Source: Trueperaceae bacterium (lineage in GTDB: Bacteria; Deinococcota; Deinococci; Deinococcales; Trueperaceae). From it: a stretch of 34,611 nucleotides of DNA. Location of the stretch: positions 1-34,611 of the forward strand of contig JAABRX010000036.1 of assembly GCA_011390675.1 (NCBI GenBank), in the 5' to 3' direction. Position 1 is the first letter of the stretch. Each line of letters starts with the position of its first letter. The translations under genes were made by a program, and so were the position numbers. The notes under the pieces are model-generated. The model saw nothing but the letters and a program-made list of their open reading frames with translations, was not told the origin of the DNA and did no database searches. Below are positions 1-34,611 of this stretch, in pieces.

Positions 1-177
1 GAAGGCGAGGTCGGTGGTGAACTCGTCGTCGGCCGCCACGTGGCGGCGCTTGATCCCCGTGCGGGTGGTGATCCACTCGTCCGAGGTGTCCATGATCTTG
101 GCGAGGTCGTCGTTGGTGACGACCTTCGGGGGGGCGTAGACGCCTAGGGCGGTGACCCCCGCGCGGAGCTGGTTCAC
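1..177 (-). CDS. fabH: 3-oxoacyl-ACP synthase III (FabH), N-terminal part, cut by window edge
   Basis: FabH condenses acetyl-CoA with malonyl-ACP to start fatty acid synthesis in the cytoplasm. Only the first 59 codons are inside the window. They read [20 protein letters not shown]..., followed by [16 protein letters not shown] and [12 protein letters not shown], the conserved N-terminal block of the family (T-N-x-D-L, then D-T-S-D-E-W-I-x-x-R-T-G-I). The catalytic Cys-His-Asn residues lie beyond the edge. I place the start at the GTG at 177-175 because GAAGGA lies just upstream as a ribosome binding site and the homology begins right after it. The gene follows rpmF by 58 nt on the same strand, so it is probably co-transcribed with yceD and rpmF. 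In many bacteria plsX sits between rpmF and fabH; here it does not. Confidence in the family is high. Confidence 0.9.
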
Positions 178-235
178 GTAGGTTCCTTCGGGGGCGTGCT
201 GCCGCCGCGCCCGGCGGCTTCGGGGTCGATCGGGC

Positions 236-418
236 TCAGGCTTCGACGACTTGCCGGCCGGCGTAGCTGCCGCACTCGGGGCAGACGACGTGGGGCGGCT
301 TCTTCGCCTTGCACTCGGGGCACTCGACGAGCGTCGGAGCGCTCAGCGCGTGGTGGCTGCGGCGCGCATCGCGGCTGCTCTTCGAGGTCTTCTTCTTGGG
401 TACGGGATGCTTGGCCAT
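236..418 (-). CDS. rpmF: 50S ribosomal protein L32
   Basis: This is a 60-residue protein with the full L32 pattern. The N-terminus [20 protein letters not shown] is the typical basic RNA-binding tail. The C-terminal half has two CPEC pairs ([18 protein letters not shown]), which in zinc-binding L32 forms make a four-cysteine zinc site. L32 is part of the large ribosomal subunit near the peptidyl transferase region. The start ATG follows AAAGGGA, a reasonable ribosome binding site. The gene lies 46 nt after yceD and 58 nt before fabH, matching the widespread yceD-rpmF-fab order. The C+ (zinc-binding) form is the one seen here. Confidence 0.97.
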
Positions 419-464
419 GGTGGGTTCCCTTTCGAACGACGGGCTCCGCGGGGGCGGGTCCGGC

Positions 465-1043
465 TCAGTCTTCGACCTTCAGGTCCCCGAGCGCCGCGAA
501 CGGCGATGGGGTGCGCGTGCCCTCGTCGGCGGGCGTCGCCGCTTCGGGGTGCTCGTTCAGGTTGACGCCGTCGAGCGACAACCCCTTGCAGTCCTCGCGG
601 CAGAGCGCCGTGAGCGGCACGTCGATCGCGAACACCTGCCGCAGGAGCGGCGCGAAGTCCACGACCGGCTGACCGAACTCGAGGACGTCTTCGGCGACGT
701 CGTCGTCCTCGGCGAGGACGATCGCGGGATCGTCCGATTGCCGGTGGCGCATGAGGTAGAAGAACTCCGCCTCGACGTCGACCGGCACGTCGACCAAGCA
801 CCGCCGGCACGGGAGCACCGCCGTGCCGCGGACCGAGCCGTCGACGAGGAAGTCCTCGTCGTCGCCACCCGTGCGCCGCGCCGTGAGCGACCACTCGAGG
901 GGCTCCGCCAGGTGGACGTCGTCGGCGATCTGCGACTCTTCGCCGGGCTCCAGCAGGCCCTCCTCGAACACCTCGTCGTCCGACCCGCGGGTCGAACGGA
1001 GGAGTGAGGCGAGGTTGACCAGGGCGTCCCGTCGAGCGACCAT
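465..1043 (-). CDS. yceD: YceD/DUF177 family protein, probable 23S rRNA accumulation factor
   Basis: This 192-residue acidic protein belongs to the DUF177 (YceD) family. Visible marks are the cysteine pair in LPCRRC near residue 80, followed by the conserved run [11 protein letters not shown], and a second pair in [10 protein letters not shown] near residue 148 with the typical C-x-x-x-C-K-G-L-C/S ending. Bacterial and plant members are needed for normal 23S rRNA accumulation, and the gene commonly precedes rpmF, as here. The C-terminal tail is acidic and variable. The start ATG at 1043 is supported by a textbook promoter: TTGACA, a 17-nt spacer, TAGTCT, and exactly 6 nt to the start codon, so the mRNA is probably leaderless. 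Confidence 0.9.
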
Positions 1044-1078
1044 CCCGTCAGACTATAGGCCTGTCGGGGCTCTGTCAA
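1044..1078 (-). promoter_or_regulatory. Leaderless promoter of yceD-rpmF-fabH
   Basis: On the minus strand, TTGACA (1078-1073), a 17-nt spacer and TAGTCT (1055-1050) are followed by 6 nt and then the ATG. Transcription would start at or beside the A of the start codon. This is the best-matched -35/-10 pair among the protein genes of the window. Confidence 0.8.
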
Positions 1079-1147
1079 CGCGCGCTCCGCGACCCGCCGG
1101 CAGCGGTGCGCGACACGGGCGCGGGCCAGCGCGTACCATGGGCCACC

Positions 1148-2152
1148 ATGCTCAAGGCTGCAGGTACGCCCTCCGACGGGGTCGACGACGCCCGCGACGA
1201 CGATCAGGGGATCGCCCCCGCGCCAGCGCGGGTGCTCGCCGTCGACGACGACGACGCGGTGCGCACGCTGGTGCGCCACGTTCTGCGCGGGTACGAGGTG
1301 ATCGACTTCGACCGCCCCGACGCCGCCCTGGCCGCGCTGCGCGGCGGCCTGGTCCCCGACCTGATCCTGAGCGACGTGCAGATGCCGGTGATGTCGGGCT
1401 TCGAGTTGCACGTCGAGGTCCGCCGGATCGCCCACCTGCGCTCGGTGCCGTACGTGTACCTGACGGCGCTCGATCGGCGCGACGACGTGCGCCGTGGCAT
1501 GGGGCTCGGCGCCGACGACTACCTGACCAAACCGTTCCGACCCGACGAACTGCGTGCTTCGGTGGAGGCGCGCCTCGAGCGCCGCCGCGCCCTGCTCGGG
1601 GCCCCGGACGAAGCCGCCCCGCGCGGTCTCGTGTTCGTCACCCTGGGCGGGTTGTCGCTCACGGCGGGCGACGAGCGCCTGACCTGGGAGGCGAAGCGGG
1701 CGGTGCTGTTGCTCGCGTACCTGCTCGATCAGGACGGCACCGCGCGGGTGGCGCAGGTGCGCGCCGACCTGCTGGAGCCGGGGACGGCGCCCAACCTCAT
1801 CCACGTGTTGACGAGCCGTCTGCGGAAGACCCTGGGCGAGCTGGGCACCGTCTCGGTCGTCGACGACGCCGTCCACCTGACGCTGGCGACCGAGGTGGCG
1901 TGGGACGCGGCGACCTTCGGGCGGTTGGCGGAGCGGGCCCTCACGGTCCGTCAGCCCGACGCGCTCGAGGCGGCGCTCGCGCTCTACGGCGGGCCGTCGC
2001 TCGGCGCCTTCGACGGCCCGTGGGTCGACGCCCACCGCGCCCGGCTCGACGACCTGCACGTCGCGCTCCTGGAGGCGGCCGTCGAGGTCGCGCCCGACCC
2101 GGTCGAGCGCCAACGCGCCGAGGCGCGGCTGGCCCAGGCGTTCGCCGACTGA
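1148..2152 (+). CDS. Response regulator with SARP-like output domain
   Basis: This is a 334-residue cytoplasmic regulator. Residues about 25-140 form a receiver domain: the acidic cluster is VDDDDA, the phospho-acceptor is Asp76 in SDVQMPVMSGFE, the conserved Thr is in YLTALD and the conserved Lys in YLTKPF. The C-terminal half is not a normal OmpR or LuxR domain. It begins LGGLSLTAGDERLTWEAKRA and continues to SRLRKTLGELG, the winged-helix pattern of SARP-type regulators (Streptomyces antibiotic regulatory proteins). It ends in a helical stretch resembling a bacterial transcriptional activation domain. No histidine kinase gene is adjacent. The ATG at 1148 is chosen because TACCAT (1134-1139) lies 8 nt upstream, as for other leaderless genes here. 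Target genes are unknown; the antiporter downstream is the nearest candidate. Confidence 0.82.
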   Translation: MLKAAGTPSDGVDDARDDDQGIAPAPARVLAVDDDDAVRTLVRHVLRGYEVIDFDRPDAALAALRGGLVPDLILSDVQMPVMSGFELHVEVRRIAHLRSVPYVYLTALDRRDDVRRGMGLGADDYLTKPFRPDELRASVEARLERRRALLGAPDEAAPRGLVFVTLGGLSLTAGDERLTWEAKRAVLLLAYLLDQDGTARVAQVRADLLEPGTAPNLIHVLTSRLRKTLGELGTVSVVDDAVHLTLATEVAWDAATFGRLAERALTVRQPDALEAALALYGGPSLGAFDGPWVDAHRARLDDLHVALLEAAVEVAPDPVERQRAEARLAQAFAD

Positions 2153-2215
2153 CCGCGATGCTCCGCGGCGCCCCGGCCGCTTCACCGTGAACGGCGCGGG
2201 TCCCGGTTCGCCGTG

Positions 2216-2221
2216 TACGCT
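2216..2221 (+). promoter_or_regulatory. Candidate -10 box for sORF/antiporter transcript
   Basis: TACGCT matches the TANNNT -10 box used throughout the window. It predicts a start near 2228, leaving a leader of about 145 nt before the antiporter ATG at 2374. That is unlike the leaderless genes nearby. No clear -35 is seen. The rest of 2153-2296 shows no gene. Confidence 0.4.
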
Positions 2222-2296
2222 TCGGTTCGCCAGCGATCGCCACGCTCGACGGCGCGCGCCCCCGAACCACCGCGCCCACGCCTCGAGGAGCCACGC

Positions 2297-2383
2297 ATGA
2301 GCCCAGCCACCATCGCCCGCATCGCACGCACCCGATCCAACCGGCTGCGGTCGTCTCGAACCGGAGACCGCCGATGGACCTGA
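2297..2383 (+). CDS. Possible 28-residue Arg-rich leader peptide overlapping the antiporter start
   Basis: An ATG at 2297 follows a strong ribosome binding site (GAGGAG, 2285-2290, 6-nt spacing). It opens a frame reading MSPATIARIARTRSNRLRSS then RTGDRRWT and stop. Eight of 28 residues are Arg. Its stop (2381-2383) lies inside the antiporter gene, so the reading frame overlaps the antiporter ATG (2374) in another frame. The antiporter itself has only a weak GGAG site. The arrangement fits translational coupling, where ribosomes finishing the small frame restart on the antiporter. It could also be a chance frame in GC-rich DNA; nothing shows homology. Confidence 0.35.
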   Translation: MSPATIARIARTRSNRLRSSRTGDRRWT

Positions 2384-4197
2384 GCATCCTCAACCTGTTC
2401 CTCGTGCTCCTCGCGGCGTTCGTCGCGGGCCGTCTGGTGACCCGCATCGGGTACCCGGCCGTGCTCGGCGAGATCGCCGTGGGCATCGTGCTCGGACCGC
2501 CGCTGCTCGGTTGGCTCCAAGGTGGCGCAGGCCTGGACATCGTCGCGCAGCTCGGGGTGCTGTCGATGATGATCTACGTCGGCATGGAGATCGACCTGCG
2601 CGAGCTGCGGCGCGCCTCGGCGTCGGGTCTGCTCGTGGGCGTGGGCGGCTTCGTGCTGCCGCTCGTCGGGGGCTACGCCGTCGCGGTCGCGTTCGGGATC
2701 GCGCCGCTGCCGGCGCTGCTCGTCGGCACGGTCATCGGCGTCACGTCGCTCGCGACCAAGTCGCGCATCCTGGTCGAGCTCGGGCTCCTCGACGCGCGAA
2801 TCGCCCACGTCATGATGGCCGGAGCCCTCATCGCGGACACGCTGGCGCTCATCGCCTTCGCCGGGTTGGCGTCCGTGTTCGAGTCGGGCTCTCTGGACGT
2901 GGTCGGGGTCCTGGTGCTCGCGGCCCGCGTCGTCGGCTTCTTCGCCGTGGCCGTTGGGTTGGGGCGCTACGTGGTGCCGAGGCTGTTCCGCGTCGCCGCG
3001 GCGCGCGGTTGGGCCGGTCGGACGCTCACGTTGACGCTCGTGCTGATCGTCGGGCTCGGGTTCGCCGAACTGGCCGAGCTCGCGGGTCTGCACGGCATCC
3101 TCGGCGCTTTCCTCGCGGGTCTGTTCGTGCGCGACGCGATCCGCGCCAAGCGCTTGTCGGTCGAAGCCACCGAAACGATCAAGGACGTGTCGCTCGGCTT
3201 CCTCGCGCCGGTGTTCTTCGTCACGGCGGGGTTCGACGTCTCGTTCGCGGTCTTCCGCGATGCGTGGCCGCTGCTCCTGGCCGTGCTCGCGGTCGCCGCG
3301 GTCGGGAAGCTGCTCGGCGCCGTGCTGTTCTCGCTGCCGAGCGGCAACGGCTGGCGCGAAGGCATCGCGGTCGGGATCGGCATGAACGGACGCGGCGGCA
3401 CCGACGTCATCCTCGCGGGGATCGCGCTCCAACTCACCATCATCGACACCACCGTCTTCTCGGTCCTCGTGTTCACGGCGATCGCGACCACGTCGGTGGT
3501 GCCGGCGGCGCTCAAGTGGTCGGTGCGTTGGCTCGACAGGAACGGCGCGCTGGTGCGCAGCGACGACTCCGGCAAGATGGTGCTGATCGTCGGAGCGGGG
3601 CCGCTGGCGCGCCGGTTGGCGGCCGTCCTCGGCGCCCATCGACCGGTCCGGCTCATCGACCTGAACCCGGGCAACGTGCGGCTGGCGCGTGGGGAAGATA
3701 TCGACGCGATGCAGGGCGACGCGCTCGACGTGGACGTGCTGGCTCGCGTCGGCGTCGAGGACGCTGCGATGCTCGTCGCCGCCACGCCGAACCCGGTGGT
3801 CAACGTGCTGGTCGCGCAGCGCGCGCGCGAGGCGTTCTTGGTGCCGCGCGTGCTGGCGCTCCTCAAGCCCGACGTCGAGGCCGGACTCGCCGATACGCTG
3901 GCGTCGATCGGCGGACGTCCGCTGTTCGGCGCTCCGGTGGACCCGGATCGGTGGCGGGCCATCGCCGCAGGTCGAGGCGCCGAGGTGGTCGAGGTCGGGG
4001 TGGCCGAAGCACGCGCGCTCGTCGCCGAGGCCGACCCGGACGTCGGGAGCCGCGCCGACCTGCCGTTCGTCATGCAGCGCGGCGACGCATGGCGCCCCTT
4101 CGACGGCGCCGACGACCTCTTGGATGGCGACCGCGTGTTCGTGCTGCGCGACCCGGCCATGCCCATTCCGCTCCCCGAGGAGTCCGCCGATGCCTGA
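2374..4197 (+). CDS. CPA2-family cation/proton antiporter with RCK (TrkA-N) domain
   Basis: This 607-residue inner-membrane protein resembles KefB/KefC and NapA-type antiporters. Residues 1 to about 390 hold roughly twelve hydrophobic segments with family marks such as GYPAVLGEIAVGIVLGP, HGILGAFLAGLFV and GMNGRGGTDVILAGIAL. Residues from about 400 form a TrkA-N nucleotide-binding domain starting MVLIVGAGPLARRLA, then DAMQGDALD and AAMLVAATPNP, followed by a TrkA-C-like end (GDRVFVLRDP). Such proteins exchange Na+ or K+ for H+ under nucleotide control; the cation cannot be read from the sequence. The end overlaps hisA by 8 nt, so this gene, hisA, mutM and the thioesterase probably share a transcript. 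The upstream small frame at 2297 may couple to its translation. Confidence 0.88.
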   Translation: MDLSILNLFLVLLAAFVAGRLVTRIGYPAVLGEIAVGIVLGPPLLGWLQGGAGLDIVAQLGVLSMMIYVGMEIDLRELRRASASGLLVGVGGFVLPLVGGYAVAVAFGIAPLPALLVGTVIGVTSLATKSRILVELGLLDARIAHVMMAGALIADTLALIAFAGLASVFESGSLDVVGVLVLAARVVGFFAVAVGLGRYVVPRLFRVAAARGWAGRTLTLTLVLIVGLGFAELAELAGLHGILGAFLAGLFVRDAIRAKRLSVEATETIKDVSLGFLAPVFFVTAGFDVSFAVFRDAWPLLLAVLAVAAVGKLLGAVLFSLPSGNGWREGIAVGIGMNGRGGTDVILAGIALQLTIIDTTVFSVLVFTAIATTSVVPAALKWSVRWLDRNGALVRSDDSGKMVLIVGAGPLARRLAAVLGAHRPVRLIDLNPGNVRLARGEDIDAMQGDALDVDVLARVGVEDAAMLVAATPNPVVNVLVAQRAREAFLVPRVLALLKPDVEAGLADTLASIGGRPLFGAPVDPDRWRAIAAGRGAEVVEVGVAEARALVAEADPDVGSRADLPFVMQRGDAWRPFDGADDLLDGDRVFVLRDPAMPIPLPEESADA

Positions 4198-4915
4198 GGC
4201 CCGTCCGTTCGTCGTCTATCCCTGCGTCGACGTCCAGCGCGGCCGCGCCGTGCGGCTGCGCGAGGGCGACCCCGACCGCGAGACCGTCTACTTCGAGGAC
4301 CCCCGCGCCGCTGCCGCCCACTGGGTCGAGCTGGGCGCGCGCGACCTGCACGTGGTCGACCTCGACGCCGCGATCGGCACCGGCGACAACCGGGCGCTCA
4401 TCGCGGAGGTCGCGGCCGCGTCCGCCGCCGCCGGAGCGCGGGTCGAGGTGGGCGGTGGGATCCGCTCGCGCGCGGTGGCCGACGCCTGGCTGGCCGCCGT
4501 CCACCGGGTGGTGCTCGGCACGGTCGCGGTGACCGACCCCGACCTGGTGGCCGCCCTCGTCGCCGACTACGGTCCCGATCGGGTCGCGGTCAGCGTCGAC
4601 GCGCGCGCCGGCAAGGTGGCCGTGCGCGGCTGGAAGGAGACCAGCGCGGTCGATGCGGCCGAGCTCGCGGTCGCGATGGCCGAGCGCGGCGTGCGGCACT
4701 TGATCTACACCGACGTATCCCGCGACGGCACCTTGCAAGGGGTCGATCCGGAGCCGGTTCGGGCCATGCGAGGGGCCTTCCCGCACGTGCTCGTCGCCGG
4801 CGGCGGCGTCGCGGTCGATGCCGACCTCGACCTGTACGCCGCCCTGGACCTCGACGGCGCGATCGTGGGGCGGGCGCTCTACGAGGGGACGGTCCGCTAT
4901 CCCCGAGCTCCCTGA
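4190..4915 (+). CDS. hisA: ProFAR isomerase (HisA) of histidine biosynthesis
   Basis: HisA converts N'-(5'-phosphoribosyl)formimino-AICAR ribonucleotide to its ribulosyl form, the fourth step of histidine synthesis. The 241-residue TIM barrel shows the first catalytic aspartate in [16 protein letters not shown], the phosphate loop VEVGGGIRS, the second catalytic aspartate in [14 protein letters not shown], and the second phosphate loop VLVAGGGVA. HisF is related, but HisF begins with a K-R-I-I-P-C-L-D motif and is somewhat longer, so HisA is the better call. The ATG at 4190 overlaps the antiporter end by 8 nt, and the stop lies 17 nt inside mutM. No other his gene is present, so the histidine genes are scattered in this genome. 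Confidence 0.9.
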
Positions 4916-5792
4916 GGTCGAGACCGTCCGACGCGAGCTGGCGCCGTGGCTCACCGGCCGCACCGTGCGCGCCGTGGAGCGCGTCGACGCGCCGCTCGGC
5001 CCCAAGACCGCGCTCCTGGAGCGCGCCGTGGGGCAGCGGATCGCCGCCGTGGAGCGGCGCGGTAAGTTCCTGACGCTGCCGCTCGTGCGCTCGCCGTCGG
5101 CCGTGCCGGCCGACGTGCTCGTGCTCCACCTCGGCATGACCGGCGTGTTGGGTCCGCGCGAGCCCTCCGCCCACCTCCGGGTGCGGTTGCGGCTCGATGG
5201 GCCCGATCCCGACGTCCTCTTCGTCCAGGACGCGCGCCGTTTCGGCCGCTGGCTGGTGCTGCCGGACGGCGACCCCGTCTCGCTGCCGACGCTGGCCGCG
5301 ATGGGACCGGAACCGTTGGGCGCGGGCTTCACCGTCGCGGGGTTCGCCGCGGCGCTGGCGCGCTCGCGCGCGCCGGTCAAGGCGCTCGTGCTGTCGCAGC
5401 GGCCGGTGGCCGGCGTCGGCAACATCTACGCCGACGAGGCGCTGTGGCGCGCGCGCGTCCACCCGCTCACGCCTGCCGCCGACGTGCCGCGCGCCAAGGT
5501 CCGCGCCTTGCACGGCGCGATCCGCGACGTGCTGGCGGCCGCGGTCGAGGCGCAGGGGACCACCCTGTACGACTACCGGACGGTGAACGGCGAGGTGGGC
5601 GCGTACCTCGAGCAGCTCGATGCCTACGGGCACGACGGCGACCCGTGCCCGCGCTGCGGTGCGCCGATCGTCAAGCTGGTGGTGGCGCAGCGCGGCACCC
5701 ACGTGTGCCCGCGCTGTCAGCGCGCTCCGCGGGGCGCACGGGCCCCGATCCGAGGACCCGCCCGGCGCCGAGCGCCCGAGGCCGGTCGATGA
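4899..5792 (+). CDS. mutM: Formamidopyrimidine-DNA glycosylase (Fpg/MutM), apparent ATC start
   Basis: Fpg removes oxidised purines such as 8-oxoguanine and nicks the abasic site. The protein shows [13 protein letters not shown] at the N-terminus (catalytic Pro and Glu), the DNA-contacting Lys in RRGKFLTLPL, LHLGMTGVL, the VAGVGNIYADEALW helix, and a C-terminal zinc finger CPRCGAPIVK...HVCPRCQR. The enzyme needs a free N-terminal proline, normally exposed by removing Met from MPELPEVE. Here the codon before the proline is ATC (4899-4901), not ATG. The nearest in-frame ATG is at 4818, and no GTG or TTG start lies between. GAGGGG at 4883-4888 is well placed as a ribosome binding site for 4899. 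The tail after the zinc finger is long and basic (297 residues in total). The start overlaps hisA by 17 nt. Confidence 0.88.
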   Translation: MPELPEVETVRRELAPWLTGRTVRAVERVDAPLGPKTALLERAVGQRIAAVERRGKFLTLPLVRSPSAVPADVLVLHLGMTGVLGPREPSAHLRVRLRLDGPDPDVLFVQDARRFGRWLVLPDGDPVSLPTLAAMGPEPLGAGFTVAGFAAALARSRAPVKALVLSQRPVAGVGNIYADEALWRARVHPLTPAADVPRAKVRALHGAIRDVLAAAVEAQGTTLYDYRTVNGEVGAYLEQLDAYGHDGDPCPRCGAPIVKLVVAQRGTHVCPRCQRAPRGARAPIRGPARRRAPEAGR

Positions 5793-6274
5793 GCGCGACC
5801 GAGGGTGCGGCCGCCCCGATCGTCCACGCCACCCCGGTGCCGGTGCGCTTCGGCGACACCGACCGCTTCGGGCACGTGAACAACGCGGCCTTCGCCACGT
5901 ACGTCGAGACCGCTCGGATCGCACTGATCACGTCGCTCGGCTACCCGTTGGGCGGCATGATCCTCGCGCACCTGGCGATCGACTACCGCAGGCAACTGCA
6001 CGTCGGCGACCCGCTGGTGGTGCTCAGCCGGGTCGCGTCGATCGGTCGCACGTCGATCCGCCTGATGCACGCGCTGGTGCGCCCCGACGACGCGCGCCTG
6101 GCGCACGGACCCGGGCACGACGTGCCCATGGCCGAGGCGCCCACCGGCGACCGGATCGCCGACGTGGCGAGCGTGATCGTGGCGTTCGACTACGCGGAGG
6201 ACCGTCCGGTGCCGGTCCCCGAGTCGCTCCGCACGCGCCTGGCCCCGTACGTCGGTTCGCTGCCGCCTGCCTGA
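5789..6274 (+). CDS. Hot-dog fold acyl-CoA thioesterase (4HBT family)
   Basis: This 161-residue cytoplasmic protein has the single hot-dog fold pattern of 4-hydroxybenzoyl-CoA thioesterase and YbgC relatives: VPVRFGDTDRFGHVNNAAFA, with the Asp in GDTD acting in catalysis in characterised members. It continues with YVETARIALI and LAHLAIDYRRQLHVGDPL. Such enzymes hydrolyse acyl-CoA thioesters; the substrate cannot be read here. About 30 residues near position 105-135 (from GHDVPMAEAP) are an insertion relative to the shortest members. The ATG at 5789 overlaps the mutM stop (ATGA), so the two are translationally coupled. It is the last gene of the 2297-6274 run. Confidence 0.83.
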   Translation: MSATEGAAAPIVHATPVPVRFGDTDRFGHVNNAAFATYVETARIALITSLGYPLGGMILAHLAIDYRRQLHVGDPLVVLSRVASIGRTSIRLMHALVRPDDARLAHGPGHDVPMAEAPTGDRIADVASVIVAFDYAEDRPVPVPESLRTRLAPYVGSLPPA

Positions 6275-6365
6275 CGGCGAGCGCCGCTCGTGTAATCCGC
6301 GTCCAGCATGGGGATTCCGCATCCGGAGCGGGACGAATGTCCCGGCCGGAAGCGACGCCGGGCGG

Positions 6366-6658
6366 TACGCTAGGGCTGCACGAAGAGGTGGCTAGCGTAC
6401 CGATTAGATCGCTCCGGAACCCCGGAGGGTCGAGAAGGCACCCCACCCCACGTGCCGCCATCGGAGGCGTCGCCCTCTCCCGCTGGAGCGTGGAAGCGTT
6501 TGCTCCGCGGGGCCAAAAAGGGAAGCGAACGTCGGCAGCAGACACCGGGATGGGCCCGGTGCGGGGCGAACCCCGATGGCGTGATCGTTCAGGCGGGACG
6601 CACGAGGCACTCCGCGTCCCGTAGACCCGACCCCGCGGCGCGTACGGCCGCGGGGTCG
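6366..6658 (+). ncRNA. Structured RNA gene candidate with own promoter and terminator, class unknown
   Basis: The gap between two convergent protein genes contains TACGCT (6366-6371), the window's usual -10 box, giving a transcript start near 6378. The transcript would end at the hairpin 6628-6658. Between them many helices are possible: CTCCGG/CCGGAG (6412-6427, 4-nt loop), GGCAC/GTGCC (6437-6456), CGTTTGC/GCGAACG (6497-6503 with 6525-6531), CACCGGG/CCCGGTG (6543-6561), GGGG-CGAA-CCCC, and CGGGACGC/GCGTCCCG (6594-6621). A perfect 9-bp long-range pairing, CGCCATCGG (6456-6464) with CCGATGGCG (6573-6581), closes the middle part. I do not find the conserved cores of RNase P, tmRNA, SRP RNA or common riboswitches. 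The 6275-6365 stretch before it shows only a small GGGAC/GTCCC hairpin (6331-6343). Confidence 0.5.
6628..6658 (+). terminator. Strong GC hairpin, transcription terminator
   Basis: CGACCCCGCGGC and GCCGCGGGGTCG form a perfect 12-bp stem around a 7-nt loop (GCGTACG). It lies between the RNA candidate and the convergent MFS gene and could stop transcription from both sides. The following GTTTG is only weakly T-rich. Confidence 0.65.
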
Positions 6659-6682
6659 GCCGTTTGGTGCGCACGAACGCGG

Positions 6683-7945
6683 TCAGCCGGCCGTCGCCGC
6701 TTGCCGCGGGGTCCGCAAGCGCAGGGCCACGGCGACGGCGAGCGCGAGCGGCAGCGGCACGAGCAGCCAGAGCGCCGGTCCGTACCCTCCGAGCAGCGGC
6801 GCGCCCAGGGCCAGCAGCACGGGTCCCGCGCCCGCGCCGCCCGCCGAGAGCGTCTGCGCCGTCCCCTTGATCCCGCCGATCGCGGCGCGTCCGAACAGCC
6901 GCGCGAAGAGGCTCCCCGACACGACCCCCATCAAGCCCTGGGTGACGCCGAGCACGACGCCGTAGAGCGCCAGCGTGGCGGGGCCGACGACGCTCGCGGC
7001 AGCCAGGCAGGCGGCCTGAAGCACCAGCATCGCCACCACCGGCACGCGCGGGTCGAGGCGGTCGATCAGGGCGCCGGCACCGACGTTCGTCGCGGCGACC
7101 ACCAGCGCGAACGGCGCGAACACCGCCGCGGCCGCCGCTCGGTCGATGCCGCGGGTCGCCATCAGGTCGAAGTGGTGGAAGATCAGCCCCGTTCCGAGCC
7201 CGCTGAGGAGCGCGACGCTCCCCGCGAGCAACCAGAAGGCCGCGGTGCGGCGCGCCTCGGCGGCGGTGAAGGTCGGTTCGTCGACGACCACCTGCACGCC
7301 CTTCGCCTTGCGGCCATCGGGCAGCTGCCCGAAGCGCTCCGGATGGCCCCGGTAGAACGCGAGCCCGAGCGGCAGCGCCGTCGCCGCGATCAAGGCGCCG
7401 AGCAGCGCGTAGGCCGTTCGCCAGCCGAAGTTGGCGATCAGCATCTCGATCAGCGGAGGGAAGCTCGCGGTCGCGACGGCCATCCCGATCCCGGTGAGGC
7501 CGACGGCCAGCGCTCGGCGGCGGACGAACCAGACGTTGATCACGTGCAGGCTCACGAGCCCGAGCGCGCCCTGGCCGAGGCCGCGCAGGAACACGAAGCC
7601 GATCGCCAATCCGACCAGGGTCGTCACCGTCGACAAATATACGCACGCGAGCGCGAGCCCGGCGGCGATCCACCCGACCGCCAGCCGCGGCCCGCGGCGG
7701 TCGATCGAGCGCCCGACCCACGGGAGCGTGAGGGCACCGGCAAGGGTGCCGAGCGTGTACACGAGCGAGACGCTGGCGCGCGTCGTCCCCAGGTCGTCGA
7801 TGATCGGGTCGAGGAAGACCGAGACCCCCACCGTCTGGGCCGGCGTCGTCATCATCAGCCCGAGCGTGCCCGCCACGAGGACCACCCACCCGTAGTAGAC
7901 CGGCGAGCGCTCGATGGTGCGGGAGCGGAGCGGGGCGTCGGGCAC
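6683..7945 (-). CDS. MFS transporter
   Basis: This is a 420-residue inner-membrane permease with about twelve hydrophobic segments in two halves. The start VYYGWVVLVAGTLGLMMTTP with an early YGW resembles the oxalate/formate and monocarboxylate-type MFS branch. A loop motif WVGRSIDRRGPR lies after the second segment, and the second half repeats it as GALIDRLDPR. A hydrophilic loop (about residues 190-215) separates the halves. The substrate is unknown. I choose the GTG at 7945 over a longer ATG at 7972 because TACGCT (minus strand, 7957-7952) lies exactly 6 nt upstream. The gene follows the cysteine-rich regulator by 63 nt on the same strand and may be controlled by it. Confidence 0.85.
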   Translation of the reverse strand: MPDAPLRSRTIERSPVYYGWVVLVAGTLGLMMTTPAQTVGVSVFLDPIIDDLGTTRASVSLVYTLGTLAGALTLPWVGRSIDRRGPRLAVGWIAAGLALACVYLSTVTTLVGLAIGFVFLRGLGQGALGLVSLHVINVWFVRRRALAVGLTGIGMAVATASFPPLIEMLIANFGWRTAYALLGALIAATALPLGLAFYRGHPERFGQLPDGRKAKGVQVVVDEPTFTAAEARRTAAFWLLAGSVALLSGLGTGLIFHHFDLMATRGIDRAAAAAVFAPFALVVAATNVGAGALIDRLDPRVPVVAMLVLQAACLAAASVVGPATLALYGVVLGVTQGLMGVVSGSLFARLFGRAAIGGIKGTAQTLSAGGAGAGPVLLALGAPLLGGYGPALWLLVPLPLALAVAVALRLRTPRQAATAG

Positions 7946-8008
7946 GGGTCGAGCGTACGCCACCGGCCGCACCTGCCGCCGCGCCGACGCCCGCCGGCGC
8001 GGGTGTCG

Positions 8009-8635
8009 TCAGCGCGGGGTCGCCGGCGACCAGCCGCCGGTGAAGGTGCACGCCGCGGCGCCGTCGCGCTGGCACGAGAGGCGTTCGGCCGGCAGGTCGG
8101 CGGCCGCTTCGACCACCCGGGGGAGCAGCTCGCAGACGCCGGCCGCCTGGCAGCCGGCGTCGCGGTACACGCAGTTGTGCGCGACCAGCGTCCATCCGTC
8201 CGACTCGGCGGTGAGGGCCGGCAGCATGTCGCCGTACTCGAGCGCTTGGAGCAGGCGCCAGAGCCGCTCGCGCGGCGGCAGCCGCAAGAGCGTGGCGCGC
8301 AGCGGGGTCGCCAACGCGTCCACCACCCCGCGCAGGAGCGGGTCCAGCACGCGCTGCTGGTCGGCGACCGCCAGCAGAGCCGCGAGCAGCTCGGGGTAGC
8401 GCTTGGGGAACGCGTCTTCGGCCGCGAGCGTCAACGCGTAGCGGCGGGCGGGTCGACCGACGCCACGACGGCCGCCACCGCGATCGGGCTCGCTGGCGAC
8501 GATCGCCGCACGCTCCAGCGCGAGGAGGTGGTGGCGCGTCGCGTTGGGGCTGAGCGACAGCGCCGCGGCCACCTCGCCGACGGACGAAGGACCCTGACGT
8601 TTGAGGTGGCGAAGGACGCGGTCGCGCGTTTCCAT
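8009..8635 (-). CDS. SufR-like winged-helix regulator with probable Fe-S cysteine cluster
   Basis: This is a 208-residue DNA-binding protein. Residues 1-70 form an ArsR/DeoR-type winged helix (VGEVAAALSLSPNATRHHLL, then the wing GRPARRYALT). The C-terminal part carries five cysteines: 155, 162, 168, 188 and 196, in HNCVYRDAGCQAAGVCELL and LSCQRDGAAACTF. The pattern H-N-C...C-E-L-L...C-x7-C resembles SufR, the iron-sulfur repressor of suf genes, including a C-x12-C spacing between 155 and 168. It probably senses iron-sulfur, oxygen or redox state; that is inference. The ATG at 8635 fits the start of homology. A palindrome (8653-8666) lies just upstream between this gene and a divergent DUF2892 gene and is a likely operator. 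No suf genes are in the window. Confidence 0.8.
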   Translation of the reverse strand: METRDRVLRHLKRQGPSSVGEVAAALSLSPNATRHHLLALERAAIVASEPDRGGGRRGVGRPARRYALTLAAEDAFPKRYPELLAALLAVADQQRVLDPLLRGVVDALATPLRATLLRLPPRERLWRLLQALEYGDMLPALTAESDGWTLVAHNCVYRDAGCQAAGVCELLPRVVEAAADLPAERLSCQRDGAAACTFTGGWSPATPR

Positions 8636-8652
8636 GGATTCGCACCATTCGT

Positions 8653-8685
8653 ACCATGGACATGGTGAGAACTGGGACCTAAGCT
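8653..8685 (+). promoter_or_regulatory. DUF2892 promoter with overlapping palindromic operator
   Basis: TGGACA (8657-8662), a 17-nt spacer and TAAGCT (8680-8685) make a good promoter for the plus-strand gene at 8705. The -35 box lies inside ACCATG-GA-CATGGT (8653-8666), an inverted repeat with 6-bp arms. The same repeat borders a possible -10 for the regulator on the other strand (TACGAA, 8653-8648). A protein bound here would affect both directions. Confidence 0.55.
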
Positions 8686-8704
8686 TGGTTTCAGGAGGTG
8701 GACC

Positions 8705-8917
8705 ATGGTCCGCAACGAAGGAACCGTCGATCGCATCGTCCGCGTGGTGCTGGGGGTCGCGCTCGTCGCCGCATGGGCGTTCGGTTGGCTCACGGGCACG
8801 CTCGCCGTCGTGCTGGGTGTCGTCGGCATCGTGCTGATCGGTACAGGCGCGGTCGGCTTCTGCCCGCTCTACCGGATGCTCGGCATGTCGACCTGCCCGG
8901 TGCCCGCCAAGCGTTGA
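8705..8917 (+). CDS. DUF2892 (YgaP-type) small membrane protein
   Basis: This 70-residue protein begins MVRNEGTVDRIVRVVLGVAL and has two hydrophobic segments (about residues 14-28 and 31-48) followed by GFCPLYRMLGMSTCPV. The N-x-G-x-x-D-R-x-x-R start and the C-P-x-Y...L-G-x-x-T-C end define DUF2892, found alone or fused to rhodanese domains, often near sulfur or redox genes. The two cysteines are conserved in the family; their role is not established. Translation is supported by a very strong ribosome binding site, AGGAGGTGG, unlike the leaderless genes around it. It is divergent from the SufR-like regulator and shares its operator region, so regulation by it is plausible. Confidence 0.85.
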   Translation: MVRNEGTVDRIVRVVLGVALVAAWAFGWLTGTLAVVLGVVGIVLIGTGAVGFCPLYRMLGMSTCPVPAKR

Positions 8918-8956
8918 CCCGCCCCGCCGCCTGAGCCGGGCGTCCCATGCCCTCGT

Positions 8957-8983
8957 CGCCCCCCGGTCCCCCACCGGGGGGCG
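8957..8983 (+). terminator. GC-rich terminator hairpin after DUF2892 gene
   Basis: CGCCCCCCGG and CCGGGGGGCG form a 10-bp stem around TCCCCCA. It sits 40 nt after the DUF2892 stop and before potD. No T-run follows, so termination efficiency is uncertain. Confidence 0.55.
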
Positions 8984-9070
8984 CTTCGGTATGGTGAGGT
9001 GCTCGCAACGCGCCGGGAACGGCGCGTCCGTCGCACTGCCCCCCCCGCTCACCGCTGCGAAGGAGCCGCC

Positions 9071-10159
9071 ATGCCGCGCCGTGGTTCGACCCTGATCCTC
9101 ACCGCCGCCCTCATGCTCGGAGCCACCGGCTTCGGCACCGCCACCGCCCAGTCCTCGTGGACCTGTCCGGACGGCTACGCCGGCCAGACGCTCTCGGTCT
9201 ACAACTGGACCACGTACATCGCCGAGAACACGATCGCCGACTTCGAGGCGGCCTGCGGCGTCCGCGTGATCTACGACACGTACCCCACCGACGGCGACAT
9301 GCTCGCCCGCATGCGCCAGGGAAACCCCGGCTACGACGTGGTGGTGCCCTCGGACGTCATCGTCCCGCTGATGATCGAGGAAGGGTTGGCGGTCGAGCTC
9401 GATCACGATCGCTTGCCGAACCTCGCCAACATCGGCCCGACCTTCCTGAACCTCGACTTCGACCCCGGCAACGTCTACTCGCTCCCGTACCAGTGGGGCA
9501 CCATCGGCATCGGCTACGACGTCGAGGCGGTCGGCTTCGAGATCACCAGCTGGCAACAGATGTTCGAGTACGACGGACCGGTGAGCTGGCTGGAGGACGT
9601 GCGACCCATGTTCGGCGTCGTGCTCTCGATCCTCGGCCATGACCCCAACACCGACGATCCCGACCTGATCGACGAGGCCAAGGACTACCTGATCGCCAAC
9701 GGTGGCAACGTCGTGTACATCAACCAGGACGACGGGCAGGAGATCCTGCTGCGCGGTGAGGCCCACATCGTCGTGGAGTACTCGGGCGACCTCTTCCAGA
9801 TCATGGACGAGTGCGAATGCGACCGCTACGCCTACGTGATCCCCGAAGAGGGCGCGAACTTCTGGGTCGACAACCTGGTCATCCCCACGGGTGCGAGCAA
9901 CCCCGAGTTGGCCCACGTCTTCCTCGACTACCTCATGGACCCTCAGGTCGCCGCCGACATCGCGAACTACACCGCCTACGGCAGCCCGAACCGCGCCGCG
10001 ATCACGGCCGGTCTGATCGACGCCGAACTGCTCGAGGACCCGGGCATCTACCCGACCGCCGAGACCGAGGCGCGCCTCTTCCGCGTGGTGCAGGACGGTG
10101 AGCTCGAGCAGCTCTACAACGACGCGTGGGACGAGGTGAAGATCTTCGTCGGGCGGTGA
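9071..10159 (+). CDS. potD: Polyamine ABC transporter substrate-binding protein (PotD/PotF family)
   Basis: This is a 362-residue secreted protein. Residues 1-26 form a Sec signal peptide (basic start MPRRG, hydrophobic core, A-T-A cleavage before Gln27); there is no lipobox cysteine. The mature part opens LSVYNWTTYIAENTIADFEA, the PotD/PotF signature. It also shows TYPTDGDMLARMRQGNPGYD, VVPSDVIVPLMIEEGLAVEL and LPYQWGTIGIGYD, which line the polyamine site in known members. It should bind putrescine or spermidine outside the membrane and deliver it to PotB/PotC. The start ATG has GAAGGAG 6 nt upstream. potA follows after 35 nt, while the permease genes lie 3.6 kb away on the other strand. A weak -10 (TATGGT, 8990) precedes it. 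Confidence 0.92.
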   Translation: MPRRGSTLILTAALMLGATGFGTATAQSSWTCPDGYAGQTLSVYNWTTYIAENTIADFEAACGVRVIYDTYPTDGDMLARMRQGNPGYDVVVPSDVIVPLMIEEGLAVELDHDRLPNLANIGPTFLNLDFDPGNVYSLPYQWGTIGIGYDVEAVGFEITSWQQMFEYDGPVSWLEDVRPMFGVVLSILGHDPNTDDPDLIDEAKDYLIANGGNVVYINQDDGQEILLRGEAHIVVEYSGDLFQIMDECECDRYAYVIPEEGANFWVDNLVIPTGASNPELAHVFLDYLMDPQVAADIANYTAYGSPNRAAITAGLIDAELLEDPGIYPTAETEARLFRVVQDGELEQLYNDAWDEVKIFVGR

Positions 10160-10178
10160 AGCCCGTCCCCTCGGACGG

Positions 10179-10194
10179 TAGACTCGGCGCCAAC
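10179..10194 (+). promoter_or_regulatory. Internal leaderless promoter of potA
   Basis: TAGACT (10179-10184) lies 10 nt before the GTG start of potA in the 35-nt gap after potD. It repeats the exact -10 box of both MFS genes at 21156 and 22698. It would let potA and following genes be transcribed apart from potD. Confidence 0.55.
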
Positions 10195-11313
10195 GTGAGC
10201 ACCGCCGCCGTCGAGGTCCGCAACCTGGTGAAGGAGTTCGAAGACGGCGCGGGCCGGCCGGTCCGCGCCGTCGACGACGTCTCGCTCACCATCGGCGAGG
10301 GTGAGTTCTTCGCGATGTTGGGTCCATCGGGGTGCGGCAAGACCACCACGCTGCGCCTCATCGCCGGTTTCGAGGACCCGACCGGCGGCGAGGTGCTGCT
10401 GCGCGGCCGGCCGGTCCATGGCGTGCCGCCGTTCCACCGTCCGGTGAACACGGTGTTCCAGGATTACGCCCTGTTCCCGCACATGACCGTCCTGCAGAAC
10501 GTGACCTTCGGGCTGCGCATGGCGCGCGTGGCGCCCGCGGAGGCCCGCCGCCGCGCGCTCGAGGCGCTCGAGATGGTGCACCTGCCCGACGCGGGCGACC
10601 GCCGTCCGGGGCAGCTGTCGGGCGGCATGAAGCAGCGCGTGGCGCTGGCGCGCGCGCTCGTGAACCGGCCCGCGGTGCTCCTGCTCGACGAGCCGCTCGG
10701 CGCCCTCGACCTCAAGCTCCGCAAGGCGATGCAGGACGAGCTCAAGCAGCTGCAGCAGCGCGTGGGCATCACCTTCGTGTACGTCACGCACGACCAGGAG
10801 GAGGCACTGACGATGGCCGACCGGATCGCGGTGATGTCGGCGGGCCGTGCGCTGCAGATCGGGACCCCCGATGCCGTGTACGAACGCCCGTCGAGCCGCT
10901 TCGTCGCCGACTTCATCGGCGAGACGAACTTCCTCGAGGGCACCCTCGAGGCGCGCCACGGCGACCGGGGCGTGGTGCGGCTCGCGGGCGGCGCCACCGT
11001 CGAGGCGGCGCTGCGCGACCCCGGCGCCCTGGTCGGGCACCCGGTGGCGGTGGCGGTGCGACCCGAGAAGATCGGTCTGGCGGTCGGCGACGGTGGTTCC
11101 GCTGGCGGCGGCACCGTGGCGCTCGCCGGCGAGGTCGTCGACGTCCAGTACATCGGCACCGACACCCGCTACCGGGTGCAGTTGCGCGGCGCCGGCGCGG
11201 CGCCGGTGGTCGTGCGCGTCCAGAACCGCCAAGCCGGCTACGACGCGATGTGGACGCGCGGCACCGAGGTCGTCGCGTCGTGGAGCGGCGACCACGCGTC
11301 GGTGCTCGCATGA
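10195..11313 (+). CDS. potA: Polyamine ABC transporter ATP-binding protein
   Basis: This 372-residue ATPase energises polyamine import. Visible motifs are Walker A GPSGCGKTT (residues 43-51), the Q-loop in TVFQDYALFPHMTV, signature LSGGMKQR (141-148), Walker B LLLDEPLGALD (162-172) and the switch His in YVTHDQEEALTMAD. A TOBE domain follows from about residue 280 (AVRPEKIGL, VVDVQYIGTDTRY), as in PotA and related CUT1/MOI importers. I choose the GTG at 10195 because TAGACT is 10 nt upstream and homology begins here; an upstream ATG at 10126 would overlap potD. The gene overlaps the C45 hydrolase gene by 4 nt (ATGA). Confidence 0.92.
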   Translation: MSTAAVEVRNLVKEFEDGAGRPVRAVDDVSLTIGEGEFFAMLGPSGCGKTTTLRLIAGFEDPTGGEVLLRGRPVHGVPPFHRPVNTVFQDYALFPHMTVLQNVTFGLRMARVAPAEARRRALEALEMVHLPDAGDRRPGQLSGGMKQRVALARALVNRPAVLLLDEPLGALDLKLRKAMQDELKQLQQRVGITFVYVTHDQEEALTMADRIAVMSAGRALQIGTPDAVYERPSSRFVADFIGETNFLEGTLEARHGDRGVVRLAGGATVEAALRDPGALVGHPVAVAVRPEKIGLAVGDGGSAGGGTVALAGEVVDVQYIGTDTRYRVQLRGAGAAPVVVRVQNRQAGYDAMWTRGTEVVASWSGDHASVLA

Positions 11314-12404
11314 GCCTCCCCATCCTGGACGTCGCCGGCACCCCCGCCCAGATGGGGGCCGCGCATGGGACGTTCGCCCGCACCGAACTGCGCACCTTCG
11401 CCGCCGAGCGCGTCCACCTGGCCGGCTCGCCGGTCTGGACCGGACGCAGCCTCACGCGAGCGCAGGTGCTCGCCCTGGGCGAGGCGAGCCTCGAGGCGCA
11501 CCGTGCCTACGCCCCCGACCTCGCCCAAGAGTTGGACGCGATGGCCGAGGCGGCGGGGCTCTCCGCGGCCGAGGTCGTGATCGTCAACGGCTTCACCGAC
11601 TTCGTCGACGCCGTGTACGCGGTCGGTCCGGGCCAGCGCGTCGCCGCGCCGGTGCCGGAGGAGGCGATGGACTGCACGGCCTTCCTGGTGCCCGGCGGCC
11701 GCGCCGCCGACGGGCGCGCGCTCTTCGGCCAGACGTGGGACATGCACGAGACCGCCGCCGAGCACGTGATCGTGCTGCGGGGCGTCCCGACGGACGCCCC
11801 CGCCTTCGTGGCGTTCACGTCGGTCGGCTGCGTCGGCATGATCGGCATGAACGAGCACGGCTTGGTCGTGGGGATCAACAACCTCTCGGCCGGGGACGGC
11901 GCCGTGGGGGTCACCTGGCCGTTCGTGGTCCGCAAGGCGCTGCAGGAGCGCGACCTGGACGGTGCGCTGCGCTGCATCGCCGATGCGCGCCTCGCGGGCG
12001 CCCACAACTACCAGGTGCTCGACGCCGCCGGCCGGGGCGCGAACGTCGAGGCCACCACCACCCGGACCGTGGTCACCGAGCTCGCGAACGAGGCCTTGGT
12101 GCATACGAACCACTGCGTCGCCCCCGCCACCCGTGCGGTCGAGCGCGAGCGCGACCCCGCGGCCGTCGCGAGCAGCGCCCGCCGCTTGCTGCGCGGCGCC
12201 GAGCTGGCGGACCGCCGCGGCCTCGGCCCCGAAGACCTGATGGCCTTCACCCGCGACGATCAAGCGATCTGTTACCGCGGGGTGCCGCCCCGCCACGTGG
12301 CGACCTGCGGCGCCGTGGTCGCCCGACCGGCCGACCGCGCCTTCTGGGCGGTGCGCGGGCTCCCGAGCGAGCACCCGTTCGTCCGGGTGCCGCTCCCGGC
12401 ATGA
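11310..12404 (+). CDS. C45-family Ntn-hydrolase (acyl-CoA:6-APA acyltransferase-like)
   Basis: This 364-residue protein belongs to the C45 family of self-processing Ntn-hydrolases, named for Penicillium isopenicillin N acyltransferase. Marks are GTPAQMGAAHGTF near the start, the processing site AMDCTAFLVPGG with the predicted nucleophile Cys122, GQTWDMHE, VGMIGMNEHGLVVGINNL and later EALVHTNHC. Members cleave or transfer acyl groups on amides; bacterial substrates are mostly unknown. Precursor cleavage before Cys122 would give two chains. Set between potA and a GNAT gene with 4-nt overlaps on both sides, it probably acts on an acylated amine or amino acid linked to polyamine metabolism; this is inference. 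No signal peptide is visible, so it should be cytoplasmic. Confidence 0.85.
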   Translation: MSLPILDVAGTPAQMGAAHGTFARTELRTFAAERVHLAGSPVWTGRSLTRAQVLALGEASLEAHRAYAPDLAQELDAMAEAAGLSAAEVVIVNGFTDFVDAVYAVGPGQRVAAPVPEEAMDCTAFLVPGGRAADGRALFGQTWDMHETAAEHVIVLRGVPTDAPAFVAFTSVGCVGMIGMNEHGLVVGINNLSAGDGAVGVTWPFVVRKALQERDLDGALRCIADARLAGAHNYQVLDAAGRGANVEATTTRTVVTELANEALVHTNHCVAPATRAVERERDPAAVASSARRLLRGAELADRRGLGPEDLMAFTRDDQAICYRGVPPRHVATCGAVVARPADRAFWAVRGLPSEHPFVRVPLPA

Positions 12405-13090
12405 ACGCCGCGGACGGGGTGGAGATCGCTCCGTCGCAGCCGTGGCAGGCCCCCCACCTCGAAGCGCTCCAGGTGCGCTGCTTCCCGACCCTGGGGGCGC
12501 AGGAGCTGATGCGCGCCGAGCACTTCCTGCGCCATCTCGAGGTGTTCCCCGAGGCCGACCTGGTCGCGGTCGCGCACGTCGGTCGCGACGGAGCGCCGCT
12601 GGCCGAACCGGAGGTGGTGGGGCTCGGCTCGGGCTTCTTCGTCGATTTCGACTTCGACGACCCAGGGCACACCTTCCGCGAGCTCATCGACGACGGGTGG
12701 TACGGCCGACACGATCCGAGTGGCGCCTGGTACTACGGGGCGGACGTCTCGGTCGATCCGGCGTGGCGCGGGCTCGGCGTCGGACGGCGGCTCTACGACG
12801 CGCGCAAGGACCTGGTGCGGCGCCACGGCAAGCGCGGCATCGTGGCCGGCGGCGTGATTCCCGGGTTCGCGCAGCACAAGCACGCGATGTCCGCCGCGGC
12901 GTACGTGGCCAAGGTCGTCGCCGGCGAGCTCGCCGATCCGACGCTCACGATGCAGCTGCGCAATGGCTTCGAAGTCGAGGGGGTGCTTCAGGGCTACCTG
13001 GAGGACTCGGCCGCCGACGACTGGGCCGCCCTGATCGTCTGGCGCGACCCGAGCTTCCGAAGCGCGGACGAGGCACTTCGTTCGCCTTGA
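12401..13090 (+). CDS. GNAT N-acetyltransferase, polyamine-island copy 1
   Basis: This 229-residue protein carries the GNAT acetyl-CoA motif VDPAWRGLGVGRRLYDARKD (R-G-x-G-x-G type) at about residues 117-136. The part after it, VVAGELADPTLTMQLRNGFE then VEGVLQGYLEDSAADDWA and ALIVWRDP, resembles GNAT domains that occur fused to nitrilase-like carbon-nitrogen hydrolases. The same block recurs in the GNAT at 15974 (VLAGELTDPTVTMQLHRGL), so the two are paralogues. It should transfer an acetyl or other acyl group to an amine; a polyamine or its breakdown product is the natural guess from context. It overlaps the C45 gene by 4 nt and ends the potD-potA-C45-GNAT run. Confidence 0.85.
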   Translation: MNAADGVEIAPSQPWQAPHLEALQVRCFPTLGAQELMRAEHFLRHLEVFPEADLVAVAHVGRDGAPLAEPEVVGLGSGFFVDFDFDDPGHTFRELIDDGWYGRHDPSGAWYYGADVSVDPAWRGLGVGRRLYDARKDLVRRHGKRGIVAGGVIPGFAQHKHAMSAAAYVAKVVAGELADPTLTMQLRNGFEVEGVLQGYLEDSAADDWAALIVWRDPSFRSADEALRSP

Positions 13091-13270
13091 CCTAGAAACC
13101 GATGATGCGTGCGGAACGTCGCTCGTGTGGCCTCCGTGGTGCGTCGGGCGACCAATAGTTGCATGAACGCTGCACGGCCGCTCCGCCGTTTCGGCCGTTC
13201 CATCTCACATGGCGAGACGATGGTGTGCATGTGATCGGGCGATACACACATTCCCTACCCGAACGAGGTG

Positions 13271-13276
13271 TACGCT
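13271..13276 (+). promoter_or_regulatory. Leaderless promoter of marR-type gene
   Basis: TACGCT lies 9 nt before the ATG at 13286. The 195-nt gap upstream (13091-13285) is lower in GC than the genes and is where the regulator might act on itself, but I could not pick out a clean palindrome. Confidence 0.55.
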
Positions 13277-13285
13277 GCAGTTCTT

Positions 13286-13723
13286 ATGGCTGCCACCACG
13301 GATCTGCTGGAGCTCTTCCGCGTCGTCCTCCAATCGGCTCGCGACACCGATCGGCTGCTCAACGAGTGGCTCGACGAGGACGCCAACATGACGATGCAGG
13401 ACCTATCGGTCCTGCACGCGATCGACGTGGGCGTCGCGTACCCCACCGAGATCGCCGCCCGCCTCAACCAGGCCTCCCCCACCGTCTCGCACGTGATCAG
13501 CCGGCTCGTCTCGCGCGGCTTCATCGAGCGCGAGCGCGCCGACGACGACGGGCGCAAGCGCCGGCTGACGCTCACCAAGAGCGGTGCGGCCATGCTCGAG
13601 CGCTGCAAGACCGTGATCGGCCGCGGCCTCGAGGACGGTCGCTACAAGCTGACCGACAAGGACGTCGTGCGCACCCAGAAGGCGCTCGAGAAGTACCTGA
13701 AGATCATGCGCTTCGGCGCCTGA
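13286..13723 (+). CDS. MarR-family transcriptional regulator
   Basis: This 145-residue winged-helix protein shows the MarR order: an N-terminal dimerisation helix, MTMQDLSVLHAI, the recognition region ARLNQASPTVSHVISRLVSR, the wing GFIERERADDDGRKRRLTLT, and a C-terminal helix for dimerisation. MarR proteins usually repress nearby genes and release DNA on binding a small ligand. It sits between the potD-potA-C45-GNAT run and the convergent potC-potB pair, so it is the best candidate for the controller of the polyamine island; this is inference. The ATG at 13286 is favoured over one 18 nt upstream because of the -10 box position. A terminator hairpin follows. Confidence 0.88.
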   Translation: MAATTDLLELFRVVLQSARDTDRLLNEWLDEDANMTMQDLSVLHAIDVGVAYPTEIAARLNQASPTVSHVISRLVSRGFIERERADDDGRKRRLTLTKSGAAMLERCKTVIGRGLEDGRYKLTDKDVVRTQKALEKYLKIMRFGA

Positions 13724-13748
13724 CGCCACCTCGACGCCCGCGTTCCTC

Positions 13749-13775
13749 GCCGCCCCGGCCGATGCTCGGGGCGGC
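13749..13775. terminator. Bidirectional terminator between marR and potC
   Basis: GCCGCCCC and GGGGCGGC form an 8-bp stem around an 11-nt loop in the 81-nt gap between two convergent genes. It could serve both strands. There is no clear T-run. Confidence 0.55.
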
Positions 13776-13804
13776 GTCGTCGCTCGGGGGTGGCTCCGAG
13801 GTGC

Positions 13805-14701
13805 TCACCGGTCGGCGCCCCGCCGCTGCAGCAGCAGCGACGCGCCCACCAGCACCAGCGAGGCGAGGATCATCAGCGTGCTCACCGCGTTGATCTCGGG
13901 CGGCACGCGCTGCTTGAGCAGCCCGTAGACGAACAACGGCAGCGTCGTCGTGCCCACGCCGGACGTGAAGAAGGTGACGACGAAGTCGTCGAGCGAGAGC
14001 GTGAACGCGAGCAGCGCCGCCGCCACCACGCCCGGGGCCAGCATCGGGAAGGTGACGCGCCAGAAGGTCTGGAGCTCGTTGGCGCCGAGGTCGCGGGCGG
14101 CCTCTTCGAGCGCCGGGTCCATGGTCGCCAGCCGTGCCCGCACCACGATCGCCACGTACGCGACGTTGAAGGCCACGTGGGCGATCACGATGGTGCCGAA
14201 GCCCGACACCAGGCGCACGCCGGTCGTCTGCAGGATCAGCTCGAACACGATCCGGAAGAACACCGCGAGCGACACGCCCATGGTGATGTCGGGGATCACG
14301 ACCGGGAGGTAGAACAGCGCGTCGAGAAGGCGTCGCCCCGGGAACCGGCCGCGCGCCGCCGCGAGCGCGAACATGGTCCCGAACACGGTCGCGACGACCG
14401 TCGAGACCGCGGCGACGACGAGCGAGTTGCGCACCGCTTGGAGCAGCAGGTCGCTCTGGAAGCGACCCTCGCCCCCGAGGGCTCCGAACAGGTTCTCGTA
14501 CCACCGCAGCGTCGCTCCACGCCACACCGACACCGACGCACCGTCGTTGAACGAGAACACCACCAGCACCGCGATCGGCACCCACAGGAACACGAAGGCG
14601 CTGATGGGGACGACCCACATGAACCAGCGACCGGCCCGGCGCGCCGCCAGGTCGCGCCGCAGGGCCGCGTCGCCGCCCGGTGCCTTGGCGGGCGCCGTCA
14701 T
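13805..14701 (-). CDS. potC: Polyamine ABC transporter permease PotC
   Basis: This 298-residue inner-membrane permease has about six hydrophobic segments. The first is WFMWVVPISAFVFLWVPIAV, followed by VLVVFSFNDG, the usual PotC opening. The cytoplasmic EAA loop that docks on PotA is present as EEAARDLGANELQTFWRVTF with P-M-L-A-P-G after it. Characteristic PotC text also includes LPVVIPDITMGVSLAVFF and TLSLDDFVVTFFTSG. With PotB it forms the channel for PotD-delivered polyamine. Its ATG overlaps the potB stop by 4 nt, so the two are coupled. The pair lies opposite to potD and potA and converges on the MarR gene. Confidence 0.92.
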   Translation of the reverse strand: MTAPAKAPGGDAALRRDLAARRAGRWFMWVVPISAFVFLWVPIAVLVVFSFNDGASVSVWRGATLRWYENLFGALGGEGRFQSDLLLQAVRNSLVVAAVSTVVATVFGTMFALAAARGRFPGRRLLDALFYLPVVIPDITMGVSLAVFFRIVFELILQTTGVRLVSGFGTIVIAHVAFNVAYVAIVVRARLATMDPALEEAARDLGANELQTFWRVTFPMLAPGVVAAALLAFTLSLDDFVVTFFTSGVGTTTLPLFVYGLLKQRVPPEINAVSTLMILASLVLVGASLLLQRRGADR

Positions 14702-15585
14702 CGGTCCTGCTCGCCGAAGCGCGTGTACACGAGCACGCCCACGAACACGAACGCCAGCAGCACCATCGAGATCGCCGAACCGAGCGGCACGTTGCCGCGA
14801 CCACCGAACTGCGACTGCACCAGGTTGCCGATCATCAGGCCGCGGGTGCCCCCCATCAGGTCGGGGGTGACGAACGCGCCGACCGCGGGGATGAACACGA
14901 GCATCGAGCCGGCGACGACCCCGGGCAGCGTCAGCGGCCACACGACCCGCCAGAAGGCGCGCCAGTCGTTGGCCCCCAGGTCGTGGGCGGCCTCGACGTA
15001 CCGCCGGTCGAGGCGCTCGACCGCCGCGTAGATGGGCAGCACCATGAAGGGCAGGTAGCCGTAGACGAGGCCGAGCACCACGGCCCCCTGGGTGAACAGC
15101 ATCTGCACCGGTTCGGTGATGGCCCCCACGCGCAGCAGCAGCTGGTTGAGGAGCCCCTCGCGCTGGACGATCGTGATGAGCGCGTACGTGCGCACCAGGA
15201 AGTTGGTCCAGAACGGCAGCAGCACCAAGAAGAGCAGGAGCATCCGCACCGTGGGGCGGCGTCGACGCGCGATGAAGAGCGCCGTGGGGTAGCCGACCGC
15301 CAAGCACAGTGCGGTGGTCAAGAGCGCGAAGCCGAGCGTGCGCCAGATGACCGGGCCGAACACGTCGAAGGTGCGGTCGTACTGCTCGAGCGTCACCGGC
15401 GCCACCGGCATCCCGCCGGCGCCGCGCGTCAGGAAGCTGGCCGTGAACACGAAGACGAGCGGGAGCAGGAAGAAGACGATCAGCCACGCGCTGGCCGGCA
15501 TCGCGAGGAGGGCGGCGCGAAGGTTCGCCGCCCGACGGACGCCGGACCGTCGAGGCGGGGTGGGGCGGGGGGTTCGCCGCGGCAC
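14698..15585 (-). CDS. potB: Polyamine ABC transporter permease PotB
   Basis: This is a 295-residue inner-membrane permease with about six hydrophobic segments, the first at ASAWLIVFFLLPLVFVFTAS. PotB marks include PFWTNFLVRTYALITIVQRE, GAVVLGLVYGYLPFMVLPIY, the EAA loop VEAAHDLGANDWRAFWRVVW followed by PLTLPGV, and FIPAVGAFVTPDLMGG. I choose the GTG at 15585: TACGAT (minus, 15596-15591) lies 5 nt upstream, the spacing also seen at pxpA. A longer form from the ATG at 15669 would add 28 Arg/Pro-rich residues without homology and cannot be ruled out. The gene is transcribed first in the potB-potC pair and diverges from the leader RNA of the second GNAT gene. Confidence 0.88.
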   Translation of the reverse strand: MPRRTPRPTPPRRSGVRRAANLRAALLAMPASAWLIVFFLLPLVFVFTASFLTRGAGGMPVAPVTLEQYDRTFDVFGPVIWRTLGFALLTTALCLAVGYPTALFIARRRRPTVRMLLLFLVLLPFWTNFLVRTYALITIVQREGLLNQLLLRVGAITEPVQMLFTQGAVVLGLVYGYLPFMVLPIYAAVERLDRRYVEAAHDLGANDWRAFWRVVWPLTLPGVVAGSMLVFIPAVGAFVTPDLMGGTRGLMIGNLVQSQFGGRGNVPLGSAISMVLLAFVFVGVLVYTRFGEQDR

Positions 15586-15747
15586 ACGGCATCGTACCCG
15601 CACGCTGGTCGGACCCGGCGCCGGTCGTGCGTCGCGCTGGAAACGCGTCCAGGGCGAGCGTTCGGGCATGCATGCGGGGGTGTGTACTCCGCATGGTGTA
15701 CGTGCGTACGTGACGCCCCCGCTTGCCGACCCCCGGGGGGGCCGTGC

Positions 15748-15973
15748 TACGGTCGGCGCATACGGGAAATAAGGAGCGTGAGACGCGTTTGAGACAACCC
15801 TACAGTGTGAGTTCAGACCGATCGCGTCCCTAACGGGTCTCGGGAGGAACGACTCTCGCGTGAAGGTTGTGGAGGATGCATCGGGCTAGGTTCCGCACGT
15901 GAACCCGACTCGTTGACGGTTTTCCCGCTTTCCGGACTTACACAACTCAGCAGGCGTTGCTCATCCCAACGTT
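15748..15973 (+). promoter_or_regulatory. Promoter and long structured 5' leader of the amine-catabolic operon
   Basis: TACGGT (15748-15753) is a possible -10, which would give a leader of about 210 nt, unusual in a window of leaderless genes. The leader folds in a nested way: ACAACC (15794-15799) with GGTTGT (15865-15870); inside it GTGTGAG (15805-15811) with CTCGCGT (15855-15861); then TTC with GAA and AGACC (15815-15819) with GGTCT (15836-15840). A second hairpin, TCGG/CCGA plus GTTC/GAAC, spans 15881-15908. A possible second promoter starts at TTGACG (15913). No clear ribosome binding site precedes the ATG at 15974. The stretch 15586-15747 shows no gene. The leader may be a riboswitch or a protein-binding site; it matches no class I can name. 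Confidence 0.45.
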
Positions 15974-16918
15974 ATGAGAGCCATCACCGGATCGTTCGAC
16001 TTCGACGTCGTGCCGACGGAGGTCCGTCATGGGCCGCAGTCCTACGACGTCCTCCACCTGGCGAACGGATACCCTCTGGACCCCGAGAAGCGGGTGCGCC
16101 ACGCGCGCCTGATCGAGCAGCAGCTCGAGCGCTTCCCCGAGGGGCAGTTCGTCGCCGTCACCCACCAAGACGGCCGCGAGGTCGTCGTCGGCACCGCCAC
16201 CACCTTGCGCACCCGTCGTCCCCCCGAGGCGCCCCCGCTTCGGTGGCACGACGTGATCGGCGACTACTCGCTGCCGCACCACGACCCCGAGGGCGAGTGG
16301 CTCTACGGCGTCGAGATCGCCGTGCACCCCGAGTACCAGCGCCGCGGTATCGCCAGCGCCCTCTACAAAGCGCGTTTGGCGCTCGTACCCGAGTTGGGCC
16401 TCGAGGGCTGGTACGCCGGTGGGATGCTCATGGGCTACCACCGCTACGCCGACGTGCTGAGCCCGCGCGCGTACGCCGAGCGCGTGCTCGCCGGTGAGCT
16501 CACCGACCCCACCGTCACCATGCAACTCCACCGCGGGCTGCGCCCGCTGGCGATCGTCGAGGACTACTACCCCGAGCCCAAGGCCGGCGGCTGCGCGGTC
16601 CTGATCTCGTGGCGGCCGCCGCGCACCGGACCGGCGAAGGGCCTCGGCAAGCCCATCCCGGGCCTCGCGGTCCCCGGTCGCCTCGGCGCCAGCGCGCCGC
16701 GACCGCAAGCCGCGGCGGGCGCCGTGCGCTCGGTCGTGGCCGTCCGCGAGCTGCCGGCCGCCGCCTCGGTGTCCGGCATCGCGATCGCCGACGCCGCGGT
16801 CGCGACCGCGAGCGTGCCGCTCGACCCCGCCGTCCCTGCCGGTCGCCGCGCTCGGACGACCGGAGCGCAACCCGTCGACGCCGCCAAGCCGCCGCGCCCC
16901 GGCGCGCGCCGCCGCTAG
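15974..16918 (+). CDS. GNAT N-acetyltransferase, polyamine-island copy 2, with Ala/Pro-rich tail
   Basis: This 314-residue protein has a GNAT domain in its first 215 residues. The acetyl-CoA motif is VHPEYQRRGIASALYKARLA (about residues 115-134). The following block, VLAGELTDPTVTMQLHRGLR with P-L-A-I-V-E-D-Y-Y after it, closely matches the GNAT at 12401, which marks the two as paralogues despite low identity at the N-termini. Residues from about 220 form a low-complexity tail rich in Ala, Pro and Arg (ending KPPRPGARRR) that the other copy lacks. It probably acylates an amine; its operon with an amine oxidase, GabT and an aldehyde dehydrogenase suggests a polyamine-derived substrate. The amine oxidase starts 10 nt after its stop. 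Confidence 0.83.
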   Translation: MRAITGSFDFDVVPTEVRHGPQSYDVLHLANGYPLDPEKRVRHARLIEQQLERFPEGQFVAVTHQDGREVVVGTATTLRTRRPPEAPPLRWHDVIGDYSLPHHDPEGEWLYGVEIAVHPEYQRRGIASALYKARLALVPELGLEGWYAGGMLMGYHRYADVLSPRAYAERVLAGELTDPTVTMQLHRGLRPLAIVEDYYPEPKAGGCAVLISWRPPRTGPAKGLGKPIPGLAVPGRLGASAPRPQAAAGAVRSVVAVRELPAAASVSGIAIADAAVATASVPLDPAVPAGRRARTTGAQPVDAAKPPRPGARRR

Positions 16919-16928
16919 GGGCCGGGCC

Positions 16929-18221
16929 ATGGACGCCGACGTCCTCGTGGTGGGCGCCGGCGTCGCCGGCCTCAAGGCCGCGCGCGACCTGCACGACGCC
17001 GGCCGCCGGGTGGTCGTCCTCGAAGCGCGCGACCGCGTGGGCGGCCGGGTCTGGACCGACCGCGCGTTCGCGGGCCACCCGGTGGAGCTCGGCGCCGAGT
17101 TCGTCCACGGCGACCGCGCCGACACGTGGGATCTGATCCGATCGCTCGATCTCGAGGCGCGCCGTTGGCCCAAGGAGGACGAGAGTCTGGTGCGCGGTGA
17201 GGACGGCGTGCTCCGCACCATGCGCGCCGCGCGCGCGCTCGACCCCGCGTTCGACGCCACCCGCACGATGGCGCTCCCCGACCGGCCCGCCGGTCGCTAC
17301 GAAGACCTCGACGCGCACCTGGCGCGGCTGGGGTGGAGGACCGATCAGCGGCGGCACGTGCGACGCGCCTTCGCGAACGCTGCCGGCGACGACCCGCACC
17401 ACCTGTCGGCCGCGGCCATCCGCCGCGGCCTCGCCGAGGACGACGCGGGCGAGGGCGACTTCCGCCTCCCCGGCGGTCAGGACGCGCTGCCGAGCGCGCT
17501 CGCCGAGGGCCTCGACGTGCGCTTGGGGCGCGCCGCGACGCGCGTGGCGACGGGACCCGACGGCGTCGCCGTCGACACCGTCGCCGCCGATTCCGTCGCG
17601 GCGGCGCGCCCCGAGCGCTGGCGCGCCGCCGCGTGCGTGGTCGCGATCCCGGTGGGCGTGCTGCAGTCGGGCAGCGTCGCCTTCGATCCCGGGCTCGACG
17701 CGCTCAAAGGCGAGGCGCTCGCCGGGCTGCGGATGGGGCCGGTGATCAAGCTGGTCTACCGCTTGAACGCGGTGCCGTTCGAGCCCGTTCCGGGCGGACC
17801 CCCCGTCGAGGCGCTCTACGCGCGCGGCACCCCACCCATGTGGTGGACCTCGTCGCCCCCAGGCACCGAGCAGCCCGTCTGGACCGGCTTCGTGTCCGGC
17901 TCCGGTGCGCTCGACCTGCAGCGCCTCGCCGAAGGCGAGGCGCTCGAGCGCGCCTTCGCCGCCCTGGCCGCCGAGTCCGAACGCCGCGGGCTGCGGTACC
18001 TGGCGGGCCGGCGGATCGGCTGGCCCGACGACCCGTGGGCGCGCGGCGGCTACGCCCACGTGGTGCCCGGGCACGACGGCGCCCGCGCCGCGCTCGCGGC
18101 GCCGACCCCGCCGCTGTGGTGGGCGGGCGAGGCCACCGCCCCCGAAGGAGCGGCCGCCACGGTCCACGGCGCGTGGCGGAGCGGTGCGCGGGCGGCGCGC
18201 GAGGTGCTGGCCGCGACGTAG
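16929..18221 (+). CDS. FAD-dependent flavin amine oxidase
   Basis: This 430-residue flavoenzyme opens with the FAD-binding motif VLVVGAGVAGLKAARDLHDA, then GRRVVVLEARDRVGGRVWT, the signature of the monoamine/polyamine oxidase family. It also shows HPVELGAEFVHG near residue 58 and LWWAGEATAPEGAAATVHGA with W-R-S-G after it near the C-terminus, the second FAD contact region. It oxidises an amine to an aldehyde with release of ammonia or an amine, and reduces oxygen to hydrogen peroxide. With GabT and an aldehyde dehydrogenase downstream and a polyamine importer alongside, putrescine, spermidine or an acetylated form is the likely substrate. There is no signal peptide, so it acts in the cytoplasm. 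It lies 10 nt after the GNAT gene. Confidence 0.9.
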   Translation: MDADVLVVGAGVAGLKAARDLHDAGRRVVVLEARDRVGGRVWTDRAFAGHPVELGAEFVHGDRADTWDLIRSLDLEARRWPKEDESLVRGEDGVLRTMRAARALDPAFDATRTMALPDRPAGRYEDLDAHLARLGWRTDQRRHVRRAFANAAGDDPHHLSAAAIRRGLAEDDAGEGDFRLPGGQDALPSALAEGLDVRLGRAATRVATGPDGVAVDTVAADSVAAARPERWRAAACVVAIPVGVLQSGSVAFDPGLDALKGEALAGLRMGPVIKLVYRLNAVPFEPVPGGPPVEALYARGTPPMWWTSSPPGTEQPVWTGFVSGSGALDLQRLAEGEALERAFAALAAESERRGLRYLAGRRIGWPDDPWARGGYAHVVPGHDGARAALAAPTPPLWWAGEATAPEGAAATVHGAWRSGARAAREVLAAT

Positions 18222-18266
18222 CATGACGGCCACCGCCGCCGCACCGCACCCCTGTCGAGGAGCCCC

Positions 18267-19628
18267 ATGCCCACCATCGAACTCGTGACCGAGGTCCCTG
18301 GACCCAAGAGCCTGGCGCTCGCGCGGCGTCGCGAAGCGGCGTCGGCGCGCGGCGCCGCCAAGCTGACCGACGTCGGCGTCGCGCACGCGCACGGCGCCGC
18401 GGTCGTCGACGTCGACGGCAACACCCTGCTCGACTTCGCGGGCGGCATCGGCGTGCTGGCGGTCGGCCACACGCCCGAGGGGGTGGTCGCGGCGCTGCAG
18501 CGGCAGGCGGCCGAGCTCGTCCACCTGTGCGCGATCGTCGGCAGCTACGAGCCGTACGTGGCGCTCCTCGAGCGGCTGGTGGCGATCGCGCCCGGCGACC
18601 ATCCCAAGAAGGCGATCCTGCTCAACTCCGGCGCCGAAGCCGTGGAGACCGCGGTCAAGATCGCCCGCGCCGCCACCGGGCGCCCGGCCGTCCTGGTGTT
18701 CGAGGGGGCGTACCACGGCCGCACCAACCTCACGCTCGCGATGACGAGCAAGTACGGCCTCTTCAAGAAGGGCTTCGGCCCGTTCGCGCCCGAGGTGTAC
18801 CGGGTTCCGTTCCCCGACCTCTTCCGAAGGCCGCCGCACCTGAGCGACGCCGAGGTGATCGCCGAGGCGATCGCGGGTCTCGAGCGCGCCCTCGTCGCGC
18901 AGGTCGACCCCTCGGCGTTGGCGGCCGTGGTGGTCGAGCCGGTCCAGGGCGAGGGGGGCTTCGTGCCGGCGCCGCCGGCGTTCCTGCGCGCGCTGCGCGA
19001 CCTGTGCACCCGCTACGGCGTGGTGCTCGTCGCCGACGAGGTGCAGTCGGGCATGGGGCGCACGGGGCGGCTGTGGGCGGTGGAGCACGCGGGCGTGGTG
19101 CCCGACCTGCTCGTCGCCGCCAAATCGCTCGGCGCCGGCATGCCGATCGCCGCGGTCGTCGGCCGCGCCGACCTGATGGACGCGCCGCACCCCGGCGGTC
19201 TGGGCGGCACGTACTCGGGCAACCCGCTCGCCTGCGTCGCCGCGCTGGCGGCGATCGACTTGGTGACCGCCCCCGGCTTCCTCGAGCGCGCGCGGGCCGT
19301 GGGCGACCGGCTGCGCGGGCATCTGGATCGCTTCGCGGAGCGCTTCGAGGCGGTGGGCGACGTCCGCGGTCTGGGGCCGATGCTCGCCATCGAGCTGGTC
19401 GCCGACCGCGCCACCAAGCGACCGGCGCCGGACGTGGTGCAGCGCACCACCGCCGAGGCGCTCCGGCGCGGGCTGATCGTGCTCCGAGCGGGCCTCTACG
19501 GCAACTGCGTGCGTCTGCTACCGCCGCTCGACCTGAGCGACGCGCAGATCGACGAGGGCATGGCGGTGCTCGAGCAGGCGCTGGCGGTCGCGACGGGTAC
19601 CGACGCACGTGCTGGGGTGGCGCGATGA
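18267..19628 (+). CDS. gabT: Class III aminotransferase, GABA aminotransferase type
   Basis: This 453-residue PLP enzyme belongs to the class III aminotransferases. It shows FAGGIGVLAVGHTPEGVVAA, LNSGAEAVETAVKIARAATG (phosphate contacts), FEGAYHGRTNLTLAMTSKYG, VVEPVQGEGGFVPAP, LVADEVQSGMGRTG (PLP-ring aspartate), the Schiff-base lysine Lys286 in AAKSLGAGMP, and GGTYSGNPLACVAALAAI. These are the GabT signatures (4-aminobutyrate:2-oxoglutarate transaminase). It would convert GABA from putrescine breakdown to succinate semialdehyde. A related role on ornithine or putrescine is less likely but possible. GAGGAG lies 7 nt before the ATG. It overlaps the aldehyde dehydrogenase gene by 4 nt. Confidence 0.88.
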   Translation: MPTIELVTEVPGPKSLALARRREAASARGAAKLTDVGVAHAHGAAVVDVDGNTLLDFAGGIGVLAVGHTPEGVVAALQRQAAELVHLCAIVGSYEPYVALLERLVAIAPGDHPKKAILLNSGAEAVETAVKIARAATGRPAVLVFEGAYHGRTNLTLAMTSKYGLFKKGFGPFAPEVYRVPFPDLFRRPPHLSDAEVIAEAIAGLERALVAQVDPSALAAVVVEPVQGEGGFVPAPPAFLRALRDLCTRYGVVLVADEVQSGMGRTGRLWAVEHAGVVPDLLVAAKSLGAGMPIAAVVGRADLMDAPHPGGLGGTYSGNPLACVAALAAIDLVTAPGFLERARAVGDRLRGHLDRFAERFEAVGDVRGLGPMLAIELVADRATKRPAPDVVQRTTAEALRRGLIVLRAGLYGNCVRLLPPLDLSDAQIDEGMAVLEQALAVATGTDARAGVAR

Positions 19629-21100
19629 GCGGCGCACCGGACGGGACCCGCGGGGCCGAGGCGCCCGAGGTCGAGCGCCGCATGCTGATCGGCGGGCGCT
19701 GGGTCGACGCTCGGAGCGGCGCCACCTGGGACCTGGTCGATCCCGGGCGCGGCGTGGCGATCGATCGGGTCGCCTTCGGCGACGCGGACGACGCGCGCGC
19801 CGCGGTCGACGCGGCGGCGACCGCCTTCCGGGGCTGGTCGCGGCTCCCCCCGCACCGCCGCGGCGAGGTGCTCGAGGCGGCCGCGGACTGGATCCGCGCC
19901 CGCGCCGACGCCCTCGCGCGCCTGAGTGCCGAGGAGTCGGGGAAGCCGCTCGGCGAGGCCAAGGCCGAGTGGCTCTCGGCGTGCAACCACCTCACCTGGT
20001 TCGCCGCCGAGGGCGCGCGCGCCTACGGCCGCATCGTCCCGGCGCGCGTCCCCACCCGGCGCATCGAGGTCCGCCCCGAGCCCATCGGCGTGGTCGCGAC
20101 CATCACGGCGTGGAACTTCCCGGTCTACAACGTCGTGCGCAGTTGGGCGGCGGCGCTCGCCGCAGGCTGCACGGTGGTCGGGCGCCCGAGCGAGCTCACG
20201 CCGCGCTCGGCGTTCGCGCTCGCGCAGGCGCTGCACGAATCGGGCGCGCCGGCGGGGGTGGTCAACGTGGTCAACGGCGACCCCGCAGGCATGGCGCAGG
20301 CCTTCCTCGACGACCCGCGGGTGCGCAAGATCGCCTTCACCGGCAGCCCCCGGGTCGGCAAGCTGCTCATGGACGGGGCCTCGCGCACCCTCACGCGCCT
20401 TGGGCTCGAGCTGGGCGGCAACGCGCCCGTGATCGTCTTCCCGGACGTCGACGTGCCCGAGGTGGCCCGCCAGGCGGCCACGTGGAAGCTGCGCAACGCG
20501 GGCCAGGTCTGTGTGTCGCCGCAGCGCTTCTTGGTGCACGCGGACGTCGCCGAGGCCTTCACCGAGGCGGTCGCCGCCGAGGTCGCGGCCTTGCACGTGG
20601 GCCACGCCTTCGAGACCGGCACCCAGGTGGGGCCGCTCGTCACCGATCGGCACCGCGAGCGGGTCCGCGACCTGGTCGCGCGCAGCGTGGCCGCCGGCGC
20701 CCAGGTGGTCGAGGGCGGCGCAGCGCTCGAGCGCGACGGCTTCTTCTACGCCCCCACGGTCCTGCGCGACGTCCCCGAGGGGGCGCCGGTGCTGACCGAC
20801 GAAGTGTTCGGGCCGGTGTTGCCGGTGCAACCCTTCCGCGACCTCGACCAAGCGCTGCGGCTCGCGAACGCCACCGAGTACGGCCTCGCCGCCTTCGTCA
20901 TGGGGCACGGGCTCGAGGCGGTGCACGCGGCGGTCGCCGGTCTGGAGTTCGGGATGGTGGCGGTGAACGACTGGCTGCCCTCGACGCCCGAGGCGCCCTT
21001 CGGCGGGGTCAAGGGTTCCGGGATGGGGCGTGAGAGCGGCGCCGAGGGGCTCGCCGAGTACCAGGAGCTCAAGACGGTGTACGTCGGAGGCCTGCGGTGA
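19625..21100 (+). CDS. NAD(P)-dependent aldehyde dehydrogenase (succinate-semialdehyde or aminobutyraldehyde type)
   Basis: This 491-residue enzyme has the full aldehyde dehydrogenase pattern. It includes LIGGRWVDARSGATWDLVDP at the start, ITAWNFPVYNVVRSWAAALA, FTGSPRVGKLLM in the NAD-binding fold, the general-base Glu in LGLELGGNAPVIVF, the nucleophile Cys296 in NAGQVCVSPQRF, and DEVFGPVLPV near the end. The C-terminal PEAPFGGVKGSGMGRESGAE is typical of succinate-semialdehyde dehydrogenases. In the putrescine route the same enzyme class can act twice: on 4-aminobutanal after the amine oxidase and on succinate semialdehyde after GabT. Which step it performs here cannot be decided from sequence. 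It is the last gene of the operon from 15974. Confidence 0.9.
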   Translation: MSGAPDGTRGAEAPEVERRMLIGGRWVDARSGATWDLVDPGRGVAIDRVAFGDADDARAAVDAAATAFRGWSRLPPHRRGEVLEAAADWIRARADALARLSAEESGKPLGEAKAEWLSACNHLTWFAAEGARAYGRIVPARVPTRRIEVRPEPIGVVATITAWNFPVYNVVRSWAAALAAGCTVVGRPSELTPRSAFALAQALHESGAPAGVVNVVNGDPAGMAQAFLDDPRVRKIAFTGSPRVGKLLMDGASRTLTRLGLELGGNAPVIVFPDVDVPEVARQAATWKLRNAGQVCVSPQRFLVHADVAEAFTEAVAAEVAALHVGHAFETGTQVGPLVTDRHRERVRDLVARSVAAGAQVVEGGAALERDGFFYAPTVLRDVPEGAPVLTDEVFGPVLPVQPFRDLDQALRLANATEYGLAAFVMGHGLEAVHAAVAGLEFGMVAVNDWLPSTPEAPFGGVKGSGMGRESGAEGLAEYQELKTVYVGGLR

Positions 21101-21141
21101 GCTCCGCCGGGCGATCGATGACGCCTCACCTTCACGTGCCG

Positions 21142-21155
21142 TAGACTCCGGCCGC
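21142..21155 (+). promoter_or_regulatory. Leaderless promoter of first tandem MFS gene
   Basis: TAGACT (21142-21147) lies 8 nt before the ATG at 21156. It is identical to the -10 box of the second MFS gene and of potA. Confidence 0.6.
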
Positions 21156-22595
21156 ATGGATCCGGTCCCGACCCCCACCCCCGATTCGCCGCCCGAGGCG
21201 CCGCCCGCGCCGCCGGCCGCGCCGCCCGCCGCGCCGCCGCCGCCGCCGGGCGACGCGAAGCGTCTGTCCGACCTGGCTCCGGACGTGCGCGAGGCCGTCC
21301 GCGCGACCATGCGCATGTCGGTGGTCGAGGGTTCGATGACGCAGGTGTTTCTCAACTGGACCTCGGGGGCCGTGCTGATCGGCTTCATGCTCCACGTGGG
21401 CGCCAGCCCGGGGGAGATCGCGCTCGTCGGTTCGGTGCCGCTGCTGGCGCAGGTCGCCAGCCCCACCGCGGCGTACCTCGCGGCCTCGCTCGGCCATCGC
21501 AAGACGCTCACGGTGGTGGCGGCGCTGCTCTCGCGCCTCACCTGGTTGTTGGCGGCCGCGCTGCCGATCATGCCGGTCCCGGACGCGTTGCGGCCCACCC
21601 TCCTGATCGCGGTCGTGCTGTTCAGCAGCTTCTTCCTCGCGGCGAACGGCACGCTGTGGGCCGCGTGGATGGGCGACGTGATCCCGCAGCGCGAGCGCGG
21701 AGGCTACTTCGGCCTGCGCACCGGCGTGGTGGGGGTGGTGGCGATGGTGGCCAACCTGGCCGCCGGCGCCTTCCTCGACCGGGTCGGGGCGCCGCTCAAC
21801 TTCCAGTCGGTGCTCGTCGCGTCGGTCGTGATCGCGCTCGTCGGGGTCGCGATCTACCTGCGGCAGCTCGACCCGCCCACCGAACGCGTGCGCATGCGCT
21901 GGCGCGACGTGATGACGGTGCCGCTGCGCGACCCCGGCTTCCGCAGCTTCTTGCGCTTCGCGCTGTACTGGCAGTTCGTCGTGCTGCTCGCGGCGCCGTT
22001 CGTTTATCCGTACTTCCTCGACCAGTTGGCGATGACCTTCACCCAGGTGGCGATCTGGGCGTCCATCGCCGCCACCACCGGGCTCGCGACCACCATCCTC
22101 TGGGGGCGTGCGGCCGACCGCGGCGGCAACAAGTCGGTCCTCGCCGTCGGCACCTTCCTCGCCGGAGCGCTGCTGCCGGCCTCGTGGATCCTCGCCGGGC
22201 TCACCGGCAACCTCGGTTGGATCTGGGCCTCGGCGGTGTTCGATGCGGTGGCGTGGGGGGCGATCGGCCCGGCGATCTTCAACCTCGCGCTCGTCTCGGC
22301 CCCGCAGGCGAACCGCGTGGCCTTCATCGCGATGTACAGCCTGGGCACCGGCGTCGCCGGCTTCTTGGGTGGCGTCCTCTCGGGGCCGCTGCTCGTCTTC
22401 CTCGCGCGGTACGAGACGCCGGCCTTCGGGAGCACCTTCACGGCGTACCACTGGCTGTTCGTGATCTCCGGGGTGCTCCGGATGCTCGCTTGGCTGCTGT
22501 TGCGCCCGGTCCCCGAGGCGGAGTCCTGGCGCACGCGCGACCTGCTGCGCAGCATGCGCACGGGGTGGAAGGGGATGGGGTTCCCGTGGCGGTGA
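21156..22595 (+). CDS. MFS transporter, tandem copy 1, with Pro-rich N-terminus
   Basis: This is a 479-residue inner-membrane protein with about twelve hydrophobic segments. The first 33 residues are a Pro/Ala-rich low-complexity stretch (PPEAPPAPPAAPPAAPPPPP). The membrane part starts near SVVEGSMTQVFLNWTSGAVL and contains the MFS loop AYLAASLGHRKTLT, AWMGDVIPQRERGGYFGLRT, and in the second half LWGRAADRGGNKSVLAVGTF. The family cannot be tied to one substrate; the loop text resembles uncharacterised MFS groups found with GT or sugar genes as well as others. It is clearly homologous to the next gene along its whole length, so the pair arose by tandem duplication. The separate leaderless promoter means it need not be part of the amine operon. 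Confidence 0.83.
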   Translation: MDPVPTPTPDSPPEAPPAPPAAPPAAPPPPPGDAKRLSDLAPDVREAVRATMRMSVVEGSMTQVFLNWTSGAVLIGFMLHVGASPGEIALVGSVPLLAQVASPTAAYLAASLGHRKTLTVVAALLSRLTWLLAAALPIMPVPDALRPTLLIAVVLFSSFFLAANGTLWAAWMGDVIPQRERGGYFGLRTGVVGVVAMVANLAAGAFLDRVGAPLNFQSVLVASVVIALVGVAIYLRQLDPPTERVRMRWRDVMTVPLRDPGFRSFLRFALYWQFVVLLAAPFVYPYFLDQLAMTFTQVAIWASIAATTGLATTILWGRAADRGGNKSVLAVGTFLAGALLPASWILAGLTGNLGWIWASAVFDAVAWGAIGPAIFNLALVSAPQANRVAFIAMYSLGTGVAGFLGGVLSGPLLVFLARYETPAFGSTFTAYHWLFVISGVLRMLAWLLLRPVPEAESWRTRDLLRSMRTGWKGMGFPWR

Positions 22596-22607
22596 GCGCG
22601 CGTCCCT

Positions 22608-22633
22608 GATCCCGGACCCCGATCCCGGACCCC
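22608..22633 (+). repeat. Tandem 13-bp repeat between MFS genes
   Basis: GATCCCGGACCCC occurs twice in direct succession (22608-22620 and 22621-22633) in the 102-nt gap between the two MFS genes. No function is evident; it could arise by slippage. Confidence 0.8.
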
Positions 22634-22682
22634 GGTTTCCGCCAGGCTGAGCGAAGCCCTTCGCAGCGGTCCCGCCCGGCCC

Positions 22683-22697
22683 TAGACTCTGGGTCGG
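22683..22697 (+). promoter_or_regulatory. Leaderless promoter of second tandem MFS gene
   Basis: TAGACT (22683-22688) lies 9 nt before the ATG at 22698. Confidence 0.6.
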
Positions 22698-24089
22698 ATG
22701 GCCACCGCGCCGCGCCCCGACCCCACCGCGGACGACCCGGCGTCGGCCGACGCCATCGCCCCGGGTTCCGCCCAACGGCTCCTCGACCTCGACCCGATCA
22801 CCCGACGGCAGGTCCGGCGCACCATGCGCTGGGCCGTCGTCGAGGGCTCGCTGGCCCAGGCGTTCCTCAACGCGACCACCGGGGGCGTGCTCGTCGGCTT
22901 CATGCTCCATCTGGGGGCGACGCCGACCGAGCTCGCGTTGGTCGCCTCCGTGCCGCACCTGTCGCAGCTCGCGAGTCCGTTGGCGGCGTTCTTGGCGGCC
23001 GCGCTCGGTCGGCGCAAGTGGCTGACGTTGGCGATGGGGTTGGGGTCGCGCCTCACCTGGTTGGCGGCCGCCGCGGTGCCGCTCGTCCCGATGCCGGACG
23101 CCGCGCGCCCGTGGGCGATCGTCGCGATCGCCCTCGTCGCGAGCCTCTTCCTCGCGGCGCAGAACACGCTCTGGACCGCCTGGATGGGCGACGTCGTCCC
23201 CGAACGCGAGCGTGGCCGCACCTTCGGGGTGCGCAGCGGCGTGATGGGGGTGGTGGGCACCGCGGCCAACCTGGCGGTCGGCGCCTTCCTCGACGCGGTG
23301 GCGGCACCCGTGTCGTTCCAGGTGGCGCTGGTGGTGGCGGTCGCGATCGGCTTGCTCGGGGTGGCGGTGTACGCCCTGCAGGTCGACCCACCCACCCCGG
23401 TCGAACGGGTGCGCTGGCGCGAGCTCTGGACCGTCCCGTGGCGCGACCTGGTCTTCCGGCGGTACCTGCGGTTCACCTTCTACTGGAACTTCGTGGTCAT
23501 GCTCTCGGGCCCGTTCGTGACCCCCTTCTTCCTGGACGAGCTCGGCATGACCTTCACCCAGGTCGCGTTCGCGTCGTCGCTGACGGCGCTGACGGCGCTC
23601 GTCACCACGCCGCTATGGGGGCGCGTCGCCGACCGGGTCGGCCACAAGCCGGTGTTGGCCCTCGGCACCATCCTGGTGGGGCTGCTGCTGCCGACCGGGT
23701 GGATCCTGGCCGGTCTGACCGGACAGCTAGGCTGGATCTGGGCGAGCGCCGTAGCAGACGCGATCGCCTGGGGCCCGGTGCGGTTGGCGGCCTTCAACCT
23801 CGCGCTCGCCTCCGCGCCGCGGTCGAACCGGGTGGTCTTCGTCGCCATGTACGCGCTCGGAACCGGCATCGCCGGCTTCCTGGGCGGTGCGTCGTCGGGG
23901 CCGCTGCTGCTCGCGCTGACGCGCCTCGAGGGAACCGTGCTGCTCGCGCCGTGGAGCGGCTACACGGCGCTCTTCGTGATCGCCGCGGTGTTGCGGCTGC
24001 AGGCCTGGTGGTTCTTGCGGCCCCTCGGGTGGCCACGGCGGCGGCCGCGCTCGATCAGGGTTCGACGGCGCGCAGCCCTGCGGGGGTGA
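22698..24089 (+). CDS. MFS transporter, tandem copy 2
   Basis: This 463-residue inner-membrane protein has about twelve hydrophobic segments and is a paralogue of the preceding gene. Compare WAVVEGSLAQAFLNATTGGV here with SVVEGSMTQVFLNWTSGAVL there; AWMGDVVPERERGRTFGVRS with AWMGDVIPQRERGGYFGLRT; and the shared WILAGLTG and GTGIAGFLGG blocks. It lacks the long proline run but has a short acidic N-terminal extension. The substrate is unknown. Its 3' end overlaps the convergent cyclo-ligase gene by 35 nt, and its last residues (RRRPRSIRVRRRAALRG) may be a by-product of that overlap. Confidence 0.83.
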   Translation: MATAPRPDPTADDPASADAIAPGSAQRLLDLDPITRRQVRRTMRWAVVEGSLAQAFLNATTGGVLVGFMLHLGATPTELALVASVPHLSQLASPLAAFLAAALGRRKWLTLAMGLGSRLTWLAAAAVPLVPMPDAARPWAIVAIALVASLFLAAQNTLWTAWMGDVVPERERGRTFGVRSGVMGVVGTAANLAVGAFLDAVAAPVSFQVALVVAVAIGLLGVAVYALQVDPPTPVERVRWRELWTVPWRDLVFRRYLRFTFYWNFVVMLSGPFVTPFFLDELGMTFTQVAFASSLTALTALVTTPLWGRVADRVGHKPVLALGTILVGLLLPTGWILAGLTGQLGWIWASAVADAIAWGPVRLAAFNLALASAPRSNRVVFVAMYALGTGIAGFLGGASSGPLLLALTRLEGTVLLAPWSGYTALFVIAAVLRLQAWWFLRPLGWPRRRPRSIRVRRRAALRG

Positions 24090-24651
24090 GCAGGTGGGTC
24101 ACGGCCACGTCGTGCGCCTCCAGCGGCAGCCGCTCGACCACCCACGCGTCGATCGCGACGGCCACTCGGGGGGCGCCTTGCGGCAGGGTGGGGAGCAGTC
24201 CGTCGTAGAGACCGCGACCGTAGCCGAGCCGACCGCCGCGGCGGTCGAAGGCGAGCCCGGGCACCAGCACCAGGTCGACGCCGAGCGGGTCTGCCTCCGG
24301 CGCATCCTCTGCTGGCTGCTGGAAGCCGAGCGGGTGGCGCTTCAGCGGGCCGTCGGCGCGATGGAGCGTCAATCGGCGGGCCCCGGTGTCGGTACGGGTG
24401 GTGAGGATGGTCTTGCCGGCGAAGGGGAACGGTGGAGCGACCTCGTCGCCGAACGGGAGGTAGGTGAGCACCGTGCGCGCGGCGAGCCACGCCGGCCAGG
24501 CGGCGAGATGCGCGGCGATCGCGGCCTCGTCGTCGACCCGTTCGACGCTCGCGGCCCACGCGCTCCGGACCGAGCGCGCCCAGCGGCGCCAGGCGCGCTT
24601 GGGCGCGTCGGCGGCGGGCGGCGGGGGGGTGCCACGTCCTCCGTGCGTCAC
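24055..24651 (-). CDS. 5-formyltetrahydrofolate cyclo-ligase
   Basis: This 198-residue cytoplasmic enzyme converts 5-formyl-THF to 5,10-methenyl-THF using ATP, returning the storage folate to one-carbon metabolism. The diagnostic stretch is VLVPGLAFDRRGGRLGYGRG followed by LYDGLLP, which holds the nucleotide and substrate contacts; TVLTYLPFGDEV and HPLGFQQP are also family-like. The catalytic basic residues near the N-terminus appear as RRWARSVRSA. The start is a GTG at 24651, supported by TAGCGT (minus, 24663-24658) 6 nt upstream. The N-terminus is Gly/Pro-rich. It is divergent from osmC, with only 32 bp between the two start codons, and overlaps the MFS gene tail to tail. Confidence 0.87.
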   Translation of the reverse strand: MTHGGRGTPPPPAADAPKRAWRRWARSVRSAWAASVERVDDEAAIAAHLAAWPAWLAARTVLTYLPFGDEVAPPFPFAGKTILTTRTDTGARRLTLHRADGPLKRHPLGFQQPAEDAPEADPLGVDLVLVPGLAFDRRGGRLGYGRGLYDGLLPTLPQGAPRVAVAIDAWVVERLPLEAHDVAVTHLLTPAGLRAVEP

Positions 24652-24657
24652 GCGCGC

Positions 24658-24677
24658 ACGCTACCGCGCCGTACGCT
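24658..24677. promoter_or_regulatory. Back-to-back leaderless promoters of cyclo-ligase and osmC
   Basis: On the minus strand TAGCGT (24663-24658) precedes the cyclo-ligase GTG by 6 nt. On the plus strand TACGCT (24672-24677) precedes the OsmC ATG by 6 nt. The two -10 boxes are 8 bp apart, so each -35 region must lie on or beyond the other gene's -10 and start codon. Confidence 0.6.
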
Positions 24678-24683
24678 TGCCGC

Positions 24684-25145
24684 ATGCCCGAGACCACGCA
24701 CGCCACCCTGCACCACCTCGTCGAGAAGCGCTTCGTCGGCACCACCCCGGACGGTCGTCAGGTCCTGATCGACGGCACCAAGGAGCACCCGCTGGGCATG
24801 GGCCCCATGCAGCTGGTCCTCAACGCCTGGGGCGGCTGCGTCGCGTACGACGTCGTGGAGATGCTCAAGAAGCGCCGCGTCGAGGTGCGCTCGTACCGCG
24901 TCGAGCTCGAGGGCGACCGCGATGCCGGCGTACCCGCGTTCTACACGCAGCTGCGCGCCCGCCACGTCATCGATGCGCCCGGCCTCGACCGCAAGACCTT
25001 CGAGCGCTTCGTCGAACTCGCCACCACCAAGTACTGCTCGGTGGGCGCGAGCCTCAAGGCGAGCGAGACCTTCGAGGTCGAGCTGCTCCACGAGACCGAG
25101 GGCGCGGCTGAGGTCGCGGCCGAGGTCCCGGCCGACCCGGCCTGA
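24684..25145 (+). CDS. OsmC family protein
   Basis: This 153-residue protein belongs to the OsmC/Ohr superfamily. The two redox cysteines are in AWGGCVAYDVVEMLKKRR (Cys53 region) and TTKYCSVGASLK, in the usual positions on the two central helices. DGRQVLIDGTKEHPLGMGPM before the first cysteine is typical of the YhfA/OsmC branch rather than of Ohr. Family members reduce organic hydroperoxides or act in osmotic and oxidative stress; the exact substrate of this branch is unclear. The last 15 residues are an Ala/Glu/Pro tail. The gene is leaderless and divergent from the cyclo-ligase. Confidence 0.87.
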   Translation: MPETTHATLHHLVEKRFVGTTPDGRQVLIDGTKEHPLGMGPMQLVLNAWGGCVAYDVVEMLKKRRVEVRSYRVELEGDRDAGVPAFYTQLRARHVIDAPGLDRKTFERFVELATTKYCSVGASLKASETFEVELLHETEGAAEVAAEVPADPA

Positions 25146-25188
25146 GCGGCGCGGGGCGCGCGTTGACGGTCGCGTAACGCCGCTCCGT

Positions 25189-25200
25189 TAGGCTCGTTGC
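25189..25200 (+). promoter_or_regulatory. Leaderless promoter of the secreted protein gene
   Basis: TAGGCT (25189-25194) is followed by 6 nt and the ATG at 25201. A TTGACG at 25163 is 20 nt upstream of the -10, longer than normal, so it may not be the -35. Confidence 0.55.
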
Positions 25201-25788
25201 ATGACCCACGCTGCCGTTCGCTCCGCGCTCGCCGCCGCCGCGCTCGTCTGGGGCATCGCCACCGCTCAGGACGCGCCACCGTGGGGCGACGTCGCCTACG
25301 TCGCCGAGGTGGCGCAGTTCCGCGACGGCGTGGCCATCGAGACGATCCTGCTCGAGGTCGCCCCCGCCGGCGTCCGCTACGGCGTTCGTTCCGAGGGCGG
25401 TGAGCTCCTGCTCGAGTTGCTCCTGACCTGGGACGGCGCGGACTGGACGGCCTACGCCGCGGACGCCTCGGACGGAACGTTCGCACCGGCGTTCCCGGGC
25501 TTCGGCGGCGCCGTGCTCGCCTCGGTCGTCGACCCGCGGACCCCCGAGATCGGGGCGTGCGCGGAGGACGGTACGACCTGCGCGGAGGAGGGCGAGGAGA
25601 CGTACGCCGGCCGGAGCGCCATGCGTCTGTCGATCGCGATCGAGGGCCTCGGCACGTCGACGGTGTGGGTGGACCTCGCGACGGGGCTCACCCTGGGCGG
25701 CGAGGGCGCCAGCGGCGACCTGACGCTGCGGACCGAACTGGTGCGCTTCGAGGAGCGGGCGCCGGACCCGGAGCGCCTGCGCCCCTGA
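25201..25788 (+). CDS. Secreted protein of unknown function
   Basis: I do not recognise this 195-residue protein. Residues 1-23 look like a Sec signal peptide (RSALAAAALVWGIATAQ, cleavage near A-T-A). The mature part is acidic and beta-rich in appearance, with repeated short strands such as VAYVAEVAQFRDGVAIETIL and MRLSIAIEGLGTSTVWVDLA. Two cysteines (GACAEDGTTC) are seven residues apart and could form a disulfide outside the cytoplasm. There is no lipobox or membrane anchor. The pattern of strands ending in TGLTLGGEG recalls small periplasmic or outer-membrane-associated proteins, but no function is inferred. It has its own leaderless promoter and lies before the damaged ABC locus. Confidence 0.75.
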   Translation: MTHAAVRSALAAAALVWGIATAQDAPPWGDVAYVAEVAQFRDGVAIETILLEVAPAGVRYGVRSEGGELLLELLLTWDGADWTAYAADASDGTFAPAFPGFGGAVLASVVDPRTPEIGACAEDGTTCAEEGEETYAGRSAMRLSIAIEGLGTSTVWVDLATGLTLGGEGASGDLTLRTELVRFEERAPDPERLRP

Positions 25789-25815
25789 GCCTCGACCCCT
25801 GACCCCGGGACCGCA

Positions 25816-25858
25816 TGACCGCGGTCACTTCTGCCGGCCGGCGCGCGCTCCGTACGCT
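25816..25858 (+). promoter_or_regulatory. Palindromic operator and promoter of ABC ATPase gene
   Basis: TGACCGCGGTCA (25816-25827) is a perfect 12-bp palindrome. It ends 25 nt before TACGCT (25853-25858), the -10 box, so it borders or covers the -35 position. ABC operons of this kind often carry their own NarL-type regulator, and the response-regulator remnant downstream could be the protein that bound here. The ATG inside this palindrome region (25815) lies before the promoter and is not a credible start. Confidence 0.5.
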
Positions 25859-25877
25859 CGCGGCACGAGGTGACCCG

Positions 25878-26699
25878 ATGACCGATGCGAGCCCCACCCC
25901 CCCCTCCCCAACCCCGCGTGGCGAGCCCGCGACGGCGTCCGATGCCGTGCTGGTCGTCGACGGGCTGGTCAAGCGCTACGCCGACGCGATCGCCGTGGAC
26001 CACGTCTCGTTCGACGTGCGTCCCGGTGAGGTCTACGGCCTGCTCGGCCCCAACGGCGCCGGCAAGACGACCACGTTGGGTGTGATCGCCGGTCTCGTGC
26101 GCGCCGACGCCGGGAGCGTCCGCGTAGCCGGCCATGCGGTCGAGCGCGACCCGCTGCCCGCGCAGCGCGCGATGGGCGTCGTCCCCCAGGCGTTGGCGCT
26201 CTACCCCGATCTCACCGTCCGCCAGAACCTCGGCTACTTCGCGCGCCTCAAGGGGTTCGCGGGCGCCGAGGGACGCCGCGTGGTCGCGGACGCGCTCGCC
26301 GCCGTCGACCTCGCGGCCGAGGCGGACCGCCGGGCGACCACGCTGTCGGGCGGCATGAACCGCCGCTTGAACCTCGCGATCGGGCTCGTGGGCCGCCCGC
26401 GCCTGCTGCTCCTCGACGAACCGACCGTCGGCCTCGACCCTCGGAGCCGTCGCCACATCCTCGATTCGGTGCGACGGCTCGCCGACGAGGGACTCGCCGT
26501 CCTCTTCACCAGCCACTACATGGAGGAGGTCGAGTACCTCTGCCGGCGCTTGGCCATCCTCGACCGCGGCCGCGTGATCGCGCAGGGCCCGCTCGACGAG
26601 GTGCGCGCGCTCGCCGGCGAGGGCGTCGTGCTGCGGGTGCCGCTGCCGGCCGTGGCGCCCCCTTCGACGTCGCGGTCCTGGACGTGCGCATGCCGGTGA
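25878..26699 (+). CDS. ABC transporter ATPase, C-terminus lost at a deletion junction
   Basis: This 273-residue frame is an ABC-2/DrrA-type exporter ATPase. It shows Walker A GLLGPNGAGKTTT, Q-loop VVPQALALYPDLTVRQNLGY, signature TLSGGMNRRLNLAIGLVGRP, Walker B LLLLDEPTVGLDPRS and the switch His in LFTSHYMEEVEYL. The authentic sequence ends near residue 254, after EVRALAGEGVVLRVPLP. The remaining residues (SRSWTCACR end) are out-of-frame reading of a response-regulator gene. Relatives have about 50 more residues and a permease gene next; neither is present. The core ATPase could still fold, but it has no partner here. GAGGTG lies 5 nt before the ATG at 25878. Confidence 0.8.
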   Translation: MTDASPTPPSPTPRGEPATASDAVLVVDGLVKRYADAIAVDHVSFDVRPGEVYGLLGPNGAGKTTTLGVIAGLVRADAGSVRVAGHAVERDPLPAQRAMGVVPQALALYPDLTVRQNLGYFARLKGFAGAEGRRVVADALAAVDLAAEADRRATTLSGGMNRRLNLAIGLVGRPRLLLLDEPTVGLDPRSRRHILDSVRRLADEGLAVLFTSHYMEEVEYLCRRLAILDRGRVIAQGPLDEVRALAGEGVVLRVPLPAVAPPSTSRSWTCACR

Positions 26700-27202
26700 T
26701 GGACGGCATCGCGGCGACCCGGTCCCTCAAGGCGGCCACCCCCCGCTTGCCGGTCCTGATCTTGACGACCTTCGACGATCGCGAGCTCGTCGAACGGTGC
26801 GTGGAGGCCGGCGCGAACGCGTTCATGCTCAAGGACGCCCATCCGACGGACCTGGCGCGGGCGATCCGATGGCTCGTCGAAGGTCGCCTCGGCATCCCTG
26901 GCGACCTGGCCCATGCGCTGCGCGCGGCGGGGGATGCGGTGACCCGCGGCGCGTCGTCGCCGAGCGTCGGTGCGACCGAACCGCTGACGCCGGCCCAGCG
27001 GCGCGTGCTCGCCCTGATCGCCGACGGCCGCACCAACGGCGAGATCGCCGAGCGTCTGGGCCTGACGATGGGCACCGTGAAGAACGTCGTGAGCGAGGTG
27101 TACGCACGGCTGGGCGTGCGCGACCGGGTCGACGCGGTGCTCAAGGTGCGGCGCGGCGAGGTCGACCAGGTCGACGCCACGGTGGGCGACGACGGCCGTT
27201 GA
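26642..27202 (+). pseudogene. NarL/FixJ-type response regulator, 5' part missing
   Basis: The frame carries the back part of a receiver domain: FDVAVLDVRMPVMDG with the phospho-acceptor Asp, LPVLILTTFDDRELVERCVE, the conserved Lys in AFMLKDAHP. A complete LuxR-type DNA-binding domain follows (LTPAQRRVLALIADGRTNGE, then IAERLGLTMGTVKNVVSEVY). The first 45 or so residues, with the acidic pair, are gone; upstream of about 26640 the same frame reads only Arg/Ala-rich shadow of the ABC gene. The nearest start codons (GTG 26684, ATG 26690) lie inside the receiver. A truncated DNA-binding product remains possible. In intact loci the order is usually ATPase, permease, histidine kinase, response regulator, so the missing piece is probably several kilobases. 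Confidence 0.75.
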
Positions 27203-27225
27203 CGCCGCCCTGACCCACCCCCTGC

Positions 27226-27239
27226 TACGCTCGCGGGCG
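27226..27239 (+). promoter_or_regulatory. Leaderless promoter of ppk
   Basis: TACGCT (27226-27231) lies 8 nt before the ATG at 27240. TTGACG at 27199 is 21 nt upstream of it, too far for a normal spacer. Confidence 0.5.
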
Positions 27240-29321
27240 ATGCCCGATGCGCCCGTCCTGACCGACCCGTCGCTGTACCTCAACCGCGAGCTCTCGTGGC
27301 TGGCCTTCAACCGACGCGTCCTCGAGGAGGCCCGCGATCCGGCGCAGCCGCTGCTCGAGCGGCTGAAGTTCCTGGCGATCTTCGGGTCGAACCTCGACGA
27401 GTTCATGATGATCCGGTACGCCGGTCTGAAGGACCAGCTGGCCGCCGGGGTGGACGGCGACTCGGCCGACGGGCGCTCCCCGGCGGCGCAGCTCGCGGCG
27501 GTGTCGAACGAGCTTCACCCGCTCGTCCTCGAGCACCGCCGGGTGCTGCGCGAGGAGGTGCTCCCCGAGTTGGCGCGCCACGGCGTCGTGCTGCGCGCGA
27601 TCGAGGACGTGGACGAAGCGTCCTGGGCGACCGTCGAGCGCTTCTGGGAGGAGGAGCTCTTCCCGGTGCTCACGCCGCTGGCGGTCGACGCGCGGCACCC
27701 GTTCCCGCGCCTGCCGAACCTGTCGTTCTCGCTGCTGCTCGAGTTGCGCGACCAGGAGGACGCGACGACCCGCACCGCGATCGTCCAGGTGCCCTCGGTG
27801 CTCCCGCGGTTCGTGCGGCTCCCGGGACCGGGGCACGCCTTCGTGCTCCTGGAGGACGTGATCCGCCACCACGTGGACGCCCTCTTCCCCGGGCACGACG
27901 TCGGTTGGGCGCACGGCTTCCGCGTGACCCGCGACGCCGACATCGCCATCGCCGAGGACGAGGCCGACGACCTGCTGCGGGTCGTCGAGGACGAGGTGCG
28001 CCGTCGCCGCTGGGGCGATGCGGTGCGCCTCGAGGTCGCGTCCGGCATGCCCGACGCCTGGCGCGAACACCTTCGCAAGGTGCTCGACCTCGACCCGGAC
28101 GACGTCTTCGAGGTCCCCCACCACCTGAACGTGGCCGATTTCCTGGAGCTCGCCGACCTGCCGCTGCCGGAGCTCCGCGACCCGCCGCTGCAACCGCGCC
28201 TGCCGCGCCAGCTGGTGCGCCACGCGGATCCGTTCGCCGCGGTGCGCGCCGGCGACGTGCTGCTGCACCATCCGTTCCACGCCTTCGACGCGGTGCTCGG
28301 CCTGCTCGACGCGGCGGCCGACGACCCGAACGTGCTCGCGATCAAGCAGACGCTCTACCGGGTCGGTCGCCGCTCGCCCGTCGTCGCGGCGCTCGCCCGG
28401 GCCGCTGGCAACGGCAAGCTCGTCACCGCGCTGGTCGAGCTCAAGGCGCGCTTCGACGAGGAGAACAACATCGTCTGGGCGCGCGAGCTCGAGCGCGCCG
28501 GCGTGCACGTGGTCTATGGCTTCGCCGGCCTCAAGACGCACGCCAAGGCGCTCTTGGTGGTGCGCCGCGAGGCCGCCCCGGGCGGCGCCACCGAGATCCG
28601 GCGCTACGTCCACCTGGGCACGGGCAACTACAACCCGGGGACGGCCGGGGTGTACACCGACCTCGGGCTGCTGACCTGCGACCCCGACCTGGGCGCCGAC
28701 GTCTCCGAGTTGTTCAACGTGCTCACCGGCTTCAGCAAGCAGCGCCGCTGGCGCAAGCTGTGGGTCGCGCCCGAGACGCTGCGGCCGGAGCTGCTCGCGG
28801 CGATCGCGCGCGAGGCCGACCACGCGCGCGCCGGCCGGCCGGCGCGGATCGTCGCGAAGATGAACTCGCTCGCCGACCCTGAAGTGATCCGAGCCCTCTA
28901 CCGAGCGTCGCAGGCGGGGGTCGAGATCGACCTGATCGTGCGCGGCATCTGCTGCTTGCGCCCCGGCGTCCCGGGGGTCTCCGAACGGATCCGGGTGCGG
29001 TCGATCGTCGGCCGCTTCCTGGAGCACGCGCGCGTCGCGTACTTCCTCGACGACGGCGCCGAACGGGTCTTCCTGGGCTCCGCCGACTGGATGCAGCGCA
29101 ACCTCAACGGCCGGGTCGAGTCGGTGTTCCCGGTCGAGGACGCGCGCCTCAAGCGCGAGGTGGTCGAGGTGCTCGAGCTGCAGCTGCGCGACACCGTGAA
29201 GGCTCGCGAACTCGATCAGGACGGTAGTTATACGCGCGCCAAGCGCCGCAAGGGGCAGCGGGCCGTCGACAGCCAGGTGCGCCTGCTCGCGCGCTCCGTG
29301 CGGCGCGGCCGGCGCTCGTGA
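27240..29321 (+). CDS. ppk: Polyphosphate kinase 1
   Basis: PPK1 makes inorganic polyphosphate from ATP, and reverses the reaction. The 693-residue length is normal. The N-terminal domain opens LYLNRELSWLAFNRRVLEEA, then FLAIFGSNLDEFMMIRYAGL. The head domain and the two phospholipase-D-like catalytic domains follow: DPNVLAIKQTLYRVGRRSPV, ALVELKARFDEENNIVWARE, VYGFAGLKTHAKALLVVRRE. His458 in RRYVHLGTGNYNPGTAGVYT is the predicted autophosphorylated histidine; LIVRGICCLRPGVPGVSERI and FLGSADWMQRNLNGRVE complete the pattern. The enzyme is usually membrane-associated. It has its own leaderless promoter and no ppx gene nearby. Next comes a convergent gene. Confidence 0.95.
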   Translation: MPDAPVLTDPSLYLNRELSWLAFNRRVLEEARDPAQPLLERLKFLAIFGSNLDEFMMIRYAGLKDQLAAGVDGDSADGRSPAAQLAAVSNELHPLVLEHRRVLREEVLPELARHGVVLRAIEDVDEASWATVERFWEEELFPVLTPLAVDARHPFPRLPNLSFSLLLELRDQEDATTRTAIVQVPSVLPRFVRLPGPGHAFVLLEDVIRHHVDALFPGHDVGWAHGFRVTRDADIAIAEDEADDLLRVVEDEVRRRRWGDAVRLEVASGMPDAWREHLRKVLDLDPDDVFEVPHHLNVADFLELADLPLPELRDPPLQPRLPRQLVRHADPFAAVRAGDVLLHHPFHAFDAVLGLLDAAADDPNVLAIKQTLYRVGRRSPVVAALARAAGNGKLVTALVELKARFDEENNIVWARELERAGVHVVYGFAGLKTHAKALLVVRREAAPGGATEIRRYVHLGTGNYNPGTAGVYTDLGLLTCDPDLGADVSELFNVLTGFSKQRRWRKLWVAPETLRPELLAAIAREADHARAGRPARIVAKMNSLADPEVIRALYRASQAGVEIDLIVRGICCLRPGVPGVSERIRVRSIVGRFLEHARVAYFLDDGAERVFLGSADWMQRNLNGRVESVFPVEDARLKREVVEVLELQLRDTVKARELDQDGSYTRAKRRKGQRAVDSQVRLLARSVRRGRRS

Positions 29322-29366
29322 CGGTCCGGCGACCGGCAGGCGACCGGCGGGTGACCGGGGCAGCCG

Positions 29367-29618
29367 TCAGGCCTGAATCGGGCCCGGACCGCTCGGCGGC
29401 ACCTCGTCGCCGTTGCGACCGGCGGCGAAGCCGGTCTGCAGGCCCATCAACCAGCCGAGCTTGAGCATGAACAGGAGCGTCTCGGCGTCGCCGTCGGCGA
29501 CCCGCGACCGAACGTAGTCGAGCGTGCCGTCGGGCAGACCGACGGCGTCGACCTCGTCGGCGTAGCGCCGCCGCATCTCGTCGAGGAACGTTTGGATGAG
29601 TCGTTGCTCGTCGTTCAT
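29367..29618 (-). CDS. Small conserved-looking protein of unknown function
   Basis: I do not recognise this 83-residue protein. It begins MNDEQRLIQTFLDEMRRRYA and is mostly helical and acidic up to about residue 55. A mildly hydrophobic stretch, TLLFMLKLGWLMGLQTGFAA, follows and may be a buried helix or one membrane-contacting segment. It ends with a Pro/Gly tail. The ATG at 29618 is strongly supported: TAGCAT (minus, 29630-29625) lies exactly 6 nt upstream. That box overlaps the stop codon of mgsA, so the gene follows mgsA but has its own promoter. It converges on ppk, separated by 45 nt of GC-rich DNA with three near-copies of GGCGACCGG. Confidence 0.65.
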   Translation of the reverse strand: MNDEQRLIQTFLDEMRRRYADEVDAVGLPDGTLDYVRSRVADGDAETLLFMLKLGWLMGLQTGFAAGRNGDEVPPSGPGPIQA

Positions 29619-29627
29619 CGCTCCATG

Positions 29628-30020
29628 CTACCCGGCGTCCCCGTCGATGAACTGCTCCTCGAGCCACGTGGCGATCGCTTCCGCGGTCCCCAGGTTGGTG
29701 GCGAGGGGCACCTGGTGGACGTCGCAGATGCGCATGAGCGCCGAAACGTCGGGCTCGTGCGGTTGCGCCGTGAGCGGGTCGCGGAAGAAGAAGACGGCGA
29801 GCACCCGGTCCTCGGCGATGCGCGCCCCCACCTGGAGGTCGCCCCCCTCCGGCCCCGACCGGAAGCGCTCGACGTCCAGTCCGGCCTTCTCCTTCAGCAC
29901 CTTGCCGGTGGTGCTGGTGGCGATCAGCGGGAAGCGCCGCAGCACGTCGGCGTGATCGCGCGCGAAGAGCGCGAGGTCGAGCTTTTTCTTGTCGTGGGCG
30001 ATGAGGGCGACGCTCTTCAT
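29628..30020 (-). CDS. mgsA: Methylglyoxal synthase
   Basis: MgsA turns dihydroxyacetone phosphate into methylglyoxal and phosphate, a bypass of lower glycolysis used under phosphate limitation or carbon overload. The 130-residue protein shows all family blocks: VALIAHDKKK with the active His and Asp, LIATSTTGKVL (phosphate binding), RFRSGPEGGDLQVGARIAED, VFFFRDPLTAQPHEPDVSAL with the catalytic Asp, and VHQVPLATNLGTAEA. It acts in the cytoplasm as a hexamer in known cases. The ATG at 30020 follows TAGGAT (minus, 30032-30027) by 6 nt. The gene is divergent from an antiporter gene at 30086. Its neighbour ppk may link it to phosphate economy, which is only suggestive. Confidence 0.95.
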   Translation of the reverse strand: MKSVALIAHDKKKLDLALFARDHADVLRRFPLIATSTTGKVLKEKAGLDVERFRSGPEGGDLQVGARIAEDRVLAVFFFRDPLTAQPHEPDVSALMRICDVHQVPLATNLGTAEAIATWLEEQFIDGDAG

Positions 30021-30073
30021 ACGCGCATCCTAAGACGCGTCGCCGCGCTCGCGGCGACGCGCGTTCGCTCCCG

Positions 30074-30085
30074 TACGATGACGCC
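30074..30085 (+). promoter_or_regulatory. Leaderless promoter of K+/H+ antiporter
   Basis: TACGAT (30074-30079) is followed by 6 nt and the GTG at 30086. It faces the mgsA promoter (minus -10 at 30032-30027) across about 40 bp. Confidence 0.6.
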
Positions 30086-31666
30086 GTGGACCTGGCCGTC
30101 GTCGTCGCCGCGAGCCTCGTGCTGCTCGCGATCCTCAGCGCCCGCTTCTCGCAGCGCTTCGGGATGCCGGCCCTGGTGTTGTTCGTGGCGGTCGGGATGT
30201 TCGCCGGTTCGTCGGGGCCGCTCGGCATCGAGTTCGAGGACTACGGGCTGAGCCTGAACATCGGCCTGCTCGCCCTCGCGGTGATCATCTTCTCGGGCGG
30301 ACTGGACACCCGGTACCGCCTGTTCCGCGCTGCGGTGCTTCCCGCCGGCCTGCTCGCGACGGTCGGCGTGCTGCTGACCGCCGGCATCCTCGCGCTGCTC
30401 GCCTGGTGGCTCACGCCGCTCGACCTCCTCACCTCGCTCCTGCTCGGCGCCGTGCTCGGCTCCACCGACGCGGCCGCGACCTTCGCGGCCCTCAAGGGCC
30501 GCGGCTTGCCGGGGCGGCTCAAGGCGGTCCTGGAGACCGAGTCGGGCACCAACGACCCCGTCGCCATCTACCTGACGATGGCGCTCGTGGCGATGGCGGG
30601 CGCCGGCGCGCTGGGGGCGTTCGGGCTGGTCGCGGGCGTGGTGCTCCAGCTCGGCCTCGGGGCGCTGTACGGCTGGGTGGCCGGCAAAGCGCTCGTGTTC
30701 GTGATCAACCGCGTCGCGCTCGACGGTGCCGGCCTGTACCCGGTGCTCGCGCTGGCGGGCGCCTTGCTCGCCTACGGACTCGCGAACGTCGGGTTCGGCA
30801 ACGGGTTCATCACCATCTACGTGGTGGGGCTGGTGCTGGGCAACGCCCAGCTGGCGCATCGGCGCTCGATCGCCTCCTTCATGGACGGCGCGGCGTGGGG
30901 CGCGCAGGTGCTGATGTTCGTGCTGCTCGGTCTGCTGTCGTTCCCGGAGCGGTTGGGCGCGGCGCTGCCGTCGGCGATCGTGGTCACCCTCGCGCTCGCC
31001 TTGGTCGCGCGCCCGGTGGCCGTGGCCGCGACCCTCGGCGCCCTGCGCCTTGCCACCCGCGGCCGCTACGCCTTCACCCTCCCCGAGATCACGCTGGTGT
31101 CGTGGGCGGGCCTCAAGGGCGCGGTGCCGATCATCCTGGCGATCGTGCCGCTGCTCGCGGCCGTGCCGGGCGCCGAACTCGTCTTCGAGGTCGTGTTCGT
31201 GGTCGTGATCCTGGGCACGCTGATGCAGGGGGCCACGATCGCGCCGCTCGCGCGCTGGCTGGGCCTGGAGCGCAAGGAGCCGCCGCAGCCGCCCGTCACC
31301 TTGGAGCTCGGCGGTGCGGCACCGGTGGGGGCGGCGGTGTTCGACGTCTACCTCGAGCCCGATCGGCGGGCGGTGGGGTGCCGCCTCGGCGACCTCGAGA
31401 TCCCCGAGGACGTCGTGATCGCGGGCATCCTGCGCGACGGCAAGCTGGTGACGCCCCGCGGCAGCACCGTGTTCCAAGCCGGCGACCACGTGTACCTGAT
31501 CAGCGGCGACGCCGACTCGGTGGGCATCCCGCCGGCGTTCAGCGGCCGACGGCGACCGGAGCCGATCGCCGATCCGGTCGCGGAGTCGGCTGAGCCAGGC
31601 GTCGATCCGCCCGAGGCTCCGTCCGCTGCCGACCCTCAGCCCGCGGCCGACACGAAGTGCACGTGA
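30086..31666 (+). CDS. K+/H+-type antiporter, CPA1 family with TrkA-C domain (NhaP2/CvrA-like)
   Basis: This is a 526-residue inner-membrane protein. Residues 1 to about 390 have around twelve hydrophobic segments with CPA1 marks: MPALVLFVAVGMFAG, IIFSGGLDTRYRLFR, LLGAVLGSTDAAATFAALKG and ETESGTNDPVAIYLT (the N-D pair of the ion site). A TrkA-C domain follows from about residue 415 (VFDVYLEPDRRAVGCRLGDL ... FQAGDHVYLISGD). This order matches NhaP2/CvrA potassium/proton antiporters, though the cation is not proven. The CorC-like third domain of some members is absent; instead there is an acidic Pro/Glu tail. The tail overlaps pxpBC by 31 nt, end to end. It starts with GTG and is leaderless. 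Confidence 0.88.
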   Translation: MDLAVVVAASLVLLAILSARFSQRFGMPALVLFVAVGMFAGSSGPLGIEFEDYGLSLNIGLLALAVIIFSGGLDTRYRLFRAAVLPAGLLATVGVLLTAGILALLAWWLTPLDLLTSLLLGAVLGSTDAAATFAALKGRGLPGRLKAVLETESGTNDPVAIYLTMALVAMAGAGALGAFGLVAGVVLQLGLGALYGWVAGKALVFVINRVALDGAGLYPVLALAGALLAYGLANVGFGNGFITIYVVGLVLGNAQLAHRRSIASFMDGAAWGAQVLMFVLLGLLSFPERLGAALPSAIVVTLALALVARPVAVAATLGALRLATRGRYAFTLPEITLVSWAGLKGAVPIILAIVPLLAAVPGAELVFEVVFVVVILGTLMQGATIAPLARWLGLERKEPPQPPVTLELGGAAPVGAAVFDVYLEPDRRAVGCRLGDLEIPEDVVIAGILRDGKLVTPRGSTVFQAGDHVYLISGDADSVGIPPAFSGRRRPEPIADPVAESAEPGVDPPEAPSAADPQPAADTKCT

Positions 31667-33255
31667 TCGCCGCGGCGCCCCTGCGCCAGCCGCCCTAGAT
31701 CGCTCGGGTCGACGATGGCCACCAGCGCGTACCCGCCCGTGCGCCCTCGGTCGGCGAGCAGGACGATCGGTCGCCCGTCGCCCGGCACCTGCACGGCGCC
31801 GCGTGGGACGCCGCCGGAGGCCACGTCCGGCGTCGCGACCGGGACCGGCGGCCCGTCCAGGCGCGCGCCCATCCGGTCGCGGGCGGCCAGGGTGAAGCGC
31901 GTGCCCAGCAGCGCTTCGAGCGCTGCGGCATCGGCGTCGGGGCCGGGGTACAGGCGCAGCACGATCGGCCCGTCCAGCCGCAGCCGCCCACGCCAGCGGA
32001 GATCGGGCGGCAGCGGCGCGCCCGCGAGGGCGAGCACGTCGTCCGGTCCCAGCGCGCGCCCGAAGCCGCCGACGCCGGCGCGCAGGTCCGTGCTCGTCGA
32101 GCCTCCGCGCAACGTCGGGTGACCGGCTTCGGTGCCGGCGGGCGCGAGGCCGCCGCCGACCGCCAGGACGGCCACCGAGCCGGGCCCGCCGGTGGGCGTG
32201 ACGCGCAGCACCGCGCCGGCCGGCCAGGCGAACGGGGCACCGGGGGGCACGTCTCGATCGCCCAGCCGGAACCCAGCACCGCCGCCCATCCACGCCGCGG
32301 TCAGCGGTCGCTCCGCCCGCAGCGCCGCCCCCGGCACCAGGAACTCGAGCGCGGCCGCGTCCAGCGGCGCGCCGGCGAGCCGCGCGGCCAGCCCGTGCGC
32401 CCGCGGATCGAGCGCCCCGGCCTCCGCCATGCCCAGGTGGCCCACGCCGGCGCGCGGTCCCCCCTGCAGCGTGGCCCCACCGGGCCACGCCTCGAGCACC
32501 GTCAGCGCGGGTTCGGCTGTCGGGTGGGTCGGAGCTTCGGCGGCCGTCGCGGAGGGCGCCGGTGCCGCTGCGCCGTCCGCGAGCGGCACGAAGCGCACGT
32601 CGTCCCCGGGCCGCAGCGCGGTCGGATCGGCGCGCTCCGGGTCGAACAGCGCCGTCGGCGTGGTGCCCAGCACCCACCAGCCACCCGGTCCGGCGCTCGG
32701 GTAGACGCCGGCGCGCCCGTCCGCGATCGCGACCGCGCCGGCCGGGACCGCGTGCGGCGCCGGCCGGCGTGCGAGCGCGAGCTCGGGCGGCAGGCCGTGC
32801 AGGTAGGGGAAGCCGGGCGTGAACCCGAGGAACGCGACCGTGTACGCCGCTCCAGCGTGCGCGGCGACGATCGTGCGCCATGAGAGCCCCAGCGCCGCTT
32901 CGAGCTCGTCGACGTCGGCGCCTTCGCCATACGCCACCGGAAGCTCCACCCGTCGGGGTGTGGCGTCGTCGTCGCCGTCCTCGGCGAGGATCGCTCGGAG
33001 CACCGGCACGGTGAACGTCGCCGACCCGCGCCGGCCTTCGACGAGCAGCCCGTGGCTTCCCACCACCACGTCCTGGACGCCGGGCGGCCGGCGCCCCCAC
33101 AAGCGCGTCCGCACGGACGCGAGGCGGCGCGAGAGCGCCGCGGACGGGGGCGCATCGACCTCGACGAGGAGCGCGGCGGGCCCTAGGGGTCGCCACCGCC
33201 ACGTCCGGTCGGTGGCGTCGACCGCGGTCGCCGCCGCTGCTTCACCTCGCTGCAT
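31636..33255 (-). CDS. pxpB/pxpC: 5-oxoprolinase subunits PxpB and PxpC, fused
   Basis: PxpABC hydrolyses 5-oxoproline (pyroglutamate) to glutamate with ATP. This 539-residue protein joins both partner subunits. Residues about 20-230 are PxpB (AHS1/KipI type): VQDVVVGSHGLLVE, FLGFTPGFPYLHGLP, AVAIADGRAGVYPSAGPGGW then WVLGTTPTALFD. After a Pro/Ala linker (about 230-250), residues to the end are PxpC (AHS2/KipA type): TLQGGPRAGVGHLGMAEAGA, ALEFLVPG, VLAVGGGL, GPDDVLALAGAPLP and GYALVAIVDPSDLGRLAQGR. Such fusions are known and are also annotated as urea amidolyase-related. The ATG at 33255 is 36 nt after pxpA on the same strand; a later start is possible because the N-terminus is Ala-rich. Confidence 0.9.
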   Translation of the reverse strand: MQRGEAAAATAVDATDRTWRWRPLGPAALLVEVDAPPSAALSRRLASVRTRLWGRRPPGVQDVVVGSHGLLVEGRRGSATFTVPVLRAILAEDGDDDATPRRVELPVAYGEGADVDELEAALGLSWRTIVAAHAGAAYTVAFLGFTPGFPYLHGLPPELALARRPAPHAVPAGAVAIADGRAGVYPSAGPGGWWVLGTTPTALFDPERADPTALRPGDDVRFVPLADGAAAPAPSATAAEAPTHPTAEPALTVLEAWPGGATLQGGPRAGVGHLGMAEAGALDPRAHGLAARLAGAPLDAAALEFLVPGAALRAERPLTAAWMGGGAGFRLGDRDVPPGAPFAWPAGAVLRVTPTGGPGSVAVLAVGGGLAPAGTEAGHPTLRGGSTSTDLRAGVGGFGRALGPDDVLALAGAPLPPDLRWRGRLRLDGPIVLRLYPGPDADAAALEALLGTRFTLAARDRMGARLDGPPVPVATPDVASGGVPRGAVQVPGDGRPIVLLADRGRTGGYALVAIVDPSDLGRLAQGRRGDHVHFVSAAG

Positions 33256-33291
33256 CGCGCCGGCCCCGCGTTGCTCGGACGAGCGGCGTCC

Positions 33292-34062
33292 TCACGCGTC
33301 CGCGTCCGAGGCCGGGCGGACGTCGACGCCGGCCCGCTCGAGCGCACCGCGCGCCGCGCGGGCGAGGGCGGCCGCGTGCGGCCCGTCGCCGTGCAGGCAC
33401 AGCGTCTGCGCGCGCAGCGCGACCTCGCCCCCGTCGACCGTCGGGACGACGCCGTGAACGACGATGGCGACCGCACGGTCGGCGGCTTCCACCGGGTCGT
33501 CGATCAGCGCCCCCGGACGGCCGCGCGGCACGAGCCGCCCGTCGGGTCCGTAGCCGCGGTCGAGGAACGCCTCGTACAGCACCATGAGCCCTGCGTCCTC
33601 GACGACCGCCGCGGTGGCGGCCCCTGCCGGCAGCACGATCGGCAGGCCGGGGTCGAGCGAGGCGATCGCCTCGGCGACCGCGGTCGCGACGTCCGGGTCG
33701 CCCGCGACCGTGTGGTAGAGCGCGCCGTGCGGCTTGACGTGGCGCAGGGTGGCTCCCTCGGCGCGGCACAGCGCTTGGAGCGCACCGAGCTGGTAGACGA
33801 CGTCGTCGCGCACGACGTCCGGGGGGAGCGCCATGGGCGTGCGCCCGAACCCGCGCAGGTCGTAGAAGCTCGGATGCGCGCCGATCGCGAGTCGGTGCGC
33901 GTCCGCGGCGCGCACGGCGGCGCGGATCGAGCTCGGGTCGCCGCCGTGGAACCCGCAGGCGAGGTTGACCGAGGTGAGGGCGGCGAGGAGCGCCGGCTCG
34001 GGATCGAGCCGCCAGCGTCCGAACGACTCGCCGAGGTCGCCGTTGAGGTCGATCGTGGCCAT
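33292..34062 (-). CDS. pxpA: 5-oxoprolinase subunit PxpA (LamB/YcsF family)
   Basis: This 256-residue protein is the PxpA subunit. It opens IDLNGDLGESFGRWRLD, with the family's D-x-N-x-D-x-G-E-S-F-G, and continues TSVNLACGFHGGDPSSIR, AIGAHPSFYDLRGFGR, LRHVKPHGALYHTV and LCLHGDGPHAAALAR. The histidines and aspartates in these blocks build the catalytic site. It works with PxpB and PxpC encoded just downstream. The ATG at 34062 is set by TACGAT (minus, 34073-34068), 5 nt upstream. The pathway recovers glutamate from pyroglutamate formed by damage to glutamine and glutathione-like peptides. It is the first gene of the pair. Confidence 0.95.
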   Translation of the reverse strand: MATIDLNGDLGESFGRWRLDPEPALLAALTSVNLACGFHGGDPSSIRAAVRAADAHRLAIGAHPSFYDLRGFGRTPMALPPDVVRDDVVYQLGALQALCRAEGATLRHVKPHGALYHTVAGDPDVATAVAEAIASLDPGLPIVLPAGAATAAVVEDAGLMVLYEAFLDRGYGPDGRLVPRGRPGALIDDPVEAADRAVAIVVHGVVPTVDGGEVALRAQTLCLHGDGPHAAALARAARGALERAGVDVRPASDADA

Positions 34063-34122
34063 GGATCATCGTACGGGCGGGGGCGCACGCGGGTAGCGGT
34101 ACGAACCCATCGAGGAGGCGGC

Positions 34123-34248
34123 GTGGGGCGCTTCGTGGGTCCGCTCGCCGGACGGTTCGCGGGCGCCTCGCGGGACGATCTCGAGACCACGTCCAGCACG
34201 GTCGTTCTGCCGCGGCGTCCGCCGCCGCTACCGGTCCCGCCTCGATAG
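34123..34248 (+). CDS. Possible 41-residue Pro-rich peptide upstream of the rRNA promoter
   Basis: A GTG at 34123 follows a strong ribosome binding site (GAGGAGG, 34112-34118). The frame reads VGRFVGPLAGRFAGASRDDL then ETTSSTVVLPRRPPPLPVPP, Arg, stop. TACGAA at 34100 could be a -10. The stop lies 3 nt before the TTGACA of the 23S promoter. No homology is recognised, and the frame may be chance; the ribosome site is the only real support. Confidence 0.3.
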   Translation: MGRFVGPLAGRFAGASRDDLETTSSTVVLPRRPPPLPVPPR

Positions 34249-34251
34249 GGG

Positions 34252-34281
34252 TTGACACGCCTCGCGGCCAGGGTGTACCTT
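34252..34281 (+). promoter_or_regulatory. Strong promoter of 23S rRNA transcript
   Basis: TTGACA (34252-34257), an 18-nt spacer and TACCTT (34276-34281) form a near-consensus promoter with a start near 34288. It lies about 205 nt before the 23S sequence and there is no 16S gene between them. Confidence 0.8.
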
Positions 34282-34287
34282 TGCTTT

Positions 34288-34487
34288 TGCCGCTCGAAAC
34301 AGCGGCGCGCACAATGACAGCGGAATAGGAAGCATGATGATCGAAGACGCGCTTGCGTCGAACGCCGTCCTAGACGGTGAAACGAGCGAGCGTTTGCGTG
34401 ATCATGTAAACGATCGGCCCGCAAGGGTCGACCGCGAGCACGATCGCGCGTCTGAACATCCTCTTACACACGTAATGAACGATTGAA
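34288..34487 (+). other. 5' leader of the 23S rRNA precursor
   Basis: This 200-nt stretch is clearly lower in GC than the rest. It holds hairpins GCCGCT/AGCGGC (34289-34306, right at the predicted transcript start), GACGC/GCGTC (34346-34359, loop GCTT) and CCGTC/GACGG (34365-34377). ACGTAA (from 34470) can pair with TTACGT (34490-34495) at the start of 23S. These are likely processing or antitermination structures. No 16S or tRNA sequence is present. Confidence 0.6.
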
Positions 34488-34611
34488 GGTTACGTTACTA
34501 AGGGCACACGGTGGATGCCTTGGCTGCAGAACCGATGAAGGACGTGGCTACCTGCGATAAGCTTCGGGGAGCTGGAAGCAAGCTTTGATCCGGAGATTTC
34601 CGAATGGGGAA
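34488..34611 (+). rRNA. rrl: 23S ribosomal RNA, 5' end, cut by window edge
   Basis: From about 34488 the sequence aligns by eye with the 5' end of bacterial 23S rRNA: GGTTACGTTACTAAGGGCAC, ACGGTGGATGCCTTGGC, CGATGAAGGACGTGGCTACC, TGCGATAAGC and TTTCCGAATGGGGA are the conserved blocks of domain I. The wording is close to that of Thermus and Deinococcus. Only the first 124 nt are in the window. The start position may be off by a few bases because the mature 5' end is set by processing. Confidence 0.95.

Follow-up and report, generated by a model that had tools for sequence, protein, structure and literature searches.

Among the closest described counterparts of the locus reported here is DrrS (MTS1338), a standalone and highly structured RNA of Mycobacterium tuberculosis with a DosR site at its promoter, the site lying 34 bp upstream of the transcription start where it overlaps the -35 (PMC5360333). 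The DosR box has been given as TTGGGGACTAAAGTCCCTAA (PMC5999986) and as GGGACTTNNGNCCCT (PMC6448022), its half-sites being GGGAC and GTCCC around a 4-bp centre, and the DosR/DevR and OsdR regulons of Actinobacteria include redox-related genes (PMC6448022, PMC5069765). A further counterpart, by functional analogy only, is RoxS/RsaE of Firmicutes, a small RNA that is controlled by a two-component system for respiration and NO and acts on redox metabolism (PMC4409812). The small RNAs found described for the Deinococcota come from stress studies of Deinococcus radiodurans, and no paper on a small RNA of the Trueperaceae was found in the open-access literature. Among standalone structured RNAs of bacteria there is also 6S RNA (RF00013), which folds into one long hairpin opened by a central bubble.

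The locus described here represents a new and narrowly distributed RNA family that is found only in Trueperaceae (Deinococcota). It lies in the window, which is the whole stretch of DNA analysed, 34,611 nucleotides long, and which is one whole contig of a draft genome of 3.49 Mb; the sole Rfam match in the window is the first 125 bases only of a 23S rRNA gene at the contig end (34488-34611), so the contig breaks at a ribosomal operon. The non-coding stretch sits between the end of a thioesterase gene at 6274 and that of a convergent MFS gene at 6683 (Table 1). Like DrrS it encodes a standalone, highly structured RNA with a DosR-like site at its predicted promoter, but it is about 280 nt long, multi-domain and closed by a terminator hairpin, whereas mature DrrS is 108 nt and is processed from a longer transcript without an intrinsic terminator (PMC5360333). 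The host of DrrS belongs to another phylum and no sequence relation between the two RNAs is expected. RoxS, in contrast to the Trueperaceae RNA, is much smaller and acts via C-rich segments, and 6S RNA, whilst also standalone and structured, differs from it in architecture and in taxonomic range.

Table 1. Features of the RNA locus and of the neighbouring genes, in positions of the window.
Feature	Position	Strand	Evidence and remarks
mutM/fpg, formamidopyrimidine-DNA glycosylase (approximate start)	4905..5792	+	Pfam PF01149, PF06831, PF06827; tblastn: upstream landmark at 11/11 homologs
4HBT-type acyl-CoA thioesterase (start estimated)	5789..6274	+	PF13279, E 3e-20; tblastn: in g1 and g15, not g12
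Palindromic operator-like box CGGGACGAATGTCCCG, core GGGAC-N4-GTCCC	6329..6344	.	Identical (100%) in G001 and G004
-10 box TACGCT	6366..6371	+	Conserved in 11 homologs as TANNCT (TATGAT in G026), at a fixed distance from the palindromic box
Structured non-coding RNA, ~280 nt, with G6378 taken as the probable +1 and the terminator as the probable 3' end (about 6660)	6378..6662	+	Fold z; covariance-model matches in 11 Trueperaceae genomes; covariation
5' domain: P1 6378-6381/6452-6455, P1b 6387-6391/6443-6447, P2 6407-6417/6422-6431	6378..6455	+	Alignment A8
Central branched domain: P3 6456-6464/6573-6581 (long-range), extension 6470-6476/6563-6569, enclosing P4 6479-6489/6502-6511 and P5 6543-6549/6555-6561	6456..6581	+	RNAalifold; A10 counts
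P6 hairpin, 9-bp stem, region GCGGGACGC ... GCGTCCCGT	6593..6622	+	Fold z = -3.06; as CGGGATGC/GCATCCCG in G001 and G004
Terminator hairpin, 13 bp (6627-6639/6647-6659), loop GCGTACG, weak T tail CCGTTTGG	6627..6659	+	88-100% identity among congeners
MFS transporter, monocarboxylate-transporter-like, convergent to RNA gene	6683..7972	-	PF07690, E 4e-33; NF049980 below cut-off

An earlier note on this DNA, made from the letters alone, had failed to match the stretch to RNase P, tmRNA, SRP, 6S or common riboswitches, and the searches agree: at gathering score no Rfam 15 family matches the locus, a permissive scan of it returned only E-values of 0.56 and 1.8, far under the gathering scores, and ARAGORN found nothing there. 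A covariance search for 6S RNA gave no match at the locus and none above cut-off anywhere in 39 Trueperaceae genomes, and given the latter result the 6S RNA of the family may be strongly diverged or lost. The arrangement of a cis-acting leader or riboswitch was not found either, as the RNA closes with its terminator hairpin facing the convergent gene, which together with the synteny, conservation and covariation set out below upholds the view of that note that the RNA stands alone between convergent genes and is the leader of neither.

The range of the RNA was determined in 111 Deinococcota genomes, 39 of them Trueperaceae and 72 others. A DNA search finds the stretch in three congeners and in one genome of another genus, whilst covariance models of the 5' domain (R1) and of both domains (R2, R3) find it in 11 of the 39 Trueperaceae genomes, as a single copy in one syntenic place each time, and in none of the 72 other Deinococcota, which bears out the suggestion that the RNA is lineage-specific. 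It occurs in three of the 17 genera, being present in four of five genomes of g1, six of seven of g12 and one of two of g15, where the genome without a detectable copy (G018) is 96% complete. The absence of the RNA from G002 and G029 is no evidence of loss, because the homologous MFS gene in these genomes reaches the end of the contig stretch or comes within 57 bases of it. At every homologous locus mutM is immediately upstream, with the thioesterase gene in between in two of the three genera, and the MFS neighbour is convergent at most loci, with the locus of G024 cut by a contig end and that of G026 keeping the RNA without an MFS gene. Several of the relatives that carry the locus apparently come from soda-lake sediment samples, judging by isolate names. 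Weak R1 and R3 matches in other genera (E 0.02-0.9) were taken as chance; an exact pattern search gave matches within the family in g1 only, and for three exact pattern matches outside it (Armatimonadetes, Ancrocorticia and Prevotellaceae) the full model was not matched.

The RNA has a conserved secondary structure of four domains, with a 5' hairpin domain that stands apart, a branched domain and a pair of hairpins on the 3' side, and this structure is held by compensatory changes. Its fold energy of -155.1 kcal/mol, against -134.5 +/- 5.4 kcal/mol for dinucleotide shuffles (z = -3.84), beats 200 of 200 of them. The perfect 9-bp long-range helix that had been seen in the single sequence is exact (CGCCATCGG with CCGATGGCG), and relatives show double-sided changes at five of its nine pairs. 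In ten sequences 89.8% of the pair cells are standard, as against at most 46.6% with slid partners, double-sided changes are seen at 14 pairs and a covariation score of 0.264 exceeds all 500 shuffles, these figures leaning upwards because the structure was partly derived from the same sequences and the alignment was fitted to it. In the 5' domain 88.9% of cells are paired, as against at most 46.7%, with six double-sided pairs, and a check of the central domain with RNAalifold, on a MAFFT-based alignment of five sequences, also gives nine. For P2 the alignment undercounts covariation because of register shifts, and the sequences themselves show that its upper stem has been swapped wholesale between genera (CTCCGG/CCGGAG, CTCGCG/CGCGAG, CCTGCG/CGCAGG). 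The 5' domain also contains an internal loop that is conserved and rich in purines, GATTA (6402-6406) opposite GAGAA (6432-6436). The terminator hairpin proposed earlier is real and well conserved, although its stem is one pair longer than the 12 bp then given and its T tract is weak, because of which a stringent terminator scan omits it.

Conservation is confined to the RNA and its control elements. Relative to congeners, identity is 27-40% upstream of the palindromic box, 100% (two genomes) or 69% (one) in the box, 32-38% in the spacer between box and -10, 64-81% in the RNA domains and 88-100% in the terminator, and falls to 28-40% in the 31 bases past it. The box, which lies just outside the stretch covered by the earlier note and is absent from it, is present at 11 of 11 homologs (degenerate in G003), 22-23 bp ahead of the -10, and the -10 in turn is 5 nt from the RNA domain in 10 of 11. 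The remark of the earlier note that this -10 exactly matches the boxes of neighbouring genes is weak, since TACGCT occurs nine times in the window as against 5.4 +/- 2.3 in shuffles. No recognisable -35 is present in the RNA promoter. With the start taken at G6378 the centre of the box comes to about -41.5, where the site of a class II activator would lie. The RNA gene has what are, by sequence, conserved promoter elements and a terminator of its own.

The same motif, GGGACRAAYGTCCC, is found in 25 of the 39 Trueperaceae genomes (G000-G004, G015, G035, G061, G010 and G022 among them), with up to 12 copies in each, 2-12 per g1 genome, and recurs in most g12 genomes too, while a reversed-pattern control is near zero. 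The genes flanking it were called by codon-position G+C and then clustered (example loci are L050, L082, L056, L111, L146, L171 and L176). The largest cluster is an NDH-2-like oxidoreductase (12 loci, PF07992), followed by a multiheme cytochrome (nine loci; PF14522, QrcA-related below cut-off) that is read as probable ActA of alternative complex III, and by CtaA (five loci, PF02628). Sulfite dehydrogenase, CoxB, copper nitrite reductase and MauG-like di-heme proteins, all below NCBIfam cut-offs, are single or paired flanks, and superoxide dismutase and persulfide-dioxygenase-like proteins were recognised by eye. The motif marks what looks like an undescribed respiratory and redox regulon of the Trueperaceae. 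The RNA would be an optional member of it, since the motif occurs much more widely than the RNA does.

The placing of the motif relative to -10-like hexamers falls into two classes, with many of the sites being orthologs and the counts therefore not independent: in one the hexamer is 23-26 bp downstream of the motif (22 of 89 flanks, with a peak of 12 at 25), in the other it is about 15-17 bp upstream (peak of seven at -17). The first class contains actA, nine of nine at exactly 25, and the RNA gene, the second most g12 NDH-2 loci, which suggests both activation and repression by one regulator. The arms of the motif equal the DosR half-sites, but the 4-bp centre differs, being RAAY, and the genes are those of the respiratory chain instead of the dormancy genes of the actinobacterial regulons. 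NarL/LuxR-type proteins occur in four of four genomes tested, two of which are without the motif, with the NarL-type candidates of G004 at loci L123, L131, L135 and L142, and since none of these proteins is assigned to the motif, DosR-like here means resemblance, not membership.

The reading that is preferred, with a probability of about 0.6, is that this is a standalone, multi-domain regulatory RNA that a DosR-like regulator of respiration switches on and that acts in trans. A regulator of the NarL type would bind GGGAC-N4-GTCCC at about -41.5 and would recruit RNA polymerase to a promoter that has a -10 box and no recognisable -35. The RNA would then be made together with alternative complex III, with NDH-2 meanwhile being repressed through a box over its start, and would act in trans, with base pairing or the binding of a protein as the probable mechanism, on a second layer of respiratory or redox genes, as RoxS does in Bacillus and DrrS may do in Mycobacterium. 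Of all this, the RNA gene with its structure, conservation and range, the box with its constant spacing and the recurrence of that box at respiratory genes are shown, and transcription, the regulator, the direction of control and the action in trans are deduced. As the same control site lies before the RNA and beside respiratory-chain genes, the RNA is probably a previously undescribed regulator of respiration, with the operator tying it to a predicted respiratory-chain switch. The locus offers an RNA family supported by covariation, a promoter that can be tested and a complete predicted redox regulon; if the reading is true, the parallel with DrrS and RoxS would suggest that the coupling of RNAs to respiration regulators has arisen repeatedly.

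Counting against this reading are the size and elaborate fold of the RNA, which exceed those of most small RNAs that work by base pairing, the wider spread of the motif, the occurrence of NarL/LuxR-type proteins in genomes without the motif and the lack of a detectable copy in G018. It is conceivable, if somewhat doubtful, that the RNA works without plain antisense pairing, by binding a protein or a redox-linked ligand through its conserved internal loop and its branched domain, and would then itself be an effector of the change between respiration through NDH-2 and through alternative complex III on a deep branch of the Deinococcota. It is unlikely that the RNA is structural or protein-binding, for instance a 6S-like RNA that has diverged strongly, with a promoter that lies in the respiratory regulon by chance and with a protein or RNA polymerase, rather than an mRNA reached by pairing, as its target; its size, its several domains and its purine-rich loop would fit such a role, as would the lack of a recognisable 6S RNA in the family, but its four-domain fold is not the one long hairpin of 6S RNA, no Rfam model matches it even permissively, and so patchy an occurrence among the genera is unlike that of a housekeeping RNA.

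Two further explanations deny that there is an RNA gene of its own. The mutM-thioesterase operon could have a long, structured 3' UTR here, or the MFS gene an antisense 3' region, with termination and mRNA stability as its function and no independent transcript; the constant place of the stretch just behind mutM is in keeping with this, as is a terminator hairpin that the converging MFS transcript might use as well. Set against it are the conserved -10 and box, at fixed spacing and separated by unconserved sequence, that follow the upstream gene and precede the RNA, and the persistence of box and RNA where the thioesterase gene (g12) or the MFS gene (G026) is missing, and this origin is considered quite improbable. 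That the stretch encodes a small protein or is the remnant of a mobile element is hardly credible: some frames do stay open at the high G+C of about 70% (78 codons in G000), but none does so in every homolog, G035 and G061 are without any closed ORF, substitutions are compensatory for pairing, and each genome has a single copy in one syntenic place.

Two arrangements of the motif away from the RNA gene may also be mentioned. At L075 (G000:C228, about 20466) it is flanked by a response-regulator-like gene on one strand and a periplasmic-binding-protein-like gene on the other, with the response regulator a candidate autoregulated member. Before a SulP-type transporter gene at L061 and L067 the motif is followed directly by a -10-like TAGGAT and has a second, related palindrome, GGGACATCCGTCCC, ahead of it in a tandem arrangement.
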